64,000 bases of DNA. Source: Armatimonadota bacterium. GTDB taxonomy: Bacteria > Armatimonadota > JADLDR01. The stretch spans positions 1-64,000 of the forward strand of contig JADLDR010000040.1 of the NCBI GenBank assembly GCA_020846535.1, read 5' to 3'. The position numbers and the translations under genes are program-made. This document shows positions 1 to 64,000 of the stretch, piece after piece (within the stretch, counting starts at the first letter, position 1; the number at the start of each line of letters is the position of its first letter). The notes under the pieces were generated by a model. The model was given only the letters and a program-made list of their open reading frames with translations. It did not search any database and was not told the DNA's origin.

Positions 1-724
1 AGGCTCCGGCTGCTTTTTTGATTCCGATCTGCCCCCTCTTCAGCCCATCCGTTTTGTATGTGAATCCTTTGTCGAAGTAGGCGATCCGATCTCCCGGATG
101 CTCGTAGAAGTCAAAGTTGATCGCCTCACAGGGGTTCTCGACCGCGCAAAAGGCGACTGTGTGTTGGGTCGCATCGAACTGCTCCAGAGTCCATGCCGCG
201 ATGAGTCCTTCGTTTACGTTTACTGTGCTGAGGACATCAAAAGAGTCTGTCGTCCGGTAGGAAAGCCACCCCGCGATAGGGCATTGGCGCAGCGCCCGGG
301 GCAGTTCGTCGAGAATATCCACTTCTCTTCGCATCGTCGTCTCGATTGCCGTACCGGCCCGATTCGCAAGCACGATGCGCTTCTCGATACATGCTGAGTT
401 TTTACCGGTCTGAGCCACCTGGAACGGCTCGTTGTTGATGGCTTTCTGGACAATCCATTCGTCTTGACAGTAGTTGAAGCCGAACTTGCCTCCCTCGGGC
501 GCGGGCCAGAAGTTGCCCCCGCCGAAATTGTTGAATGGCCGGGTCGGGTTGCTTACGCAATCGAGATCGATCCGGTGCATGGACAGCCCGAGAACCTCCG
601 CAAATACCCGCCCGCCCATATCGGGACACACCGCAAGCGCCGCATCGGGGCGCGCGAACCGAAGACAGCGATCTCCCTTGATGCTCAACAGGCTGGCGAA
701 CTCGCTGTCAGATGATCGGGCCAT
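1..724 (-). CDS. DUF6786-like protein, 3' end outside window
   Basis: The frame is open from the ATG at 724 to the left edge (241 codons seen), so the C-terminus is missing. A ribosome site GGAAGGAG lies just upstream. Visible motifs are CPDMGGRVFAEVLGL near residue 37 and NPTRPFNNFGGGNFWPAPEGG near residue 65. These resemble proteins annotated as DUF6786, probable beta-sandwich sugar-binding or epimerase-like proteins; that family name is from memory. No signal peptide is seen. The start overlaps the 3' end of the CocE-like gene by 40 bases on the same strand, which suggests co-transcription. No catalytic residues can be assigned. Confidence 0.6.
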   Translation of the reverse strand, partial: MARSSDSEFASLLSIKGDRCLRFARPDAALAVCPDMGGRVFAEVLGLSMHRIDLDCVSNPTRPFNNFGGGNFWPAPEGGKFGFNYCQDEWIVQKAINNEPFQVAQTGKNSACIEKRIVLANRAGTAIETTMRREVDILDELPRALRQCPIAGWLSYRTTDSFDVLSTVNVNEGLIAAWTLEQFDATQHTVAFCAVENPCEAINFDFYEHPGDRIAYFDKGFTYKTDGLKRGQIGIKKAAGA

Positions 725-2487
725 GTTCGACTCCTTCCGGCGGCGCAGCATATGGCCGCGATGTTTGCACTTCGCTCGCAGACTGCATCCATATAACATG
801 AAATCCGGGCCTTAATGCCCTCCCACCCGCCCGCCCTCACAGGCAGAACAATATGCGACGGCCTTTTCCTGTCCACATAAACCGTGTTCCGGGCCGCCTG
901 CGTTTTGTCGCTGGCGCGGAATCCCTCGCCCGTGTTGGGGTTGGGGTCGTAGGCGGGGAAATTGCTGGAGGAAACCTGCACGCGCAGGCGGTGTCCCTTG
1001 TTGAAGATCATGCTGGTCGACCAGAGATCGATGGTGACCGGATAGACCCTGCCCGGCTGCATGAACTCGGGGCGGCGGAAAGATTTACGGAAGCGGGCGC
1101 GGAGGATGCCGTCACAGATATTCAGGGAGTGCCCGTCCGGGTAGACATCGCAGAGTTTGGCGGTGAAGTCGGTGTCCGGGCTGTCGCTGGAAACCCAGAG
1201 CCGCACTCGCACCCGGCCTGTCACCTCCAGGGGCGATTCCAGCGGCTGGCTCGTGAAGACCAGAACATCGGGCCGCGATTCGATGGAACGCTGATCCTTC
1301 GGCCCTGCCGGAAGGGTCAGATGGTTTCCCCCGACCGTGGGAACCGGGTTCTTCGGATCGTAGGTATAGGTGATCGGGCCATCGCCGCCGGGCCTGTCGG
1401 GAGTCAGGCTTTTATCGGCGTGAAGGTAGTAGGGGGTCATTCGGGCGGGAACGGGCCACCGGGGAGCCGTGCGCCAGACATTGCCGGGAGCCTTCGGATC
1501 GGTGGTGTCTCCCATCACGTAGTAGGCGACGGCGGGTTCGCGGTCGATCCCGTTGTCTTCGCCCTTGAGCCAGCGGGCGAACCATCGCCACTGGTCGGCG
1601 AATCCGTTCGGAGGGCCTGCGGCGGTGGCCGGGAAGGTCACCTCTCCGATCTGCACATTCCCCACCCCGTGCGTCCACGGCCCCACCACCAGTTTTTGCC
1701 TCCCCCGCGCTCCCGGCCCGCCGCGGTATTGATACCCTGTAAAGGCGTCAATCGTGCCCTGAGTGAAGATATCGTACCAGCCGCCGACATGGACGGCGGG
1801 CACGTTCACCTTTTTCCACCGGCGATCCAGGCTCTGGGAACTCCAGTAATCGTCTTCAGTGGGATGGGAAACCCAGGTTTTCAGGGCGGCGGAATCGAAC
1901 TTGGAAGCTTCGAGCCAGTCCTCTGACATGGCTTTATGGAAGGCCCCTCCGGGATAGATGCCGTCCCGGAAAAAGCTGGGGGTCGCCACGCCGATATGCT
2001 GGCAGACCAGATGCGGGGGCGTGGTGGCCGCCATCAAAAGCTGGGCGATCCCCAGCGCCGACCCGCCCCAGGTGCCGACCTTGCCGTTCGCCCAGGGCTG
2101 CCGAGCGATCCATTCCACCGTATCGTATCCGTCCTGCTTGCCGTTGGCCCAGCCGTCGGCCTCGAAAGGCATGTTGGCTCCTTCCGAAGCGAACCGGCCC
2201 CGCGTATCCTGCACCACCACCGCGTAGCCCATTTTTGTTATCCCGGCAGCCAGTCCCAGCCCGGCACCCTTGCCATAAGGGGTCCGGGCCAGGATCACCG
2301 GGAATCGGCTGTTTGCTACCGGAAGATAAATATCGGTCGCCAGCTTCACCCCATCGCTCATCGGGACCATCACGGTTTGCTTGACAGGGCTTGCCTGCTG
2401 GCCGGCTGTCTTGCCGACCCAGATAAGCGACAGGACGGCCAGCAGAAGAACGGGCCGAAGCCACCTACGCGCTCTCAACAATGACAT
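685..2487 (-). CDS. CocE/NonD family serine hydrolase (X-Pro dipeptidyl-peptidase-like), secreted
   Basis: Predicted 600 residues. The start chosen at 2487 gives an N-terminal signal peptide (RRWLRPVLLLAVLSLIWVG then AGQ) behind GAGG. An alpha/beta-hydrolase domain follows: MSDGVKLATDIYLP, RTPYGKG, and the nucleophile elbow GTWGGSALG. The C-terminal beta-sandwich typical of X-Pro dipeptidyl-peptidase C domains contains FTAKLCDVYPDG and GHRLRVQVSSSNFP. The family cleaves acyl or peptidyl bonds; the substrate here is unknown. The last 45 residues or so do not look family-like. They read through a copy of the dispersed hairpin arm (759-790) and overlap the next gene, so the original stop was probably lost. 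Confidence 0.88.
   Translation of the reverse strand: MSLLRARRWLRPVLLLAVLSLIWVGKTAGQQASPVKQTVMVPMSDGVKLATDIYLPVANSRFPVILARTPYGKGAGLGLAAGITKMGYAVVVQDTRGRFASEGANMPFEADGWANGKQDGYDTVEWIARQPWANGKVGTWGGSALGIAQLLMAATTPPHLVCQHIGVATPSFFRDGIYPGGAFHKAMSEDWLEASKFDSAALKTWVSHPTEDDYWSSQSLDRRWKKVNVPAVHVGGWYDIFTQGTIDAFTGYQYRGGPGARGRQKLVVGPWTHGVGNVQIGEVTFPATAAGPPNGFADQWRWFARWLKGEDNGIDREPAVAYYVMGDTTDPKAPGNVWRTAPRWPVPARMTPYYLHADKSLTPDRPGGDGPITYTYDPKNPVPTVGGNHLTLPAGPKDQRSIESRPDVLVFTSQPLESPLEVTGRVRVRLWVSSDSPDTDFTAKLCDVYPDGHSLNICDGILRARFRKSFRRPEFMQPGRVYPVTIDLWSTSMIFNKGHRLRVQVSSSNFPAYDPNPNTGEGFRASDKTQAARNTVYVDRKRPSHIVLPVRAGGWEGIKARISCYMDAVCERSANIAAICCAAGRSRTWPDHLTASSPAC
759..790. repeat. Half-arm of dispersed hairpin element
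   Basis: The sequence TTCGCTCGCAGACTGCATCC matches the right arm of the 2528-2655 and 61282-61409 elements (core CTCGCAGAC-NNN-ATCGA). Only one arm is present. It lies inside the 3' end of the CocE-like reading frame. Confidence 0.5.
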
Positions 2488-2527
2488 GGGCGTTTCCTCA
2501 TCTCCCCAAATAATACGACTTTCGCCA

Positions 2528-2655
2528 TCGATGCCGTCTGCAAGGAGCGCAGCGACACGGCAATCTCCAACGTTCCAAAGGAACGAGAAGGCTCTGTGCG
2601 TTGGCGCTACCCTAGAGATGGCTTCGTTGCTGACGCTCCTCGCAGACGGCATCGA
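2528..2655. repeat. 128-bp imperfect hairpin element, copy A
   Basis: Terminal arms TCGATGCCGTCTGC (2528-2541) and GCAGACGGCATCGA (2642-2655) are perfect reverse complements. The inner arms contain GGAGCG...GCGACACGGCAATCTC and GAGATGGCTTCGTTGCTGACGCTCC. The centre (AACGAGAAGGCTCTG...) matches the centre of copy B at 61282-61409 read on the other strand. No open frame of its own is seen. It is a MITE-like or REP-like non-coding repeat upstream of the CocE gene. Confidence 0.8.
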
Positions 2656-2824
2656 CTACGGTTACAACTTTGAGATCAAGCTGAAACCAGGGCAACGAAT
2701 TTCAGGCGCGATTGGCCCTATATTCGATCTTTGCCTCGCTTTTCCTTGTGCGGCTTCAGAGTTTCTATGGAATAACTCCAATAGAGCCACCGGCGTTTTC
2801 GACCGGTGTCCCGGGAGCTGCGCT

Positions 2825-3340
2825 GTGAATCCGATCCGCTCTCCATACTCGATAAAGGTATCCTGGCAGGATCAAAGGCCCGATGCCGCGTCAATCGCCA
2901 AAGCAGCGGGCAGCCCGCGCGCCGGCGAGAACCCGGAGAGCGCGGTGACGCCGGTTGAGGAGGCAGGCAAGGCGGAAAACGGGGGTGTCTCCAGGGACAG
3001 GCTCAAAGCGGCGGCCCTCCGGGAGTGTTCCACCTGCCAGAACCGACAGTATCAGGACGGCTCCAGCGACCCCGGCGTTTCCTTCAAATCGCCCACCCAC
3101 CTTTCCCCGGAGACGGCTGCCGCCGCTGTCCGCGCCCATGAACGGGAGCATGTCGAAAACGAACAGGCCAGCGCCCGGGCTGAAGGCAGAAAGATCGTCT
3201 CCCAGTCCGTTCAAATCCACACCGATGTATGCCCCGAATGTGGCCGCATCTACGTTTCCGGCGGCAAAACCACCACCGTCACCGCCGGCCGGTCGCCTCG
3301 GCAACCCCGGCAGGGAAACCGTCTCGACGTTCGCCTCTGA
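2825..3340 (+). CDS. Putative zinc metallopeptidase, SprA/CJM1_0395-like small family
   Basis: A GTG start at 2825 (GGGAG upstream) gives 171 residues without a signal peptide. After a variable N-terminus of about 65 residues the protein has ECSTCQNRQYQDGS (68-80), DPGVSFKSPTHLSP (82-95), the zinc-peptidase motif HEREH (105-109) and CPECGRIYVSGG (136-147). This motif series is known from a small bacterial family annotated as putative metalloprotease or SprA-related. The HExxH motif and two Cys pairs suggest zinc binding; the substrate is unknown. A longer upstream frame exists but runs back through the hairpin repeat, so it was not used. Confidence 0.75.
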   Translation: MNPIRSPYSIKVSWQDQRPDAASIAKAAGSPRAGENPESAVTPVEEAGKAENGGVSRDRLKAAALRECSTCQNRQYQDGSSDPGVSFKSPTHLSPETAAAAVRAHEREHVENEQASARAEGRKIVSQSVQIHTDVCPECGRIYVSGGKTTTVTAGRSPRQPRQGNRLDVRL

Positions 3341-3440
3341 ATTTTACGGCTACGGATGCCCTCTATAAAATCCTCTCGATTTCCTGACTGCAGAAGGAAG
3401 AACGCGCCTCGCCTGGAATAATGCAGTGGAGGTGTTGTTC

Positions 3441-5462
3441 ATGCGTTCTATTCTCTGCAATCCTCTTTATCGCAGGGCCGTGAAGCTGGCATTGGCTTTA
3501 TGGCTATCAGGAGGGATGAATTCCGCGATGGCTAAAGTACCGGATCCCTGGACGCCCGTCGAAGTGAAGGGCGCACGCACTAACGATCTTAGCGTCGAAG
3601 TCTGGGGCCGCATCTGCCGGTTCGGGCAGGGCGCTCTGCCGACCGCTCTCCGGACGGCGGGAGAGGATATCCTGGCCGCTCCTCTCCGGCTGGCCGGGCA
3701 GACCGACAACGGCGGCCTGGAGTGGAAGGAAAGCGGCCTGAAAGTCTGGGAGCGCACCAAGGAGAAGGCGACCCTGATCGGCTGGATGGCCTCGGATGCC
3801 GTCACCGTGAACCTGGCCTGGCGCATCGAATACGACGGCATGATGCAGGTGGATGTCACCCTGATTCCGCCCGCACAGCCGAAGGCAAAACTGACAAGCC
3901 TGTGCCTGGAAGTTCCCTTGAAGAAGGCGTTCGCCTCCCTCTACCATCACTGGCCCGGGCAGTGGGGCAGCGCCCAAAACAGCGGGGCCGTGCCGGAAGG
4001 CGGGATGGTACTGCCCTTCAAGCCCCTGTTCTGGCTGGGCTGGGAGGAAGGCGGGCTGTCGTGGTTTGCCGAAAGCGACCGGAACTGGCAGCCTGCCGAT
4101 GCGGCGCGGGCGCTGGAGGTCGTTCCGGAGGGCGATGCGGTGGTGATGCGGCTGCGCCTGCTGGACAGCCCGCCCGCCCGGATGCCCGTATCCTTCACCT
4201 TCGGCTTCCAGGCCACCCCGGTCAAGCCGCTCCCGAAGGATTTCCACGAGTGGCGTATCTGCCACGGAGCCTCTTATGAGATCAACCGGCAAAAGGTCGC
4301 AGACGGCTCCGCTCGGACCATCCTCGACCGGGCCGCCGAGCTGGGGGTCAAAACCCTGATCTTCCACGAGCACTGGACGCCCGTCCAGAACTACTGGCGC
4401 GCCTCGGAAGATGAGGAAAAGCCGCTGCGCCGCCTGATCGATGACTGCCACAAGCGCGGCATCCGGCTGCTTCTCTATTTCGGGTATGAACTGTCCACCC
4501 TGGCCCCCGAGTGGGCCGCCGAATCCGATAAGGTATTGACGAAATCCCCCGATGGGAGCCTCACCGGCGGCTATTCCCGCTGGCCCCAGCAGAGGGATTA
4601 TATCGTCTGCCTTCAGAGCGAATGGCGCGATAAGCTGGTCGAAGGGATGATCGAAGCGGCGGATAAATACGGCTTCGACGGCGTATACCTGGACGGCACG
4701 GTGGAACCCTGGGGCTGCGCTAACGAAGCCCACGGCTGCGGCTATAGGAGCATCGAAGGCCGGAAGGCCACCTACCCGATCTTCGGGGTGCGCGCCCTGA
4801 TGAGCAGGCTCTACGAGGCCATGCACGATAAAGGCAAGCTCGTGAACGCTCACCAGAGTACCTACTGCGGCACGCCGACCCTGGGATTCGCCCACAGCTA
4901 TTGGGACGGGGAGCAGTTCATGTCCGGGGAACTGGGCGGCGACCCGCTGCAACAACTGCCCCTGGCCGCTTTCAGGGCGGAGTTTATGGGCAAGAACTTC
5001 GGCGTCCCCTGCGAATTCCTGGTCTATGAGCAGCCCCCGAAGTGGACGGCGGACGACGCCCTGGCCTTTACGCTCCTGCACGATGTTCTCGTCCGTCCTG
5101 GGGGGGTGGGGCCGACACTGGAGAAGATATCCGCTATCTGGAACGTTTTCAGCCGGTTCAAGGTCAGCAAGGCGGACTGGCATCCCTACTGGCGCAACGG
5201 CGATCTGGTGCGGGCCGATCCCGAAAGCGTCAAGGTCAGCCTCTACCGCCGGGCGTCGGGCGGCAAGACGCGGCTCCTGCTGGTCGTCAGCAACCTCTCC
5301 CCCACCGAAACCGTCAGCGCCCGGATTTCTCTGACCGACAAGACCCTCCCTGCCGCTTTCGAAGCTGCCGACGCCCTGACCGGCGAAAAGTTAAGCAGCT
5401 CCGGAAACGGCTTTACCGTCTCCATCCCGCCCACCCGGATGAGATTGGTGGAGGTCAAGTGA
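3441..5462 (+). CDS. Secreted glycoside hydrolase-like protein (GH123 N-terminal/DUF6067 type)
   Basis: Predicted 673 residues from ATG 3441, 8 bases after GGAGG. A signal peptide (RRAVKLALALWLSGGMNSAMA) precedes a beta-sandwich N-domain with GLSWFAESDRNWQ and SFTFGFQATPVKPLP, the marks of the GH123_N/DUF6067 family. A TIM-barrel half follows, with FHEHWTP, LLYFGYELS, YGFDGVYLDGT and HQSTYCGTP, and a final beta domain ends at MRLVEVK. The acidic residue in FDGVYLDG would be a plausible catalytic site. It probably acts on an extracellular polysaccharide, but the specificity is not readable. It stands alone between a hydrolase region and the amidohydrolase. Confidence 0.78.
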   Translation: MRSILCNPLYRRAVKLALALWLSGGMNSAMAKVPDPWTPVEVKGARTNDLSVEVWGRICRFGQGALPTALRTAGEDILAAPLRLAGQTDNGGLEWKESGLKVWERTKEKATLIGWMASDAVTVNLAWRIEYDGMMQVDVTLIPPAQPKAKLTSLCLEVPLKKAFASLYHHWPGQWGSAQNSGAVPEGGMVLPFKPLFWLGWEEGGLSWFAESDRNWQPADAARALEVVPEGDAVVMRLRLLDSPPARMPVSFTFGFQATPVKPLPKDFHEWRICHGASYEINRQKVADGSARTILDRAAELGVKTLIFHEHWTPVQNYWRASEDEEKPLRRLIDDCHKRGIRLLLYFGYELSTLAPEWAAESDKVLTKSPDGSLTGGYSRWPQQRDYIVCLQSEWRDKLVEGMIEAADKYGFDGVYLDGTVEPWGCANEAHGCGYRSIEGRKATYPIFGVRALMSRLYEAMHDKGKLVNAHQSTYCGTPTLGFAHSYWDGEQFMSGELGGDPLQQLPLAAFRAEFMGKNFGVPCEFLVYEQPPKWTADDALAFTLLHDVLVRPGGVGPTLEKISAIWNVFSRFKVSKADWHPYWRNGDLVRADPESVKVSLYRRASGGKTRLLLVVSNLSPTETVSARISLTDKTLPAAFEAADALTGEKLSSSGNGFTVSIPPTRMRLVEVK

Positions 5463-5670
5463 TTCCGACGGGCTTTAGGGGTGGGTCAGGAAAGGAAAAG
5501 AGAGCGATTGAACCGGCTGCCCGGGTCAATGTGCCACCGACGAATTTCTGACGCGATTGTTGTTTCATCTTTCGCCAACCGCCCTGTATCGATCCATCAG
5601 CCCGGAACGCCATGCAGGAGCGAGCGCAAGGTGCGCCCCTGCACGGCATAACGGAAGAAAGGAGACTCTT

Positions 5671-6969
5671 ATGACCGATTTATCGCGCCACATTCAGGCG
5701 ACCCCTCTGGCGGATACTCATGAACACCTGGGGAAAGAAAAGGATTACCTGGAGGGTGAGCCGGATGTATTGCAGGATATTTTCGGCAACTACGTGACAT
5801 CCGACCTGGCGGTGGCCGGGGCCGCGCCGGAGGCGGTGCAGCGCCTGACCGATTCCAAAGACCCGGATATCGCCGGGCGTTTCCGAGGGATTCAGGATGC
5901 CTGGGAGAGGTGCCGCTTCACCGGCTACGGTGAGGCGTCCCGGCTGATCGCCCGCCATGCCTACGGCATAGAGGAGATCACGCCCGAATGCCTGGCGGCG
6001 GCCCAGGCGAGGAAGCAACCTCCTCGCCCCGGCGACCGGCTCAGGATTCTAAAGGATATCGCCAATCTGGATCATGTGCAGGTGGACGATTTCTGCTGGC
6101 CCTGCCGCCCGGACGAGTCCGGCCCCGGCTTCTTCTTTTACGATATCTCCTGGGCCGGTTTTTCCAACGGCGATTTCGGCCCTCGCGACGCCGAAGCGAT
6201 CCGGCAGGAAGCCGGGGTGGAAGTCAGGGATATCGCCTCGCTACGGGAAGCCATTGCCGGGCTGTTCGCCCGCTATGCCCCCTGCGCGATTGCCGTCAAG
6301 TCGCAACACGCCTATAGCCGCACCCTGCGCTGGGAGGAACGGGAGGACGGGGAGGCGGAAAAAGTGCTGATCAAGCGGCTCAACGGGGAAGACGTTACCG
6401 AGTCGGAGCGTCTCTGCCTGGGAGACTGGTGCTGGGCGCGCGGGGTGGAGATGACCATCGATCATGACATCCCTTTCAAGCTGCACACCGGCTATTACGC
6501 CGGCTACGGGCGGATGCCGATGGATTATATCCGCTGCGGCAATCTCTCCTCGCTCCTGGCCCGATACCCGCAGGCCCGCTTCGTCCTGATGCACATCTCC
6601 TACCCCTACAATCCGGAGCTTGTCGCCCTGGCGAAGCACTACCCCAATGTCTATGCCGATATGTGCTGGGCCTGGAGCATAGACCCCTACAGCGCCTGCG
6701 ATTTCGTGCGCCGCATAATTCACACGGCCCCATCCAACAAGCTGTTCGTCTTTGGAGGGGACACCTTCTGGCCGAACGCCTCCGTCGCCTACGCGATGCA
6801 GGCCCGCCATTGGCTCACCCGCGCCCTCCAGGGAGAGGTGGACGACGGCCTTCTGACCGAAACGGAAGCCATGTCCCTGGCAACCCACCTGATGATTCGC
6901 AACCAGGAAGAATGCTTCCGCCTGCCCGAAAAACGGGCGTATAATATAGAGCAGGCCGGACGCCCCTAA
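5671..6969 (+). CDS. Amidohydrolase family protein (TIM barrel, amidohydrolase-2 type)
   Basis: Predicted 432 residues from ATG 5671 behind AAAGGAGA. The metal-binding motif DTHEHL is at residues 14-19. Later come KSQHAYSRTL, PFKLHTGYYAGYG, RFVLMHISYPY and FVFGGDTFWPN, matching the usual His/His...His...Asp arrangement of amidohydrolases related to uronate isomerase and dipeptidase-like enzymes. It is cytoplasmic, with no signal. The substrate cannot be deduced. An upstream in-frame extension exists but lacks a ribosome site. A perfect GC-rich palindrome lies 7 bases past the stop and may serve as a transcription end. Confidence 0.82.
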   Translation: MTDLSRHIQATPLADTHEHLGKEKDYLEGEPDVLQDIFGNYVTSDLAVAGAAPEAVQRLTDSKDPDIAGRFRGIQDAWERCRFTGYGEASRLIARHAYGIEEITPECLAAAQARKQPPRPGDRLRILKDIANLDHVQVDDFCWPCRPDESGPGFFFYDISWAGFSNGDFGPRDAEAIRQEAGVEVRDIASLREAIAGLFARYAPCAIAVKSQHAYSRTLRWEEREDGEAEKVLIKRLNGEDVTESERLCLGDWCWARGVEMTIDHDIPFKLHTGYYAGYGRMPMDYIRCGNLSSLLARYPQARFVLMHISYPYNPELVALAKHYPNVYADMCWAWSIDPYSACDFVRRIIHTAPSNKLFVFGGDTFWPNASVAYAMQARHWLTRALQGEVDDGLLTETEAMSLATHLMIRNQEECFRLPEKRAYNIEQAGRP

Positions 6970-6976
6970 AACAAAA

Positions 6977-7001
6977 CCGGGGCGGGTTTTAAACCCGCCC
7001 C
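6977..7001. repeat. Palindromic intergenic repeat (GGGGCGGG...CCCGCCCC)
   Basis: GGGGCGGGTTTTAAACCCGCCCC is a perfect palindrome with no T-run after it. It belongs to the same class as the repeats at 14868, 24858, 32935, 36693 and 63698. Confidence 0.7.
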
Positions 7002-7092
7002 TACAATTCCCCCAACTGTCAACCCCCATCCGCGTTCATCCAGCTTTTATCCGTATCCACCTGTGTTCAAAAAACGCGCCCCCCGCAATCCC

Positions 7093-8526
7093 CTACAGGA
7101 TATACCGGCTCAAGTCCTCGTTCTGCACGATATCCCCTAGGGCCTGGCGGACGTAGGCGGCATCGATGGTGAAGATCTCCCCGGCACGGTCGGGCGCGGA
7201 GAAGGATATCTCGTCCATCACCCGTTCCATGATGGTATGCAGCCTCCGCGCCCCGATGTTCTCCGCCTGGGAATTGACCTGGGCGGCAAGATGGGCGATC
7301 TCCGCGATGCCGTCCTCGGTAAACTCCATAGCCACATCCTCGGTGGCGAGCAGGGCCTTGTATTGCTTGATGAGAGCGTTTCGCGGCTCGGTCAGGATGC
7401 GCTTGAAGTCCCCTTCGTCCAGATTTTCCAGTTCGACACGGATGGGCAGCCGCCCCTGGAGTTCCGGGATGAGGTCGGACGGCTTCGAGACATGGAATGC
7501 CCCGGCGGCGATGAAGAGAATGTGGTTCGTCTGCACCGGCCCGTAGCGGGTCACCACTGTCGAGCCTTCGATGATGGGGAGCAGGTCTCTTTGGACGCCC
7601 TCGCGGGAGACATCGGGGCCGGTGCCCTTCTCCCGCCCGGCGATCTTGTCCAGCTCGTCCAGGAAGATGATGCCGCTTTCCTCCACCCGCTCGATGGCCT
7701 CCTGCTTGACCTCATCGAAGTCGATCAGCTTCCGGGCCTCCTCCATAGCCAGCAGGCGGCGGGCCTCCCCGATGGTCGTTCGCTTGGAGCGGGTGCGGCG
7801 CTGCATCATGTTCCCCAGCATATCGCGGATATCCAGGCCCATCTCCTCCATCCCCTGCGGGCCGAAGACCTGCATGACCGGCGTGCCGCTGTCCTCCACC
7901 TCGACGGTGATGCTTCGGTCGTCCATGGAGCCGCTCCGCACCTGATCCCGAAGGCGGGCGCGGATGCGCTCCTTTTGCTCGGTCTTGAGTTGTGTAACCT
8001 CACTGTCCTCCGGCGGTGCGGGCGGGCGACGGTTGGCTCCCCCGAAAATCTGCTGGACCACATTTTCCATGGTGTCCTTCATGGAGCTTTCCGACGGGCG
8101 GCGACTCTCGGGAAGCGGTTCCAGGATATCCAGGATTCTCTCGACCGCCAGTTCCTGGGCGCGTTCCTGCACGCTCGCCATTCTCTCGTTTTCCGCCATC
8201 CGGACAGCCACCTGGAGGAGATCGCGGATGATGGAATCGACATCGCGCCCCACATAGCCCACTTCGGTAAATTTCGTGGCCTCAATCTTGATGAAGGGCG
8301 CATCGGCGAGGGCCGCCAGGCGGCGGGCGATCTCCGTTTTGCCTACCCCGGTCGGGCCGATCATCAGGATATTCTTGGGAATGACCTCTTCTTTCAGGTC
8401 GCTGACCAGCATCTTGCGCCGGGTGCGGTTTCGCAGTGCAATCGCAACGGCCCGCTTGGCGTTTTGCTGCCCGATGATATATTTATCCAGCTCCTCCACA
8501 ATCTGTCGGGGAGTCAGGTCATCCAT
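7093..8526 (-). CDS. hslU: ATP-dependent protease ATPase subunit HslU
   Basis: Predicted 477 residues. HslU is the AAA+ unfoldase that feeds proteins into the HslV peptidase. Visible are [17 protein letters not shown] at the N-terminus, Walker [10 protein letters not shown], the pore-loop region [14 protein letters not shown], Walker [11 protein letters not shown], the intermediate I domain ([18 protein letters not shown]) and the C-terminal RYIL tail that docks into HslV. The ATG at 8526 is preferred over 8529 because of spacing from GGGAGG. It follows hslV after 30 bases, clearly one operon driven by the promoter at 9126-9154. Confidence 0.97.
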
Positions 8527-8556
8527 CATACCCTCCCGGTGAAGACGGAACGGCTG

Positions 8557-9090
8557 TCACAGCGTCTCCACCACAATATGGTCGTTCGTATAGATGCAGA
8601 TCGAAGCAGCGATGCGAAGCGATTCCAGCACGATCTCTTCCGCGCGCATATCGGTATGGCCTGCCAGGGCGCGGGCGGCAGCCAGGGCGTAAGAGCCGCC
8701 CGAACCGATGGCTGCGATATGGTCGTCCGGCTCGATAATGTCCCCGTTGCCTGAAACGACCAGAAGGGTTTCGGTATCCCCCACGATCATCAGGGCTTCC
8801 AGGCGGCGGAGAATGCGGTCGGTGCGCCACTCCTTCACGAAATCGCGGGAGGCCACCTTCAGGTTGCCCCGCGCGGACTGGAGCCTGCCCTCGAAATTAT
8901 CGAGCAGGGTCAGGGCATCGGCGGCAGCCCCGGCGAACCCGGCCAGCACCTTCCCCTGATAGAGCCGCATCACCTTGCGGGTGGAATGCTTCATGATGGT
9001 CGTGTCCAGGGTCACCTGCCCGTCCCCTCCGACCGCCAGATGCCCGTCCTTTTTCACCGCCAGAATCGTGGTGCTTCGCATCGCTTTCAA
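8557..9090 (-). CDS. hslV: ATP-dependent protease peptidase subunit HslV
   Basis: A threonine peptidase of the HslUV complex. The catalytic Thr lies in [17 protein letters not shown], normally exposed after removal of the N-terminal residues. [49 protein letters not shown] and [13 protein letters not shown] are all family blocks. A TTG at 9090 lies 9 bases after GAGGAGG and is the best-placed start; the ATG at 9081 (18 bases away) is the alternative. The product is 177 residues from TTG. It is the first gene of the hslVU operon. Confidence 0.96.
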
Positions 9091-9125
9091 AATCGAAGCC
9101 CTCCTCAAAAGCTCGTGATGGTTAT

Positions 9126-9154
9126 AGTATAGCCAATGAGAAGGGGGATGTCAA
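9126..9154 (-). promoter_or_regulatory. Sigma-70 promoter of hslVU
   Basis: On the minus strand, TTGACA (9154-9149), a 17-base spacer, then TATACT (9131-9126), about 36 bases upstream of the hslV TTG start. Confidence 0.8.
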
Positions 9155-9165
9155 TGGAAGGAGAG

Positions 9166-10050
9166 CTATAATAGGGTTCCTTGCACAATCGTTGAGTTGA
9201 TACGGCCTATTGCCAATTGGGAATACTTTTCAGACAAATCTATACCGTAAAAGTATCGGCCAAGCTTTTTAGCCACTACGCCAGTTGTGCCAGACCCAGT
9301 AAACGGGTCGCACACAAGACTACCTTCTTGAGAGGTAGCGACAAGGCAGGTTTCAACTAGTTTTTCAGGAAATACCGCAAAGTGTACACCTCGATATTTT
9401 CCCAATGGAATCTCCCAGACCGTTCTTTTATTTCTTCCCAGAGGATGAAAGGCTTGATCCCAACGAGATGTATGGAGGTTGGGATTGCCCGAATTCTTAC
9501 CGTTTTCAGGTGTACCATTTCTCTTGCCAAAATGATTCCTACCGCCTTTCATTCTAGATTTCTCACCAAAAGTTACATGAGGCTCACGTATCAAATCAGG
9601 ATTGTAAAAATAAACCTTGTTCTTTGCGAAAAAGAAAATATATTCGTGATCAACGGTCGGACGTGTTTTCACTGATGATGGCATAGCATTCGGTTTGTAC
9701 CATATTATATCACTTCGAAGTTGCCAACCAACTTCACCTAAAGCGAGAGCAACCCGCCAAGGCACTCCTAAAAGAATATTGTTTCTATAGGTATCCCCTA
9801 TATTCAGCCAGAGTGTGCCATCATCTCTTGTTTTTTTGTAAAGCTCAGAGAATACATCTACTAGGTGATTAATATAGTCGTTGAGTTCGACCTCAGTGCC
9901 GATTTCATTTTCGTTTTCCGGCGTGTAGATTCGATGCCCGAAATAAGGTGGACTTGTAATACTTGTTTGGATTATCTTATCAGGAATTGTAGATAGCACC
10001 TCCTTTGCATTCCCTGTGATTACGGTGTAGCTTTTCTCAATATATACCAT
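9166..10050 (-). CDS. Type II DNA methyltransferase (N4-cytosine/N6-adenine amino class)
   Basis: Predicted 294 residues. The catalytic motif TSPPYF (near residue 32) precedes the SAM-binding motif CDPFTGSGTTG (near residue 248), the beta-class order of amino-methyltransferases. SPPY is commonest in N4-cytosine enzymes. GTLWLNIGDTYRNN and WQLRSDIIWYKPN are further conserved blocks. The region is markedly AT-rich compared with its neighbours, which suggests transfer. Its ATG overlaps the last 14 bases of the upstream nuclease-like frame (10037-11005), the arrangement of a restriction-modification pair. The recognition sequence cannot be inferred. The methyltransferase itself appears intact. 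Confidence 0.9.
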   Translation of the reverse strand: MVYIEKSYTVITGNAKEVLSTIPDKIIQTSITSPPYFGHRIYTPENENEIGTEVELNDYINHLVDVFSELYKKTRDDGTLWLNIGDTYRNNILLGVPWRVALALGEVGWQLRSDIIWYKPNAMPSSVKTRPTVDHEYIFFFAKNKVYFYNPDLIREPHVTFGEKSRMKGGRNHFGKRNGTPENGKNSGNPNLHTSRWDQAFHPLGRNKRTVWEIPLGKYRGVHFAVFPEKLVETCLVATSQEGSLVCDPFTGSGTTGVVAKKLGRYFYGIDLSEKYSQLAIGRINSTIVQGTLL

Positions 10051-11005
10051 CTAAAAGCTCCTGAACGAACAAGTTTAATAATACCTGAGAGTCGTCGTCG
10101 AACCCTTCAAATGAGTTCGGGTTAGAATCGAAATAAAAAACGGTATTTATCAACCCTCTGATGCTTTCGATTTCACGAGGTGACCAGTTTCTGGCAACGA
10201 TTACCAAACAAATAACAGAATCCTTAAGTATATATCTAGTTTCTGCTACGGCGGTAATAACATCCCTACTAAAGAGATGAGCATGGCCTCCTCCTTCGGT
10301 TTCGCGGGTTTTAATTGGAATAAGTAGGAGCCGTTCTGTTTGGTCATCTATCTTAAGTTTAACACTGACATCAAATGTATGTATGCCTACCTTTATCTGC
10401 GATTCTACTATTTCAACGCTTTTATACTTCCCATAGCTGCTGTGTGTTTAGAAATAATTCTGAAAGGACGTAATCAAAGCGGTGCGGCAAAGTATTTCAA
10501 GATGATGCCCCTTGATTGACCTTCGAGACCCTTCAAGGCGATCTATAACTATTTCTCTGAAGGTTTCCCACGAAAAAGTTTTAACCATATCTCTATACTC
10601 GTATATGAGTTTTGCTAAGGTATCCACCTCTGCTTCAAGGCTTTCGACGCTATCTAGCTTTTTCATTCTCTGAATTAGGGGAGCAAGACGCTGCTGGGTC
10701 GCATCACGTATTATCCAAGCAAAGAAATAGAAATAGGCTTTTTTATGTGAATACATCCTTCCTATGCCATCAAGCAAGAATGGCTTACTCTCATCTGAAG
10801 AATTAAAGCAAGCCAATAAGGCTTCTTTTAATTGATCCTCTTGCAACTCATATAGGATAGTGTCTAACTCTTTATGAGAACCCGTCTGAATCTTCACTTT
10901 CTTTTCGACCCAATCATAAAAAGGCTTCGCTTGATCTGCGAGTTTGGTAAGCTCTACCAATCGAGCATGGCTTATATCGACTTTATGAACTATTAAACTA
11001 TTCAT
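10037..11005 (-). pseudogene. Type II restriction endonuclease gene interrupted by an in-frame TAA
   Basis: From ATG 11005 the frame encodes 185 residues to TAA at 10450-10448. It then continues in the same frame for 136 more codons without another stop to TGA at 10039-10037, overlapping the methyltransferase start by 14 bases. The read-through product would be 322 residues. The second half has TFDVSVKL followed 16 residues later by LIPIKTRE and GGGHAHLFSRDV. This D...(I)xK arrangement fits PD-(D/E)XK nucleases, although the exact family is not recognised. Position beside the methyltransferase and shared AT-richness support restriction function. With the stop, the catalytic half is not made unless translation reads through or re-initiates. 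Confidence 0.75.
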
Positions 11006-11084
11006 TTATTTCTCTCGGTGTTTCTCTTGAGTCTTTTATAATGGCAATAATGGTATTAGTAATTGATAAGAGATAAAGTTATAC

Positions 11085-11798
11085 CTAAATTTTCCGAACT
11101 TCCTCTAGCAGCCTCTTCAAAGCCGCGCTTCGATCTTCGGCGGCGGTGATGGCCCGGCCGATCACCAGGTAATCGGCTCCCAGGCGCAGGGCTTCCGCCG
11201 GGGTCATGAATCGCTTCTGGTCGCCGGACTGGGACCAGGCCGGGCGAATACCGGGGGTAACGATCAGGAAATCAGGGCCGCACGCCTGACGGACCGCCTG
11301 GATCTCATGCGGTGAGGCGATCACCCCATCCATGCCGGAAGCCTGCGACAGACGGGCCAGGTGGACAACTTGCCCTTCGACGGAGCGCGGGACGCCGAGT
11401 TCCTCGCGCAAAGCCGCTTCATCCAGGCTGGTCAGCACCGTCACGCCCAGAAGCCTGGGGCGCTCCACTCCCAGGGCCCGGCTGGCCTCTTCCGTCGCCT
11501 GCCGGGCCGCCTCCATCATCGCTCGCCCCCCGGAGGCGTGGAGGGTGATGAAAGCGATTCCCAGCTTCACGGCTGACCGCATCGCGCCTGCAACCGTGTT
11601 CGGGATATCGTGCAGCTTGGCGTCATAGAAAAGCGTCTGGCCTTGCAGCTTCCTGAAGATATCGAACCCGGCGGCATTGACCAGTTCCAGGCCGATCTTG
11701 AATCCGCCGACACCCCACTTCGTCTCCTCCGCCAGCCGCAGCGCCTCTTCCTCGGACGGCACATCCAGCGGCAGCAAAACGCGCTCTTGAGGTGACAA
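11085..11798 (-). CDS. pyrF: Orotidine 5'-phosphate decarboxylase PyrF
   Basis: Converts OMP to UMP in pyrimidine synthesis. Predicted 237 residues from a TTG start at 11798, 7 bases after AAGGGG. The family hallmarks are LLPLDVPS (substrate Asp), GGFKIGLELV, the catalytic block FYDAKLHDIPNTV (Lys-Asp pair), TLHASGG, VTPGIRP and LVIGRAIT. It is cytoplasmic. It lies 18 bases downstream of the MNT gene on the same strand, so it may be transcribed with the HEPN/MNT pair, an odd partnership that probably reflects insertion of the toxin-antitoxin pair. Confidence 0.96.
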   Translation of the reverse strand: MSPQERVLLPLDVPSEEEALRLAEETKWGVGGFKIGLELVNAAGFDIFRKLQGQTLFYDAKLHDIPNTVAGAMRSAVKLGIAFITLHASGGRAMMEAARQATEEASRALGVERPRLLGVTVLTSLDEAALREELGVPRSVEGQVVHLARLSQASGMDGVIASPHEIQAVRQACGPDFLIVTPGIRPAWSQSGDQKRFMTPAEALRLGADYLVIGRAITAAEDRSAALKRLLEEVRKI

Positions 11799-11816
11799 TA
11801 GACAGCCCCTTTCATT

Positions 11817-12179
11817 TCAAATCAAATAATCTTGCAGAGACTCCTTGCCGGCCAGCATCAGACCCTCTCTCAAAGCAGGCCCGACCACTCCCCAGCCTTC
11901 TTCAAGGCTCTTTCGGGCTTCCCCCGGCGTATAGACGAAAACATCCGCGCTGACTCCCAGCCGTTCAGGGCGATATAAGGAGGAGCGATGGTGAAACGCC
12001 ACCGGAGACTCTTTCAGCAGCACCAGAATATCCGCATCGCTGGCTGCTGTGCAATCTCCTCGGGCATAGGAGCCGAAAAGCACCACGCAAAGCACCGAGG
12101 GGTCGGTTGTCAGAGCATCCGCCCATCGGATCAGGTTGGTGATAACCTCATCACGGTTCGTACGGAATATTCTGATCAC
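11817..12179 (-). CDS. mntA: MNT-domain nucleotidyltransferase antitoxin (HEPN/MNT system)
   Basis: Predicted 120 residues. The motif GSYARGDCTAASDAD is exactly GS-x10-DxD, the active site of minimal nucleotidyltransferases. In characterised HEPN/MNT pairs this protein AMPylates and thereby silences its HEPN partner. No other domain is seen. Its start overlaps the end of the HEPN gene by 29 bases, so translation is probably coupled. The gene symbol is by analogy with MntA and has not been tested here. Confidence 0.85.
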   Translation of the reverse strand: MIRIFRTNRDEVITNLIRWADALTTDPSVLCVVLFGSYARGDCTAASDADILVLLKESPVAFHHRSSLYRPERLGVSADVFVYTPGEARKSLEEGWGVVGPALREGLMLAGKESLQDYLI

Positions 12180-12546
12180 ACCAATTCACCACCTCTTCGG
12201 CATCCATGACCGCCTGGCTGGCCTCCGCGCGGGTGTAATAACGTTTCGGTGCGCCTTCCGGATGAGCATCCGGATAGCGGGAAGGGATATAATGCCTGTC
12301 CAGCCTGCGGGCCGCATCCAGCAATGCCTCAGTGGTCTCGTCCGGCAGCGGCACAGCCTCCAGAAGAGACAGCACGGAATGGCCCCAGACAATATTGCCC
12401 AGCGCCATATGCAGGGCTTTGGCGGCTTTCTCCGCCGACTGCTGGGCCGCAAAACAGGCCCACTCGAAATGGCGGATGTGGATGCTCTGACGAGCATGTT
12501 CCAGGTCTGCCTTCGCCTGTTCCAGCCAGTCGGCGCTGCGGTTCAT
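12151..12546 (-). CDS. hepT: HEPN-domain toxin (HEPN/MNT system)
   Basis: Predicted 131 residues. WLEQAKADLEHARQS, HFEWACFAAQQSAEKAAKAL and YYTRAEASQAVMDAEEV are typical HEPN helices. The RNase motif R-x4-6-H is present as RYPDAH (residues 90-95), so catalytic capacity looks intact. HEPN proteins of this type are ribonuclease toxins held in check by the MNT partner encoded immediately downstream with a 29-base overlap. A near-consensus promoter (12572-12600) sits 25 bases upstream. No sign of decay. Confidence 0.86.
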   Translation of the reverse strand: MNRSADWLEQAKADLEHARQSIHIRHFEWACFAAQQSAEKAAKALHMALGNIVWGHSVLSLLEAVPLPDETTEALLDAARRLDRHYIPSRYPDAHPEGAPKRYYTRAEASQAVMDAEEVVNWCDQNIPYEP

Positions 12547-12571
12547 CGCGACCCTCCCTCCGGTTCACCCT

Positions 12572-12600
12572 ATTATACCTGATCGCCTCTACCCTGTCAA
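12572..12600 (-). promoter_or_regulatory. Sigma-70 promoter of the HEPN/MNT(-pyrF) operon
   Basis: On the minus strand, TTGACA (12600-12595), a 17-base spacer and TATAAT (12577-12572). It is a full consensus match just upstream of the HEPN start. Confidence 0.82.
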
Positions 12601-12696
12601 AACGCTTGGACCGCTCGAAAATCGGCTGCCTGCCCGGAAGGAATCCGCCGTCGAATAGCCAATCGATTGCCATCTCTTCTTGGAAAGGTGACCCAT

Positions 12697-13728
12697 ATGA
12701 GTTATGAGCGCGGCTGGCAGGCGATCCATCTGGAGATGTCCGACAGGATCCCTCACACCGAATACATTTCCCATCGGCAGTTCATTCAGAAAGTGACGGG
12801 TTTCGACCCGGAGAACCCTGCCGAGGGCCACCAGGTCGGGCCTGCGCTGGCCCGCGCCCTGGACCTCGATTTTATCTGGTCCAACTATGGGCGCGACTGG
12901 GGCCTGCCCCATGCCGATATGGGCCGGGCCAAATTCTACGATTCCGAGACTCCCTGGCATTCCTCCTATCCCTTCCACAGCGTGGAAGAAGTCTTGGCCT
13001 TCGATCCTCTGAAAGCGGCCAAACTACCGAGTATGGAAGAACTGACCGCCGATGTTCGCCGGTCATGGGAGAACGGGCAGAAAGCCTACCCCGAAGCCGT
13101 CTTTCCGGGAGGCTTCTACAATACGGTTTTTATGTGGCATATCCTTACCTTCGGCTGGGATCTTTTCATGGAAGCGGCCATGTTCGACCCCGACCGGTTC
13201 GAGAAGGTGATGGATGCCTTCGTGGAGATGAGCATGATGGTGGTGCAGGCCCATATCAAGGCGGAAGTGCCTGTCTTCCTCTGCCACGACGATATCGTAT
13301 GGGCCAGCGGAACCGTTTTCTCCCCGGAGTGGATGCGCCGCTATGTCTTCCCGCGCCTGACCCGTCTCTTGACTCCCCTGCGGGAGGCGGGCATCAAAGT
13401 CCTCTTCTGCTCGGACGGCAACTTCACGGAATACATTGACGACCTAGCCGAAGCCGGGGCCGAAGGCTTTATTTTCGAGCCGATGACCGACCTGGAGTAT
13501 ATCGTCCGGCGCTACGGGCAGACCCATGTGATCATCGGCAATATCGACTCGCGGATTCTCCAGTTCAAAAAGCCGAAAGAGATTCGCGCCGAAGTGAAGC
13601 GATGCGCCGACCTGGGGCGCGACTGTCCGGGCTACTTCTTTGCCGTGGGCAACCATATCCCCTATGTCGTTCCCATCCCGAGCATTGAATGCTATCTGGA
13701 AGCCTGCCAGGAGTTCGGGAAGAGGTAG
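12697..13728 (+). CDS. Uroporphyrinogen decarboxylase-like protein (methyltransferase-type URO-D family)
   Basis: Predicted 343 residues from ATG 12697 behind GGAAAGGTGA. It shows the URO-D barrel pattern: WQAIHLEMSDRIPHTEYI at the N-terminus, FLCHDDIVWASGT, FSPEWMRRYVFPRLTRL, FCSDGNFTEYIDDLAEAG, GFIFEPMTDLEYI, VIIGNIDSRIL and the final VPIPSIECYLEACQEFG. True HemE catalytic-site residues are not evident. In many non-enteric bacteria such proteins are corrinoid-dependent methyltransferases or catabolic proteins of unknown role. A Gfo/Idh gene follows on the same strand after 171 bases. It is similar in kind to the protein at 28612-29730. Confidence 0.82.
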   Translation: MSYERGWQAIHLEMSDRIPHTEYISHRQFIQKVTGFDPENPAEGHQVGPALARALDLDFIWSNYGRDWGLPHADMGRAKFYDSETPWHSSYPFHSVEEVLAFDPLKAAKLPSMEELTADVRRSWENGQKAYPEAVFPGGFYNTVFMWHILTFGWDLFMEAAMFDPDRFEKVMDAFVEMSMMVVQAHIKAEVPVFLCHDDIVWASGTVFSPEWMRRYVFPRLTRLLTPLREAGIKVLFCSDGNFTEYIDDLAEAGAEGFIFEPMTDLEYIVRRYGQTHVIIGNIDSRILQFKKPKEIRAEVKRCADLGRDCPGYFFAVGNHIPYVVPIPSIECYLEACQEFGKR

Positions 13729-13899
13729 CAGGTTGTCGCGTTTTTCACAAAGTGGCGAAGTCTCGGAGGAATCCGCGCCCGCGCAGGGGAAATAACGGAT
13801 AGCCGTCTCCGGCAGGCAATGCCCGGCGGAGCGGCTGCTCCCACAGCATCTATGTCTGGGGCGGCGTCATCGCCTCAGCGATTGAAGGAGGAAGCTGTC

Positions 13900-14754
13900 A
13901 TGCTTCGAATCGGTTTCGTAGATCATCACCTGAACAATTTCCATGCGGACAAGTTCCTGGGCCTCCTGCGCGGCCCGCTGGCCTCCCTGGAGGCGGATGT
14001 GGTGGCCGCCTGGGAATCCGACCCCACCGGCGACGACTGGTGCGCCAAGAACGGCGTGCCCCGCCTCGATTCCCCGGAGGCCGTTGTGGAGGCCGTGGAC
14101 GGGGTGATGGTGCTGGCTCCGGATAATATCGAGGAGCATCTCGGCCTGAGCCGGAAGGTGCTGCCCTTTGGCAAGCCAACCCATATCGATAAGTTCCTCT
14201 CCCCTACCCTGACCGACGCCCGAGAGATCGTCCGGCTGGCCCACGAGCATAAAACCCCGTTCGTCACCTCCTCCGCCCTGCGCTACGCAGTGGAACTGGA
14301 GGCGGTGATACCCCAAATCCAGGAGCCTCCGACCGAAATGTACGCCCGCGGCCTGGCTGCATGGAACGGTTACGCCGTGCATACCATCGCCATGGTCTTG
14401 CGGGTGATGGGGCCGTCCGCTCTGCGCCTGATCGACACCGGAACCCCCAACGCCCGCACGGTCACCCTGGACTACGGAAGCGGCAGGAGGGCGCAGATCG
14501 ATGTCCGCACCGCCGCCAACGAATGGTCCGTTTTCCCCTGGCAGTTCGGCATCCGCATCGGCGACAATTACATGTGCGCCACCGTCACCGATTTCGACGG
14601 CTTCTATGCCAATGAAATGAAGGAAGTGGTCGAGTTCTTCAAGACAGGCCAGCCGCAAGTGCCCGCCGAAGAAGGCCTGATGATAGTCGCCATCCTGGAA
14701 GGCGCTGTTCGCTCCCAGGCTGCGGGTGGCGAATGGATCCCATTGGAGATTTGA
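13900..14754 (+). CDS. Gfo/Idh/MocA-family oxidoreductase-like protein
   Basis: Predicted 284 residues from ATG 13900 behind GAAGGAGGAA. The N-terminal Rossmann half has weak motifs (MLRIGFVDHHLNNFHADKF, DGVMVLAPDNIEEHL, PFGKPTHIDKFLSPT), the last resembling the EKP-type segment of the family with HIDKF in its place. The C-terminal half has YARGLAAWNGYAVHTIAMVLRVMG and NEMKEVVEFFKTG. The protein is shorter than the usual 330-380 residues, and a standard GxGxxG is not obvious, so cofactor binding is uncertain. A good terminator follows at 14770. Confidence 0.7.
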   Translation: MLRIGFVDHHLNNFHADKFLGLLRGPLASLEADVVAAWESDPTGDDWCAKNGVPRLDSPEAVVEAVDGVMVLAPDNIEEHLGLSRKVLPFGKPTHIDKFLSPTLTDAREIVRLAHEHKTPFVTSSALRYAVELEAVIPQIQEPPTEMYARGLAAWNGYAVHTIAMVLRVMGPSALRLIDTGTPNARTVTLDYGSGRRAQIDVRTAANEWSVFPWQFGIRIGDNYMCATVTDFDGFYANEMKEVVEFFKTGQPQVPAEEGLMIVAILEGAVRSQAAGGEWIPLEI

Positions 14755-14769
14755 GCAAACGGAAGCCCA

Positions 14770-14802
14770 AAGCCGCCCCGTCTTTCCGGAGCGGCTTTTT
14801 TT
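14770..14802 (+). terminator. Rho-independent terminator
   Basis: Stem AAGCCGC / GCGGCTT followed by a run of T, 15 bases after the Gfo/Idh-like stop. Confidence 0.85.
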
Positions 14803-14867
14803 ATGCCTGAACAATACGTCTATCCTCATTTTACGGGAAGCGTGGAGGATCAGGGCTTTCACTTCTG

Positions 14868-14890
14868 AGGGCGACCCATCGGGTCGCCCT
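14868..14890. repeat. Palindromic intergenic repeat (GGGCGACCC type)
   Basis: AGGGCGACCCATCGGGTCGCCCT is an almost perfect palindrome. It belongs to the same class as 32935-32957 and 63698-63722. The 14755-15104 gap otherwise holds the terminator and the promoter at 15025. Confidence 0.7.
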
Positions 14891-15024
14891 GGTGGATCCG
14901 AACCCCTCTTATTGCAATTTTCAGCGAAAGCCCTGCCTCAATCTTCCCCGGCACTGATATCAAATTTTCTAATAAAATAAATTGAAATTAGCTCAAAAAC
15001 CAGTAATTTTACCGGGTGAACTCA

Positions 15025-15053
15025 TTGACCGGTTACTGGAAAGGCACTATAAT
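15025..15053 (+). promoter_or_regulatory. Sigma-70 promoter of the copper-radical oxidase operon
   Basis: TTGACC (15025-15030), a 17-base spacer and TATAAT (15048-15053), lying 52 bases upstream of the ATG at 15105. Confidence 0.82.
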
Positions 15054-15104
15054 GAGATTGATAACAACAATATCGACGACAATCCCCGGTCAGGAGGATG
15101 ATCT

Positions 15105-15707
15105 ATGAACTCACACCGCAGAGACCTTATGAAAGCGATTGCCAGTCTGCTTTGCGCCGCGTTTCTCGCTCCCCTCGCCCACGCCAGAGTCGGTTCCATC
15201 AAACTGGGCATTACGACAAACTGCCCTTACGGTCTGGCCGGTTGATGGGCCGGGGTCTATGAGGGCCTCCAACGCCTGGAAGGCGTTCAATATGTCAATC
15301 CGAAAGCAGACCACAAAACGCAAACCTGCGAAATCCGGCTCAAAAACGGCAGACTGCCCGACATTGCGGCAGTCGATAAGCATCTGGACAGCCTGAACGC
15401 GGGCCTCACCCTTCGGGGTATCGAGGTAACCGCTGACGGCAAGATTTTCGCTGATCGGAAGGGGTTGCTGCTCATCATTTCAGAAACCGGCCAAAGGGTA
15501 CGGCTGGCTCCCCTGACGGTCAAGGTGCAGTGGGATCATAAAAAAGAGCATGTTTTCCCCGCTTCGGCGGAGGAAACAGATGCGTATCTTCGCCTGCAGG
15601 CGGAAGCCGGGCAGGGCGTTCGGGTTCAGGTGACCGGCCCGCTGAAGCAGGCTGGAAAGGTAGATTATACTCTGGAAGTACGGGAATATCGATGGCCGGC
15701 CAAATGA
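15105..15707 (+). CDS. Tat-exported HMA-like protein with in-frame TGA: candidate selenoprotein (or nonsense-broken gene)
   Basis: ATG 15105 follows GGAGG by 7 bases. The N-terminus has a twin-arginine signal (HRRDLMK, hydrophobic stretch, AHA). Then comes a beta-alpha-beta segment like a heavy-metal-associated fold: IKLGITTNCPYGLAG, TGA at codon 47 (15243-15245), WAGVYEGLQRLEGVQYV. The same frame continues without any other lesion to a natural TGA at 15705-15707 (200 residues in all). In HMA-like folds the position 3-6 residues after the first Cys is the second metal-binding Cys, so selenocysteine is a reasonable reading. A hairpin fitting bacterial SECIS rules follows. The alternative is a simple nonsense mutation leaving 46 residues. 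It sits 56 bases ahead of the copper oxidase gene. Confidence 0.6.
15271..15287 (+). promoter_or_regulatory. SECIS-like hairpin downstream of the in-frame TGA
   Basis: AACGCC (15271-15276), loop TGGAA, GGCGTT (15282-15287). The loop begins 31 bases after the TGA and has G among its first two bases; published bacterial SECIS rules ask for a 16-37 base distance and such a G. A second, smaller stem, GGGCC / GGCCT (15247-15268), can form between them. Confidence 0.4.
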
Positions 15708-15763
15708 CCGGAAACAGATCGTGTCTGTGGAGATTCAAGCGCCCCATCATAAGGAGGACCATC

Positions 15764-17785
15764 TTGTTGAACAGGCGATTTTCTTCTTTGTCCGTGTACT
15801 TTAGCAAAACGCTCTTGAGACCCTTTTTGCTTGTTTTGATGCTCATGGCATTGTGGCCCCAGGCTCCCGCCCGGAGCGACGGCCCTGCCGTCGTGGGACA
15901 ATGGAGCGAGGTCATGCAGTGGCCTTCGATTGCCATTCACACGCACCTGCTCCCCACAGGCAAGGTGATGTTCTGGTGGCGCTATGACCCGCGGCCCTAT
16001 CTCTGGGATCCGGTCAGCAACGCTATTGCCCCGATGGATTATCCGGGATTTGACCTCTTCTGTTCCGGTCACTCCTTTCTGAGCGACGGAAGGCTCCTGA
16101 TTGCGGGCGGTCAGGCCCCCGGCGGTGGAACGGAAGTCGAAAATGCGACCCCCAACGGCGCGGGCATACCTGACGCGACCATCTACGACCCGTGGACAAA
16201 CACCTGGGCGAAGCAACCCGATATGAACGCCGGTCGCTGGTATCCCACCGATACCACTCTAGCAAACGGGCGGGTGGTGGTCGTTTCCGGCAGCGAGGAC
16301 GAAGATTATTCCAACAACAGCCTTCCTCAGATATGGACGAAGGACGGATGGATCAATCTGACCAGCGCAGTCAAAATCCTTCCGCTTTATCCACAGATGC
16401 ACCTGGCTCCCAATGGCAAAGTGTTCATGGCCGGTCCGAATCAGTCTTCGGAATATCTGGATCCGAAAGGGAAGGGCAATTGGAAGCGCCTCGCCACACG
16501 GAAGTTTCCCAACCGCGATTATGGATCTTCCGCATTGTATGACACTGGCAAGGTGTTTTTTGCGGGCGGAGGCGATCCCCCCACGAATACGGCGGAGGTC
16601 ATCGATTTGCTGGCTCCGACCCCGGCATGGCGATACGTCGGCGCGATGTCGGTCGCCCGCCGCCAGATGAATGCGACCCTGCTTCCTGACGGCAAAATTC
16701 TGGTCACCGGCGGGGTGAGTGGCGCGGGATTCAATAGTCGGACGACCCCTGTTTTCTCCGCAGAGATGTGGGATCCGGAGACCGAGCAGTTCACCACTCT
16801 GGCGAGTATGGCGGTTCCCCGGTGGTATCATTCCACCGCTCTTCTGCTGCCGGATGGCCGCGTGCTGTCCGCAGGGGGAGATAGCAATCCCACTGCGGAA
16901 ATTTACTCTCCACCCTATCTCTTCAAAGGCCAGCGCCCGATCATTTCCGGCGCTCCGGAAAGCGTCACCTACGGCCAGACGTTCAGCGTATCGACTCCGT
17001 CTGCGGCTTCGATCACCAATGTAAACTGGCTGCGAATCGGATCGGTCACCCACGCCAACAATATGGAGCAGCGGATCAACCGGCTCGCGTTCACCGCCGG
17101 CCCCGGCAGCCTCAATGTGACAGCCCCCTCGAACCCGGCGCTCTGTCCGCCCGGCTACTATCTGCTCTTTATCCTGGATGGCAGCGGCGTTCCTTCCACA
17201 GCCGCCATCATCCATATCAGCGGGCCGCCTGCGGTTCCTTCATCTTTGAAAGTATCGCAGGACTCGGATACGGTGCTGTATATCCAGTGGAAGGACAATT
17301 CTCTCAACGAAACTGAATTCGAACTGGAACGGTCCCCCAACGGCAGCGCCTTCACGAAGGTTGCCACTCTCCCTGAAGATACGGTATCCTATAAAGATAG
17401 GAACTTGACACCAGCCACCAAATACTATTATCGGCTGCGGGCCGTCAATTATGACGCAAATTCCAATTATACGAGCCTTGTCAGCGGCTCCACCAGGCAG
17501 AAGCCACCGGCTGCACCGAGTAATCTGGCAGTTTCCGCTGTATCTCGGAGCCGGATAGACCTTGCCTGGACCGACAATTCCAATAATGAAAGCAATTTCA
17601 AAATCCAGCGTTCCACTGACGGCGTTAAATTCACGCAGATTGCTACGGTGAGCGCCAATGCGACCAGGTATTCCAGCACCGGACTGACTCCCAACACGAC
17701 CTACTATTACCGGGTGCAGGCATATAACACCGGCAACAATTCCGCTTTCACCAACATTGCAAGCGTCAAAACGTGGGCACAGTGA
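15764..17785 (+). CDS. Galactose/glyoxal oxidase-like copper-radical oxidase (AA5) with two fibronectin III domains
   Basis: A TTG start at 15764, 6 bases after GGAGG (TTG 15767 also possible), gives 673 residues with a signal peptide (LLRPFLLVLMLMALWPQAPA). Kelch-type repeats follow (SFLSDGRLLIAGG, LLPDGKILVTGG, LLPDGRVLSAGG). All AA5 active-site residues can be matched: Cys100 (DLFCSG) and Tyr160 (AGRWYP) for the Cys-Tyr radical cofactor, Tyr355-His356 (RWYHS) and His430 (THANNMEQR) for copper. The DUF1929-like domain ends near 505, then two FnIII domains. It probably oxidises an alcohol or aldehyde outside the cytoplasm, making H2O2. It is co-transcribed with the genes on both sides. Confidence 0.9.
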   Translation: MLNRRFSSLSVYFSKTLLRPFLLVLMLMALWPQAPARSDGPAVVGQWSEVMQWPSIAIHTHLLPTGKVMFWWRYDPRPYLWDPVSNAIAPMDYPGFDLFCSGHSFLSDGRLLIAGGQAPGGGTEVENATPNGAGIPDATIYDPWTNTWAKQPDMNAGRWYPTDTTLANGRVVVVSGSEDEDYSNNSLPQIWTKDGWINLTSAVKILPLYPQMHLAPNGKVFMAGPNQSSEYLDPKGKGNWKRLATRKFPNRDYGSSALYDTGKVFFAGGGDPPTNTAEVIDLLAPTPAWRYVGAMSVARRQMNATLLPDGKILVTGGVSGAGFNSRTTPVFSAEMWDPETEQFTTLASMAVPRWYHSTALLLPDGRVLSAGGDSNPTAEIYSPPYLFKGQRPIISGAPESVTYGQTFSVSTPSAASITNVNWLRIGSVTHANNMEQRINRLAFTAGPGSLNVTAPSNPALCPPGYYLLFILDGSGVPSTAAIIHISGPPAVPSSLKVSQDSDTVLYIQWKDNSLNETEFELERSPNGSAFTKVATLPEDTVSYKDRNLTPATKYYYRLRAVNYDANSNYTSLVSGSTRQKPPAAPSNLAVSAVSRSRIDLAWTDNSNNESNFKIQRSTDGVKFTQIATVSANATRYSSTGLTPNTTYYYRVQAYNTGNNSAFTNIASVKTWAQ

Positions 17786-18777
17786 TGAAAAGGCGGAGAG
17801 GCCGGGCCATAGCGGGCTTGCTGCTCTTAGCGGCAGGCGCAGTCGAAGCGCAAAGCGATATTTCGCCACCGAGCAAAGCCCTGCCGGAGCCAGCCGGGAA
17901 CGCCTCCATTCGCCTGACGCGCTATCGGAAGAGCGGAGAAATCGGGCTGAAGGCCGTTCGCGCCCCCATGAAGGATATCGCCTCGACGCTCGAACGCGCC
18001 ACAGGGTGTGCCATTGAAATGGATAAGGAACTTCAGGAAGGCAGGCACACCCTCGATATCTCCCCTCGCCCGGCGGAGAAACTCTTCCATGCCCTGGCCC
18101 GGAGAGTCGCCGCCCGGATCGTCGTTACCTACCGGCTGAAGCACCTGCTCGCCGGCGAAACCGCCCCTCCGGGGAACCCGCTATTCGCCGGCCGGCAGGT
18201 TTCGGTCAACCAAAAAAGACCGGAGGAACCGGAAATCCTCTGGCAGCAGCTGGGAATTACAGTGGAGATGGAAGAGGATATCGTCGGGAAAGTCGTCCTT
18301 ACCGCCCGCAAGGAGCCGCTGGCCCGGGCGCTGGATCGGGCCGCCGCTCAGTTGCAGGCGCGGTGGGAAACCGTCCTGCGCCTGGAGCCGCGCTTCCGTT
18401 CGGGAGAATCCGCAGACCCGGAAGAAGAGATGAGGGATCATTTCACCGACCTGGCGAAAATGACCTCAAAGGAACGCCAGGAGGAAATCCGGGCCGATAT
18501 CAGCGCCATCGAGTCTCTGCCTGAAGACCGGCAGGAGGCGGGCGTCCTCTGGATGGCAGGCAACGTAACCGGCCTGGCAAGCCTGCTGAAGAGCGTTCCC
18601 GGCGAACACCGGGAGCGGGTCGCCTTAAAAGTGGCCGCCGTCGCCCAGGACTACTGGAACGTGATGGACCGCCTGCCCCCATCCTCCCGCGCCCGCTTCG
18701 ATCCGGTCTGCCAGGCTCTTTTGCAGCTTCAAAAGGACTACGCGGACATCGGAAACGAGGAGAGCGGGGAGGAGTAA
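17785..18777 (+). CDS. Secreted protein of unknown function, STN-like segment
   Basis: Predicted 330 residues. Its ATG overlaps the oxidase stop codon by one base (TGATG), so it is translationally coupled. The signal peptide is RGRAIAGLLLLAAGAVEAQ. Residues 40-110 (GLKAVRAPMKDIASTLERAT...DISPRPAEKLFHAL) recall the short beta-alpha repeats of secretin/TonB N-terminal (STN) domains. A second related unit may lie around EILWQQLGITVEMEEDIVGKVVL. The C-terminal third is helical and charged. No catalytic motif is seen. Context suggests it helps the oxidase or its HMA-like partner at the envelope, but this is only inference. Confidence 0.7.
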   Translation: MKRRRGRAIAGLLLLAAGAVEAQSDISPPSKALPEPAGNASIRLTRYRKSGEIGLKAVRAPMKDIASTLERATGCAIEMDKELQEGRHTLDISPRPAEKLFHALARRVAARIVVTYRLKHLLAGETAPPGNPLFAGRQVSVNQKRPEEPEILWQQLGITVEMEEDIVGKVVLTARKEPLARALDRAAAQLQARWETVLRLEPRFRSGESADPEEEMRDHFTDLAKMTSKERQEEIRADISAIESLPEDRQEAGVLWMAGNVTGLASLLKSVPGEHRERVALKVAAVAQDYWNVMDRLPPSSRARFDPVCQALLQLQKDYADIGNEESGEE

Positions 18778-18840
18778 GAGCGCACCGCCGCACACCCAAC
18801 AGCCTGCCCGGGGCATTCCGGCAAGCGAAGGTCTGAGATA

Positions 18841-20364
18841 TTACCGCCCTTGCTCCTCCACCCTTTTGAGCATGCTTCTCAGGCGGGGGATGCGGGGCTG
18901 GTTACCCAGGGCGCGGCGGTAGGCGGCGGCGGCCCGGGTGGGGTTGCCGAGTCGTTCATGCAGTTGACCCAGGGTGATCCAGCTTTCGGTGCGGCCCGGG
19001 GAGACGGCCACGATGCGTTCCGTGAGGGCGAGGGCCTGCGAGAGATTGCCCTGGAAGCGGTAGAGGCCGCTCAGGGCCAGCAGCGCGGGGAGGTTGTTGG
19101 GATTTCGCTTAACCGCCCGCTCGTAGTCGGAGACGAAGCGTGGCAGGAGGCCTTTTTGCCGGAGAAGGCGGGCTGTGGCGAAATCGTCCCCTTCCGGGTC
19201 GGCTTCCAGGCTGCCGCGCCAGCAGGCGGCAGCCTGGCTTTCCCGCCCCTGCCGTTCGGTGATCTTGCCGGCCTCCCGGAGGTAGGTGGCAGTGTGGGCG
19301 CGGTCCAGAAAGGCGGCCTTTTCGAGCGTTTTCAAGGCTTCGGAGGGTTGCCCTTTGGCTTCATAGGCGACGGCGAGGCCCACATAGCTCATCACCAGGA
19401 CGGCGCGGGACCGCTCCACATCGGCTCCCTGAAGGGCCATCGAATACTGTTGGATAGCTTCGTCGAGCTTGCCCTGGGCGGCGTAAGCTTCGGCAAGGCC
19501 CGCCCGGTTATAGGGGTCTCTGGGAGCTTGCTGGGTGGCCCTGGTAAAAGCCTGTTCCGCCTCCCGGTACCGGCGGGATTCCAGGTAGACCTTGCCGACC
19601 CGCTGGGAAACCTCCGGCATATCGGGGGCGCGCTCGCCCACCTGCCCGTAGGCGCTCAGGGCTTTGTCGCGCATATTGGAATAGCTGTAGGCGTCCCCCA
19701 GCCAGAGGTTGGCCTTCAGGTTTCCCGGATCGAGCTGTAAAACGGTCTGGAACGCTTCTATCGCCCGCCCGTTGTCCCGGCCCAGGCAGGCCATCCCCAG
19801 GTTGAAATGAGGCTTTACCCAGCGAGGGGCCAGAGCCGCCGCCCGATGGTAGTGCGTTATCGCCTCTTCCATCATCTCCTGAAGCTGGCATGCGTCTCCC
19901 ACGAGGTTTTCCGCTATGGCGTCCTCCGGGTAGCGTTCCACCAGGCGCTTCAGAGAGTTGATATCGCGTTCCGAGTGGAAGACAATGCCATCGACCTTGC
20001 TAAAGAGGCGCTTGGCCGATTGATAGGCCGCTTGCGCCTCCGAGCGCATCCCCTTTTCCGCATAAGCGCCTTCGAGCAGGAAATAGGCGAGAACATTTTC
20101 CGGATTCAGCGAAATGGCTCGCCGGAACTCCTGAACGGCCTCATCATAACGGCGCAGGTTGGCATAGGTCACTCCCAGATGAACGGCCAGGATATCGCTT
20201 TTCGGCTCCATACGGGCCGCCTGGCGAAAGGAGTTGATCGCCTGGCCGTACCGGGCGCGGTTGAAGTCCCTCAAGCCCTGCATGAAGGCGCTCTCGGCCT
20301 TGTCCACCGCCAGCGCCGCGGATGCGGCGCAGGCAACGGCCCATACTATTATCATCAAGCGCAT
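18841..20364 (-). CDS. Secreted tetratricopeptide-repeat protein
   Basis: Predicted 507 residues from ATG 20364 (AGAGGTG upstream), with a signal peptide (MRLMIIVWAVACAASAALA). At least eight TPR units follow, e.g. AINSFRQAARMEPKSDILAVH, AVQEFRRAISLNPENVLAYF, AIEAFQTVLQLDPGNLKANL and ALTERIVAVSPGRTESW. TPRs mediate protein contacts; no enzyme domain is seen. It is the last gene of a sigma/anti-sigma/TPR operon, 10 bases after the anti-sigma gene, so it is probably an envelope partner of that signalling pair. Convergent with the gene ending at 18777. Confidence 0.88.
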   Translation of the reverse strand: MRLMIIVWAVACAASAALAVDKAESAFMQGLRDFNRARYGQAINSFRQAARMEPKSDILAVHLGVTYANLRRYDEAVQEFRRAISLNPENVLAYFLLEGAYAEKGMRSEAQAAYQSAKRLFSKVDGIVFHSERDINSLKRLVERYPEDAIAENLVGDACQLQEMMEEAITHYHRAAALAPRWVKPHFNLGMACLGRDNGRAIEAFQTVLQLDPGNLKANLWLGDAYSYSNMRDKALSAYGQVGERAPDMPEVSQRVGKVYLESRRYREAEQAFTRATQQAPRDPYNRAGLAEAYAAQGKLDEAIQQYSMALQGADVERSRAVLVMSYVGLAVAYEAKGQPSEALKTLEKAAFLDRAHTATYLREAGKITERQGRESQAAACWRGSLEADPEGDDFATARLLRQKGLLPRFVSDYERAVKRNPNNLPALLALSGLYRFQGNLSQALALTERIVAVSPGRTESWITLGQLHERLGNPTRAAAAYRRALGNQPRIPRLRSMLKRVEEQGR

Positions 20365-20374
20365 CGAACACCTC

Positions 20375-21433
20375 TTAGGGATACCGGAACAGAGCCTGGC
20401 GGCCCTCCGCCCTGAACCTCTCCCGGAACATCGCTTCCTGAGGGCTGGCAGTGGCGGCGGGGCCGGATTGTCCTTCCATACCTGCACTCCGGTTTTTTGT
20501 CATGCGGGGGCTGTCCGGGCCTGCTCCTCCGCCAGCGCCCAGGCTCATCCTTTCGCCGGGACCGGCTGGATTCTGCGGGGCGGAGGGCGAGTGAGTTTCC
20601 GGGTCAATCGCCCCTCCGAAGCCACCTCCCATCATCCCTGGACCGGATGAAAGCGGTTCCGCTTTCATTGCCATAGTGGCCGGATTGCTGCCTGCCACAT
20701 TCGGCTGATCCGATGCCTCGGCTTGAGACGGGTTGCGGGCGATTGCCATATTATCCTGCTTCAGGACATATGCCTCTTTGCCGGGCAGTCTCATCGCCAA
20801 GGCCGCGCTGTCCGGCTGCCGGGTGTCGGGCAGCGTCAGCGGTTTCTCCGGCTTGTTGTTTTCTCGCACCGCAGAGGGCTTGGGCTGTGGGGCAGCCCGG
20901 TCAGCCTGTTGCTGCCGGGCCTTTACAGGCTGCGGCTTTGCCTGTTGATCGGATGTTGCGGGAAGCGGCTTAGGGGTAGAGGCCTTTCGGTGTCCGCTCC
21001 CTTTTTTCATAGTTATAGATTCCATCGCCGAGGGATGATCCCGAAGCGGCGCAGCTAATCTCAGGTTCGGCGATTCCGGCGCTTTTGCCATCATTGCGGT
21101 GGGCGGCTGCGTGGGGCGGCCTGTGCTGAGCAAAACCGCCAGCGCCAGGGATGCGGCCAGGGCGGGCACAGCCAATGCCAGCCGGTAGCGTTGACAGAAG
21201 GGCATGGAGGACTTCTCGATTTGCCGGCGAACAGCCTCCCAGAGATGCGGGGACGACTCCACGACCGGCAGGCGGGTGGCTTTCAGAAGCGAGACGGTAC
21301 GGCTTAAGGAGGCGATATCCTCGCCGCAGGCGGCACACTCCTCCAGGTGGCGGCCTATCCGCTCCTGTTCCTCGGCGGAAAACGCCCCCTCCAGGTAGGG
21401 AAGCAGCAGGTTTTCGTATTGACGACACTTCAT
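20375..21433 (-). CDS. Zinc-finger anti-sigma factor (membrane-anchored)
   Basis: Predicted 352 residues from ATG 21433, whose first bases overlap the sigma-factor stop (ATGA). The N-terminus has the zf-HC2 anti-sigma pattern H-x3-C-x2-C (GRHLEECAACGED). One membrane segment follows (LALAVPALAASLALAVLLS, about residues 82-100). The long outer region is Pro/Gln/Lys-rich, low-complexity and Gly/Met-rich (PGMMGGGFGGAID). Such proteins hold the ECF sigma factor at the membrane until a stress signal. The extended periplasmic tail is unusual and may be the sensing or structural part. Confidence 0.88.
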   Translation of the reverse strand: MKCRQYENLLLPYLEGAFSAEEQERIGRHLEECAACGEDIASLSRTVSLLKATRLPVVESSPHLWEAVRRQIEKSSMPFCQRYRLALAVPALAASLALAVLLSTGRPTQPPTAMMAKAPESPNLRLAAPLRDHPSAMESITMKKGSGHRKASTPKPLPATSDQQAKPQPVKARQQQADRAAPQPKPSAVRENNKPEKPLTLPDTRQPDSAALAMRLPGKEAYVLKQDNMAIARNPSQAEASDQPNVAGSNPATMAMKAEPLSSGPGMMGGGFGGAIDPETHSPSAPQNPAGPGERMSLGAGGGAGPDSPRMTKNRSAGMEGQSGPAATASPQEAMFRERFRAEGRQALFRYP

Positions 21434-22098
21434 CGGCCTCCCTCCTCCAGCCATGCCAGTTCTCCTTTCAGCTTCTTACAGGCGTAGTGCAGGCGGGACC
21501 AGACCGTGCCCACCGAGCAGTCCAGAATGCGGGCGATCTCCTCGCAGGAGCGTTCCTCGAAATAGTGCAGCACGATCACCAGGCGGTGCTTCTCCGAGAG
21601 GCGATCTATAGCTTCCCTCACCGCCCGGTTCTGCTGGGCGAGGACGGCCTTCTCCTGCGGGTCATCGGATTCCTCTGAAATCATCCTCTCTCCGAGGTTG
21701 GCCTCCGGGTCGTCCAGGGAGAGGTGGTTCTGGTGGCTCATCCGTTTGAGGCGTTTGCGGGTCATATTGACCGCCACCCGGTAGAGCCACGTTCCGAATG
21801 CGGCGTCCCCCCGGAATCCCGGCAGAGCGCGGTACGCCTGCACGAAAATATCCTGCACCAGATCATCGACCTCATCCCGCAAATAGACCATCCGGGAGAC
21901 AAGCGCATAGATCGCCCGCTGATGGCGGGCCACCAGCTGCTCGAAGGCTTGCATATTGCCGGCGCGGGCCAGGCGAACCAGGTCGGCATCGGGGTCCAAC
22001 GGACGCCGGTGCGACGGGTCGTTTTCGGACGTCCGGCTCCGGGATTCACGGGCCGCCGGTTCGTTTTTCCCGCCTGCGATTTTGGCAAAGAAGGTCAT
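21430..22098 (-). CDS. ECF-type RNA polymerase sigma factor (sigma-70 family, RpoE/SigW-like)
   Basis: Predicted 222 residues. Region 2 reads AFEQLVARHQRAIYALVSRMV...DEVDDLVQDIFVQAYRAL and FGTWLYRVAVNMTRKRLKR. Region 4 reads AIDRLSEKHRLVIVLHYFEERSCEEIARILDCSVGTVWSRLHYACKKLK, a helix-turn-helix that reads the -35 element. The N-terminal 35 residues are a variable extension. It overlaps the anti-sigma gene by 4 bases, so the two are made in fixed proportion. It probably controls an envelope-stress regulon including its own operon. No matching promoter was identified with confidence upstream. Confidence 0.94.
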   Translation of the reverse strand: MTFFAKIAGGKNEPAARESRSRTSENDPSHRRPLDPDADLVRLARAGNMQAFEQLVARHQRAIYALVSRMVYLRDEVDDLVQDIFVQAYRALPGFRGDAAFGTWLYRVAVNMTRKRLKRMSHQNHLSLDDPEANLGERMISEESDDPQEKAVLAQQNRAVREAIDRLSEKHRLVIVLHYFEERSCEEIARILDCSVGTVWSRLHYACKKLKGELAWLEEGGR

Positions 22099-22185
22099 TC
22101 GTCACCGTCTGTTGTGTTCAGCCCGCCCGATGCAACGATCCATCCTTTTCTTCCAGGAGCGCGTCCCCTGTTTTTCGTGCGGCAT

Positions 22186-22615
22186 TTATATCTTTAGAGA
22201 CCGGAGGCGGCGCATTCCTTCAAACCGTTCTATCTTTTCGGAAAGAAGGTCAATAAATCTTTGGCGAAAAGCTCGTGCGCCGCGGTCGTCGGGATGATTG
22301 CTGCCGCTGTAGAGGAGGGTGGTGCAGGGCAGGCCCCCGGTCTCCAGGTATTCCCAGCGTCGCGAGGTATCGGCCACCGCCACGCCCTATCCGGCGGCGA
22401 ACTCCCGCAGAAAGGCGACCGCCGGGCGGGTCTCAGCGCCGCGCGGGCGCGGATGGTTCATCCACTGTGGCGCGGCATATCCCGGGTCGAACGGTCACCC
22501 GGTTCCTCTCAACGGCGATCTCCAGCCCCTCGATAACCGCCGGGTTTACCCGGACGGTCTGCGCCGGCGACGCGGCGACGCTCAGGCCCAGCAGGGCAGG
22601 CAATAACGGATACAT
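22186..22615 (-). pseudogene. Remnant of a secreted SGNH/GDSL-type hydrolase
   Basis: A good start (GGAGGAACATC-ATG at 22615) and signal peptide (MYPLLPALLGLSVAASPAQT) lead into VRVNPAVIEGLEIAV, then stop after 60 codons. In another frame, the typical end of an SGNH hydrolase is readable: ETRPAVAFLREFAAG, a TAG stop, GVAVADTSRRWEYLE, and YSGSNHPDDRGARAF with the catalytic-type Asp/His block. The middle of the gene, including the GDS motif, is deleted. It is clearly decayed, with one frameshift or deletion junction near 22435 and one in-frame stop near 22386. Confidence 0.65.
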
Positions 22616-22750
22616 GATGTTCCTCCTGGTCAGGATAACGGAATCGTCTAATCCTCTCTTCTCATCAGGGAGGATTCTTCCTTTCTCCCGACAGAATAGG
22701 GATGATGGAATCCATCAATCGGATGGGAAGCGTCCGGACGGGAGGTTGCA

Positions 22751-23518
22751 ATGGCGGTTCATGTAACAGGCAGGGATATCGCAGAAGGGCTGTCTGCCCT
22801 GGGGCTGTGCCGGGGGGATGCGGTGCTGACGCATTCCTCCTTGTCCTCCTTCGGGCATGTGGAGGGAGGCGCGAACGCGGTCATCGATGCCATTCTGGAC
22901 ATCATCGGCCCGGAGGGAACCGCGCTCTTTCCCACCCTGACCGGCAGCGAGAATCTCTCCCCTCGAAATCCGCCGGTTTTCAATCCGGCGGAGGCGGCCT
23001 GCTGGACGGGCATCATCCCGGAGACCGCCCGGAAGCGCCCGGAGGCGGTCCGCAGTCGCCATCCGACCCACTCGGTGGCCGCCATCGGCAGGCTGGCCCG
23101 GTGGATCACCGCCGGACACGAATACTGCCCTTCCCCTTGCTGGTACGGCTCTCCCTATGACAAAGTGCGCGAGATCGACGGCTATATCCTGTTGATCGGC
23201 TGCGCCCATGCTTCCAACACCACCTTTCACCATATCGAAGAAACCGCCCCGGTCGATTACGTCTGCCAGAAAGAGCCTACCACCGGCCTGGTCGTCGAAC
23301 CGAACGGCAGCCGCACGGAAGTCACCTTTTACCTTCACTCCTACGAAGGCCCCTCCCGCGACTATCCCCGCATGGAACCGTTATTCATCGAGTCGGGTAT
23401 CCAGGCGACTTTACAGGTGGGAAACGCCACCCTGCGCCTGATCCGCTCCCAGCCGATGTGCGAGATGGTTCTGGAGCGCGTCCGGCGCGACCCAATGTGC
23501 ATCACGGAAGCGGAATAG
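22751..23518 (+). CDS. AAC(3)-family N-acetyltransferase
   Basis: Predicted 255 residues from ATG 22751 behind GGGAGG. Family blocks are GDAVLTHSSLSSFGHVEGGA, GTALFPTLTGS, PVFNPAEAACWTGIIPE, RSRHPTHSVAAIG, SPYDKVREIDGYILLIGC and NTTFHHIEETA. The family transfers acetyl from acetyl-CoA to an amino group; members include aminoglycoside 3-N-acetyltransferases and YokD-type proteins. Whether it gives antibiotic resistance cannot be told from sequence, and chromosomal homologues often have other substrates. It is a single-gene unit. Confidence 0.85.
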   Translation: MAVHVTGRDIAEGLSALGLCRGDAVLTHSSLSSFGHVEGGANAVIDAILDIIGPEGTALFPTLTGSENLSPRNPPVFNPAEAACWTGIIPETARKRPEAVRSRHPTHSVAAIGRLARWITAGHEYCPSPCWYGSPYDKVREIDGYILLIGCAHASNTTFHHIEETAPVDYVCQKEPTTGLVVEPNGSRTEVTFYLHSYEGPSRDYPRMEPLFIESGIQATLQVGNATLRLIRSQPMCEMVLERVRRDPMCITEAE

Positions 23519-23530
23519 ATGACGCAATAG

Positions 23531-23842
23531 CTCCCCCGAACGCTTGAGAAACGCCGAAATAAGGAAAAGGTTCCTCAGGCGCTTGACACCCTGATTCCCT
23601 ACACCAAAACCCACTTCAGCGCGAAAGGGCGGTTGATGGCTATGCACAAATACCCTTACTTCACGGTTCACAAAAACCAGCGCGACCAGATAGTGGAAAA
23701 GGTTCTCAAACTCCAGGAAACCGTGCGGCCCGGCCAGGCGGCCATGACCGCCGACCTGATGCTCTTTCTGGAGAACGGGCTGGGGGATCATATCATGGAA
23801 GCGGATAAGCAGTACGCTTCTTATCTGAAAGCGAAAGCGTAA
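23531..23842 (+). pseudogene. Truncated bacteriohemerythrin remnant
   Basis: The open frame starts just after an in-frame TAG (23528-23530) with no proper start. It encodes the second half of a hemerythrin: TLIPYTKTHFSAKGRLMAMHKYPYF, HKNQRDQIVEKVLKLQE and FLENGLGDHIMEADKQYASYL. The first helix with its iron ligands is absent. The normal HFxxEExLM ligand glutamate is replaced (HFSAKGRLM). A TTG at 23633 could start a 69-residue product, but it could not bind the usual di-iron centre. Judged non-functional. Confidence 0.65.
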
Positions 23843-23896
23843 ACCCAGCCGATACCGAAGGATTTTTCTGGCTGTAATCGTAATAAAAGATATTCA

Positions 23897-23945
23897 GCCA
23901 TCCGCGAGTGGCGGACAAAAGCCTGTCGTTCGCGGATGGCCTTTT
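23897..23945 (+). terminator. Hairpin with short T-run in the leader of the PhyH gene
   Basis: GCCATCCGCGA (23897-23907) pairs with TCGCGGATGGC (23930-23940), then CTTTT. It ends about 4 bases before the GGAGGAGG ribosome site of the next gene, so it could terminate upstream transcripts or attenuate the PhyH gene. Confidence 0.55.
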
Positions 23946-23957
23946 CCGGAGGAGGTT

Positions 23958-24773
23958 ATGGCTCTGACATCCGACCAACGACAGCATTTTCTGGAATACG
24001 GCTATGTGGCCGTGCCGTCGTTTTTCGACAGGCGCGAAACGGAGGCGATGCAGACGGAGGTGGCGCGGCTTCACCGGGAAGGTTTATTACGAAATGTGGC
24101 GACCGATGGCGACGGCAAAACCTCATCCACGACGCAGCGCAATCTACAGATCTGCCCTATGTACCGGCAGAGCGGTCTCTTCCGGGCGCTCCCGTTCGTC
24201 CCGAAGGTGATGGAGGCGGTCTCCGGGCTGATCGGCGACCCGGTCGTGCTGCATCTGGATCAGGCCTTCCTGAAGCCTGGGGGGGATGGCATGGGAACCC
24301 ACTGGCACCAGGACAACGCCTACTTCAAGATCGAAGACCCGCTCAAGGGAACGGCCATGTGGATCGCCGTTCACGACGCAACGGCAGCCAACGGCACGCT
24401 GTCCGTCGTGCCTGACAGCTTCCGAGAGGTCTACGAACACAGCCGGGACCCTTACAGCGACCACCACATCCGCTGCTACCCGCCCGAAGACCGGGCGATT
24501 CCGGTGGAACTGGCCGCCGGGGGCGCTGTCTTTTTCTGCTACGGGACCTGCCACGCCACCGGGGAGAACCGGACAGAGCGCGAGCGGGCAGGGGCAGCCT
24601 TCCATTTCGTCCGCGCCGACTACGCCCCTGCGGAAATCCTCGCCCCGAGCCGCAACTACAATCCCTATCTGACCGGTGAGAAGGCCACAGGCGGCCTTGA
24701 GGAATACGGCGTCCCGGTGGCCGGAACGTGGGAGAAGGAAGTGGAGAAAGCGATGGGAACAGGACACCTGTAG
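23958..24773 (+). CDS. Phytanoyl-CoA dioxygenase (PhyH) family protein
   Basis: Predicted 271 residues from ATG 23958 behind GGAGGAGGTT. It is an Fe(II)/2-oxoglutarate oxygenase: LTSDQRQHFLEYGYVAVPSFF at the N-terminus, the metal pair HWHQDNAY (HxD), then CYGTCHATGENRTERERAGAAFHF with the distal His and the Arg that binds 2-oxoglutarate. The protein is complete, with all three metal ligands present. The substrate is unknown; the family hydroxylates diverse small molecules. A second member lies at 36845-37606. Confidence 0.88.
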   Translation: MALTSDQRQHFLEYGYVAVPSFFDRRETEAMQTEVARLHREGLLRNVATDGDGKTSSTTQRNLQICPMYRQSGLFRALPFVPKVMEAVSGLIGDPVVLHLDQAFLKPGGDGMGTHWHQDNAYFKIEDPLKGTAMWIAVHDATAANGTLSVVPDSFREVYEHSRDPYSDHHIRCYPPEDRAIPVELAAGGAVFFCYGTCHATGENRTERERAGAAFHFVRADYAPAEILAPSRNYNPYLTGEKATGGLEEYGVPVAGTWEKEVEKAMGTGHL

Positions 24774-24857
24774 CTTGAAGGTCGCCAACGCAGCCAGCCT
24801 GAGGGTAAACCGCAGCCCCCTGGCAACCGTTTTGCTACCCTTCGCTGGATACCTATA

Positions 24858-24880
24858 GGGGCAGGGCCGAACCCCGCCCC
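24858..24880. repeat. Palindromic intergenic repeat (GGGGC type)
   Basis: GGGGCAGGGCCGAACCCCGCCCC lies between the convergent PhyH and GHKL genes. Imperfect palindrome. Confidence 0.55.
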
Positions 24881-24887
24881 CAAGAGC

Positions 24888-27800
24888 CTACTCCCATCCC
24901 TTCAGCCGGTTCGCCAGTTCCTCTACGGTCAGGCGGGTAACGCTGTCGTAGAGGGGATGGGTGGATTCGGACGCCTCGGAATTGAGGTAATCGCGCAGGT
25001 CGCGGGCGATGCTGCCGATGGCCTCCCGGTTGAGGCGTTCGAGAACGTCTTTACGGGCGGCGTAGCGTTCGATGATTTTACAGGCGTCGGAGAAGACCTG
25101 ACGGGCCTCATAGGGCGATTGCAGGTAGCGGTACTGGAGCAGTTGCCCGAAGACGGTGGCCGAATCGAGAGACACTTCGGCGGCCTCCGGCTCCTCCGGC
25201 GCGGCCTCGGTTTCCTCCCCGAGACCGGTTTCCTCGTAGATGATGTCGTCCAGGCCCGTTTCGGTGAAGGCCCGGAAAGCCAGTTCCAGAAGCGGGAACC
25301 AGGGCAGCACTTTGGCGGCCCGGCGAGCCTCGCGCTCCTCGGAAGTGATCGGCTCGATGGGGAACTGGGAAAGGAATCTCTCGATATCCTCCATCCGCCT
25401 GGGGCCGAGGAAGGGAAGTTGCACCACATCGCTCAGGTTCTTCCGCATCGCGCTGTCCGCATGATCCGACTGGAACAGTTGAATGAAGAGATCGGATTCA
25501 ATGAAGGAGGCGGCATAGGGCAGGACCCGGTCCGCCGTCTCCTTCCATTTCCGGAGGTCGTCGAGGAGGATGTGCTGCACCACCCGGGCCAGCAGGCCGT
25601 GCTCGATGAGGTACATCAGCAGTCCGTAGGAATCGGTGGGGAATTCCGTTCCTTCCGTCTTCCGGCGGCCCAGCCAGGCGGACGATTCGGATGCGAAGGA
25701 ATCCTTCATTACCTGATAGAAGGGGACGTTCCGGCTGACCCCGAAGGCGTGAACCACTTCCCGGAACTTGCCCATCCGCTCCCGCCGCCAGGCTTTGCTG
25801 AAAGCGACCTCGATAGGAACCGGCCCCAGCTTTTCGAGCAGAGCCGCGGCGTCGCGCTCAATGGCGAGGGTGTCGCGCAGGAAGAGAGAGCGCACCTGAG
25901 AGGAGGCCGCATAGCGGAGGGCGGCGGCAATGGTTCTCGCCAGATTGTCCTCATCGCGGCTGGCCGTCTCCAGGAGGGAGGCCAGGCCCAGGGCGTTCCG
26001 GTTTGCCAGGTCGCAGGTGCGAAGGCAGTCCAGGAGGGCTATTTGCCTCTCGGCAGGCATCCGGGCGAACCGCTTGATGCTCCGCACCAACAGGGCGGTA
26101 TGCTGCACCAGCCCGTCCAGATTTGTGTTCAACTGTGGCTGAACGCGGTCGAACTCGAAGGGCAGGAGAAAATCGCGCAAGATGGTGGTGATGACGGCGT
26201 GGTCGGCGCTCTCGAACAGCTTTCCGGAGAGGCCGACCGAGCTTTCGCGGTAGAGGTAGTCCTGGTTAAAGGGGCAGGCATCCTCCTCCTCGTAGAGAAT
26301 GAAGCGCATCTCGCTGGCCTTGATATGGCGCTTGCGCCAGAAATAGCTCTTGGCCTCTTCCAGCACCAGCCGATGGCCCACTCCGAAGCGTTCACCCACC
26401 TGCTCGATGAGGGTATCGAAGCGCATCCGCTCCCGGTTTCGGAAGCCCCGGGTGGCCGGGAGGGTGGCGCAAAAGGTGGTGCCATGGTTTTCGGCAGGCT
26501 CTCGGACGCTGGACAGGTTGAGGGAGCCGTCGTGCATATTGAACACGAGCCAGCTTTCCGTTGTGCCGACACCCGTTCCCTTCTTTTTGGTGGCGCTGTC
26601 GTGTTCGCGGCGGGTGATCCCCAGATCGAAGATACAGGGCCGCCCGGGGATCACGCCCTCCTCCAGCAGTTCGGGGGTCACCCCTTTGCCGGTATCGCGC
26701 AGGATAATCTCCGCCGCCTGCTCCTTTTCGTGATAGAGAAGGGTCACATAGAGTTCTTTGGCATAGTGGAAGGCATTGCTGATGATATTGCTCAGAGCGC
26801 CCCGGATGCGCCGCTCGTTTCCGACCACGAAGAGGTCATAATGCTCCGGCGCATCGATCCCTAAAGTCTCCTCTCCCGGCGAGGGCAGCACCTGGGCGGG
26901 CAGAGAGCCGATGATATGGGTGAGGTTGATCCGGTCCATCTCCATCCGGCCCCGGGCGAACTGGATGCGGTCGATGGCGATCTCTTTAGCCAGCCGGATC
27001 TTATTGAGCGGCTCCGTCAGAAGCTCGATAGCCAGATCGACATCGGCAAACTCCGCGGGGGCCTCGCTTGGCTCGGCAGGCGGAGGGTTTTCCACCGACT
27101 GCCGCGATGCCTCGAAGCCCTCGACGACCTCTTCCAGAGGAAAATAATTGGGATTGCCGGCCCGCTTTTCGGCATACTCCTCGCTGTTCACGCGCTGCCG
27201 GTAAGTCTCCTCCATGAAGCGGGCTGTCCGCGCTATCTGACGGAACAGGAAATCCCGCTCCCCAGCATCGGGAAGAAATCCATTGATCTTATCGATCAGC
27301 TCAGGCAGGTTATCCCGCATGGAATACATCATGAAGACCGGGTTGAACTTGTCCTGGAGGCCTAGCATATTGTAACGGGCGCAGATCGCCCCCAGGCCGC
27401 CGAGCATCATCTCCGTGAGCGCCCGGGTTTGCTCGGCGTCGAGATCGCTGCCCATATCGGGCCGCAAAGAGGCCAGCATGCCGGTGATGCACTGCTCCTG
27501 GATGTCCAGGAAGGGCATCAGGTCCTGGAAAAGCGTCACGCCCTCCGAGAAATCGTCGGGGTCGCCCTGGGAATCGGTGGACAGGAAGATATAAGGGCGC
27601 TCGATAGCCAGGTGGAAGGCGTCGAAGAAGAGGTTGGCATAGCCGTAGAGTACCATCAGAACAGATTTGGTGCGCGGCGGCAGGTCGCTCATCAGCAGGG
27701 TATCGAGCGTGGGGGGCAGCACGGCCACCTGCGCCCTGAAGTCGTTGAAGGCGCGTCCCGGCTGCGCGTGCTCCATGCTCCGCATGGCGATCTTCGTCCG

Positions 27801-28304
27801 GTCGATGAGATAGAGTTCCTGGACCAGCGGATCGGGGAAGGCGAACTCCGGCCCGGTCCTCTGGATGGCCCCCAGCCCCTGCGCCTGCTCGACCAGGCGG
27901 GAGGAATTCAGGAGGGGAAGGACGGCCATGAAGTCGGGAAAGCCCTCCCGGGCCAGGGCCAGGGGATCGGCGCTGCGGAGCCGCTCCTCCAGAAGCTCAT
28001 GGAGCCGGTCGCCGAGCGACCTCGAAAAATGGCCCTGACCGATGGCTTCCAGGTGAGTCCACATCTCTCCCTTCAAACGGGAGCCGTTCTGGTCGTATAA
28101 TTTATCGAACAATTCCGGGTTGGAGATGACCAGGCTTACCGTCCGGTTCATCTCGGTGTGGACGGATTTATAATGCCGTCTGAACAGGACGCCCTGTAAG
28201 GGCAGGCCGCCTCTGGCGGGGGTCTCCACAGACACGGGTTCCTCTAACAGATCGGCAGAATGCACAGGCCCGCCCTGTTCTGCCATTAGCTCTTCTCTGC
28301 TCAA
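24888..28304 (-). CDS. Very large soluble GHKL ATPase-domain protein of unknown function
   Basis: Predicted 1138 residues. A TTG at 28304 lies 7 bases after AGGAG; ATG 28286 is the alternative. No signal or membrane segment. Residues 1-430 are helical and unassigned. A GHKL ATPase follows: N-box ALSNIISNAFHYAKE (503-517), G1 RDTGKGV (536-542), G2 KKKGTGVGT (573-581), and a final beta strand HGTTFCATLPATRG. A recognisable H-box is not seen before it (RLAKEIAIDRIQFARGRMEMDRIN). The last 520 residues are again unassigned. No response regulator lies beside it. It could be a degenerate sensor kinase, a heat-shock/MORC-like ATPase or a new type. Divergent from the UroD-like gene. Confidence 0.75.
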   Translation of the reverse strand: MSREELMAEQGGPVHSADLLEEPVSVETPARGGLPLQGVLFRRHYKSVHTEMNRTVSLVISNPELFDKLYDQNGSRLKGEMWTHLEAIGQGHFSRSLGDRLHELLEERLRSADPLALAREGFPDFMAVLPLLNSSRLVEQAQGLGAIQRTGPEFAFPDPLVQELYLIDRTKIAMRSMEHAQPGRAFNDFRAQVAVLPPTLDTLLMSDLPPRTKSVLMVLYGYANLFFDAFHLAIERPYIFLSTDSQGDPDDFSEGVTLFQDLMPFLDIQEQCITGMLASLRPDMGSDLDAEQTRALTEMMLGGLGAICARYNMLGLQDKFNPVFMMYSMRDNLPELIDKINGFLPDAGERDFLFRQIARTARFMEETYRQRVNSEEYAEKRAGNPNYFPLEEVVEGFEASRQSVENPPPAEPSEAPAEFADVDLAIELLTEPLNKIRLAKEIAIDRIQFARGRMEMDRINLTHIIGSLPAQVLPSPGEETLGIDAPEHYDLFVVGNERRIRGALSNIISNAFHYAKELYVTLLYHEKEQAAEIILRDTGKGVTPELLEEGVIPGRPCIFDLGITRREHDSATKKKGTGVGTTESWLVFNMHDGSLNLSSVREPAENHGTTFCATLPATRGFRNRERMRFDTLIEQVGERFGVGHRLVLEEAKSYFWRKRHIKASEMRFILYEEEDACPFNQDYLYRESSVGLSGKLFESADHAVITTILRDFLLPFEFDRVQPQLNTNLDGLVQHTALLVRSIKRFARMPAERQIALLDCLRTCDLANRNALGLASLLETASRDEDNLARTIAAALRYAASSQVRSLFLRDTLAIERDAAALLEKLGPVPIEVAFSKAWRRERMGKFREVVHAFGVSRNVPFYQVMKDSFASESSAWLGRRKTEGTEFPTDSYGLLMYLIEHGLLARVVQHILLDDLRKWKETADRVLPYAASFIESDLFIQLFQSDHADSAMRKNLSDVVQLPFLGPRRMEDIERFLSQFPIEPITSEEREARRAAKVLPWFPLLELAFRAFTETGLDDIIYEETGLGEETEAAPEEPEAAEVSLDSATVFGQLLQYRYLQSPYEARQVFSDACKIIERYAARKDVLERLNREAIGSIARDLRDYLNSEASESTHPLYDSVTRLTVEELANRLKGWE

Positions 28305-28611
28305 TACGATTCTCCTGACAGCACCGATAGCGTACGCCGCCCTCCCCTCGAACCGGGCGGCAAACGGGCCGATTCCCGATCAAAAGCCCGGGCTATCGAG
28401 CGGCTAATCTCCATTCCATATAATTCTACCATGTTTTTAACCCTCAAAGCAATGGGGAGGGGCTGTCCGGAACTCGGAGGGAACATGAAAAAAGGAAAGT
28501 GGGGAAAGACGGCGTAACCTCTCTATAAGACGATGCAGGGAAAGGCCGTGTTCCTGAATCCGGCGGATTACCGCCTTCCGGGGCGCGGCAGCCCTTACCC
28601 AAGGAGAAACC
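28305..28611. other. Intergenic region between divergent genes
   Basis: 307 bases without a supported gene. It should hold the promoters of the GHKL gene (minus) and the UroD-like gene (plus), but no convincing -35/-10 pair was found. Confidence 0.4.
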
Positions 28612-29730
28612 ATGACCCATCGAGAAGCGGCGCTTGCCATCCTCAATTATCAGCCGTACGACCGCCTGCCTGTAGTGCATTTCGGCTTCTGGCATGAAAC
28701 CCTGGTGAAGTGGCGCGACGAAGGCCACCTGTCCGACGAGGAGCTTGCGGCCTACCGGGGCGATTCCTCCCCCGGGGAGATCGCCATCGCCCGGAAGCTG
28801 GGCTTCGATTTCAACTGGCAGTCGATGTTTTATCCCAGCACCGGTCTCAGCCCCGGCTTCGAGAGCAAGGTGGTGGAAGTCCACCCGGACGGCTCGAAAA
28901 GCTTCCTCAACGGGGAGGGAATGATCATCCTCCAGAAAGAGGGCGCAGGCTCGATCCCGGCGGAGATCGACCACCTCCTGAAAGACCGGGCCGCCTGGGA
29001 GGAACTCTACCTGCCCAAGCTGCGCTTCTTCGAGGAGCGGGCGAACCGGGAGGCCCTGGCCGCCCTGAAGGACGACGCCGGGCGCGATTTCCCCATCGGC
29101 CTCCACTGCGGCAGCCTTTACGGTGCGATCCGCAACTGGCTGGGAGTGCAGGGGTCGGCCTTCCTCTACGCCGATGACGAAGACCTCTTCACCGAGATCA
29201 TCGATACGGTGGGCGATCTCTGCTACCGGTGCGCCGAGAGCGCCCTGGCCTCGGGCGCGAAGTTCGATTTCGCCCACTTCTGGGAGGATATCTGCTTCAA
29301 GAACGGGCCGCTGATCTCCCCGAGGGTCTTCCGCCAGAAGGTCGGCCCGCACTACAGGCGGATCACCGATCTGGTCAACAGGGCGGGCCTGAATACAGTC
29401 TCCCTGGATTGCGACGGCAATATCGATGCCCTGGTTCCCATCTGGCTCGAAAACGGGGTCAACACCATGTTTCCCATTGAGGTCGGCACCTGGAACGCCA
29501 GCATCGCCCCCTGGCGCGAGCGGTACGGCAAAGAGGTCCGGGGGGTGGGCGGGGCGGATAAGCGGGTCTTCGCCCGGGACTTCGCCGCCGTGGACGCCGA
29601 GATCGAGCGCCTCAAGCCCCTGGTCGCCCTGGGCGGCTACATCCCCTGCCCCGACCACCGCCTCCCGCCGGACAACGAGTGGGACAATGTGCGCTATTAC
29701 TGCGACCGGATGCGAGAGGCGTGGGGGTAG
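28612..29730 (+). CDS. Uroporphyrinogen decarboxylase-like protein (methyltransferase-type URO-D family)
   Basis: Predicted 372 residues from ATG 28612 behind AAGGAGA. URO-D family layout: MTHREAALAILNYQPYDRLP at the N-terminus, FDFNWQSMFYP, FDFAHFWEDICFKNGPLISP, VFRQKVGPHYRRITDLVNRAG, VSLDCDGNIDALVPIWLENG, NTMFPIEVGTWN, GGADKRVFARD and PCPDHRLPPDNEWDNV. The last pattern is common in the MtaA/CmuA-like branch rather than in true HemE, so a corrinoid or catabolic role is more likely than heme synthesis. Monocistronic in appearance. Confidence 0.83.
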   Translation: MTHREAALAILNYQPYDRLPVVHFGFWHETLVKWRDEGHLSDEELAAYRGDSSPGEIAIARKLGFDFNWQSMFYPSTGLSPGFESKVVEVHPDGSKSFLNGEGMIILQKEGAGSIPAEIDHLLKDRAAWEELYLPKLRFFEERANREALAALKDDAGRDFPIGLHCGSLYGAIRNWLGVQGSAFLYADDEDLFTEIIDTVGDLCYRCAESALASGAKFDFAHFWEDICFKNGPLISPRVFRQKVGPHYRRITDLVNRAGLNTVSLDCDGNIDALVPIWLENGVNTMFPIEVGTWNASIAPWRERYGKEVRGVGGADKRVFARDFAAVDAEIERLKPLVALGGYIPCPDHRLPPDNEWDNVRYYCDRMREAWG

Positions 29731-29971
29731 GATGCTCCTGCCGAATGGATCGATTGCCCGGCATGTATCCTTTCGGGCGACGGAATGAATTCGAAGCTTT
29801 CGAGCCTGTGGCTGTGCGTCCCTTCGGGATATTCCGAATCGAGGAAAAGTCCGTTCCCGGAGGGACACAGGTCGGCAGGCTTGCGAAAAGGGGCAAGATC
29901 GCCTATAATGGATCCGGTTATGATACAAATAAGCCTGTCAGAATCCGAAAAAACGGAAAGGATCATCGTCA

Positions 29972-30172
29972 ATGGCTTCCAAGCCCAAGATGGAAAGCAG
30001 AAGACAGTTCGCCGATAAGCGGACCATCCGACAGATAGTAGCCGAGTTGAACGCGCGTTTAGGTTTTGTGCCCGATCCTGAAGCCACGCCCGAAAAAGTC
30101 CGTGAGATGATGCGCTCCGGCGGCGTCCGCCCTGAAGATAACCTTTTCTCCCGAGAAATCCTCCATATGTGA
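29972..30172 (+). CDS. Small antitoxin-like protein upstream of PIN-domain remnant
   Basis: Predicted 66 residues from ATG 29972 (GGAAAGGAT upstream). A charged N-terminus (SKPKMESRRQFADKRTIRQIV) is followed by ELNARLGFVPDPEATPEKVREMMRSGGVRPEDNLFSREIL. No known DNA-binding fold is recognised. Size and position 15 bases upstream of a PIN-domain reading frame are typical of VapB-type antitoxins. The frame is intact although the partner is broken. Confidence 0.5.
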   Translation: MASKPKMESRRQFADKRTIRQIVAELNARLGFVPDPEATPEKVREMMRSGGVRPEDNLFSREILHM

Positions 30173-30187
30173 TACGAGGAGTGAAAC

Positions 30188-30687
30188 GTGCCAATCCTGC
30201 TGTGGGATGCCAGCGCATTGACAAAACGGTATACGCTTGAAGTCGGTAGTGAGACGGTCGACGCTCTTTTCGAGGAGATTTCGATGTCTCAAATGGTTAC
30301 AACCTTCTGGGGATATGCCGAAACCTATGTGAGTCTTCTACGCAAGTAAAACTGTGGAAATATCTCAGCATCCACGTTTCGGTCGGCTGTGTCGCTCTTG
30401 CAAGCCGAAATTCTGGGCAACCCCGATTTCAGCCTTCTAACTATCGAAGACGCTGATGTGCTTCGTGGGATCGAGTATGTATGAAAATACAATTTGAACA
30501 CCACCGATGCAGCTATATTACGGCATTTCTGACGTTTATCAAAGCCTCGGTTCGCCTTGATCCCAGAAATATCTTGATCTCTGCCGATCAGCGTCTTCTC
30601 CGAGCGGCCAATGCTGAAGGCATATCGGCCCTCAATCCGGAAACTCTAGCTGTCGCCGACGTACCCCTGTTTCTGGCCGGTTTCTAA
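30188..30687 (+). pseudogene. PIN-domain (VapC-like) toxin gene with two in-frame stops and a frameshift
   Basis: GTG 30188 behind GAGGAG begins MPILLWDASALTKRYTLEVG (PIN first acidic residue) and runs 53 codons to TAA (30347-30349). The same frame continues with FRSAVSLLQAEILGNPDFSLL and DADVLRGIEYV to TGA (30482-30484), then KYNLNTTDAAIL, stopping at 30530. The end of the domain (ILISADQRLLRAANAEGI, holding the last acidic residue) is in another frame and ends at 30687. All PIN blocks are therefore recognisable, but at least three lesions separate them. No active toxin is expected. Confidence 0.75.
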
Positions 30688-30929
30688 CCCATCCCTATAA
30701 GGCAGCTCAAATATACCTTTGGAAATAGAGAAGGCTCACGCTGTAGGATAACTCCTCTTACAATATCCTGTTAGGGAACGCTGATATACGCTGCCCCCTC
30801 CAATAATCCCCAACCCTTACGCCCCTCTCATCTCTCCCGTCCGGTCATACCCATCTTGCAAAGAGGACATCCCGCCCCTTTCAGCGAAGTGAAAGGCGGA
30901 ATAGCTCAGCCATGAAGGAGGACTCTCTC

Positions 30930-32213
30930 GTGAAGAGGATGATGTGGTGGGGCCTGCTGCTGCTGGCCGTGATGGCGGGGCTGGCCGGATGCAGCAAGCA
31001 GGAAGCTCAGAATGCCGGGCAGCCGCCCTCTGCGCCTTCAGCGCCCAGGAACCGGCCCAAGGTCCGGTTCCTGGCGATGGAATATGACACCAACACGCGC
31101 CCCTATATGGAAAAGGTGAAGGCCGATTTCGCCAAAGCGCACCCGGAAATCGATCTGGATATCGAAATCGTCTCCTGGGATCAGGGGCACGAAAAGCTGG
31201 CGACCTATATCGCCGGGAAGCGCCCGCCCGACCTGGCGAATGTGGCGACCATCTGGCTGTCGGAATATGTGGGCATGGGCAAAGTGGAACCGCTGGACGC
31301 CTATATGAAAGAATCCATGCGGAAGGAATTCTTTCCTTTCACCCTCGAACGGGCCTCCTATGACGGCAAGCTCTACGGCCTCCCCTTCGCGGTCTCGGCA
31401 CGGGCGCTCTATTACAATAAAGACCTGCTGGCAAAAGCCGGCGGCAGGCCGCCGAAAAACTGGGACGAGTTGGTTGCGGTTTCCAAAAAGATCACCGACC
31501 CGGCCCGGAAGGTCTACGGATTCGGCGTGCAGGGCGCGAAGGTGGAAACGGACACCTATTTCTACTACTTCCTCTGGGCCAACGGCGGGGACATTGTAAA
31601 CGATCAGGGGGAATGCATCCTCCACCGCCCCGAGGCGGTGGAGGCGCTTCAGTTCGAGGTCGATCTGGCGCACAAGCACAAGGCCACCCAGCCGGAGCCG
31701 ACCGGATCCAACCGCGAGGGCCTGCAGGACCTCTTCAAAACCGGGCGGCTGGGGATGATGATCACCGGCCCCTGGTTCTGGCAGATGCTCGACAAGGAGG
31801 CCCCCGACACTCACTACGGCCTGGCCCCTGTCCCCAAAAACAAAGAGCAGATCACCATGCGGGTGACCGACAATGTGATGATGTTCAATACCTCCGAGAA
31901 CAAAGAGGCCGCCTGGAAGTTCCTCGAATTCCTCTATGAGGACGCCCGCCGCCTGGAATTCGACAAAACGTTCGGGATGCTGCCCGAAAAGGAAACCGTC
32001 GCCAGAGACGCCTATATCCAGCAAAACCCCAACTGGAAATTCTTCATGGATCTCCTCCCCATCGGCAAATTCCAGCCCCGCCACAAGGACTGGGAGCGCA
32101 TCTCCCAGGAGGTGATCAAAGCGGTGCAGGCCGCCCTCCTGAAGGAGAAGACCCCCAGACAGGCGCTGGATGAGGCCAAAACCAGGATTGACGGGATTTT
32201 GAAGAAGGGGTAA
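30930..32213 (+). CDS. Sugar-type ABC transporter substrate-binding lipoprotein
   Basis: A GTG at 30930, 8 bases after AAGGAGG, gives 427 residues. The lipoprotein signal ends LLAVMAGLAGCSKQ, so the Cys is lipidated and the protein is anchored to the cytoplasmic membrane face. The family-1 extracellular solute-binding pattern includes EIVSWDQGHEKLATYIAGK, PPDLANVATIWLSEYV, GLPFAVSARALYYNKDLLAKAG, PKNWDELVAVSKKITDP, GRLGMMITGPWFW and AAWKFLEFLYED. It probably captures an oligosaccharide or glycerol-phosphate-type ligand. No permease or ATPase gene is adjacent, so its transporter must be encoded elsewhere. Confidence 0.9.
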   Translation: MKRMMWWGLLLLAVMAGLAGCSKQEAQNAGQPPSAPSAPRNRPKVRFLAMEYDTNTRPYMEKVKADFAKAHPEIDLDIEIVSWDQGHEKLATYIAGKRPPDLANVATIWLSEYVGMGKVEPLDAYMKESMRKEFFPFTLERASYDGKLYGLPFAVSARALYYNKDLLAKAGGRPPKNWDELVAVSKKITDPARKVYGFGVQGAKVETDTYFYYFLWANGGDIVNDQGECILHRPEAVEALQFEVDLAHKHKATQPEPTGSNREGLQDLFKTGRLGMMITGPWFWQMLDKEAPDTHYGLAPVPKNKEQITMRVTDNVMMFNTSENKEAAWKFLEFLYEDARRLEFDKTFGMLPEKETVARDAYIQQNPNWKFFMDLLPIGKFQPRHKDWERISQEVIKAVQAALLKEKTPRQALDEAKTRIDGILKKG

Positions 32214-32371
32214 TTGGCTTCCCAAAGCAGGACACCGAGTTGGAAAAGCATTTTAGAACGACAGATGAAAATCTCGGCACCCGGAGGCTTCGGTTTTCAG
32301 TCCGTCGTATAGAACGGAATATGGCTGCTATAGGTTGAAATATATGATATAATTTATTAGGAGGAATGTTT

Positions 32372-32869
32372 ATGAGGCTCAAAGGTTTATGTCCTATCGT
32401 GGACGAGAATTCTGAACTATTGATCTTGGGCACTTTTCCTAGCTGTCAATCTCTTCTATATCAAGAATATTATGCTAACCCTAAAAATAAATTTTGGGAA
32501 ATAATGGGGAAAGTATACGAATTCGACCATACTTTGCCCTATGATAGAAGAATTGAATTTTTAAAAGCAAAGAAAATGGCATTGTGGGATGTTATCGAAA
32601 GTTGTTGCAGATCGGGGAGTAGCGATTCAAACATTACATGTCCGTCGACTAATGATTTTGAGTCCTTCTACAGAGATCATCCAAGCATTAAATACATTCT
32701 CTTTAATGGCAAAAATGCAAGGAATGATTATGAAAAATTGGTCGGCTCTAATGAACAAAGAATAAAAGGTTATTTGCCTTCAAGTAGTCCAGCAAATACA
32801 CATTGTACTACAGATAAAAAGGTGAGTTTATGGAAGAAAATCATTGACAATATCGCTGTCGCTGATTAA
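32372..32869 (+). CDS. DNA glycosylase of the uracil/hypoxanthine-DNA glycosylase superfamily
   Basis: Predicted 165 residues. ATG 32372 is 7 bases after AGGAGG; the ATG at 32366 is too close to the ribosome site. Motifs are LLILGTFPSCQSL (catalytic loop), YYANPKNKFWEIM, and the late SSSPANTH motif (SPAN). This order fits the UDG superfamily branch annotated as DNA-deoxyinosine/hypoxanthine-DNA glycosylase, which removes deaminated bases. The gene is strongly AT-rich beside GC-rich neighbours, which suggests recent transfer. It stands alone between hairpin repeats. Confidence 0.78.
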   Translation: MRLKGLCPIVDENSELLILGTFPSCQSLLYQEYYANPKNKFWEIMGKVYEFDHTLPYDRRIEFLKAKKMALWDVIESCCRSGSSDSNITCPSTNDFESFYRDHPSIKYILFNGKNARNDYEKLVGSNEQRIKGYLPSSSPANTHCTTDKKVSLWKKIIDNIAVAD

Positions 32870-32890
32870 TAACTTCAGGACTGCTTGAAC

Positions 32891-32957
32891 GGGCGACCTA
32901 GCATGTCGTCCCTACGGTACGAAAGCCGCCTTGTAGGGGCGACCCGGCGGGTCGCCC
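32891..32957. repeat. Pair of GGGCGACC palindromic repeats
   Basis: An imperfect copy, GGGCGACCTAGCATGTCGTCCC (32891-32912), and a good one, AGGGGCGACCC-GGC-GGGTCGCCCT (32934-32957), lie after the DNA glycosylase gene. Same class as 14868 and 63698. Confidence 0.65.
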
Positions 32958-33037
32958 TCCGATGGGCCGCTCTTTAGTATAACCTTGATGGCAAATTAGG
33001 CGAAAGCCTTAAACTTGTGTAGAGATCGCCTTCCTAC

Positions 33038-33520
33038 TCACTTGTGATACCTCTCCCCGTTCAAAATCGTCAGCCCGCGGTAAATTTGCTCCAATAAGAC
33101 CAGACGGGCCAGCTCATGGGGAAGTGTCAGGGAGGAGAGAGAGAATCGGAAGTCGGCGGCCTGAAGCGCCGCGTCATCCAAGCCGAAGGCTCCGCCGATG
33201 AGGAAGACGGGAAGGGAAAAGGATTCGAAGCGTTCCTGAAGCAGAGAGGCCAGCTTTTCCGAGGAAAGGGAAACGCCCTGGACGGCCAGCGCCGCAATCC
33301 AGGGCGTTTCGCGTCCTGCGGCGGCTTTGAGGAGGCGATCTCCCTCCCGCTGCCGGGCCGCGGAGGCTGCGGCGGGCGTTTCGCGCAGCACCCTCTCGGG
33401 TCGCACCTCGGCGATATCGAGCGGGACATAGCGCCGGATGCGGGCGGCGTAATCGGCGCAGCCTTCGGCCATATAGCGTTCCCGCACTTTATCCACGGCG
33501 ACCAGGCGGATGGCTTTCAC
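33038..33520 (-). CDS. rlmH: 23S rRNA (pseudouridine1915-N3)-methyltransferase RlmH
   Basis: A GTG at 33520, 6 bases after GGGAG, gives 160 residues. SPOUT methyltransferase marks: VKAIRLVAVDKVRERY at the start, PWIAALAVQG, the knot glycine motif FLIGGAFGLDD, and the end LSLPHELARLVLLEQIYRG-like block (here LTLPHELARLVLLEQIYR) with ILNGERYHK. It acts on the ribosomal decoding region of helix 69. The length is normal for the family. It lies just past the tRNA-Pro terminator. Confidence 0.95.
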   Translation of the reverse strand: MKAIRLVAVDKVRERYMAEGCADYAARIRRYVPLDIAEVRPERVLRETPAAASAARQREGDRLLKAAAGRETPWIAALAVQGVSLSSEKLASLLQERFESFSLPVFLIGGAFGLDDAALQAADFRFSLSSLTLPHELARLVLLEQIYRGLTILNGERYHK

Positions 33521-33540
33521 TGTCGGCTCCCGCAAAAACG

Positions 33541-33570
33541 AAAAATCCTGGCTCGTTCGCCAGGATTTTC
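33541..33570 (-). terminator. Terminator after tRNA-Pro
   Basis: AAAATCCTGGC / GCCAGGATTTT stem with A/T runs on both sides. It lies directly after the tRNA on the minus strand and upstream of the rlmH ribosome site. Confidence 0.8.
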
Positions 33571-33572
33571 AA

Positions 33573-33649
33573 TGGTCGGGGCGACAGGACTCGAACCTGC
33601 GACCTTCTGCACCCCATACAGACGCGCTACCAACCTGCGCCACGCCCCG
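33573..33649 (-). tRNA. tRNA-Pro (anticodon GGG)
   Basis: 77 bases with an encoded 3' CCA. Acceptor CGGGGCG / CGCCCCG with discriminator A, D-arm GCGC...GCGC, anticodon stem TCTGT / GCAGA with loop ATGGGGT (anticodon GGG), and T-arm with GGTTCGAGTCC. A C at position 1 is typical of bacterial tRNA-Pro. Confidence 0.96.
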
Positions 33650-33665
33650 TGAAACCTACCTGTCT

Positions 33666-33695
33666 ATTATAGCAGTATCGGGCCGCTCCTGTCAA
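33666..33695 (-). promoter_or_regulatory. Sigma-70 promoter of tRNA-Pro
   Basis: TTGACA (33695-33690), an 18-base spacer and TATAAT (33671-33666) on the minus strand, 17 bases before the tRNA 5' end. Confidence 0.85.
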
Positions 33696-33700
33696 GCGTT

Positions 33701-34500
33701 TCAGACCGACAGATTCAGGAAGGCTTCGGCTGAGGCAAGATCGGAAACATAACGCTCCCGGAGGGTGCGCCTGTCCTCTTTGGACAGGCCGAGATACGCT
33801 TCGACGGAGGCGTCGAAGGGCGTGTCGCGCCACTCCTCCTCATCCGCTTCCGGGTTGCAGAGGATGCCGGCGGCGTGAACGGCGGCAGCGGGGAAATAAT
33901 CGTCATCGGGATCGGGGCGGTGGTGCTGCTCGATGGCGGCGTCGAAGACGGGCGGCAGGTTCCAGTGGAGGGCGATCCACTGACCGACGAGGGTATGCGG
34001 AGCGCCCAGGATCACCTGCTCGGCCTCATAGTCGGGAATCGACTGCTGGCGCTGCACGGAACGAACCTCCTGCATCGGGCCGGAGAAAAAGAAGATCAGG
34101 AAAAGCTCCCCGATATTGTGCAGCAGCCCGGCCATGAAGGCTTCCTCCTCGGCCTGATCGCCCGCCGCGCCGTCGCCGGGCGATCAGGCGGGAGCCGATA
34201 GCCGCGCTGACCGAATGCTTCCAGACCTGCTGCCGTTCCGGGCCAGGATGCCTGCCGCTCAAAAGCTGGGCCATCGAGATTTCCAGAACCGGGTTGGCGA
34301 CTGCGAACAGCCCCAGAATCACGATCCCCTGCCGGATGACGATTACCGGCTGAGGCAGCCCGTAATAGGCCGAATTGACCAGCCTCAGCACCTGGGACGA
34401 AAGCCCTTCATCCAGGCAGATCAGGTCATTGGCCTGCTTGACCGAGGTTTTGGGATCATCACGGACAGTATATTGACGACATACATCGAAGTAGCCCTGT
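33701..34500 (-). pseudogene. HDOD-domain protein gene, frameshifted and 5'-truncated
   Basis: The upstream portion reads LICLDEGLSSQVLRLVNSAY, YGLPQPVIVIRQGIVILGL and QQVWKHSVSAAIGSRLIARR (typical HDOD). Near 34165 the frame must shift by one base (within GGCGACGGCGCGGCGGGCG) to continue as GDQAEEEAFMAGLLHNIGEL, APHTLVGQWIALHWNLPP and AAIEQHHRPD. No start codon with a ribosome site is seen in the right frame after the cheA stop at 34501, and the usual first part of the domain is missing. HDOD proteins are regulatory and often accompany chemosensory genes. A sequencing error could explain the shift, but hardly the missing 5' end. Confidence 0.7.
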
Positions 34501-36549
34501 TTACGCCGCGCTCTGTTCGGGCCGGGCGCGGCCCTGCCGCATGGAGGCTTCCCGCACCAGAGCGCCCACGTCCATGATCAGGGCGACGCTGCCGTCCCCC
34601 AGAATCGTGGCTCCCGATATGCCCCGGATTTCGCCCAGGTATCGCCCCAGAGACTTGATCACGACCTCCTGCTCGCCCAGCAGGGAATCGACGATCAGGC
34701 CGATCTGCTTTTCGGCCAGCCCGACCAGCACCACGTAGGCGGATTCCTGCGCCCCTGCGGAGACCTGCCCCGATTCCATCAGGCCGAAGACTTCCTTCAC
34801 ATGGAGGAGGGGCAGCGTTTTCTGGCGGTGAATAATGACGCCGCATCCGCTGATCAGGTGTACCCTGTCCTGCTCCAGCTTGATGGCCTCCAGCACCGAT
34901 GTGAGCGGGATGGCGAACACCCCTCCGGCCACCGAGACGAGCAGGCCCCGAATGATCGCCAGCGTCAGCGGGAGCTTGACGGTGAAGAGCGTTCCCTCCC
35001 CGGCTGCGCTCTGGATATCGATCAGTCCGTTCAGCTTCTGGATATTGCTTTTGACGATATCCATCCCGACGCCCCGGCCCGATACTTCGCTGACCTGTCG
35101 GGCCGTGCTGAAGCCGGGCGCGAAGATCAAATTGACGACATCCTGCTCGGTCAGGCGAGAGGCCGTTTCTGCGGAGACCACGCCTTTGCGGATGGCGCTG
35201 GCCCGGATGACCGCAGGGTCTATGCCTTTGCCGTCGTCCTGGACATCGATGACGATATAATTTTCCTCATGCCGGGCGGAGAGGCGAATCTGCCCGGCCT
35301 TGTCTTTCCCGTCGCGAACCCTTTCCTCCGAGGTCTCGATGCCGTGATCGATGGCGTTTCGCAGCAGGTGGATCAAGGGGTCGCCGATCACCTCGATGAC
35401 GGAACGGTCCAGTTCCGTTTCCTTGCCCTCGACGATGAAATGAACCTCCTTGCCCGCCTTCTGGGCCAGATCGCGCACCATGCGCGGGAAGCGGTTGAAG
35501 ACTTGCTCGATGGGGAGCATCCGGGCCTTCATGATCTCTTCCTGAAGCTCGTCCGTCACCCGTCCGATATGGCTCGCCGTCTCGACCAGGCTGGAGTGGA
35601 GTTCGTCATTGTTATGTCTCGCGCCGAAGGCCATCCCCAACTGCACCATCCGCGTCCGGTCGATGACCAGTTCTCCCACCAGGTTCAGGAGATTATCGAG
35701 CCGTTCCACATCCACCCGGATCGTCTGGGAAGTTTTACGCCCGGCTTGCCCTTTCGTCTCCGGCTCGGACACGAGAGGCCGGGATTCGGAGGCCGTAGGA
35801 AGAGGCGCATGAATTTCCGGAGGCGGCGCGGTTTCGGCCATGCCATAGATCGCCACCGATTGCACCTCCGCGATATGGGCGAGGGCTTTCCGGACGTCTT
35901 CCGCAGGCAGGGCCGTTTCCAGGAAGACATCGAAGCTGTCTCCGAATTTCTCGTCATCCAGGTCGTCCCGGGAAGGGCTGGATTTGACGACGCTTCCCAT
36001 GCTTTCCAGGGTCTGGAAGGCCATATAGACCCTGACCGATTTCATGACCGTATCGGGGGCGAGGGCGATGGTGATCCCCATCGGCTCGGGCCCCTCGGGT
36101 TCCGCATCGGCTGCGGGAGCTTCGGCGGCCGGCTGCGGAGCGGCTTCCGGGGGGGACTGAGCCGTATCCCACGCTTCGAGCCTCTTCAGGAGAGAAGAGC
36201 CGTCGAAAGTGGCCTGACGGCCTTCTACGATGGCCCCTTTCAGTTGCTTCAGGGCGTCCAGGCATTCGAACAAAATATCCACAACGGGAGTGGAGACCGC
36301 CATCTCCTCCTTGCGGAGCCGGTCCAGGATATTCTCCATCCGGTGGGTCAGGTCGCCCATCTCCATGAAGCCCATCGCCCGGGCCGAACCCTTCAGGGTG
36401 TGGGCCGCCCGGAATATCTCCTGAAGGGTGGGCAAGGAATCCCCGCCCTCCTCCAGCCGCAGGATCCCCTGCTCCATCAAATCGATCTGTTCCTCGGCCT
36501 CGTCCAGAAAGACTCCCAGATACTGCGACATATCCATTTCTTGAGACAT
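34501..36549 (-). CDS. cheA: Chemotaxis-type histidine kinase CheA
   Basis: Predicted 682 residues behind GGAGG. The Hpt domain carries the phosphorylatable His50 (AAHTLKGSARAMGF). A linker of about 120-260 is Ala/Pro-rich. The dimerisation helices include RLDNLLNLVGELVIDRTRM. The GHKL ATPase has LIHLLRNAIDHGIE, VQDDGKGID and SGRGVGMDIVKSNIQ. The CheW-like C-terminal domain starts near LLVSVAGGVFAIPLTS and ends with SGATILGDGSVALIMDVGAL. All catalytic elements are present. No receptor, cheW or cheY is next to it, so it may serve a non-flagellar chemosensory pathway. A decayed HDOD gene follows directly. Confidence 0.95.
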   Translation of the reverse strand: MSQEMDMSQYLGVFLDEAEEQIDLMEQGILRLEEGGDSLPTLQEIFRAAHTLKGSARAMGFMEMGDLTHRMENILDRLRKEEMAVSTPVVDILFECLDALKQLKGAIVEGRQATFDGSSLLKRLEAWDTAQSPPEAAPQPAAEAPAADAEPEGPEPMGITIALAPDTVMKSVRVYMAFQTLESMGSVVKSSPSRDDLDDEKFGDSFDVFLETALPAEDVRKALAHIAEVQSVAIYGMAETAPPPEIHAPLPTASESRPLVSEPETKGQAGRKTSQTIRVDVERLDNLLNLVGELVIDRTRMVQLGMAFGARHNNDELHSSLVETASHIGRVTDELQEEIMKARMLPIEQVFNRFPRMVRDLAQKAGKEVHFIVEGKETELDRSVIEVIGDPLIHLLRNAIDHGIETSEERVRDGKDKAGQIRLSARHEENYIVIDVQDDGKGIDPAVIRASAIRKGVVSAETASRLTEQDVVNLIFAPGFSTARQVSEVSGRGVGMDIVKSNIQKLNGLIDIQSAAGEGTLFTVKLPLTLAIIRGLLVSVAGGVFAIPLTSVLEAIKLEQDRVHLISGCGVIIHRQKTLPLLHVKEVFGLMESGQVSAGAQESAYVVLVGLAEKQIGLIVDSLLGEQEVVIKSLGRYLGEIRGISGATILGDGSVALIMDVGALVREASMRQGRARPEQSAA

Positions 36550-36692
36550 CGCAACCGCCTCCGATAGCTTCCACGCAATAAGCGCATCCCGATTATCGGC
36601 AGCGGAGGCAAAAACTGGAGGCGGAAGAGGCTGCCCCTATGATGCCTGCGGCAGCCTGTGGCTAAAAATAATCCAAGTTGCTGCCCATGAAC

Positions 36693-36756
36693 CGGTAGGG
36701 GCGCGATTCACCGCGCCCAATGGCCTTGGAGGGCGCGATGAATCGCGCCCCTACCG
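36693..36756. repeat. Long palindromic repeat (GTAGGGGCGCGATTCA type)
   Basis: CGGTAGGGGCGCGATTCA (36693-36710) and TGAATCGCGCCCCTACCG (36739-36756) are exact reverse complements, with inner CCGCGCCC / GGGCGCG also pairing. It sits in the 295-base gap upstream of cheA (36550-36844), where no gene is seen. Confidence 0.75.
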
Positions 36757-36844
36757 TGTCAACAGCGGCCAGCCCGGGCAGGTGACAGATCGGGTTCATC
36801 ATAGCAGACTGCCGCAGGCATGGAGCGCGTGGAGCCGCAAGGGA

Positions 36845-37606
36845 TTACAGCGCCCGGTTGTCCGCGCTGTAGTAGCGGTTGCCTCCCTCCTCGTGCGGGC
36901 GGATGGTGAAATCGTGGATATAGACCCCGCGAAAGAGGGTACGCCGCTTGGGTGGCATGGACTCGACGATCTCGGGGGATAGGTTCAGGCGGTGATACTG
37001 GGCGGAATAGTGGTTGTAGGCCGAGAAGATGGAGATGCGCTCCCGTTCCGCACTCTTCCAGGCGGTGGCGGCGTGCAGCAACGACTCGGTGAAAATCAGA
37101 AGCGATCCCGCCGGGCAGTCGTAGCTTTCCAGGTGCGGATTGTCCGGCTGCAAGACTTCATCGGGGAAGGGAAAGGCGGTCTTGTGCGACCCGGACAGGA
37201 ACAGGGTTCCTCCGTCGCCTTTTCGGACAGGATTCAGCTCCCAGACGACCCGGGTGAGGCCGGAATAGAGGCTTTTGCCGTCGGTGGCATAGCTCTGCGG
37301 GCCGACGCCCGGCCCGCCGTGGGGCCGCTCCGTCCCGCCCGGCGTCCAGCCCTGCTGCCGGATAGTCACAAAGGCGTTCTCGCAGCGGAACAGATAGTAG
37401 TCCTCCGGGCAGGAGCCGCTGCCCAGGATGAAGCTAAGGAGAGACACCACCTGCGGGTGGTCAAGAAGCTCCTGGGCCGGGCCGGTAAAGGGGCTGCCCC
37501 CGGCCCGGAGGTGGTCGCGCACGGCGGCGCATTCCTGCTCGGACAGCACGGCAGGCAGCAGAAGCCAGCCCTGCAAATCGAAGAAAAACTTCTGGAATTC
37601 GGTCAT
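36845..37606 (-). CDS. Phytanoyl-CoA dioxygenase (PhyH) family protein
   Basis: Predicted 253 residues from ATG 37606 behind GGAG. Start LTEF-like (TEFQKFFFDLQGWLLLPAVL). The iron site appears as RPHGGPG (the usual HxD is altered to HGG), SLLIFTESLLHAATAWKSAERERISIF (distal His and Arg). The Asp ligand is therefore not obvious, which may mean a changed metal site or a halogenase-like variant; this needs care because the alignment is by eye. It lies 138 bases after cysA on the same strand. Confidence 0.8.
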   Translation of the reverse strand: MTEFQKFFFDLQGWLLLPAVLSEQECAAVRDHLRAGGSPFTGPAQELLDHPQVVSLLSFILGSGSCPEDYYLFRCENAFVTIRQQGWTPGGTERPHGGPGVGPQSYATDGKSLYSGLTRVVWELNPVRKGDGGTLFLSGSHKTAFPFPDEVLQPDNPHLESYDCPAGSLLIFTESLLHAATAWKSAERERISIFSAYNHYSAQYHRLNLSPEIVESMPPKRRTLFRGVYIHDFTIRPHEEGGNRYYSADNRAL

Positions 37607-37744
37607 GGACGTCTCCTTGCCGGGCCGATGGGCGCGAGGCCTCTGTCGGTCGCGTTCGAGGTCCCCGCGGTCAATCTTCGTCCAGCAAGCGTCTATTCGA
37701 CCTCCCTACGTTTCCTTCCTCGTGATGTGTCAGGGGATATCGAC

Positions 37745-38815
37745 CTAAATGGAGTAATCCTCCACAAAGACTCTCAGATTTTTCGGGCTGACGAACACAT
37801 GCTCTCCGGCGGTAAGGCCCAGTTCGTTGAAGCGATCTTTGCTCATCTCCACCTCTATCGGTTCGTGGGTGTGGCGGCCCTTGAGCTCCAGGCGGACGAC
37901 CGGGCCGATGGCGTGGATGTGGCAGACCAGGGCCTCGATGGCCTCCGCCCCATCCCGGTGGCGCTCGATTTCCATATCGTGAGGCCGGACATAGCCTACC
38001 ACCAGCGAATCGTGGGTCGCCAGATGGTCGAGGGCCTCGAACTCGCCGTCCCCCAAGCTCATCTTGCCCTGGTGTACCCGCCCGTGGAAGATGTTGACAT
38101 TGCCCAGAAAGCGGTAAACAAAGGGGGTGGCCGGGTGGTCGTAAACCTCCTCGGGAACGCCCATCTGCTCTATTCGCCCCTCGTTCATCACCACCACCCG
38201 GTCCGCTACCTCCAGGGCTTCCTCCTGGTCGTGGGTGACGAACACGCTGGTGATCTGCAATTCGTCGTGCAGGCGGCGGAGCCACCGGCGCAATTCCTGG
38301 CGGATGTTGGCGTCCAGCGCCCCGAACGGCTCGTCCAGGAGGAGAATCTTCGGCTCGATGGCGAGGGCGCGGGCCAGGGCCACCCGCTGTCGCTGGCCTC
38401 CGGAAAGCTGTGAGGGGTAGCGGTTCGCCAGCCAATCGATCTGCACCAGCTTCAGCAGTTCCCCCACCCGCTCCCGGACCTCCCGCTCCTGCGGCCTGAG
38501 CCGCTTGGGGCGCACCCGCAGCCCGAAGGCTACATTCTCGAAAACGGTCATATGGCGGAAGAGGGCGTAGTGCTGAAAAACGAACCCTACCTGCCTCTCC
38601 CGCACGTTCCGATGGGTAGCGTCTTCCCCGTGGAAGAGGATGGCCCCTCTGTCCGCCGCCTCCAGCCCTGCGATGATCCTGAGCAGGGTTGTCTTCCCCG
38701 ATCCTGAAGGCCCCAGAAGGGCCACCAGCTCCCCGGAGGCGATTTCCAGATCGATGTCCCGGAGCGCCCTGTAGCTGCCGAAGGTTTTGCTGACACCGCA
38801 AATTTCTATGCTCAT
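37745..38815 (-). CDS. cysA: Sulfate/thiosulfate ABC transporter ATPase CysA
   Basis: Predicted 356 residues; its ATG overlaps the cysW stop (ATGA). Walker [13 protein letters not shown]-loop [14 protein letters not shown], signature [19 protein letters not shown], Walker [13 protein letters not shown] and H-loop [11 protein letters not shown] are all present. The C-terminal TOBE-like domain ([33 protein letters not shown]) matches sulfate-type CysA rather than other importers. It powers CysTW for sulfate uptake and is the last gene of the sulfur operon. Confidence 0.95.
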
Positions 38816-39708
38816 GGAATTTCCACATCCCTCTGCGCGGCGGCAAGCTGCTGCTGGGCCTTCCATTCGACCACCGTTTTGGCGGTCAGGGTGACCAGGG
38901 CCAGCATCGCCAGCAGGGAAGCCACTGCGAAGGCGGCGACGAAGTTGTATTCGTTATAGAGGATCTCGACATGAAGGGGCATGGTGTTGGTCATCCCGCG
39001 GATATGGCCGGAAACGACCGAGACGGCCCCGAACTCGCCCATGGCGCGGGCGTTGCAGAGGATGACCCCGTAGAGAAGGCCCCATTTGACGTTGGGCAGG
39101 GTGACGCGGGAGAAGGTCTGCCAACCGGTCGCGCCCAGCCCCAGGGCCGCTTCCTCCTCCTCCGTCCCGGTGGCCTGCATGATGGGAATGAGTTCCCTTG
39201 CCACGAAGGGAAAGGTCACGAATACAGTCGCCAGCACAATCCCCGGAACGGCGAAGATGATCTTGAGGTTGTGATCCGCCAGCCAGGGGCCGAAAAGCCC
39301 CTGCAAGCCGAACAGCAGCACAAAGATCAGGCCGGACACCACCGGCGAGACGGCGAAGGGCAAATCGATCAGAGTGATGAGCAGGTTCTTGCCGAAGAAC
39401 TCGTATTTCGCAATCGCCCACGATGCGGTCAGGCCGAAGAGCAGGTTCAGGGGAACCGCTATCGCGGCGGCCAGCAGAGTCAACCGGACGGCTGAAAGCG
39501 CCTCCGGCTCCCGGATGGCGGCCAGGTACGCCTGGGGACCCTTCTCCAGAGCCTGCGCGAAGATCGCGACCAGGGGGACGATCAAAAACAGGCCCAGGAA
39601 GAAGACGGCGATCAGGATCAGCGCCCAGCGCACCGGCGCAGGCTCGGTGACGGCCCTGTGACGGGCGGCGGACGGGGAGGATGTATTCAGATGGACGCTA
39701 CCGGGCAT
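38812..39708 (-). CDS. cysW: Sulfate ABC transporter permease CysW
   Basis: Predicted 298 residues from ATG 39708 behind AGGAG. Six membrane segments can be read, the first being [21 protein letters not shown]. The ATPase-docking EAA loop is [48 protein letters not shown] and [19 protein letters not shown] are typical of CysW. It pairs with CysT to form the channel. An upstream open frame exists but lies over cysT and was not used. Confidence 0.95.
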
Positions 39709-39719
39709 GAAGGAACTCC

Positions 39720-40550
39720 TCAGCGCGCCCCGTGGCGGCGACGGCTCCACCACTGGAGCAGGTTGATCACGGACAGCATGACAAAAGACCCGACCAGCAT
39801 CACCACGGCGATAGCGGTCGCCCCGCTGTAATCGTATTGTTCCAGCTTGGTGATGATCAAAAGCGGGGTGATCTCCGTTTTGAGCGGCATATTGCCGGAG
39901 ATGAAGACCACTGACCCGTATTCCCCCAGGGCGCGCGCAAAGGCGAGAGCGAACCCGGTCAGCCAGGCGGGCCAGAGGGTTGGCAGGATGACCCGGGCGA
40001 AGGTCTGCCACCTGCCCGCCCCCAGGCTGGCCGCGGCCTCTTCGTATTCCTTGTCCATATCCTGAAGGACGGGCTGGATCGTCCTGACCACGAAGGGCAG
40101 TCCGATAAAGGTCAGGGCGATCACCACGCCCAGCGGGGAAAAGGCGGCCTGGATGCCCAGCGGGGAAAGATACCGCCCGACCCACCCGTTCGGCGAATAG
40201 AGGGTGGTGAGCGCGATCCCCGATACGGCGGTCGGCATGGCGAAGGGTAGATCGACCAGGGCGTCCATCAGTCGCCTTCCGGGGAAGCTGTAGCGTACCA
40301 GCACCCAGGCCACCAGCAGGCCGAAAAAAGCGTTCGCCAGAGCGCCCAGCAACGATGCCCCGAAGCTGAGCCGGTAGGAGGCCAGCACCCGCGGGGACGT
40401 GACGGTCTCCCAGAAATGCACCCAGGACATATGAGAGGTTTTCATGAAGAGGGCGGACAGCGGGATCAGGACGATCAGGCAGAGATAGAGTACCGTGAAC
40501 CCGTATGCCAGCCCGAATCCCGGAAGAATGCTGCGCTGTTTCAAAACCAT
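39720..40550 (-). CDS. cysT: Sulfate ABC transporter permease CysT (CysU)
   Basis: Predicted 276 residues from ATG 40550 (AAGGA 10 bases upstream). Family marks: [23 protein letters not shown] (first membrane segment), [45 protein letters not shown] (EAA loop) and [17 protein letters not shown]. Six membrane segments in all. It lies 11 bases before cysW, one transcript. An in-frame TTG at 40595 is an alternative start. Confidence 0.94.
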
Positions 40551-40589
40551 GTGGCTTGGTTCCTTGAAGCTTTCGCCAATGCCTTGAAG

Positions 40590-40740
40590 AGCCAACCGCC
40601 CCCTCGGTCCCCCGCCGGGCTTCGGCGGGGGGAGTGGGCTTGGGGTGCTTTGTTCAATCTCCCAAAAGACCGCACCATCTCAGCCCCCCGAAGCCGGGGG
40701 GGTTGGGGGGTGCTTTTCAGAGGTTGAGGGGCGCTTTCTC
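40590..40740. repeat. GC-rich hairpin repeats between sbp and cysT
   Basis: Two hairpins: CCCCCGCCGGGCTTCGGCGGGGG near 40610-40632 and CCCCCCGAAGCCGGGGGGG near 40683-40701, flanked by the matching words CTTGGGGTGCTTT and GGGGGGTGCTTTT. They may tune expression of the permease genes relative to the binding protein by shielding mRNA ends. Confidence 0.55.
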
Positions 40741-40791
40741 TCACTATCCCCTATCACCCGATGGATGTCATGGCGATGCCTGATGATTTCC

Positions 40792-41802
40792 TTATCTCTC
40801 GTAAATCCGGTCGAAGATGCCACCGTCGGCGAAGTGGATTTTTTGCGCCTTCTGCCAGCCTCCGAAGATCTGATTGATGGTGAACAATTTCACTTTCGGG
40901 AACTTGAAGGGGAGGCGGGAGGCGGCGGCCAGCCGGGGACGGTAGTAATGCCGGGCCGCGATCTGCTGACCGGCGGGCGAGTAGAGATATTTCAGGTAGG
41001 CCACGGCGACCGCCCGGGTGCGGTGGCGCTCCGTCACCTTATCCACCCAGGCCACGGATGGCTCGGCCAGGATGCTGATGGAGGGAACGACCATCTGGAA
41101 GCGGTTTCTGCCCAGCTCGTTCAGGGCCAGGAACGCCTCATTCTCCCAGGCGATCAGGACATCCCCCAGGCCGCGTTGCACGAAGGTGGTGGTGGAGCCT
41201 CTGGCCCCGGAATCGAGAACGGGAACGTTCTGGTAGAGCCGGGTGACGAACTCCCGGGCCTTGGCGGCATTGCCGTCTTTCTGCCGGAGGGCGTAGGTCC
41301 AGGCGGCCAAGTAGTTCCAGCGAGCGCCGCCGGAGGTCTTGGGGTTGGGGGTAATGACCGAAACGCCGGGCCGGAGGAGATCGTTCCAGTCGCGGATGCG
41401 CTTGGGGTTGCCTTTGCGGACCAGAAAGACGATGGTGGAGGTGTAGGGCGCGCTGTTACTGGGCAACCGCTTCTGCCAGCCGGGGGGCATCAGGCGGCCC
41501 CGCGCGGCGATCTCGTCGATATCGTAGGCGAGGGCGAGGGTGACGACATCGGCGTCGAGGCCATCGATGACGGCGCGGGCCTGCTTGCCGGAGCCGCCGT
41601 GAGACTGGCGGACCGTGACACTCTGGCCGGTCTTTTGCTTCCAGTAGGCGGCGAAGGCGCGGTTGAAATCCTGGTAAAGCTCCCGGGTAGGATCGTAGGA
41701 GACGTTCAGCAGAGTGACGCTTTGCTGGGCGGAGCTGGAAAGGAGCGCCCCCAGGAGGAGCCAGAGTGCCAGGAGAAGCGTTATCTTTCGATGGATCGGC
41801 AT
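40792..41802 (-). CDS. Sulfate-binding periplasmic protein (Sbp/CysP type)
   Basis: Predicted 336 residues from ATG 41802 (GAGGG upstream). Signal peptide [19 protein letters not shown]. Sulfate-binding protein pattern: [94 protein letters not shown] and YYRPR. These residues bind the anion through backbone and side-chain contacts. It delivers sulfate to CysTWA, encoded just downstream. An upstream ATG (41838) is possible but leaves an unusual pre-sequence. Confidence 0.94.
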
Positions 41803-41876
41803 TGTCGGGAACCCTCGCGTTTTCGGTTGTTTATCCATGCCAATATAGCACAACTTCGCCTTCGGCGCATATCCTC

Positions 41877-43535
41877 TTACACAGCCGCCCCTGACTCGGG
41901 GCGGCTGGCCACAAGGGTGATCAGCCGGGCCTCATGCTCCGGGTCTTCTTCGGTGGGGGTGGCTCCGGCCAGGCGGGACATCTCCTCATCGGAGAGGCGG
42001 CGGCTGAAGTGCTGGAAGGTTTCGCCCGGCTCCCTCCGGCTCTCGAAGCCTTCCAGGATGCGGCGGATCACCTCATGGATTTCCGTTGCCGGGACGCGGC
42101 GCAGGACTTTCCGCCCGAACGCCTGCTCCCGGCCCAGGCCCCCGCCCAGGCTGACATCGAACGCCTCCACCTTTTCCCCGTTCAGCCGGGCCAAGCAGCC
42201 CTGGAGGCCGATGTCAGCGATGTGGAACTGGGCGCAGGAGTTGGGGCAGCCGTTGACATTGATGCGGATGTGCTGGCTGATAGGCACGTTCTTTTCCAGG
42301 TATTCCAGGATAGACGCCCCGCGAGCTTTGGTCTCCACCACGGAGAGGTTGCAGAACTGGATACCGGTGCAGGCGATCAGGCCGCGCCGGTACTGGCTGG
42401 CCCGTGCGTGGTGTAGCCCGGCGTCATCGAGCGCCCGGCAGAGGGGCGGCAGGTTCCCTTCCGGCACGTTCAGGATGAGCATGTTCTGCATGTTGGTGTT
42501 GCGGATGGAGCCATCTCCATAGCGTCTCGTAAGGCTTGCGACAGTCTCCAGGTCATCCGCATGGATGCGCCCGACCGGAACGGCGATACCGACCCAGTAC
42601 AGCCCTTCCTGCTTCTGGCGGTGTACCCCGATATGGTCGCGATAGGGGTCCAGCGGCTCCTCCTGCCGATCCCGCGGCTCCAGCGAGAACCCGATACGGC
42701 GGATCAGCTCCTCCCGGAACTTCTCCGGCCCCCAGTCGGCCACCAGGAATTTCAGGCGGGCATGCTTGCGGCTGGCCCGGTAGCCGCAGTCCCGGAAAAT
42801 CTCCGTGATGCCGACCACCACAGGGAGGGCCTGTTCGGGCAGGACAAACATATCGAGCCATTCGGAAAGATAAGGTTCTGCCGCCAGACCACCCCCGACC
42901 CGCACATGAAAGCCCACCTCACCATTCGAACCGCGCCGGGCGGCGATCAAGCCGATATCGTTGATCTCCGGCTGGTTGCAGCGCACCGGGCAGCCGGAGA
43001 TGGAGATCTTGAACTTGCGCGGCAGGTCCGCATAATCCCGGTTGCCCAGCAGGAAATTCGACACCTCCATCACTTTGCCGGAAGCGTCGCAGATTTCGCC
43101 CGGGTCCACCCCGGCCACCGGACAGCCCACCACATTGCGGGTCACATCCCCGCAGGCCCCGGTGGTGGTGATCCCAGCCTCCTCCAGGCGGCAGAAGATC
43201 TCGGGCATATCCTCGATACGGATCCAGTGAAGCTGGAAATCCTGCCGGGTGGTGATATCCGCAAAGCCCCGGGCGTACTCCCGAGCCAGATCGGCCACCG
43301 CCTGCGCCTGCCCCGCAGTCACCGCCCCATTCGGTATCTTGAGGCGAAGCATGAAATGGCCGTCATTCGGCCTCTGCCGGTACATCCCGTACCACCGCAT
43401 CCGGGCAAAATCGTCCTCCGTGATGCTCTCATAGCCCTCGCTGGCGTAGCGCAGGATATCGTCCCAAACATCCAACGGATGCTTGGCTCTCTTCAGCTTT
43501 TCGACGGCGTTCAGCTTTGGTTCAGGGGTACTCAT
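41877..43535 (-). CDS. Ferredoxin-dependent sulfite (nitrite/sulfite) reductase
   Basis: Predicted 552 residues. Two homologous halves, each starting with a ferrodoxin-like domain ([37 protein letters not shown]). Siroheme/4Fe-4S site: [10 protein letters not shown], then the four Cys as ACTGIQFC and NGCPNSC. It catalyses six-electron reduction of sulfite to sulfide, or nitrite to ammonia. Its place at the head of a sulfate-uptake operon favours sulfite. NirA and Sir proteins cannot be separated with certainty by eye, so no symbol is given. A promoter and repeated TCGGTTTA-type words lie upstream. Confidence 0.92.
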
Positions 43536-43561
43536 CGCTTTCTCCGGATCAATCTTTATAA

Positions 43562-43617
43562 AATCGGTCGGTTTAATCGGTTTAGCTTATGATACTACAA
43601 CCCGGGTGATTTGTCAA
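43562..43617 (-). promoter_or_regulatory. Promoter and candidate operator of the sulfur assimilation operon
   Basis: On the minus strand TTGACA (43617-43612), a 17-base spacer and TATCAT (43594-43589). Between the promoter and the start lies AAACCGATTAAACCGACCGAT (about 43583-43563, minus strand), with three ACCGA-type words. This is a plausible repressor site, e.g. for an Rrf2/CymR-like regulator; that identity is inference. Confidence 0.7.
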
Positions 43618-43921
43618 GGAGTGTTTTGGGAAAAGCGCCTCGCCCCTGCTCCCTCGGGCTGGAGGGCAGGGTATAGAGGTTAGGGTGTAGGGTACGGGAT
43701 GGCAGCAGGCAGGGTGTTGGCTTTGAATCGGGGGTTTCCTGCTGTGAAAGTGAAGACAAGTGAAGCTGGTTTAGTATGTTAGCCTGTATTTTGTACAGTG
43801 TATGGCGGGCCGTGCGAGTGAAGGAAGTGAAGCCAGTGAAGTGAGGGTACATTCTTTTGTTTGTGTATGGGGTGTTTTTTTATTATACTGATGTTTAGCG
43901 TTTTTGCGTTAAAGGAGACGG
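43618..43921. other. Intergenic region with decayed repeats
   Basis: 304 bases without a supported gene. It contains one arm of the GGGTATAG...GGGTGTAGGGTA repeat (about 43669-43698) and a stretch rich in GTGAAG words (43745-43850). The AAAGGAG before the transposase remnant lies at its end. Confidence 0.5.
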
Positions 43922-44320
43922 GTGGCTGGGGTTCGTATCGACAGAGTACTTCTCGTCACAGGAGCCTCTGTCATGAATCTCTTGCAACCGTCTCCCGATG
44001 GGGAGGTTCTGCTTGCGCCGTTCCAATCCTTGTTGTCAAAGGCGGGTTTCCGTTACTTTCGGGCGTTCGTGGTGATCTTTGCCCATCTGGACGGCCGGCT
44101 GTGAGTAGCCCAGGTGATTCTGTCGCACCTGTTGGGCCGCCACTTCACGAACTTCTATCGGTTCCTGGAAAGCAACGCCTGGGCGACCGAAGCCCCTGCC
44201 CGTCAGGTGTGGCGACTGTGTGTGCCCTACAGTCTCCAGGGAGGAGGCCGTCTCTTCGTAGCCCTGGACGACACGGTGGCCCAGAAGACCGGGAAACACT
44301 TTGGACTTGCCCCGATTTGA
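43922..44320 (+). pseudogene. N-terminal fragment of an IS701/IS4-like DDE transposase, with in-frame TGA
   Basis: GTG 43922 follows AAAGGAG. The frame reads FQSLLSKAGFRYFRAFVVIF, then TGA (44102-44104), then VILSHLLGRHFTNFYRFLES, and RLFVALDDTVAQKTGKHFG, which has the first catalytic-type Asp pair of DDE transposases. It stops at 44320, where an IS3-type end begins. About two thirds of a normal transposase is missing, so the element is dead. Confidence 0.7.
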
Positions 44321-44463
44321 TGGACACCGGTATCATAGCGGTATCATAGTGTTTGAAGGTGTCCATGCCGAAATCTCATGCACCCTATCCACAGGCATTC
44401 AAAGACGAGGTGGTCCGCCTGGTTCTCTTCGGCCAGAGCCGCTTCGTCAAGGTTAAGAAATAA
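44321..44463 (+). mobile_element. Left-end fragment of an IS3-family element
   Basis: TGGACACCGG...AAGGTGTCC (44321-44364) resembles an IS3-type terminal region. ATG 44365 begins MPKSHAPYPQAFKDEVVRL, the typical start of an IS3 OrfA helix-turn-helix protein, but after 32 codons it meets TAA (44461-44463). The rest of the element is absent. It interrupts the older transposase fragment on its left. Confidence 0.65.
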
Positions 44464-44490
44464 CCTCCTGTCAGGAACGGCGACCCACCC

Positions 44491-44573
44491 GTCATTACGC
44501 GGCGAAGCCGAAGCCATCTCATGGCGGGAGGGGGCCAGGGGATGGCTTCGTCGCTGTCGCTCCTTGCAAGGAC
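44491..44573. repeat. Hairpin repeat of the GTCATTxCG / GCTTCGTCGCT class
   Basis: Left arm GTCATTACGCGGCGAAGC...AAGCCATCTC (44491-44520), right arm GGATGGCTTCGTCGCTGTCGCTCCTTGCAAGGAC (to 44573). Imperfect inverted repeat of a kind dispersed in many bacterial genomes, related in its inner part to copies A and B. The rest of 44464-44824 holds only the rsmE terminator. Confidence 0.6.
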
Positions 44574-44693
44574 GAGGCGTTCATCGGGAAGTTGTTTTTT
44601 AATGGTTACTAATATCCTCCGAAACCAACGACCTTGATCGGTGCAGCGACTCAGCATACAGGTCGGCTCTCCTGAGCGCATGGCCCCAAACGC

Positions 44694-44724
44694 AAAAGGG
44701 CTGAGCGACTTTCTCAGCCCTTGC
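44694..44724 (-). terminator. Terminator-like hairpin downstream of rsmE
   Basis: AAGGGCTGAG / CTCAGCCCTT stem with a 7-base loop, ending in TTTTGCG on the minus strand, 100 bases past the rsmE stop. Confidence 0.6.
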
Positions 44725-44824
44725 CAGGAACGCCACGCTTTCCGCCCCTACTGGCCGGTGGGCTTCTTGCCGCCCGCCAGGGGAGCGGATTATAGGGAAC
44801 CGTCCATCGAAGAAGCAATCCACT

Positions 44825-45559
44825 TTATCCGTAGGCCAGCAGCGCCAGCCCTGCAATCGCCGCCGTTTCCGTTCGCAAGACCCGTTCGCCCAGACGGATG
44901 AGGCGGCCTCCGCCCATACGCCATATATCTTCTTCTTCCTCCGTCCATCCTCCTTCCGGCCCCACGGCCAGGGCCGCGCTGCCCCGGCAATCGCCTGGTC
45001 GAATAGAGACATCCTCTCCGGTTTCGCTCAGAACCCATCCGGCCCCGGCCTCTTGCCAGCAAGAGAGGCGGAGCGCGTTCGGCAGAGGGAGGGGCGGGAG
45101 GATTTCGGGCACGACGGCGCGACGGCACTGGCGGACGGCGCGAACCGCCGCGGGGAGCCAGCGGTGGATCTTTTCGCGCGACAATTCCTCCTTGGTGTTC
45201 AGGGAGCGGGCCGTCAGCAGGGGGACGATCCGGACGGCTCCCAGTTCGACGGCTTTCTGAACGATCCAGAGCATCCGCTCGCGGGCGGGAACGGCCTGGA
45301 AGAGCGTAACGGTGACCTCCGGCTCCGGCGGCTGGGAGAAGGCTTCAAAGACGGTGGCTTCCGCGTTACCTGCTTCGCAGGAGATTAGCCGGGCGCGGAA
45401 ATATCGGCCTGCGGCATCGGCCAGGGTGAACGATTCTCCGCCCCGCACCTCACGAAAGCGCAGGCGGGCAAGATTGACGCCGTCCATCGAAACGCTCAGC
45501 CCGATATCAAGCGGGGATGAGATGCTGATGGGGAGGTGCAGGTCGGGCAAGGCAGCCAT
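44825..45559 (-). CDS. rsmE: 16S rRNA (uracil1498-N3)-methyltransferase RsmE
   Basis: Predicted 244 residues. An N-terminal PUA-like domain (LRFREVRGGESFTLAD) precedes the SPOUT domain: RMLWIVQKAVELGAVRIVPLLTARS, RWLPAAVRAVRQCRRAVVPEI, the knot motif LAVGPEGGWTEEE and the end RLGERVLRTETAAIAGLALL. These are the standard RsmE signatures. It methylates U1498 of 16S rRNA. The length is normal. Its start faces the BlaI-like gene across a 175-base gap. Confidence 0.95.
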   Translation of the reverse strand: MAALPDLHLPISISSPLDIGLSVSMDGVNLARLRFREVRGGESFTLADAAGRYFRARLISCEAGNAEATVFEAFSQPPEPEVTVTLFQAVPARERMLWIVQKAVELGAVRIVPLLTARSLNTKEELSREKIHRWLPAAVRAVRQCRRAVVPEILPPLPLPNALRLSCWQEAGAGWVLSETGEDVSIRPGDCRGSAALAVGPEGGWTEEEEDIWRMGGGRLIRLGERVLRTETAAIAGLALLAYG

Positions 45560-45644
45560 GTCGGAAACATATCACTTCCATTAGGCAGGGCATATCAATT
45601 ACCCCTACTCTGATTGCAAGTCTTAGATTCTTTTCATAGGAGGG

Positions 45645-45679
45645 TTGACAATTGATATTTTTTTGCGTATGATTATAAT
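45645..45679 (+). promoter_or_regulatory. Promoter of the BlaI-like regulator gene
   Basis: TTGACA (45645-45650), a 17-base AT-rich spacer and TATGAT (45668-45673). An overlapping TATAAT (45674-45679) can pair with TTGATA (45652-45657). Confidence 0.75.
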
Positions 45680-45734
45680 ATATCAGACATGACGCGGCAT
45701 ACGAGTCCGACTTGTTCGGATGGAGGAGCGAATT

Positions 45735-46190
45735 ATGGCAGGCGAAAAAGGCGTCCGGGATTATATCGGCATCCGCAAGGGGCTGGAAGGCTATTCGTTG
45801 GGCGAGCTGGAGGCCCAACTGCTGGATGTGATCTGGGAACTGGATAAACCGGTCACGACTTCCGAGATTTTCAAGATCATGTATCCACGGCGCGAATTGT
45901 CCTATTCGACCATCATGTTGACGATGGCGAAGCTGGCCCGCAAAGGCATTCTATTGCAGGAGCGCACCGGGGAAAAGAAGAAAGATCCCTTTATCTATAC
46001 CCCTAATATCAGCCGCTGGGATATGGGCTATCTTCTGCTCGACGATATCTCGCGCAAAATCCTGCGCGTCCCCCTGACCGAGATATTCACCAAGTTCTCC
46101 GGCGACGCCCCTCACGATATGGAAGCCGAACTGGAGCGCACTAAGGCCCTCATCAATGCCCACAAAAAGGGGAGGGAAGAGGAGGGATAG
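45735..46190 (+). CDS. BlaI/MecI/CopY-family transcriptional regulator
   Basis: Predicted 151 residues from ATG 45735 behind GGAGGAG. Winged helix: LGELEAQLLDVIWELDKPVTTSEIFKIM and RELSYSTIMLTMAKLARKGILLQE match the BlaI DNA-binding domain. A C-terminal helical part (LTEIFTKFSGDAPHDMEAELE) serves dimerisation. Such repressors usually sit beside a BlaR1-type sensor protease, or control copper genes; neither is adjacent here. The nearest genes, rsmE and the lipoyl/methyltransferase pair, are possible but unproven targets. Confidence 0.88.
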   Translation: MAGEKGVRDYIGIRKGLEGYSLGELEAQLLDVIWELDKPVTTSEIFKIMYPRRELSYSTIMLTMAKLARKGILLQERTGEKKKDPFIYTPNISRWDMGYLLLDDISRKILRVPLTEIFTKFSGDAPHDMEAELERTKALINAHKKGREEEG

Positions 46191-46293
46191 AGGGGATAGG
46201 GGTTAGGGTATAGGGTGTAGAAAACGGATTGTGGGGTTTGGCGGCAGCCTTCGCCTCAGCACCCTATACCCTACACCCTAATCCCTACCCCCT
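46190..46293. repeat. Inverted repeat of the GGGTATAGGGTGTAG family
   Basis: Left arm ...GGTTAGGGTATAGGGTGTAG (to 46220), right arm ACCCTATACCCTACACCCTA (from 46261). Arms of about 30 bases around an A-rich centre, filling the gap between convergent genes. Related copies at 56570-56647 and (one arm) about 43669. Confidence 0.75.
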
Positions 46294-46535
46294 CACTCCC
46301 CCGGGTCGATGAGGGCGATCAGTGCCCCCTGGGTGATCTCGTCGCCTTCGCCGATGAGGATGCGGGCGAGGGTGCCGGTGACAGGGGCCTCGATGGTAAA
46401 GGCCGCCTTGTCGGTCTCGAATTCGGCCAGTTCCTCCCCCTGTTTGACCGCCTCTCCCTCGTCTTTATACCAGAAGGACAGCTTGGTGCTGCATTTAGCC
46501 TCCCCGTAATCTGGGATCCTCACTTCTACGGACAT
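46293..46535 (-). CDS. Free-standing lipoyl (biotinyl/lipoyl-attachment) domain protein
   Basis: Predicted 80 residues from ATG 46535, 8 bases after AAGGAGGT. It is a single lipoyl domain: VEVRIPDYGEA, WYKDEGEAVKQGEELAEFETDKAAFTI with the modifiable Lys43 in ETDKA, and GTLARILIGEGDEITQG. Normally this domain is part of E2 acyltransferases; here no E2 catalytic domain follows. It lies 49 bases downstream of an ArsM-like methyltransferase with a CPSC redox motif, so it may act as a separate redox or acyl carrier. Confidence 0.88.
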   Translation of the reverse strand: MSVEVRIPDYGEAKCSTKLSFWYKDEGEAVKQGEELAEFETDKAAFTIEAPVTGTLARILIGEGDEITQGALIALIDPGE

Positions 46536-46584
46536 GCGTTCATACCTCCTTGTGCGGGCATTCGCCCGGCTGTCGAGTCTCAAG

Positions 46585-47775
46585 TTATGGCTGCGGCATT
46601 CCAACCTGAAGAGGGACGATATCGCAGGACGGGGCCTGCTGGCGGGCGCGATAGGGCCAGGCGTGGCGGTCGAAGGGGTGGAATTGGCCGCCCTTGTTGT
46701 TGCCGGTCACATCGACCTCGGTGTAGCGGATATCGGCTGCGTCCAGGCAGGCTTTCGAACTGGCGCAGGAGGGGCAGCCCTGCTTGGTATAGATCGTGAT
46801 GGGCAGGATCGCGTTTGGGTTTCCCTTCGTTTCGCGAGGGTCGCGGGCCACGTCATGAGAGCAGTCGAACGGCCCGGCAAGGCCCAGGGGAACATCGTAG
46901 GCGGATGGCAGGAACACTAGATCGTCCTTATAGGGCGCTTTGGCATAAAGATCGTAGGTTTTATTGCAGACGGCGATCCGCTCGCCGCGGGGGAGGATGT
47001 GGCCGTCATCGTCGCTGACGCTTTTCCACGGCCCCTTGTAGATGACCGCCTGGTAACGCTCCAGGCAAGGGCCTTCCTTGCCCTTATAGCCTGCGGCCGC
47101 GACGCGCCTCAGTTCGGCCCCGTTTTCCGCCTTGGAGGAGGCTTCCGCGGGAAAATCGATGAGGTGGATGCCGTAGAACCGGGCCTGCTCCAGAGCGCGC
47201 ATCATCTTCAGTTCTTGCCAGGGGGCAATCTCCTGACCGGCGGGCAGCGGTTCGTCGGAAACCGTTTCATAGAGCAGAATGCGCCCGCCGCGCTTGAGGC
47301 GGTGATAGAGGTCGGCGAGAAGGGAGGCTCGCTGCTCCTCACCCAGGCCGGAGAAAACTCCGTCGGCGATGATGGCGCTGAGATGTCTGCCATGGAGAGG
47401 CGACTGTCGGCGCAGATCCTCCTGGAAGGCGGCAAAACGCTGTAAGTCCGCCGCGGAGCGGATGGGGTGGGAGGCAAGGTAGCGGTTCACCTGCTCCAGG
47501 TCGGCTTCCAGGTCCAGATAGTCGCTGAGGCTCGAATGAACCGGGGCCTCGCACCGCTCCGCCTGGCGGGCTGTTTGCGCCAGCCGGTCCGGGGCTGATT
47601 CCAGGGCGAAAATCTCCCCCTTCGGCCCGATCCTGCGGGCGATTTCCGACAAATCGCTCCCTTCACCGCAGGCGAGACATAAAACCGCATCGCCGGGATG
47701 CAGGTAATCGAGAAACAGGGCGGCCCCACGGCCCGAGCCGCTATCCGCTTCCAACGCGGGCGTCAATATATCCAC
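46585..47775 (-). CDS. SAM-dependent methyltransferase (ArsM-like) with C-terminal glutaredoxin-like CPSC segment
   Basis: A GTG at 47775, 6 bases after AAGGAGG, gives 396 residues. Class I methyltransferase: HPGDAVLCLACGEGSDL (SAM motif), then SAIIADGVFSGL and LKRGGRILLYETVS. The next part (RYQAVIYKGPWKSVSDDDGH, RGERIAVCNKTYDLY, PFDCSHD, RDPRETKG) resembles the C-terminal half of arsenite methyltransferase relatives. The tail ITIYTKQGCPSCASSKACL is the start of a glutaredoxin fold, but after TGNNKGGQFHP it no longer matches and ends within 33 residues. The Grx part may be truncated. Substrate (arsenic or other) unproven. Confidence 0.78.
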   Translation of the reverse strand: MDILTPALEADSGSGRGAALFLDYLHPGDAVLCLACGEGSDLSEIARRIGPKGEIFALESAPDRLAQTARQAERCEAPVHSSLSDYLDLEADLEQVNRYLASHPIRSAADLQRFAAFQEDLRRQSPLHGRHLSAIIADGVFSGLGEEQRASLLADLYHRLKRGGRILLYETVSDEPLPAGQEIAPWQELKMMRALEQARFYGIHLIDFPAEASSKAENGAELRRVAAAGYKGKEGPCLERYQAVIYKGPWKSVSDDDGHILPRGERIAVCNKTYDLYAKAPYKDDLVFLPSAYDVPLGLAGPFDCSHDVARDPRETKGNPNAILPITIYTKQGCPSCASSKACLDAADIRYTEVDVTGNNKGGQFHPFDRHAWPYRARQQAPSCDIVPLQVGMPQP

Positions 47776-47806
47776 TCTATCCCTCCTTTACGGCGCTGCC
47801 GGTTAT

Positions 47807-48184
47807 TTACAGGTCGGATTCGTCTCCTTTGCCTTTGAGAAGGCAGTAGCCCTTCAGTTTCTTGCATTCGTGGCTCACTTCGTCCATCCGGCGCTCCACC
47901 ATTTCCATGATCTCGGCCTTGAGCCGCTCGTTGTAGCGGCGGCAGATCTCGTCCATCGTGGAGACGATATCCAGGGCGTCGTCCAGTTTGATGTCGTTCA
48001 GCGGGGTGGAGGTGAACTCTTTGAGCATGGCCTCCACATCGGGGCGGCGGATGCGGTGCTGGCCTCCGGGCGTCTTCAGGGTGCGGAGTTTCCCCTGGTA
48101 AATGTACCGCTTGACGGTCATTATGCTCACCTGAAGATATTCGGCCACCTGTTTCAAAGTCATCAGGTCTTCATTCGGTAACAA
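47807..48184 (-). CDS. Excisionase/MerR-type helix-turn-helix regulator
   Basis: A TTG at 48184, 7 bases after GAGGTG, gives 125 residues; ATG 48163 is the alternative. N-terminal HTH_17: LMTLKQVAEYLQVSIMTVKRY and GKLRTLKTPGGQHRIRRPDV. The C-terminal half is a charged helix (AEIMEMVERRMDEVSHECKKL) able to form a coiled coil. Its promoter shares a 15-base inverted repeat with that of the divergent gene (48357), so it probably represses or activates both. Confidence 0.85.
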   Translation of the reverse strand: MLPNEDLMTLKQVAEYLQVSIMTVKRYIYQGKLRTLKTPGGQHRIRRPDVEAMLKEFTSTPLNDIKLDDALDIVSTMDEICRRYNERLKAEIMEMVERRMDEVSHECKKLKGYCLLKGKGDESDL

Positions 48185-48222
48185 TATGCTTCACCTCTGT
48201 TAAAATCGTTCTGCCAGGCACA

Positions 48223-48327
48223 ATTATACCACTGGTGATAGCAAAAAATCAACGGGCAAAATCTCCCGCTAGGCGGACTTTTACGGAGGGCAGGCCGTTG
48301 ATTTTTCGCGTACGGTCTGGTTATAAT
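48223..48327. promoter_or_regulatory. Divergent promoters with shared 15-base inverted repeat
   Basis: Minus-strand promoter TTGATT (48252-48247), 18 bases, TATAAT (48228-48223). Plus-strand promoter TTGATT (48298-48303), 18 bases, TATAAT (48322-48327). Each -35 lies in the word CCGTTGATTTTTxGC, one copy in each direction, forming an inverted repeat (48241-48255 with 48295-48309) with one mismatch. Confidence 0.8.
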
Positions 48328-48356
48328 GTTGGTGTCGCTTCCGGAAAGGGGATGAC

Positions 48357-48629
48357 ATGGATACCTGCGCCCGCTGCCAGGCGGCGATCTGTTTTCGCGA
48401 GCAGCTTTTGAATGCGATGCTGGGAATTATGGAACCGGCGGAATACCGCTGTCTGGTCTGTCTCGCCGCCGGGTTCGGGCGCTCCGAGCGAGAAGTCTAC
48501 GACCATCTCGGCAAATACCTGACGCACCGTCCTTGTTTTCTAGAAAAGTGGGTGGAAATATCCCCTTGCGCGGGCTGCGAACAGGCGGGCCGCCGCTTCT
48601 GTCCTCCTCCTGAGAAGCCATGTTCCTGA
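48357..48629 (+). CDS. Small Cys-rich protein of unknown function
   Basis: Predicted 90 residues from ATG 48357 (GGAAAGGGG upstream). Cysteines occur in CARCQAAIC (4-12), YRCLVCLAAGFG, RPCFLEKW, CAGCEQAG and RRFCPPPEKPC, ten in all, in pairs that could bind metal or Fe-S. A central helical region has EREVYDHLGKYLTH. Not recognised as a known family. It overlaps the DUF218 gene by 10 bases and has its own regulated promoter. Confidence 0.65.
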   Translation: MDTCARCQAAICFREQLLNAMLGIMEPAEYRCLVCLAAGFGRSEREVYDHLGKYLTHRPCFLEKWVEISPCAGCEQAGRRFCPPPEKPCS

Positions 48630-49231
48630 GAAACCGGAGACCTATCCTCAAGCTCCTTTTGCTGGCGCTGCTGATCCTGACGGCAGGCGCATTGATTTTT
48701 CATCGCCCGCTGCTGACCTATGCGGCCCGCTCCCTGATCGTCACCCACCCGCTGGAGAAGGCGGATATCATCATAGCCCTGAGCGGGGAATCCAGCGGGG
48801 AACGGGAGGCCCATGCCGCCGATATCTGGAAGGCGGGTTATGCGCCCCGGATTCTGGTCGCAGGCTGCCGGATCGCCTGGAAAACCAACGAGGCGGAGTG
48901 CATGAAGCGCCACCTGCTGGAACTGGGCATTCCGGAATCGGCCATCCTGATGGAAAAAGAGGGCGAAAACACCGTCCAACAGGCGACCAATATCCAAAAG
49001 AGGATCGAGCCGCTCGGGGCCGAATCGCTGATTCTGGTCACCTCCCCTTACCACACGCGCCGCGCCCTCAGGCTGTTCCGTGATGTTTTCGGGCCGGAAT
49101 ACCGGATCATCTCCTCCCCGGTCCAGGCCAGCCGCTTCCGCATCGAAGAATGGTGGACCCGCAGCTACGACACACGAATGGTGATGAGCGAATTTATCAA
49201 ATGGGTGAAAGCCTGGCTCAGGTTGCCGTGA
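48620..49231 (+). CDS. DUF218/YdcF-like membrane-anchored protein
   Basis: Predicted 203 residues. N-terminal membrane anchor PILKLLLLALLILTAGALIF. DUF218 pattern: EKADIIIALSGESSGEREAHAADIW, RILVAGCRIAWKTNEAECMKRHL, LGIPESAILMEKEGENTVQQA and LILVTSPYHTRRALRLF. Related proteins (SanA, YdcF, ElyC) act in envelope integrity; the biochemical role is unknown. It overlaps the Cys-rich gene, hence is translationally coupled to it. Confidence 0.85.
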   Translation: MFLRNRRPILKLLLLALLILTAGALIFHRPLLTYAARSLIVTHPLEKADIIIALSGESSGEREAHAADIWKAGYAPRILVAGCRIAWKTNEAECMKRHLLELGIPESAILMEKEGENTVQQATNIQKRIEPLGAESLILVTSPYHTRRALRLFRDVFGPEYRIISSPVQASRFRIEEWWTRSYDTRMVMSEFIKWVKAWLRLP

Positions 49232-49237
49232 GACGGG

Positions 49238-49417
49238 CTATAGGCGCTTGATATGCCGAAAGATCGAATAAACCGCCGCCGCAGCCAGCAGGTAGAGGAG
49301 AAGGTCCAGTTTCAGCCGCTGCCAGGCGGCTTGTTTTTTGCGGCGGTCTTTGTGCAGGAAAAAGATCGCCGCATCGAGCAGCCAGAGGAAGATCAGGATG
49401 ATGGCGATGAGTTTCAT
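49238..49417 (-). CDS. Small membrane protein of unknown function
   Basis: Predicted 59 residues: MKLIAIILIFLWLLDAAIFF, a basic middle (KDRRKKQAAWQRLK) and a second hydrophobic stretch LDLLLYLLAAAAVYSIF. Two membrane segments, cytoplasmic loop positive. Its ATG overlaps the plsC stop (ATGA), a sign of coupling. No known family. Confidence 0.6.
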   Translation of the reverse strand: MKLIAIILIFLWLLDAAIFFLHKDRRKKQAAWQRLKLDLLLYLLAAAAVYSIFRHIKRL

Positions 49418-50040
49418 GGGGCCGGACGGTAGGGCGGGTCCAATAAGCGGGCGATGCTATCCCGGATGGCGGAGACCACCTGCTCGCGGGCGTCCGGGGT
49501 GTCCTTTCGACCATAGAATTCGGGAAAGGCGAGGGGCGGGCCGAAGCGGATGAGCAGGCGGGCCGGGCGGGGGAATTTGGCATGGGGGGCAAGCAGCTTT
49601 TCCGTCCCCTGGATGGCGACCGGAACGACGGGCGCTTTCGACTTGAGCGCGATATAGGCGATGCCCTGCTCCAGCTTCTGGAGCCGCCCGTCAGGGCTGC
49701 GCGTGCCTTCGGGAAAGAGGCCGACCACTTCTCCAGCCTCCAGCCAGGCCAGGCACTGGCGGAGCGCGCTTCGGTCGGCGGCACCGCGTCTGACCGGAAA
49801 AGTGCCGAGGGCGCGGACCAGGCTGCCCAGAAGGGGAACGCGGAAAAGCTCCTCTTTTGCCATGAAGCGGACGGGCCGCCGCACCATCCCGCCCAGGAAA
49901 GGCGGGTCGGCCATGCTGAGGTGGTTGGAGACCAGGATCACCGGGCCGGTGGCCGGGATACGCTCATGCCCTTCTACGCGAGGCCGCCCCATCAGCCCGT
50001 AGACGACCTTGACCAGACACCAGACGAAGCGATATAACAC
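49414..50040 (-). CDS. plsC: 1-acyl-sn-glycerol-3-phosphate acyltransferase (PlsC family)
   Basis: A GTG at 50040, 8 bases after GGAG, gives 208 residues. Acyltransferase motifs: SNHLSMADPPFL (NHx4D), AKEELFRVPLLGSLVRALGTFPVRRG, GLFPEGTRSPDG (FPEGT) and APVVPVAIQG. It transfers an acyl chain to lysophosphatidate in phospholipid synthesis at the membrane. The cmk gene lies 3 bases upstream; cmk-plsC pairing is common in bacteria. Confidence 0.94.
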   Translation of the reverse strand: MLYRFVWCLVKVVYGLMGRPRVEGHERIPATGPVILVSNHLSMADPPFLGGMVRRPVRFMAKEELFRVPLLGSLVRALGTFPVRRGAADRSALRQCLAWLEAGEVVGLFPEGTRSPDGRLQKLEQGIAYIALKSKAPVVPVAIQGTEKLLAPHAKFPRPARLLIRFGPPLAFPEFYGRKDTPDAREQVVSAIRDSIARLLDPPYRPAP

Positions 50041-50043
50041 GCG

Positions 50044-50724
50044 CTAGGCTCCTCTCGACCGGCAGAGATCCAGGATGCGCTCCGCCACCTGGCCGGCGGT
50101 CAAACCGTCGGTATCGAGGGGCACGGCGTCAGGGGCCGGTTTGAGGGGACTCATCGCCCTGGTGCTGTCCCGCAGGTCCCGTTCCTCCATCTCCGCCCGG
50201 ATCCGCTCCAGGTCGGCCTCTGTTCCTTTGCCCTTCAATTCCTCGTAGCGCCTCCGGGCGCGTTCGCCGGAGGAGGCGGTGAGGAATATCTTGACTTCCG
50301 CCCCCGGGAAGACGACGGTTCCGATATCGCGCCCCTCCATCACCACACCGCCGCCCCGGCCCATCGCCTGCTGCGCGGCCACCATCGCATGGCGCACCCC
50401 GGGAATGGCGGAGGCGACGCTGGCAAGGTGAGAAACCTCCTGGGAGCGGATCATGCGTGTGATATCCAGGCCGTCGGCAATGACCCTCTGGTCGCCCCTC
50501 TCGCGGCGGAAATCGATCTCGATAGATTCGGCAATCTCCACAACGGCGTTCTCTTCGTCCGGCGGGATGCCTTCGGCAAGCGATTTCCAGGCGACAGCTC
50601 GATACATCGCCCCGGAATCGATGTAGGTATAACCGAGGGCATCGGCGACCTTGCGGGCGACCGTACTCTTCCCGGCCCCGGCAGGCCCGTCGATGGCGAC
50701 GGTCAGGTGGCTTTGTTCCGGCAC
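50044..50724 (-). CDS. cmk: Cytidylate kinase
   Basis: A GTG at 50724 behind GGAGG (inside the creatininase 3' end) gives 226 residues. VAIDGPAGAGKSTVARKVA (P-loop), YIDSGAMYRAVAW, QEVSHLASVASAIPGVR, VVMEGRDIGTVVFPGAEVKIFL, and DSTRAMSPLKPAPDAVPLDT are classical Cmk blocks. It phosphorylates CMP and dCMP. The gene starts one base after the creatininase stop, so both belong to one operon with plsC. Confidence 0.96.
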   Translation of the reverse strand: MPEQSHLTVAIDGPAGAGKSTVARKVADALGYTYIDSGAMYRAVAWKSLAEGIPPDEENAVVEIAESIEIDFRRERGDQRVIADGLDITRMIRSQEVSHLASVASAIPGVRHAMVAAQQAMGRGGGVVMEGRDIGTVVFPGAEVKIFLTASSGERARRRYEELKGKGTEADLERIRAEMEERDLRDSTRAMSPLKPAPDAVPLDTDGLTAGQVAERILDLCRSRGA

Positions 50725-51444
50725 TTAGCTCAGTTCCTCCAGCCATGCGGCCAGCATGGCCTCGAAATAGCGCCGCCCGGCCTCGGGAGAGGCGTTGCGG
50801 CTCTCCCGGCCCGGCTGCTCGCAATACCAGAGGCTTCCGTCCCGGAGGCGTTCCAGCTCCACCATCTCCGGGTGCAGGTGCATCAGCACGGAGGTCTCGA
50901 ATTCGCCCGCATGGTCTCCGGGGCAGGCAGGGGCGGCTTTGGGCAGGATCGTGGGAGCGACCCGGATCCGGCCCCAGGGCGAGATATCCTCCGGCCCGGA
51001 CGCGGACCTGCCCCACCAGCCGGTTCCTCTCTCCTCCAGCATCATCTCGAAGGGCAGTTCCGAGGCCGCCTTGCGAAAGGCGATGCCTTCCGGCCCCTCC
51101 GTTCCCTGGTGGTGAATCATCACAATGATCTTCGCGAACCCGGTCCGCCACAGGCCGCGCAAAACTTCCTTCACATAAGGGGCGAAGGCGTCCCCAGGCA
51201 TATCCATCGTGCCCATCTCCGGCCCGCTGACCGCATAGCCGGTCGGCCCGTAGTCTATGGTCGGGGCGACCGCCGCCGGGATGCGGGCGGCAATCGCCTC
51301 GCAGAGGGCTTCCGCCACTAGGGTGTCGTTTCCCAGCCCCATGTGGTGGCCGTGGCATTCCACGCAGCCTGCCGGGACCAGAACCGGCCACTTTGCCGCA
51401 ACGGCAAGGCGCAACCGATAAGGTAGCATCGCTTTCAGGTGCAT
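50725..51444 (-). CDS. Creatininase-family amidohydrolase
   Basis: Predicted 239 residues from ATG 51444 (AAAAGGAA upstream). Metal-site motifs: LVPAGCVECHGHHMGLGND (Glu, His, Asp ligands), MIHHQGTEGPE, and GDHAGEFETSVLMHLHPEMV. The family contains creatininase, mycofactocin peptidase MftE and FAPy deformylase-like enzymes; the substrate here is unclear. The position just upstream of cmk hints at a nucleotide-related or housekeeping role, but this is weak evidence. Confidence 0.86.
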   Translation of the reverse strand: MHLKAMLPYRLRLAVAAKWPVLVPAGCVECHGHHMGLGNDTLVAEALCEAIAARIPAAVAPTIDYGPTGYAVSGPEMGTMDMPGDAFAPYVKEVLRGLWRTGFAKIIVMIHHQGTEGPEGIAFRKAASELPFEMMLEERGTGWWGRSASGPEDISPWGRIRVAPTILPKAAPACPGDHAGEFETSVLMHLHPEMVELERLRDGSLWYCEQPGRESRNASPEAGRRYFEAMLAAWLEELS

Positions 51445-51470
51445 CGAAGATTCCTTTTGGATTTTCCCGA

Positions 51471-51599
51471 TCAGCCTCCGCGCGTTGCCGCAGAGGGCTT
51501 GGCGCTCAATATCGAGAGGCGGGCGTAGCGCCTCGATTTTCTCCAGTCGTCGGAGTCTTCCGGCTCGCTCCCCATGTAGGCGTGAAAGCCTATGATCAT
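51471..51599 (-). CDS. Possible 42-residue small protein
   Basis: ATG 51599 lies 6 bases after GGGAG. The product begins MIIGFHAYMGSEPEDSDDW and ends in a basic, Ser-rich tail before TGA at 51473, 26 bases upstream of the creatininase start. It could be a leader peptide of the creatininase-cmk-plsC operon or chance. No family recognised. Confidence 0.3.
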   Translation of the reverse strand: MIIGFHAYMGSEPEDSDDWRKSRRYARLSILSAKPSAATRGG

Positions 51600-51651
51600 T
51601 GGATACTCCCGTACACACAGCGGATATGTTCATGTTCCATCAACAGCCACA

Positions 51652-52587
51652 TCACCACGGTCTTTCGTCGCGCCTCAGTGTCAGCCAGTCCATTTCGGCT
51701 TCGGACAGATTGATATGGGTGGCGCGGACGCACGATTCGACTTCGGAGACGTTTTCGGGGCCGACCAGGGCGATGGTGGGAGCGGGGACATTCAGGACGT
51801 AGGCCAGTGCAATCTGGGTGACCGTAACGTTCTTGCGCCGAGCCATTTCGCGGGCGCGGGCAAGGCGCTCGAAGTTCTCCTCGTTGTGGTAGACGCGCAC
51901 CAGGTCAGGGTTGGAAGCGTTCTCCGGGCCGGATTCCTCGCGGAAGAAGCCTCTGCCCTGGGACGACCAGGCGATGAGGGGAACGCCCGTTTCGCGGTGC
52001 CAGGCGATATCCTCCTGGGTGGCGTGGGTGCAGCCTGCCCAGAACGGCTCTTTCGGGATCGCCAGGCAGAGGTTGGGGCTGGAGAAATCCATTCCCCGCA
52101 GGCCGTGCCGGGCGGCGTATTCGTTGGTAGCCTTCAGGCGGGCCAGGGAGAAATTGGAGCCGCCGTAGGAGCGGATACGCCCGTTGGCTATTTCCTCGTT
52201 ACAGGTGTCGACAATGCTTTCGATGGGGGCGTCCAGGTCATCGCGGTGCATCATCCAGATATCGATGTAGTCTGTTCCCATTTTTTCGAGATGGGCGCTG
52301 ACGGCCTGACGAATGGTTTCCGGGGTGATGCGGACAGGGGGATGGCAGCCTTTATCGAGCAGGATCACATCGTCCCGCCTGCCGCGGTGGGCCAGCCACA
52401 TGCCGATAGCGGCCTCCGAGCCGCCGTAAACCTGCGCGCTGTCGATCAGGTTGCCTCCCAGAGCCAAGAAGGCGGCCAGCAACTCGCAAACCAGTTCGGG
52501 CCGGGCCGGGGAAAAGATCATCGTTCCCATTCCGAGGCGGGAAACTTCCCGGTTCAGAGCGGGCGAAAAGAGCGAGGTAACGGTCAT
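51652..52587 (-). CDS. Aldo/keto reductase
   Basis: Predicted 311 residues from ATG 52587 behind GGAG. AKR barrel: REVSRLGMGTMIF, the active-site segment GGNLIDSAQVYGGSEAAIG (Asp-Tyr), VILLDKGCHPP (Lys), DYIDIWMMHRDD (His), YGGSNFSLARL, and LIAWSSQGRGFF. The full catalytic tetrad Asp/Tyr/Lys/His is present. It uses NAD(P)H to reduce an aldehyde or keto sugar. The Gfo/Idh gene ends 9 bases upstream, so they form a two-gene sugar-modifying operon. Confidence 0.9.
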   Translation of the reverse strand: MTVTSLFSPALNREVSRLGMGTMIFSPARPELVCELLAAFLALGGNLIDSAQVYGGSEAAIGMWLAHRGRRDDVILLDKGCHPPVRITPETIRQAVSAHLEKMGTDYIDIWMMHRDDLDAPIESIVDTCNEEIANGRIRSYGGSNFSLARLKATNEYAARHGLRGMDFSSPNLCLAIPKEPFWAGCTHATQEDIAWHRETGVPLIAWSSQGRGFFREESGPENASNPDLVRVYHNEENFERLARAREMARRKNVTVTQIALAYVLNVPAPTIALVGPENVSEVESCVRATHINLSEAEMDWLTLRRDERPW

Positions 52588-52596
52588 TCGGTTCTC

Positions 52597-53589
52597 CTAT
52601 TTTTCCTCCACATCGAAAACCAGCCCCATGTCGGCGCGGAGGGCGTCGAGGGTTCGCATCTGGCCCAGGCTGTCCTCCCAGCTCATGGCGGGAGTCTGGC
52701 GCTCGTCCAGGTGCGCGGCGACGGTGAGGGCTTCGTTGGCGTAAAGGTCGCGCCCGTATCGGATGTCATAGGTTTCGGTTTTGCCGTCGGCGTGGACGGT
52801 GAGAACGGCGTTGTCATCGGAGGGGAACCAGGGATTCGAGACGGTGATGCTTCCCTTGCTGCCGTAAATATTTGCCATCGAGGGCACGCCGCACCGGGTG
52901 GCGCAGGTGAAGAAGGCCACAGCGCCGGAGGGAAATTTGAGAACTCCGGTGGCCTGTTCGTCCACGCGGCTCTCCGGACCGATATAGCCGACCGCGCGGC
53001 ACTCCACCGGTTCGGCGCGGGCGGCCATCCGGCAGAAGGAGACGCAGTAGCATCCCACATCCATCAGACCGCCGCCTGCCGCCGGGTTGGACATGCGGAT
53101 GTTCTCCAGGTTCATGCCCATATTGTAGGCGAACGCGCTCTCCAGGATGCGGACTTCTCCGATGGTTCCCGCGTCGATGATTTCGCGCATCTTCTGCCAC
53201 TGAGGGTGGCAGCGGTACATGAACGCCTCCATAAAGAAGACATCCTCTTCCTTCACGACTGCCAGCACCTTTTCCAGTTCTCCCGCATTGACGGTGACCG
53301 GCTTTTCGCAGAGGATATGCTTTTCCGCCCGGGCGCACCGGATCGACCATTCCATGTGCATATCGTTGGGCAGGGCGATGTAAACCGCATCCACATCGTT
53401 GTCGGCCAGCATTTCCTCATAGGAACCGTAGGCCCTTTCGAGGCCGTGTTCCACGGCGAACCTGTTCCCTTTCTCCAGGCTCCTGGAGCCGACCGCCAGG
53501 GCGGTCGCCTGGTCGGTCGAGGCCAGCCCCTGCGCGAACCGGGCCGCGATCATGCCGGTTCCCAAAATGCCCCACTTCAAATGTTTCAT
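52597..53589 (-). CDS. Gfo/Idh/MocA-family oxidoreductase
   Basis: Predicted 330 residues from ATG 53589 behind GGGAGGG. NAD(P) site LKWGILGTGMIAARFAQGL, the EKP motif ILCEKPVTVNAGEL, the second-domain motif MEAFMYRCHPQWQKM, and GGGLMDVGCYCVSFCRM with the usual catalytic-site Asp...Cys/His arrangement (DVGCY). Related to glucose-fructose oxidoreductase and dihydrodiol dehydrogenase types. Co-transcribed with the aldo/keto reductase from the promoter at 53624. Confidence 0.92.
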   Translation of the reverse strand: MKHLKWGILGTGMIAARFAQGLASTDQATALAVGSRSLEKGNRFAVEHGLERAYGSYEEMLADNDVDAVYIALPNDMHMEWSIRCARAEKHILCEKPVTVNAGELEKVLAVVKEEDVFFMEAFMYRCHPQWQKMREIIDAGTIGEVRILESAFAYNMGMNLENIRMSNPAAGGGLMDVGCYCVSFCRMAARAEPVECRAVGYIGPESRVDEQATGVLKFPSGAVAFFTCATRCGVPSMANIYGSKGSITVSNPWFPSDDNAVLTVHADGKTETYDIRYGRDLYANEALTVAAHLDERQTPAMSWEDSLGQMRTLDALRADMGLVFDVEEK

Positions 53590-53623
53590 CGAATGAACCC
53601 TCCCCTGTGGAATCGCTGGCTCT

Positions 53624-53652
53624 ATTATATACGACAGGAAGAGGTGTGTCAA
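53624..53652 (-). promoter_or_regulatory. Sigma-70 promoter of the Gfo/Idh-aldo/keto reductase operon
   Basis: TTGACA (53652-53647), a 17-base spacer and TATAAT (53629-53624) on the minus strand, 35 bases upstream of the ATG. Confidence 0.85.
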
Positions 53653-53758
53653 TAGGAAAGAGAGCATCCTGCTCTAAAGTTCGTCCTGTATTGTGACATA
53701 ATAGGAGATGAAGCAAGCCAATACCAAAGCTGAGAATACTCAAAGGAGGCTTCATCAG

Positions 53759-55402
53759 ATGCGTTTCATATTATGGGCGGTGTGCCTTGCCGTACTGGCC
53801 GGGTTGGTCGGATGCGGGGGCGGGGGTGGCGGCGATGGAAGCGATATGGCGGTGCTGGCGACCTCTGCGGACAGGAGTATCTCGATCCTGGGCGCAAGCG
53901 ATGCGGTCCCGCCCGGTTTTACCCTGACGGTTGCGAGCGTGGCCCAGGCCGGAGCGCCTGCCCTGCCCGCCGGCGCGTCCTTTGTGGCGGCGGCAGACTG
54001 CGGGCCGGACGGAACAGTTCTCAACAAACCCGTCGTCCTTTCTTTTACCCTGCCGACCGCGATGGCCGCAGGGAGCAAGCTGCCCCTCTACCTGCTCAAA
54101 AACAACGCCTGGGAAGATACAGGTATTCAGGCCGAAGTGTCCCCGGGCGGGCGCACGGCTACCGCTCAGGTCAGCCATTTCTCCGTTTACGCCCTCGCGA
54201 GCGCGAAGGAAACCACAGTTCACGCCAACAAGGGTTTTTTCTTCTCGACGGGCCTGGAAACCGCTTCCGCGCCGAACGACCTCTACTACGCGGTCAGAGG
54301 AACCGGGGTGGTCACCTTCAACCACGGTGCGGCCAAAGCCGCCTCGTCCGGCTATGACGCCATCACCCAGGCGACCGCGGGCGGCTACACTCCCGGCAAT
54401 GTCGATGTGCAGGCAGGCACGGTGCTGCTGGTGCAGGACATGATCGGAAAGTATTATAAGATGAAGGTGAACGCCGTGAGCGCAGATGCCGTCACCTTCA
54501 TCTTCCAGGCTATCGCGAACCCGCCTGCGGGCACGGCCCGCGTGGATATGGAAACCGTTTTCTACGGCCCCACGGTTCTGGTCGCCACCCGCAAGCCGGA
54601 CTGGTCGCCGGACGGCAGCCGGATCGTTTTCGAGGACGGCGTCCGGAGCGATGTCTGGCGGGTGGACGCCACAGCCGGAGCCGCGCCGGTGAAGGTGACC
54701 GAATACTCCGATCAGAAATGGGATGACGGGGGAGCCGTCCCCGGCTGGATCAACGGCAATCAAATGACCTATTACCTGGGCTGGATCGGCGATAACGATA
54801 AGGATATGCACATCATGCTGGCCGGTTACAACCAGGCGCAAAACGCTCCGCCCCCCACCATCCTGCATCGCTTCAACGCCTCCGACCTGGGCGGAACGGC
54901 CAACTCCGCCGGAACGCCGGAAATCCTATCAGTTTCTTCGGACGGCCAGAAGGTCTTCGCGATCTGGGGCAACGGGGATATCAACAACTTCGCGGGAGCC
55001 TATACCCTGAACTGGGCCGGGGCGACCCTGGCGGTCACCAAACTCACCGCCGGAATCGCTGACGGGATGGTCTCCCGGGACGGCAACGAGATCGTCTACC
55101 AGAAGGGCACCGGCCCTGCCGGACAGATCGTCTGGAAACCCTTCTCTGGCGGAACCGAAACCGCGGTCGGCACCGGGATGTATCCGACTTGGGGTGGGGA
55201 CAGCAAAACTATCGGCTACCTGAACAGCGATGGAACCGGCTATGTGGTTTACAGCACCCAGACCGGAGCCTCCAAAACCTATGCGCTTCCTCAGGGCACT
55301 GCCATCCAGCACCCGGCCCTCTCCTGGGGCGGCAAGAAAATCGCCTTCCGCGCCTTCGGCGGAGCCAACACGGGGATAAAAATAGGAACGCTGGTGGACT
55401 GA
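53759..55402 (+). CDS. Lipoprotein with beta-propeller-like (TolB/WD40-type) domain
   Basis: Predicted 547 residues from ATG 53759 behind AAAGGAGG. Lipoprotein signal AVCLAVLAGLVGC followed by a Gly-rich linker. Residues 50-165 form a ZU5/Big-like beta domain (PLYLLKNNAWEDTGI, VSHFSVYAL). The C-terminal part has propeller-type blades with WSPDGSRIVFEDG, VSSDGQKVFAIWG, VSRDGNEIVYQKG, YPTWGGDSKTIGYLNSDG and LSWGGKKIAFRAF, similar to TolB repeats. It is outside the cytoplasm, probably a structural or sensing protein. A strong terminator follows. Confidence 0.78.
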   Translation: MRFILWAVCLAVLAGLVGCGGGGGGDGSDMAVLATSADRSISILGASDAVPPGFTLTVASVAQAGAPALPAGASFVAAADCGPDGTVLNKPVVLSFTLPTAMAAGSKLPLYLLKNNAWEDTGIQAEVSPGGRTATAQVSHFSVYALASAKETTVHANKGFFFSTGLETASAPNDLYYAVRGTGVVTFNHGAAKAASSGYDAITQATAGGYTPGNVDVQAGTVLLVQDMIGKYYKMKVNAVSADAVTFIFQAIANPPAGTARVDMETVFYGPTVLVATRKPDWSPDGSRIVFEDGVRSDVWRVDATAGAAPVKVTEYSDQKWDDGGAVPGWINGNQMTYYLGWIGDNDKDMHIMLAGYNQAQNAPPPTILHRFNASDLGGTANSAGTPEILSVSSDGQKVFAIWGNGDINNFAGAYTLNWAGATLAVTKLTAGIADGMVSRDGNEIVYQKGTGPAGQIVWKPFSGGTETAVGTGMYPTWGGDSKTIGYLNSDGTGYVVYSTQTGASKTYALPQGTAIQHPALSWGGKKIAFRAFGGANTGIKIGTLVD

Positions 55403-55452
55403 AGAAGGCGAGCGTGTGGGTTTGTTCTTTTGAGACAGCCATATTGGACAAG

Positions 55453-55487
55453 AGAGGGGCAGACACGCTATCTGCCCCCCTCTTTTT
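55453..55487. terminator. Terminator shared by convergent genes
   Basis: GAGGGGCAGA / TCTGCCCCCCTC stem followed by TTTTT on the plus strand. It lies between the lipoprotein stop (55402) and the DUF1080 stop (55491). Confidence 0.82.
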
Positions 55488-55490
55488 CGC

Positions 55491-56552
55491 TTAAGGCTGG
55501 CTCTCTCGCACCGCTTCCTGGAAGGCATCCGCGGCCCGCTGACCCGGTATGCGCTGGAGAGTCTGCAACGCCGCGCTGGAGACAGCCCCCCCTTCGGCGA
55601 AGGCTTTCTTCAATATTTCGATGGTGCGGCTGTCTCCCTGCCCGACCCAGCCGAGAAGCCGGGCGGCAAGGACGCGTGCATGGTCGTCGGGGCTGCCTTT
55701 GCGGGCCAGACGGGCCAGCAGCGCCTTCCGGACGGCGGCAGCCTGGCCGCCATTGCCGGGGGCGGTCGCGCTGGCGGTGATGCGGTAGAAGGCCATCTCC
55801 GCCGTATGGACGGCTTCCGGGCCGCCGCCGGAGGCCGCATCGAGCAGGCGGGGAACCATTGCAGGACCGAGCCGGAGAGCAGCCTCATAAGCAGACCGGC
55901 GGATGGCCGGATCGGCGGAGGTCAGACCCTTTGCGACAAACTCCGGATCCCGATCCAGGTTCTTGATCTTGATGTTTTTGAATTTCACCCACTCGCCCGG
56001 GCCGGTGTGGGAGTCCTGCATGCCGATAAAGCCGGTCAGGGGCACATTCTTCAACCCCTCCACCCGGTCGTAATCGGCCTCAGTGCAGACCTGCCCGTCG
56101 ACCGCCACGGTAATCTGTTTGTAGGCGCAGGTGATCTCGATAGCGCGCCAGCGAAGGGTCGTTTCATCGGGCCGGTTCTTAACCGGAACATATCCGTAGA
56201 GCGATCCTGTGCAGTGGAGATCATCCCGGTAGGGAGTCCAGGGAGCCAGAAGCTGCACCTCCAGCCCGTTGCGGATAAAAACGCCGCTGTTGCCCGTTTT
56301 GGAAAGCATCCAGTCCATCCGCAGGATGAAGTTGGAAAAAGGCTCCTGATAGTGAATGCTGTTGCCGCCCTTCCCTCCATCGCTTACCAGACAGCCCTTC
56401 TCCACCCGAAATCCTTCCGCATTCCCCGCCACCCTCCAGCCTTCCAGCGACTTCCCATCAAAAAGCGATACGAACCCATCCCCCCGTCCCGCCCCCAGCG
56501 CACTCCCCGCCGTCAGCAGAACGAGCAGGCCAATCAGGATATATTTTCGCAC
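55491..56552 (-). CDS. Secreted DUF1080 (3-keto-disaccharide hydrolase-like) protein with HEAT-like repeats
   Basis: A GTG at 56552, 5 bases after GGAGG, is preferred over the ATG at 56564, which contains that ribosome site; product 353 residues. Signal KYILIGLLVLLTAGSALG. DUF1080 concanavalin-like domain: FVSLFDGKSLEGWRV, EPFSNFILRMDWMLSKTGNSGVF, GFIGMQDSH and VKFKNIKIKNLD. The last 160 residues hold helical HEAT-like repeats (DPAIRRSAYEAALRLG, DDHARVLAARLLGWVG). DUF1080 proteins act on sugars, some on 3-keto-glycosides; the neighbouring Gfo/Idh gene fits such a pathway. Confidence 0.88.
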   Translation of the reverse strand: MRKYILIGLLVLLTAGSALGAGRGDGFVSLFDGKSLEGWRVAGNAEGFRVEKGCLVSDGGKGGNSIHYQEPFSNFILRMDWMLSKTGNSGVFIRNGLEVQLLAPWTPYRDDLHCTGSLYGYVPVKNRPDETTLRWRAIEITCAYKQITVAVDGQVCTEADYDRVEGLKNVPLTGFIGMQDSHTGPGEWVKFKNIKIKNLDRDPEFVAKGLTSADPAIRRSAYEAALRLGPAMVPRLLDAASGGGPEAVHTAEMAFYRITASATAPGNGGQAAAVRKALLARLARKGSPDDHARVLAARLLGWVGQGDSRTIEILKKAFAEGGAVSSAALQTLQRIPGQRAADAFQEAVRESQP

Positions 56553-56569
56553 TGAAACCTCCATGAGAA

Positions 56570-56647
56570 GGAGGGAAGGGTATAGGGTATAAAAAACGCG
56601 CCGTTGCTTGCCCTACACCTATACTCTATCCCCTATCCCCTTCTCCC
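56570..56647. repeat. Inverted repeat of the GGGTATAGGGT family
   Basis: Left arm AGGGAAGGGTATAGGGTAT (56573-56591), right arm CCCTACACCTATACTCTATC...CCCTATCCCC (56611-56640). Similar to 46190-46293. It lies between the DUF1080 gene and the Tat Gfo/Idh gene. Confidence 0.65.
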
Positions 56648-57939
56648 TAAATTTTCGGCAGAGACCACGGGGATCGGTAGGCGGGGCGACGCATGCGGTT
56701 GGCGGCCTCGTCGCCGACGAACTCCTCCTTGACGGCATCCCAGGTCAGCTTGCGGCCCAGGCGATAGGAGATAAAGGCCATGTGCATCGGGAGGGTCATC
56801 CGGGTGACATAATCGATGTTGCTTTCCGGCTGGCCGCCCGATTTCACGCAGTCCAGGAAGTTTCTCTGGTGGCCCGGAGAGCGCGGGAGCGTTTGCGGCA
56901 CTTCGGGGATGTCGCTCGACTGCTTGCCGTCCAGGAAGATGAGCCTGTCCCCGTAGTCGGCCACGATCTCGCCCTTGTCGCCGACGAACTGGATACCCAG
57001 CCCGCGCCCGTTGGCTCCCGGAAGGTCTGGAGTGCGGCTGTGCCAGTAGAGCTTCAGGCCGGGGAACTCGAACTCCGCGTTCATGAAGGGAGGCGTGGTG
57101 CTGAGGTCGTCCAACTGCTCCTCTCCGGTGGCGATCACCGTTTTCGGAGCGCCCAGGTCGAGCGCCCAGCAGGCCAGGTCGGCCACATGACACCAGAAAT
57201 CAGCGAAGACCCCGCCCGAATAGTCCCAGTAATAGCGGAACCGGAAGGGATGGATGGCCGGGTTGTATTTGCGCCAGGGAGCCGGGCCGAGCCACATATC
57301 CCAGTTCAGGGTTGCAGGCGGCTCCTCATCCTTCGGGAAGCCCAGGACAGGGTTGCCGCCCACTTTCCAGAGCCTTACGGTATGCACTTTCCCGATCACG
57401 CCCGCCCTCACCAGTTCCACCACCCGGTGATAGTTGTCCCCGGCGTGAATCTGGGTTCCGAGCTGGAAGATCCGCTTGTTCTGGTGGCAGATCTTCTGCA
57501 TGGCCTTCGCTTCGGCAATCGTGTTGCAGAGCGGCTTTTCGCCGTAGACGTGCTTGCCCGCCTGGAACGCCAGGATCGCATTCAGGGCATGCCAGTGGTC
57601 GGGGGTGGCGTAAGTGATGACATCGATATCCTTGCGGTCGAGCAGGCGGCGGAAATCCGAAACTGCGACCGCCTTGCTCTCCGGGCGGAGTTCTTTCAGC
57701 CGGGCGAGGGCCGCGTCGGCGCGGGTAGAATCCACATCGCAGACGGCCATCGTTTCCACATCCGGGAAGCCCGCGAACCATTCCAGATGCGCGTTTCCCA
57801 TACCGCCCACCCCGATATGCGCCACCCTGATCGTCTCATCGGAAGGAGCCGCCTCGGATCGCTCGGGCGCGACGGCTATTCCCAGCCCCGCCCCAGCCAG
57901 CCCGGCCATGGTGGAAGTCAAAAATAAACGACGTGTCAT
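56647..57939 (-). CDS. Tat-exported Gfo/Idh/MocA-family oxidoreductase
   Basis: Predicted 430 residues from ATG 57939 (GAGG 6 bases upstream). Twin-arginine signal MTRRLFLTSTMAGLAGAG. NAD(P) site RVAHIGVGGMGNAHLEWFAG, EKP motif HVYGEKPLCNTIAEAKAM, and the segment GVFADFWCHVADLACWALDLG with the expected Asp/His. WHALNAILAF and IDVITYATPDHWHAL are typical of the secreted clade common in Planctomycetota-like genomes. Since Tat exports folded proteins, the NAD cofactor is carried along. It probably works on sugars with the DUF1080 and GH29 neighbours. Confidence 0.92.
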   Translation of the reverse strand: MTRRLFLTSTMAGLAGAGLGIAVAPERSEAAPSDETIRVAHIGVGGMGNAHLEWFAGFPDVETMAVCDVDSTRADAALARLKELRPESKAVAVSDFRRLLDRKDIDVITYATPDHWHALNAILAFQAGKHVYGEKPLCNTIAEAKAMQKICHQNKRIFQLGTQIHAGDNYHRVVELVRAGVIGKVHTVRLWKVGGNPVLGFPKDEEPPATLNWDMWLGPAPWRKYNPAIHPFRFRYYWDYSGGVFADFWCHVADLACWALDLGAPKTVIATGEEQLDDLSTTPPFMNAEFEFPGLKLYWHSRTPDLPGANGRGLGIQFVGDKGEIVADYGDRLIFLDGKQSSDIPEVPQTLPRSPGHQRNFLDCVKSGGQPESNIDYVTRMTLPMHMAFISYRLGRKLTWDAVKEEFVGDEAANRMRRPAYRSPWSLPKI

Positions 57940-58001
57940 TCTCATCCTCTTTGTTTCCTGTTCTTGCGTAATGCGAATCGGTATGCGAAGGATCACCGGC
58001 T

Positions 58002-59258
58002 TTACTTGTCCGTCTTCGCCCAGGGATCGTTTTCGATGATGACATGCCCTGCCCCGAGTACCTGGCGGGGCGTGTCCTCCACCTTGAGTTCGATGACGGT
58101 CGCGAGAGGATCGGGAGCCTGTGAGGGGAGGCCCATCAGCACCAGCCGATCTTTGACCTGCTTGAACTCGATGGGTTTCCCGCCCATGAAGCGGGCGCTG
58201 ACGACCTTGTTGACCAGGCCGCCGATAGCCATCTCCTCGCCGGGCCAGCGGTTGCAGTGGAAGTAGGCCGTATCGCCCTTCGCGGTGAAGGCCCCGGTAA
58301 TGAACCATTCCTGCTGCATGGGGTCGGTGGCCTCATAGATTGCAGGGCCGTATTGGGACATCCATTCTCCGACCTCTTCCAGGGCGGTGGAACACTCCAC
58401 CGGCACGCCGCCCTCCGGGGTGGGGCCGATGTTCAGGAGGAGATTGCCGCCGCCTGCCGCCACCTGCCGGAGCATCCCGACCACATTCCACGCGCTTTTG
58501 TAGTTGGTATCGATGGGGGTGTAGCCCCAGCTTTCGTTGAAGGTCATACAGGCTTCCCAGGCGCGGCCTCCCGATGCCGGGGTGATGTGCTGCTCTGGGG
58601 TGCCGAAGTCTTCGGGAAGCTGGGAGCGGTCGTTGATAATGATATCGGGCTGAAGCTGGCGCACCATCGCATTCATCTTCGCCGATTCCCATCCTTCAGC
58701 GTCGAGGGGCCAGGAGACATCGTACCACATGATGTCCAGCTTGCCGTAGTTGGTGCAAAGCTCTCTCACCTGGCCGTGGATGTAGCCCACGAAGCGCCTG
58801 CGGGCCTGTTCGTCGTGCTTGCACCTGGCCCCGTCCGGGTGATGCCAGTCCATCATCGAATAATAGAAACCGACGCGCAGGCCCTCGGCGCGGGCCGCCT
58901 CCACATATTCGGCCACCAGGTCGCGGCCCGGGCCGCGCTTTTTGGCGTTGTAGTCCGTCAGGGCGGAATCGAAGAGGCAGAAGCCCTCATGGTGCTTGGT
59001 GGTCATCACCATATAACGCATCCCGGCCTTTTTCGCCAGTTTGGCCCAGGTGCGGGCGGGCCACTCGCCCGGCTTCCAGGTGTCGGCCAGCTTTTCATAC
59101 TCCTCCACCGGGATGCGCTCCCGGTTCATCACCCACTCGTGGCGGCCCAACCGGGCGTAAAGGCCCCAGTGAATGAACATCCCGAACCGGGCCTCCCGGA
59201 ACCATTTCAATCGGCGCGCCCGGTCTTTCTCGACCTCTTCCGGCGTCATCTGCGACAT
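58002..59258 (-). CDS. Alpha-L-fucosidase (GH29)-like glycosidase
   Basis: Predicted 418 residues from ATG 59258 (GGAG 10 bases upstream). GH29 blocks: RFGMFIHWGLYARLGRHEW, MRYMVMTTKHHEGFCLFDS, GLRVGFYYSMMDWHHPD, the nucleophile region LDIMWYDVSW (Asp180), PDIIINDRSQ, and GGGNLLLNIGPTPEG. No signal peptide, so it may be cytoplasmic or exported by other means. It removes terminal alpha-L-fucose or related sugars. It lies 62 bases upstream of the Gfo/Idh gene on the same strand. Confidence 0.93.
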   Translation of the reverse strand: MSQMTPEEVEKDRARRLKWFREARFGMFIHWGLYARLGRHEWVMNRERIPVEEYEKLADTWKPGEWPARTWAKLAKKAGMRYMVMTTKHHEGFCLFDSALTDYNAKKRGPGRDLVAEYVEAARAEGLRVGFYYSMMDWHHPDGARCKHDEQARRRFVGYIHGQVRELCTNYGKLDIMWYDVSWPLDAEGWESAKMNAMVRQLQPDIIINDRSQLPEDFGTPEQHITPASGGRAWEACMTFNESWGYTPIDTNYKSAWNVVGMLRQVAAGGGNLLLNIGPTPEGGVPVECSTALEEVGEWMSQYGPAIYEATDPMQQEWFITGAFTAKGDTAYFHCNRWPGEEMAIGGLVNKVVSARFMGGKPIEFKQVKDRLVLMGLPSQAPDPLATVIELKVEDTPRQVLGAGHVIIENDPWAKTDK

Positions 59259-59699
59259 GGTGACTCGTCTCCTTTCAAGACGTTTGGTACTCCCTGCACT
59301 TCGCGGAGGGCAGAAGAGTTCCTTCCTGTATCCAGCCCAGGCTGGAGATAATAATGTCGATTGAGGCTGCGCTCCTCGCAGACTGCATCGATACGGCTGC
59401 TGCTTGTCTATGTGACGCTGGCGATTGGCGTGTCGCTGTGCTGCTCACAAGGTCATCGACAGGATTTAAAAGAAAAAACCTTCAATAATTTTCTGCCTCC
59501 CGGATATACTGAAGGAAAGCCGAGCGCCCTTCAAGAAAGATGGAGTAACACCTGAGCCAAAGCCCCGAGGCGCAGGATGATCTCCTTCGGGAGAGCGACA
59601 TCGGCCCGTGTTCTGTCTGGGGGGGCCTCGGCGCTTCGGCGCAGAGTCAGGCAGAGCCGGGCCGGCCTTTATTTGGGGGCGATTTCGCCCGCTCCTCCC
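59259..59699. other. Gene-free region with half copy of the hairpin element
   Basis: 441 bases. CAGGCTGGAGATA...GCTCCTCGCAGACTGCATCGA (59336-59391) is the right half of the A/B hairpin element, with TGC at the variable triplet. The rest (59392-59699) shows no convincing gene; an inverted word CCCGAGGCGC...GGCCTCGG lies near 59560-59635. Confidence 0.5.
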
Positions 59700-60752
59700 T
59701 TACCCCGGAAACCTGCCTCCCAGAAAGTCTGTCAGGGAATTCTGCGCTTCTTCCATCGATTTCAGCCTCTTGACCCGCTTGATGCTCATCCCCAGCGCGG
59801 ACGCTATCGGCTTCAGGAGGGCGTGCAGGTCTTCGCGCCTGACCTCGATTCTGGGGAGTACCTTGATTTCCCGGAGCAGGGCCATGAATTTATCGGAAAC
59901 GATTTTGTGGAAGTCGTGCGAGGGGAGTATTTCGCTGCCCAGGACGTACCCCGACTGTTTTTCCACCGCCAGGAACATGACGGGGTAATAAGGCCGGCCC
60001 CCGCCCTCTCCCATCACGGTGGTGGGCAGAGAGAAGCAGTCGATCTCCAGGGTATTGTGAACCGGCGAGGCCGTCTGCTTAATCTCGTTCAGCGCGTGTT
60101 CGTCGATGATGAGGACGACCGGCTGCCGGGCTTCCGCTTCGGGGAGGTCGGGGGATCGCCACTCATCACGCCATTCCAGCCGGTCCCCGGATCGTTCCGA
60201 AACCCGCACCAGGAAGTGGCCCTGGGACGGCGGCATCAGGAGGTCGGGATCTTCCCGCAGGCGGTCCGCCGTTTCCGCCGCCTGCTCCAGAGACAGGGTG
60301 AGGAATCGCGTTTCGGGGCCGGTGAGATACCAGGGGTGATATCCCGGGAGATAGCTGCGGAAAAGAGGCCAGGCCCCGCGCCCCCGGAATTTCAGCCCCA
60401 GATCGCGGATCAGGTCGCGGTCCGGCTTGGGCACGATCTCCCGATCCTCGAAGGAGGCCATCAGGCACTTCTGGTAGGCCAGCGATTCCGCAGGATTTGC
60501 GGGCAGGCGCTGGGTTTTCATATAGATGAGCCCGGCCAGCCCTTCCGTTCCGAGGTAGACCGCCAGGCCGTAGAACTCGCCCATCTGGCCCAGAACGCAG
60601 CAGTAGCCGGTCTCCCCGGTTTCAGGGTTCATGATCCCGAACAGATGGTCTTCAGTCACCCAGTTCCAGCAACCCATATTGCGGAAGCAGGTGGCCGCTT
60701 CGTAAAGCGTCCTCTGCTCGTCGGGCGTCGCCGCTGGCTCCTGCGGGTTCAT
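59700..60752 (-). CDS. DUF7309/DUF6930-like protein of unknown function
   Basis: Predicted 350 residues from ATG 60752 behind AAAGGAG. Recognisable conserved stretches are DHLFGIMNPETGETGYCCV, LGQMGEFYGLAVYLGTEGLA, CLMASFEDREI, LGLKFRGRGAWPLFRSYLPG and the C-terminal HNTLEIDCFSL / FLAVEKQSGYVLGSEILP. I recall this pairing as DUF7309 followed by DUF6930, seen mostly in Firmicutes. The function is not known. No signal peptide. It sits 10 bases downstream of the yjbQ-like gene, likely one transcript. Confidence 0.7.
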   Translation of the reverse strand: MNPQEPAATPDEQRTLYEAATCFRNMGCWNWVTEDHLFGIMNPETGETGYCCVLGQMGEFYGLAVYLGTEGLAGLIYMKTQRLPANPAESLAYQKCLMASFEDREIVPKPDRDLIRDLGLKFRGRGAWPLFRSYLPGYHPWYLTGPETRFLTLSLEQAAETADRLREDPDLLMPPSQGHFLVRVSERSGDRLEWRDEWRSPDLPEAEARQPVVLIIDEHALNEIKQTASPVHNTLEIDCFSLPTTVMGEGGGRPYYPVMFLAVEKQSGYVLGSEILPSHDFHKIVSDKFMALLREIKVLPRIEVRREDLHALLKPIASALGMSIKRVKRLKSMEEAQNSLTDFLGGRFPG

Positions 60753-60762
60753 AATCTCTCCT

Positions 60763-61176
60763 TTACTCCCCGATGGCTTTGACCACCAGGCGTTTTCGCC
60801 TCTGACCGTCGAACTCGGCATAGTAGATTTGCTGCCAGGTTCCCAGGTCGAGTTGACCTGCCGTGATCGGGACGATCACCTCATGGTGGATGAGAAGCGA
60901 TTTGAGGTGGGAATCGCCGTTGTCCTCGCCGGTGCGGTGGTGACGGTAATCGCGCCGGTAAGGGGCCAGCTTTTCGAGCCATTCATCGATATCCTCGATC
61001 AGCCCGCTTTCAGCGTCATTGACATAGACCCCTGCCGTGATGTGCATGGCCGATACCAGTACGAACCCCTCCTGTATCCCGCTGGCCCGTACGATCTCCT
61101 CCACCTCGCCGGTGATGTTGATATACTCGCGCTTTCGGGCTGTATCGAACCACAGGTATTCAGTTTTGGATTTCAT
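60763..61176 (-). CDS. YjbQ/UPF0047 family protein
   Basis: Predicted 137 residues from ATG 61176 (AAGGA upstream). Conserved points: [74 protein letters not shown] and [21 protein letters not shown]. The His residues and the TWQ...F-D block are family-invariant. Members are linked with secondary thiamine-phosphate synthase activity, probably not their true role. Complete length. Confidence 0.93.
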
Positions 61177-61281
61177 GGGCAAGTCCTTATGGACACGGTG
61201 GCGTATTGTCTCTGCCAGACAAACGGTTGCGCTCCTGGCAGGCCGCAGCGATGGCGACTCATCCGGGCACAGTGAGACCCT

Positions 61282-61409
61282 GTCGATTAGGTCTGCGAGG
61301 GCGAAGCCCGAAGCAATCTCCAGACTCTCGCCCACGAGTAGCGCCTTCTCGTTTATTTGTCAGGCTGGAGATTGCCGCGTCGCTATCGCTCCTCGCAGAC
61401 CTAATCGAC
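61282..61409. repeat. 128-bp imperfect hairpin element, copy B
   Basis: Arms GTCGATTAGGTCTGCGAGG (61282-61300) and CCTCGCAGACCTAATCGAC (61391-61409) are perfect reverse complements. Inner arms GAAGCAATCTCCAG / CTGGAGATTGC also pair. On the minus strand the centre reads AACGAGAAGGC, matching copy A. Compared with copy A, the outer triplet is TAG/CTA rather than GCC/GGC. It fills the 61177-61448 gap. Confidence 0.82.
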
Positions 61410-61448
61410 TATGCAGCACTCGCCTCAGGCTGCGTCGATGTTGGATCT

Positions 61449-62729
61449 TCAGAACAATTCCCTGACCTGCCCTATCACCTTTTCGATGGCCTGAACGTAG
61501 AGTTCCATCAGGTCTTCGCCGTTGGGCGGATAGATGCCCAGGAGATAAATGTTGCGGTCCACGAAGCGGTTGGTCATCGGGTAGTCTTCGGTGCGGTACT
61601 CGATGCCGGGACGGCTGTAGGGGCACGACCACGGGCAGCCCTTGCCGTAGCCGTCTTTGGCCTGGAAGACTTCCTGGGAAGGAACGGCCATCCGCTGCCA
61701 CTGGGTGTTGGGAACCCCTTCGGCGGCAAGGGCTTCCATCAGCCGGTCGCGGAAGGCGCGGGTCGGGATATCCAGCTTCAACTGTTCCGGATAGAATTCC
61801 AGGGTGTAGACATAGTAGATGTGGTGCGAACCCTCCGGCTCGTAAGGGGTGCTGAGGCCGGGCGTCCCTTGCAGGCGTTCGGTGAGGTAAGCGCAGTTCT
61901 TACGCCGCCAGTCGTTGTTGGCGTCGAGCCGCTTGAGCTGGCTGCGGACGAACGCCTGGCCGAATACATCGGGGCGGTAGACCCAGCCCAGGCCGTGCGC
62001 GTTGTAATCCTGCGTTTCCCGCTCGCGGCCCGGAACGACCAGTTCGCCCAGGTATTGGGTGAGGGCCGCCCGCTTGTGAACGAGTTCGTCATTGGTGGTA
62101 AAAAGACCGCCCTCGCTGCCGGTGGTCAGCACCTTGGACGCCTGGGTGCTGAAGCCCGCTGCATCGCCCATCGTGCCGCAGAGCTTTCCCTTGTAGCGCG
62201 CCCCGTGTGATTGAGCGCAGTCCTCGATGACGGCAAGGCTATGCTTGCGGGCGATCTCCAGGATGGGATCCATATCGGCGGAAAGGCCGTGGATATGAAC
62301 CGGCATGATGGCCCGGGTGCGGTCGCTGATCCTGGCCTCGATTTTGGTGGGGTCTATGGTGTAGGTGTGGGGATCGATATCCACGAAGATGGGGATGGCG
62401 TTGTGGTGCAGCACGGCGGCGGCGCTGGCCCAGTAGGTGAAGGCCGGGACGATCACCTCGTCCCCCGGCTCGATGCCCAGCCCGGCGACGGCCATATGCA
62501 GGGCAGAAGTGCCGCTGTTGGTGGGGATGCAGTATCTGACCCCCAGATATTCGGCCCACTCGCGGGTGAGCGATTCGTTTTGCAGGGTGCGCTGGGGCAG
62601 GATGTTACCGTCGGCAAGCACCTCCATCACCGCCTGCCGGTCTTCATCGGTGATATGCGGCCAGGGTTTGACCATTCCTTTCGGCACAACGGCCTGCCCG
62701 CCGTGAATCGCCAGCTTTCCGGAAGACAT
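61449..62729 (-). CDS. DegT/DnrJ/EryC1/StrS-family aminotransferase
   Basis: Predicted 426 residues from ATG 62729 behind AAAGGAG. PLP aminotransferase for keto-sugars: NSGTSALHMAVAGLGI, DEVIVPAFTYWASAAAVLHH, PVHIHGLSADMDPI, VIEDCAQSHGARYKG (PLP Asp), and FSTQASKVLTTGSEGG with Lys199 as the Schiff-base residue (STQASK in place of the usual SFxxxK). The family makes amino sugars, or dehydrates sugars in a few cases. The substrate is unassigned; no polysaccharide cluster is adjacent. Confidence 0.92.
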   Translation of the reverse strand: MSSGKLAIHGGQAVVPKGMVKPWPHITDEDRQAVMEVLADGNILPQRTLQNESLTREWAEYLGVRYCIPTNSGTSALHMAVAGLGIEPGDEVIVPAFTYWASAAAVLHHNAIPIFVDIDPHTYTIDPTKIEARISDRTRAIMPVHIHGLSADMDPILEIARKHSLAVIEDCAQSHGARYKGKLCGTMGDAAGFSTQASKVLTTGSEGGLFTTNDELVHKRAALTQYLGELVVPGRERETQDYNAHGLGWVYRPDVFGQAFVRSQLKRLDANNDWRRKNCAYLTERLQGTPGLSTPYEPEGSHHIYYVYTLEFYPEQLKLDIPTRAFRDRLMEALAAEGVPNTQWQRMAVPSQEVFQAKDGYGKGCPWSCPYSRPGIEYRTEDYPMTNRFVDRNIYLLGIYPPNGEDLMELYVQAIEKVIGQVRELF

Positions 62730-62781
62730 TATCGAGACTCCTTTCGGGAATGAGGATTTGCTGATACAGCAAGGTTCGTGA

Positions 62782-63339
62782 TTATTCGGAATCGGCGAAA
62801 CGCGCCAGGGCTGCGCCGGCGGCGCGGGCGGCTTCGAGTTGATATTCCTTGCTGCGCTGGGTGACGGTCAGCAGGTCGAAGATGCGGCAGCGCAGGTGGT
62901 AGAAATAGGTTTCGATGCCGTGAAGCGCGGGGACGGCCCCGCCGCCAGAGCCGCCTGCCGCCGTAACGCCCAGGGCGGGCTTGCCGGAGAAGAGCGATTC
63001 CTCGCCCAGACCCCACTCGCAGCGGCGGAGCCTGTCCAGAAAGCATTTGGTGATCTCGCTGACCTCGCCGAAGTAGACGGGTGAGCTGAGAACAAAGGCG
63101 TCGGCGCTGGCTAACTTCTGGCGCACCATCTCGAAATCGTCGTCCTGGTTGCAGCGCCCCTCTTTGCCGCACGGCCCCCAGCCCGATTCGCAGGCTAGGC
63201 AGAGTCCGATATTGAGGGAACGCAGGTGAATCATTTCGGTCTGCGCCCCGGCCTGCTCCGCGCCTTCCAGGGCGGCTTTCGCCATCCGCGCTGTTAGCCC
63301 ATCCTCGTTCGGGCTGGTTTGAACGGCTATGATGGTCAT
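62782..63339 (-). CDS. NADPH-dependent FMN reductase/flavodoxin-like protein
   Basis: Predicted 185 residues from ATG 63339 (GGAG upstream). Flavodoxin fold: TIIAVQTSPNEDGLTARMAKAAL (FMN phosphate loop), ADAFVLSSPVYFGEVSEITKCFLDRL, and GVTAAGGSGGG. The Cys-rich insert CLACESGWGPCGKEGRC is typical of iron-sulfur-flavoprotein-like members. It probably transfers electrons with FMN. The gene ends 52 bases upstream of the DegT start, a possible common transcript. Confidence 0.88.
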   Translation of the reverse strand: MTIIAVQTSPNEDGLTARMAKAALEGAEQAGAQTEMIHLRSLNIGLCLACESGWGPCGKEGRCNQDDDFEMVRQKLASADAFVLSSPVYFGEVSEITKCFLDRLRRCEWGLGEESLFSGKPALGVTAAGGSGGGAVPALHGIETYFYHLRCRIFDLLTVTQRSKEYQLEAARAAGAALARFADSE

Positions 63340-63356
63340 CAACAATTCTCCTTTCG

Positions 63357-63596
63357 TCAGGAGCCGGACTGCCGCAGGGCGGCCTGAACGGCCCGCTCGG
63401 CCTCCCCGGAATCTCCCGCCTTCAGACTCTCGATATCCTTATCGCTCAGCACGAGCCTGATTTCATCATCTCCCCGGTAAAGCCAGAAGACGAACTGCTT
63501 TTGCTTCGAATCGTAGCGCAGGCCCCCGATCTCGACACGCTCTGCCATACCGCGCAGTATGCTCGCGAGCGCCTCTCTTGCCTCACTTTTCGTCAA
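63357..63596 (-). CDS. Small protein of unknown function
   Basis: A TTG at 63596, 7 bases after AAGGGGGG, gives 79 residues. Helical N-terminus (KSEAREALASILRGMAERVE), a beta-rich middle (LRYDSKQKQFVFWLYRGDDE) and a helical end with ESLKAGDSGEAERAVQAAL. No family recognised. It ends 17 bases before the FMN reductase start, suggesting an operon with it. Confidence 0.7.
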   Translation of the reverse strand: MTKSEAREALASILRGMAERVEIGGLRYDSKQKQFVFWLYRGDDEIRLVLSDKDIESLKAGDSGEAERAVQAALRQSGS

Positions 63597-63697
63597 TGTG
63601 CAGCCCCCCTTATGGCCGATGGCGTATTCCCGAGGAATATGATTCGCAGCCTCCCGAAAATCTCCTTCTGCCGGAATGGGAACTTGGCCGGTTCTTG

Positions 63698-63722
63698 CAG
63701 GGGCGACCCGTCAGGTCGCCCT
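63698..63722. repeat. Palindromic intergenic repeat (GGGGCGACC type)
   Basis: CAGGGGCGACCCGTCAGGTCGCCCTG is an imperfect palindrome in the gap between divergent genes. Same class as 14868 and 32935. Confidence 0.65.
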
Positions 63723-63862
63723 GTCATACGTCTCCTAATCCGTACGTGCTAGCGTTCTATATCGCCTGACGCCCCCGGATAGGCGGGCAGGAATCGGACC
63801 GGGAGGTGTGGAAATAGGATGCAAAGTCGTTGGAAGCCTTTGAACCGCTAAAAGGATGCCGC

Positions 63863-64000
63863 ATGATCGGACAGAAACTGATCGATTCCCTGAAGCAGAT
63901 CGTCGGGCCGGGCGGGGTGGTTCACGTCCCTGCCGATCTCCTTGTCTACGAGTGCGACGGTTACACCATCGAAAAGGCCGTTCCGGAAGCCGTGGTGCTG
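63863..64000 (+). CDS. glcD: FAD-linked oxidase, glycolate oxidase subunit GlcD-like, cut by window end
   Basis: ATG 63863 (AAAAGGATG upstream) opens a frame to the right edge (46 codons). The visible part, LIDSLKQIVGPGGVVHVPAD, YECDGYTIEKAVPEAVV, is the usual start of GlcD/lactate dehydrogenase-type FAD enzymes, just before the FAD-binding 4 domain. It oxidises glycolate or D-lactate at the membrane. The rest is outside the window. Confidence 0.85.
   Translation, partial: MIGQKLIDSLKQIVGPGGVVHVPADLLVYECDGYTIEKAVPEAVVL

Follow-up and report, generated by a model that had tools for sequence, protein, structure and literature searches.

Does an in-frame TAA in a restriction endonuclease gene, next to an intact methyltransferase gene, mark a restriction-modification (R-M) system that has recently lost its nuclease, or can the interrupted gene be accounted for in some other way? 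We addressed this question for a locus in a 64,000-nucleotide stretch of an Armatimonadota genome (the window). Recent loss of the endonuclease after import of the pair, leaving a newly solitary methylase, is in our view the best reading, with a probability of roughly three in four. The features of the locus, with R for the endonuclease and M for the methyltransferase, are as follows.

9109..11084, no strand: AT-rich island between hslV and pyrF, with the R-M pair as its sole content
9166..10050, minus strand: beta-class DNA methyltransferase (M), intact, 294 residues, N6_N4_Mtase, with TSPPY and DPFTGSGTTG motifs
11005-10037, minus strand: endonuclease read-through (R), 322 codons with a single internal TAA
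10451..11005, minus strand: N-terminal, mostly helical part of the Type II restriction endonuclease, 185 residues, ending at the in-frame TAA
10448..10450, minus strand: premature in-frame TAA, codon 186 of 322, at the end of the long helix 146-188
10037..10447, minus strand: C-terminal nuclease core, 136 codons plus TGA, with invariant Asp212 and Lys232

The interrupted endonuclease and its partner

The layout is that given in the initial annotation: endonuclease parts of 185 and 136 residues share one frame and are separated by the TAA at 10450-10448 alone, and the end of the second part (10037) and the methyltransferase start (10050) overlap by 14 bases. An open run of 136 codons was reached by 5 of 20,000 first-order Markov sequences of island composition, and homologues align colinearly with both endonuclease parts across the stop; the post-stop frame is therefore not a product of chance, the homology being decisive. 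The methyltransferase gene is open throughout and the endonuclease gene is not, owing to the TAA at codon 186.

The assignment of the split gene to a restriction endonuclease was borne out by the PADLOC model REase_II PDLC03531, which spans read-through residues 4-318 (E 1.6e-80). Against Pfam and NCBIfam the read-through had no significant match, and DUF1912 and CagD (Pfam, E 0.024-0.08, under the cut-off) were dismissed as chance. The methyltransferase was recognized by PADLOC as MTase_II (PDLC03387, 3.7e-92) and by Pfam as N6_N4_Mtase (3.1e-49); its TSPPY motif is commoner in N4-cytosine enzymes. It had been described as intact, and indeed its frame is open and 96 of the 97 columns strongly conserved across 70 relatives are preserved in it. 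An AGGAG lies seven bases ahead of its ATG, so the methyltransferase need not depend on translation of R, and we infer that the methylase is expressed and active. About 400 message bases that are now untranslated precede the gene and could lower its expression, a point that counts against our main reading. A promoter scan was at chance level (4 found, 4.6 expected).

An AlphaFold2 model of the read-through (61 rows) has a pLDDT of 90.7 and a pTM of 0.72, and places codon 186 at the end of its long helix, just ahead of a beta core at residues 196-292. The order of helix and beta core, with the Asp and Lys on neighbouring strands, is that of the PD-(D/E)xK fold, and in fold comparison residues about 161-322 group with PD-(D/E)xK nucleases. 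Fold matches include Cdn1 (Z 11.8, 123 aligned) and EcoRI, MunI, and PspGI (Z 8.2-8.7). BstEII was the sole Foldseek match with E < 0.001 (2.9e-4), and a profile search of solved structures returned one match, a ribosomal protein (E 0.083). The catalytic-looking D...IxK segment initially noticed after the stop is real, with Asp212 and Lys232 invariant in 65 of 65 aligned rows. The motif is not the textbook (D/E)xK, because the residue two ahead of Lys232 is the nearly invariant Pro230 and the canonical acid is missing there; other invariant acids in the endonuclease alignment include E158, E170, and E235. The read-through and all relatives also share an invariant K-x-RET-x-GGGH...F-x-RD block (10292-10354 minus, residues 228-248), in which the invariant His nine residues past the Lys may correspond to the catalytic His of BsoBI. 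Since the stop precedes the core, the 185-residue product is without it.

Relatives of the pair and its origin

Searches with tblastn found the endonuclease in seven plasmid records (Lactococcus 52%, Lactiplantibacillus 44%, Escherichia and Salmonella about 30%), the same seven in which the methyltransferase was found (E up to 1e-60); those records that annotate the endonuclease label it a hypothetical protein. A degenerate scan of genome contigs gave 71 endonuclease loci, from about 59% identity downward, in Beggiatoa relatives, Chloroflexi, Cyanobacteria, Bacteroidetes, Acidobacteria, Planctomycetota, and others, and no relatives came from the viral contigs and phages searched. In Cyanobacteria, Chloroflexi, Beggiatoa relatives, Lactococcus, and others, endonuclease relatives encoded by one unbroken gene have the same methyltransferase as their neighbour. 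In the close relatives (group A), R lies upstream of M on the same strand and often overlaps it, and most pairs of the distant relatives (group B) are convergent. The overlap, projected from the aligned start and not from annotated start codons, is likewise 14 bases in L018, L019, L024, and L041.

M adjoins R in 70 of the 75 R loci read, and four of the five without a visible M (L029, L043, L044, L049, and L085) are at contig ends. Among the 70 paired loci, a contig end truncates R in L048 and L086, and in L010 R spans the record origin; in 64 of the remaining 67 it is open for at least 250 residues. The broken or short cases are L045 (frameshift), L083 (in-frame TAG), and L081 (N-terminal part outside the open frame), and no stop codon was found within the M matches of the 70 examined. 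The family thus shows recurrent loss of R with M kept, at a frequency of a few per cent, some of these cases possibly being assembly errors. In L083 (4001-4792) the TAG comes directly past the catalytic Asp and the adjacent methyltransferase is unbroken, as is the one beside the frameshifted endonuclease of L045 (1465-2429). L011, L012, and 12 E. coli plasmids carry a compact R-M pair in convergent orientation, with a small HicB-like gene next to M. Its replicons are E. coli plasmids of about 100 kb and a 4.9-kb Salmonella plasmid, where it is annotated merely as a hypothetical protein and a methyltransferase; near copies of the E. coli version were found in 12 of 5426 E. coli genomes, on plasmids in all 12.

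The R-M pair is a horizontally acquired import between hslV and pyrF. G+C is about 40% in its island and about 60% in the flanking DNA, and GC3 is 0.36-0.39 in the pair as opposed to 0.77-0.81 in pyrF and hslU. Among 60 genomes sharing only the phylum with the source, none had R and two had M, as partial matches at 42-43%. Just beyond pyrF (11817-12546 minus), a nucleotidyltransferase gene (PF01909, E 4.6e-9) overlaps a gene for a HEPN protein (PF05168, E 2.5e-32), forming a HEPN-MNT-like toxin-antitoxin pair.

Age and cause of the stop codon

The stop column holds a sense codon in all 32 aligned group-A relatives, the kind of residue varying, and a gap in the 32 group-B rows, from which the segment is absent. 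This alignment (A3) comprises 64 of the 75 relatives (71 genome loci and 4 of the 7 plasmids); rows that were broken, partial, or weakly matched at the N-terminus (L029, L045, L048, L049, L067, L079, L081, L083, L084, L085, and L086) were omitted. The close relatives among these (L029, L045, L048, L049, and L085) have a residue and no stop at that column, and none of the lesions of the broken relatives is at codon 186. Homologues in which the two parts are normally separate proteins, an observation that would tell against a broken gene, were not seen; the 32 aligned close relatives are all continuous. An alternative genetic code was excluded, since TAA is an ordinary terminator in the window, where it ends 15 of 46 other mechanically chosen ORFs; nine of the ten TAA-ending ORFs scanned carry Pfam domains. 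A second endonuclease copy elsewhere in the genome was ruled out by a genome search that gave a single match.

Of the columns at least 95% conserved in group A, 62 precede the stop, and the window matches 58 of them; all 25 that follow the stop are kept. The post-stop part has no second stop or frameshift, and 53 single changes in its 136 codons would create a stop. From the conserved columns kept and the lack of a second lesion it follows that the stop is either recent or a consensus error; if the second part drifted freely, simple arithmetic would put the amino-acid drift since the stop arose at no more than about 11% (95%). In trees of 31 tips, which omit group B and the cut-short L043 and L044, the window tip branch is 0.815 after the stop versus 0.402 before, the second highest ratio. 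The faster post-stop branch counts against a recent loss and hints at an older relaxation. A likelihood test for relaxed selection after the stop, run on 16 of the 31 tips, gave the window a 2dlnL of 3.55, short of significance, and two of the 15 other tips tested had scores in the opposite direction of 3.48 (L030) and 3.73 (L035). Residues unseen in any relative number 17 of 185 before the stop and 18 of 133 after it, within the range of other long tips (20/185 and 20/133 in L038, 11/185 and 15/133 in L037).

The initial annotation had offered either a recently lost nuclease beside a retained methylase or a phase-like on/off state. The former is now the best-supported reading, given the sense codon in every aligned close relative, the position of the core after the stop, and the conservation of the methylase. 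A Type II pair, R first and overlapping M, would have been imported into the hslV-pyrF interval, and one recent nonsense codon would end the endonuclease at residue 185, ahead of its PD-(D/E)xK-like core. As the stop falls before that core, restriction would be lost and the methyltransferase would stay as a newly solitary methylase. We infer for this that the TAA base is real in the organism and that the truncated 185-residue protein is inactive. What marks the candidate solitary methyltransferase here is an intact methylase sequence beside a stop-interrupted endonuclease in the assembled consensus, which comes from a draft assembly of 253 contigs with 8.38% contamination.

It is possible, if unlikely, that the stop is a sequence or consensus error, the endonuclease being intact in the organism and the Type II R-M system an ordinary working one. 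One wrong base would suffice, and the good state of the post-stop part, with all 25 conserved columns kept and no further lesion despite the 53 possible stop-making changes, would fit such an error as well as it fits a recent mutation. Single-base substitutions are, however, rarer than indels in an assembled consensus. In favour of an error, an older resequencing study, as it is cited in PMC3488263, found 109 of 138 apparent frameshifts or stops to be unreal. The undecayed downstream part would also be expected if rare read-through of the TAA yielded a little full-length endonuclease and a weak, tolerable restriction that keeps this part under selection; restriction is catalytic, so little enzyme may suffice. 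Such leakiness is quite improbable, as TAA is an ordinary terminator here and recency accounts for the same data. We rate as more doubtful still a stop acting as a tolerated attenuator, with the 185-residue part retained as a product of its own (for example, one that binds DNA or dampens the rare full-length enzyme), occasional read-through, and a pair tuned down but not dead.

The phase-like state, in which the stop would be one position of a reversible switch, draws on the intact downstream part and nothing else, and we give it almost no credence. Both endonuclease parts lie in one frame, so slippage cannot switch the gene; repeats within 10250-10650 are limited to a 9-base direct pair and a 10-base, 90% inverted pair, and the wider island has imperfect repeat pairs only, with no slippage tract at the stop and no suitable inversion around it. 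Breakage at codon 186 is also confined to the window among the broken relatives. Hardly more credible is a split enzyme in which two separately translated subunits rebuild the nuclease. In the model the stop does separate the helical part from the nuclease core, and for GmrSD re-initiation after a stop is on record (PMC12707154). Against this, no in-frame ATG, GTG, or TTG occurs after the stop before codon 267, beyond Asp212 and Lys232, and every aligned close relative is one chain.

Comparison with known systems

The window shares with the PADLOC Type II R-M models (PDLC03531 and PDLC03387) a near full-length R match and an adjacent M match, and differs from them in the in-frame TAA of R. The pair of Lactococcus cremoris plasmid pJM4H (WP_021214725 and WP_081146415) has the same order, with R 52% and M 60% identical to those of the window and the genes overlapping by 11 bases. 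It differs in that R is one unbroken gene, annotated as a hypothetical protein, on a 6.2-kb plasmid; a literature search on pJM4H found no paper. The pairs of Candidatus Halobeggiatoa HSG11 (L041) and Crocosphaera (L018 and L019), with R 58-59% identical and also a projected 14-base overlap, again differ from the window in having an unbroken R.

As in orphan methyltransferases derived from R-M systems, the methylase in the window is intact and its partner nuclease probably disabled. In contrast to them, the presumably dead partner has stayed in place with almost no decay, and the two genes remain together in most relatives. The window pair would be a clean snapshot of the origin of a solitary methyltransferase, in which the nuclease is lost first, the safe order, and the methylase remains. 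PMC12707154 reports that many lineages conserve modification enzymes lacking a partner restriction function, and PMC6471742 attributes the patchiness of R-M systems to their frequent transfer and loss. By these accounts, systems that lose the nuclease and retain the methylase are already familiar, and the window would be one more case; PMC3488263 remarks in turn that some apparent R-M gene lesions are sequencing errors.

A by-product of the analysis may be more useful, namely a widespread endonuclease family without a significant Pfam or NCBIfam match, with a fold near those of BsoBI and BstEII and an unusual Pro replacing the usual acid. These two solved enzymes resemble the read-through over nearly its full length (BsoBI Z 10.3, 235 aligned, rmsd 5.4; BstEII Z 9.7, 228 aligned, rmsd 5.2), and differ from it in their 11-13% identity, rmsd above 5 A, and lack of a sequence match.

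Follow-up and report, generated by a model that had tools for sequence, protein, structure and literature searches.

The question raised by this locus is whether a single in-frame TGA marks a broken gene or a codon read as selenocysteine (Sec) and, if the latter, what a selenoprotein would be doing beside a copper enzyme. The window, by which we mean the whole 64,000-nucleotide stretch of DNA analyzed here, is contig C40 of a 6.1-Mb, 253-contig MAG (G000) of an uncultured Armatimonadota bacterium that is 96% complete with an estimated contamination of 8.4%. As the first-pass annotation had read it, the frame holds 200 codons, opens with ATG and is interrupted only by a TGA at codon 47; a further 153 sense codons separate this TGA from the terminal TGA (15705-15707). 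Where that annotation saw a full promoter and a ribosome site, a promoter-like and a ribosome-binding-like sequence precede the ATG (Table 1), and Rfam gave no match in the region of the gene. Ordinary gene calling would break off after residue 46 and can readily overlook genes of this kind. Tat export had also been proposed, and of this claim the export stands, with signal-peptide-like N-termini in all three Sec proteins described below, but the Tat class is not conserved. We downgrade it because the Sec orthologues lack the twin Arg, which is found in the window protein only, within the weak Tat-like motif HRRDLMK.

Table 1. Features of the locus, with window coordinates and the basis for each assignment.
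Feature	Coordinates	Strand	Basis
Sigma-70-like promoter, TTGACC-17-TATAAT	15025..15053	+	Consensus match only, 11/12 bases
AGGAGG ribosome-binding-like site	15093..15098	+	Sequence, short distance upstream of ATG
Candidate exported selenoprotein of HMA+OB build, 200 aa counting Sec47	15105..15707	+	Frame, homologues, alignment, model
Predicted signal peptide region (MNSHRRDLMKAIASLLCAAFLAPLAHA)	15105..15185	+	Sequence; N-terminal helix with lower pLDDT; Tat class uncertain
Cys40 codon, invariant putative partner ligand	15222..15224	+	Invariant in 17/17
TGA codon 47, probable selenocysteine	15243..15245	+	G042 and G008 also have TGA; the remaining 14/14 aligned members have Cys
Bacterial SECIS-like hairpin, AACGCCT-GGA-AGGCGTT	15271..15287	+	Pairing, energy, recurrence in Sec genes
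Copper radical oxidase, GlxA/galactose-oxidase-like, fn3 domains at C-terminus	15692..17785	+	PDB matches, residue alignment
Third gene of putative operon, function unknown	17773..18777	+	Same place in G008

The host genome encodes the machinery for Sec insertion. All four genes that the first-pass annotation had proposed looking for are in the genome, with a tRNA-Sec (selC) of anticodon UCA scoring 72 bits, SelB at 370 bits (cut-off 242), SelA at 526 bits and SelD at 358 bits. SelD itself has one in-frame TGA, at SAG-U-ASK, the known Sec position of this protein, and is therefore a further Sec gene in the genome, of canonical type. None of the sel genes is on the contig of the window. In G008, a related genome with an estimated contamination of just 1%, one 934-kb contig carries both selB and the Sec gene, which means that the pairing of the two is not explained by contamination. 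Both SelD genes are apparent selenoproteins followed by a SECIS-like hairpin after the TGA, the one of the window's genome (C237, L059 1501-2433) with SAG-U-ASK and that of G008 (C4, L058 1501-2466) with CAG-U-ASK.

Among 291 Armatimonadota genomes searched at an E-value of 0.001, the gene occurs in 6, counting the window's own. Two of these, G042 and G008, belong to other families of the phylum, encode proteins with 42-43% identity to the window protein, and have TGA at the equivalent codon, giving NCPYGLAG-U-WAGVYEGL in the window, NCPYGLAG-U-WPIVHDGL in G042 and NCPYGLAA-U-WPNVREGL in G008. The remaining three (G093, G021 and G095) have Cys in the Sec47 column. The three genomes with TGA each encode both tRNA-Sec and SelB, and in the three with Cys neither was detected above cut-off; SelA was found in G000 and G008, the G042 genome being just 64% complete. 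In the part that follows the TGA, these two proteins share 59 of 152 and 60 of 146 aligned residues with the window protein, and this 39-41% identity over some 150 codons between distant species points to purifying selection beyond the nominal stop, which fits a translated protein and not a dead 3' half.

Eleven more Cys members come from Planctomycetia, Verrucomicrobiota, Acidobacteria, Actinobacteria and Nostoc, giving an alignment of 17 rows (3 Sec and 14 Cys) in which the Cys40 and Sec/Cys47 columns are invariant. The suggestion that homologues should have Cys or Sec at this exact position is thus upheld in 17/17. Four of the 11 genomes with Cys members from outside Armatimonadota have tRNA-Sec, so Cys at this position need not mean loss of the Sec system. 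In a tree with modest supports the G093 protein, which has Cys, falls among the three Sec proteins' group, a placement that suggests Sec arose in a single group and probably reverted to Cys once. A contig scan with the window protein as single query gave no match, and an alignment-based scan gave 13 Cys loci; the pattern used in the latter required Cys, so Sec members would escape it. Samples of 392 Planctomycetota and 396 Acidobacteriota genomes contained no additional C-x6-U Sec member, plasmids contributed one Cys-type fusion (Sinorhizobium), and the phages and viral contigs searched contained no members. The selenoprotein reading is strongly supported by the Sec machinery, the Cys/Sec column and the recurrence of the TGA, and judging from sequence this codon is very probably decoded as Sec.

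A hairpin downstream of the TGA had been described as fitting the rules for bacterial SECIS elements (bSECIS), and this description is accurate. The arms AACGCC (15271-15276) and GGCGTT (15282-15287) enclose the loop TGGAA (15277-15281), 31 nt past the TGA; the same bases can be read as 7 bp around a GGA loop 32 nt past it. The published rules ask for a loop of 3-9 nt lying 16-37 nt from the UGA with a G in its first two bases, a stem of 4-16 bp and an MFE of at most -7.5 kcal/mol (PMC13188914), and the window hairpin, at -7.9 kcal/mol for the stem alone and -9.4 to -10.3 kcal/mol with flanks, conforms to them. Taken alone it is only moderately unusual, as 8.7% of synonymous recodings of the gene yield an equally stable hairpin, and its evidential value comes from its recurrence at the equal position in other Sec genes. 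The three Sec genes and a more distant CPTU relative from G038 all have a stem of 7-8 bp with a 3-nt loop exactly 32 nt past the TGA and stem energies of -7.9 to -10.9 kcal/mol; only 1 of the 14 Cys genes attains -7.9. Synonymous shuffles are as stable as the observed sequence in 3-11% of cases per gene, and the stability is partly forced, since the protein motif RL[ES]GV constrains the sequence. One outer stem pair shows a two-sided compensatory change (A-U/U-A), and 94% of positions pair in the true register vs. 31-44% in shifted registers, a covariation pattern that, drawn from four sequences, is supportive and not proof.

The gene that follows was thought to encode a copper enzyme, and this identification is confirmed. 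Its open frame begins at 15692, but the gene more probably starts near 15766, where an AGGAGG-like site precedes. The best PDB matches are a GlxA-type secreted protein (4unm) and galactose oxidases, and the motifs FCSGH, GRWYPT, RWYHS and SVTH align with galactose oxidase so as to place the cofactor Cys and Tyr, a Tyr-His pair and a second His, the active-site residues of an AA5 copper radical oxidase. Linkage to this enzyme is constant across the alignment, with the oxidase fused or encoded within ~2 kb in all 17 aligned members: in 11 the HMA/OB domain is C-terminal to the oxidase in one polypeptide, in one (G093) the fusion has the reverse domain order, and in 5 the oxidase is a separate neighbor gene within ~2 kb. 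The plasmid member is a Cys-type oxidase-HMA/OB fusion on the conjugative megaplasmid pRRI128_2 of Sinorhizobium meliloti (L072 2267-4528). At L025, L031 and L033 (Verrucomicrobiota and one Acidobacteriota), an N-terminal alpha-amylase-like domain, named here from a reading of its sequence, is joined to the oxidase and the Cys-type HMA/OB domain within a single ~1300-aa polypeptide. The protein of the third gene in the putative operon has no Pfam family above cut-off; it is 27% identical to its counterpart in G008, where the gene order is the same.

What, then, might the small protein do? The first-pass annotation had seen an HMA-like fold in it, and the structure model, the fold matches and a profile link all agree with this. 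An AlphaFold model (mean pLDDT of 91) predicts strand-helix-strand-strand-helix-strand, the ferredoxin-like arrangement of metallochaperones, followed by an OB-like barrel. The first half matches the copper chaperone CCS, Atx1, HAH1, MerP and copper-ATPase domains, and the second half matches OB folds (SSB, LysRS and PriB). The PDB matches are individually weak (E of 0.004-0.02), the best at 0.004 being CCS (1qup, 6fp6). For Atx1, HAH1 and the copper-ATPase domains Foldseek gives a probability of ~1.0 at E 0.01-0.02, with TM values to HMA domains of ~0.5-0.69 when normalized by target length. The window protein has no match to Pfam HMA (PF00403) at the gathering score. The CPTU relative (GATCPT-U-AYSLDKGLKRLEGV, Armatimonadota) does pass it (26.3 vs. 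24.8), and a profile-profile comparison of the aligned family with this protein and two Acidobacteriota GMD-U-AVC proteins gave a probability of 95% (E of 1.6e-8). In that alignment Sec47 corresponds to the second HMA ligand, which in the CPTU protein is Sec40, and Cys40 to the first ligand, and the window protein has a four-residue insertion. The earlier placement of the TGA at a second metal-binding Cys therefore holds as to the ligand position, but the spacing is C-x6-U/C in 17/17 members and not CxxC. A weak PDB hit to CopA was seen with a 6-sequence profile and lost with the 17-sequence profile, so that the sequence-level evidence for HMA comes from the CPTU bridge, together with the structure model.

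The CPTU gene (L057 1432-2019) encodes an apparent selenoprotein, exported and HMA+OB-like, with CPT-U at the canonical CxxC spacing, and it has the same hairpin 32 nt downstream of its TGA in a genome with tRNA-Sec. The two Acidobacteriota proteins (G759, L069 3201-3722 and L050 1387-1929) are exported HMA+OB-like paralogs with GMD-U-AVC (UxxC), encoded near MerT/MerR-like genes in a genome that also has tRNA-Sec. The CxxU and UxxC relatives suggest that Sec has been installed at differing positions of one metal site.

The reading we prefer, with a probability of about 0.6 for the statement as a whole, is that of an exported selenocysteine Cu(I) chaperone dedicated to the adjacent copper radical oxidase. 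The course of events that we infer would begin with host SelA, SelB, SelC and SelD decoding the TGA at 15243 as Sec, aided by the downstream hairpin. The product would be exported and would fold as an HMA (ferredoxin-like) metallochaperone-type domain joined to an OB-fold-like domain, with Cys40 and Sec47 predicted to sit on the loop and first helix that form the Cu(I) site of HMA proteins. This thiolate-selenolate pair could hold Cu(I) outside the cytoplasm and pass it to the oxidase, much as CCS serves one enzyme, and copper loading would permit the Tyr-Cys cofactor of the oxidase to form. Three features argue for such a dedicated chaperone acting on Cu(I) outside the cytoplasm, namely the predicted HMA fold, the pair of soft-metal ligands and the fused or adjacent copper enzyme. 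A copper donor for GlxA-class oxidases is biologically plausible, since under low copper the Tyr-Cys cofactor of Streptomyces GlxA forms only if copper is supplied outside the cytoplasm (Sco, ECuC; PMC4736821). For the more general statement, that an unrecognised selenoprotein family serves through Cys-x6-Sec as a dedicated extracytoplasmic Cu(I) metallochaperone in the maturation of galactose-oxidase-class enzymes, we lean slightly toward acceptance.

Two other explanations deny the codon its role as Sec. The opposing view recorded by the first-pass annotation, a nonsense mutation (or a sequencing error) in an ordinary Cys protein that would make the gene a pseudogene, draws on the several broken genes reported in the window and on a single-gene hairpin statistic of just ~0.09. 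It is contradicted by the TGA at the equivalent codon in three species, each from a different family, by the conservation past the TGA alongside complete Sec machinery, and by the Cys/Sec exchange that tracks the presence of tRNA-Sec within Armatimonadota. Sequencing error, assembly error and a private nonsense mutation are rejected because the TGA recurs in two species of other families, and a pseudogene is very improbable. That the TGA is read as another residue (reassignment to Trp or Gly) or passed by stop-codon leakage is hardly credible either, an idea for which no specific support was found; with the same frame and neighboring genes terminating in TGA, homologues that have Cys and never Trp or Gly in the Sec47 column, and the Sec machinery present, we reject code reassignment.

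The remaining two accept Sec and differ from a chaperone in what it is for. The main rival to the chaperone mechanism is a redox role, in which a Cys40-Sec47 selenenylsulfide keeps the active-site Cys of the oxidase reduced or removes the H2O2 generated by this enzyme. Galactose-oxidase-type enzymes release H2O2, and C-x6-U could form a selenenylsulfide. Such a role would also be in keeping with the view that the majority of selenoproteins are redox proteins (PMC13188914). We nevertheless consider it unlikely, as the predicted fold is HMA-like and not thioredoxin- or peroxiredoxin-like, the CPTU and UAVC relatives retain the metal-binding HMA spacing and match Pfam HMA, and linkage to a copper enzyme extends to every aligned member. 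Less likely still is an accessory domain that only structures or docks the oxidase, its Cys/Sec pair being structural or binding another soft metal, for instance Zn or Hg. The covalent fusion to the oxidase in most of the bacteria found would suit this explanation, as would the mercury-type setting of the two UxxC relatives, but a purely structural Cys is seldom exchanged for Sec, stand-alone exported versions exist, and the HMA fold with a copper-enzyme partner indicates copper.

The significance of the family lies in its tying selenium to copper radical oxidases, whose in-cell copper loading is poorly understood, in its adding a probable selenoprotein family to the phylum Armatimonadota, for which none was reported in the literature searched, and in the natural Sec/Cys pairs at one metal site, which offer a test of why cells pay for a selenolate ligand. 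Among the open-access journal papers searched, none was found that links selenoproteins with copper radical oxidases or reports Sec in Armatimonadota. Pfam and NCBIfam contain no model matching this family, and a catalogue published in May 2026, which covers 119 families of prokaryotic selenoproteins, lists none with its motif, build or partner (PMC13188914).

Comparison with known systems places the family among metal-handling proteins. With the HMA metallochaperones (Atx1/CopZ/HAH1, MerP; PF00403) the window protein has in common a fold predicted to be ferredoxin-like, a helix 1 ending in L-x-x-L-x-G-V, and a pair of chalcogen ligands, placed at the loop and the start of the fold's first helix region. 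It differs in having C-x6-[U/C] in place of CxxC with Sec as the second ligand, in being exported, in its extra OB-like domain and in having no Pfam HMA score. As in CCS, an HMA-type domain is joined to a second domain and one copper enzyme would be served, but this second domain is OB-like instead of SOD-like and the partner is a copper radical oxidase. Sco, by comparison, is a thioredoxin-fold chaperone. The proposed extracytoplasmic delivery of copper to a GlxA-type oxidase resembles the Sco/ECuC/DtpA pathway of Streptomyces (PMC4736821), which contains no Sec, whereas the candidate here is of the HMA/OB type and is either joined to its oxidase or encoded next to it. Known metal-handling selenoproteins include a mercuric transport protein (C/SxxU), a cation ATPase (UxxC), the metal-binding NF041115 (UxxU) and the SO_0444 Cu/Zn transporter (UxC) (Table 1 of PMC13188914). 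The present family resembles these in placing Sec in a soft-metal protein, where it may be a metal ligand, and is set apart from them by the CPYGLAGU motif, the HMA+OB build and the oxidase linkage. It is best described as a new selenoprotein family that varies an established theme, the use of Sec by proteins that handle metals.
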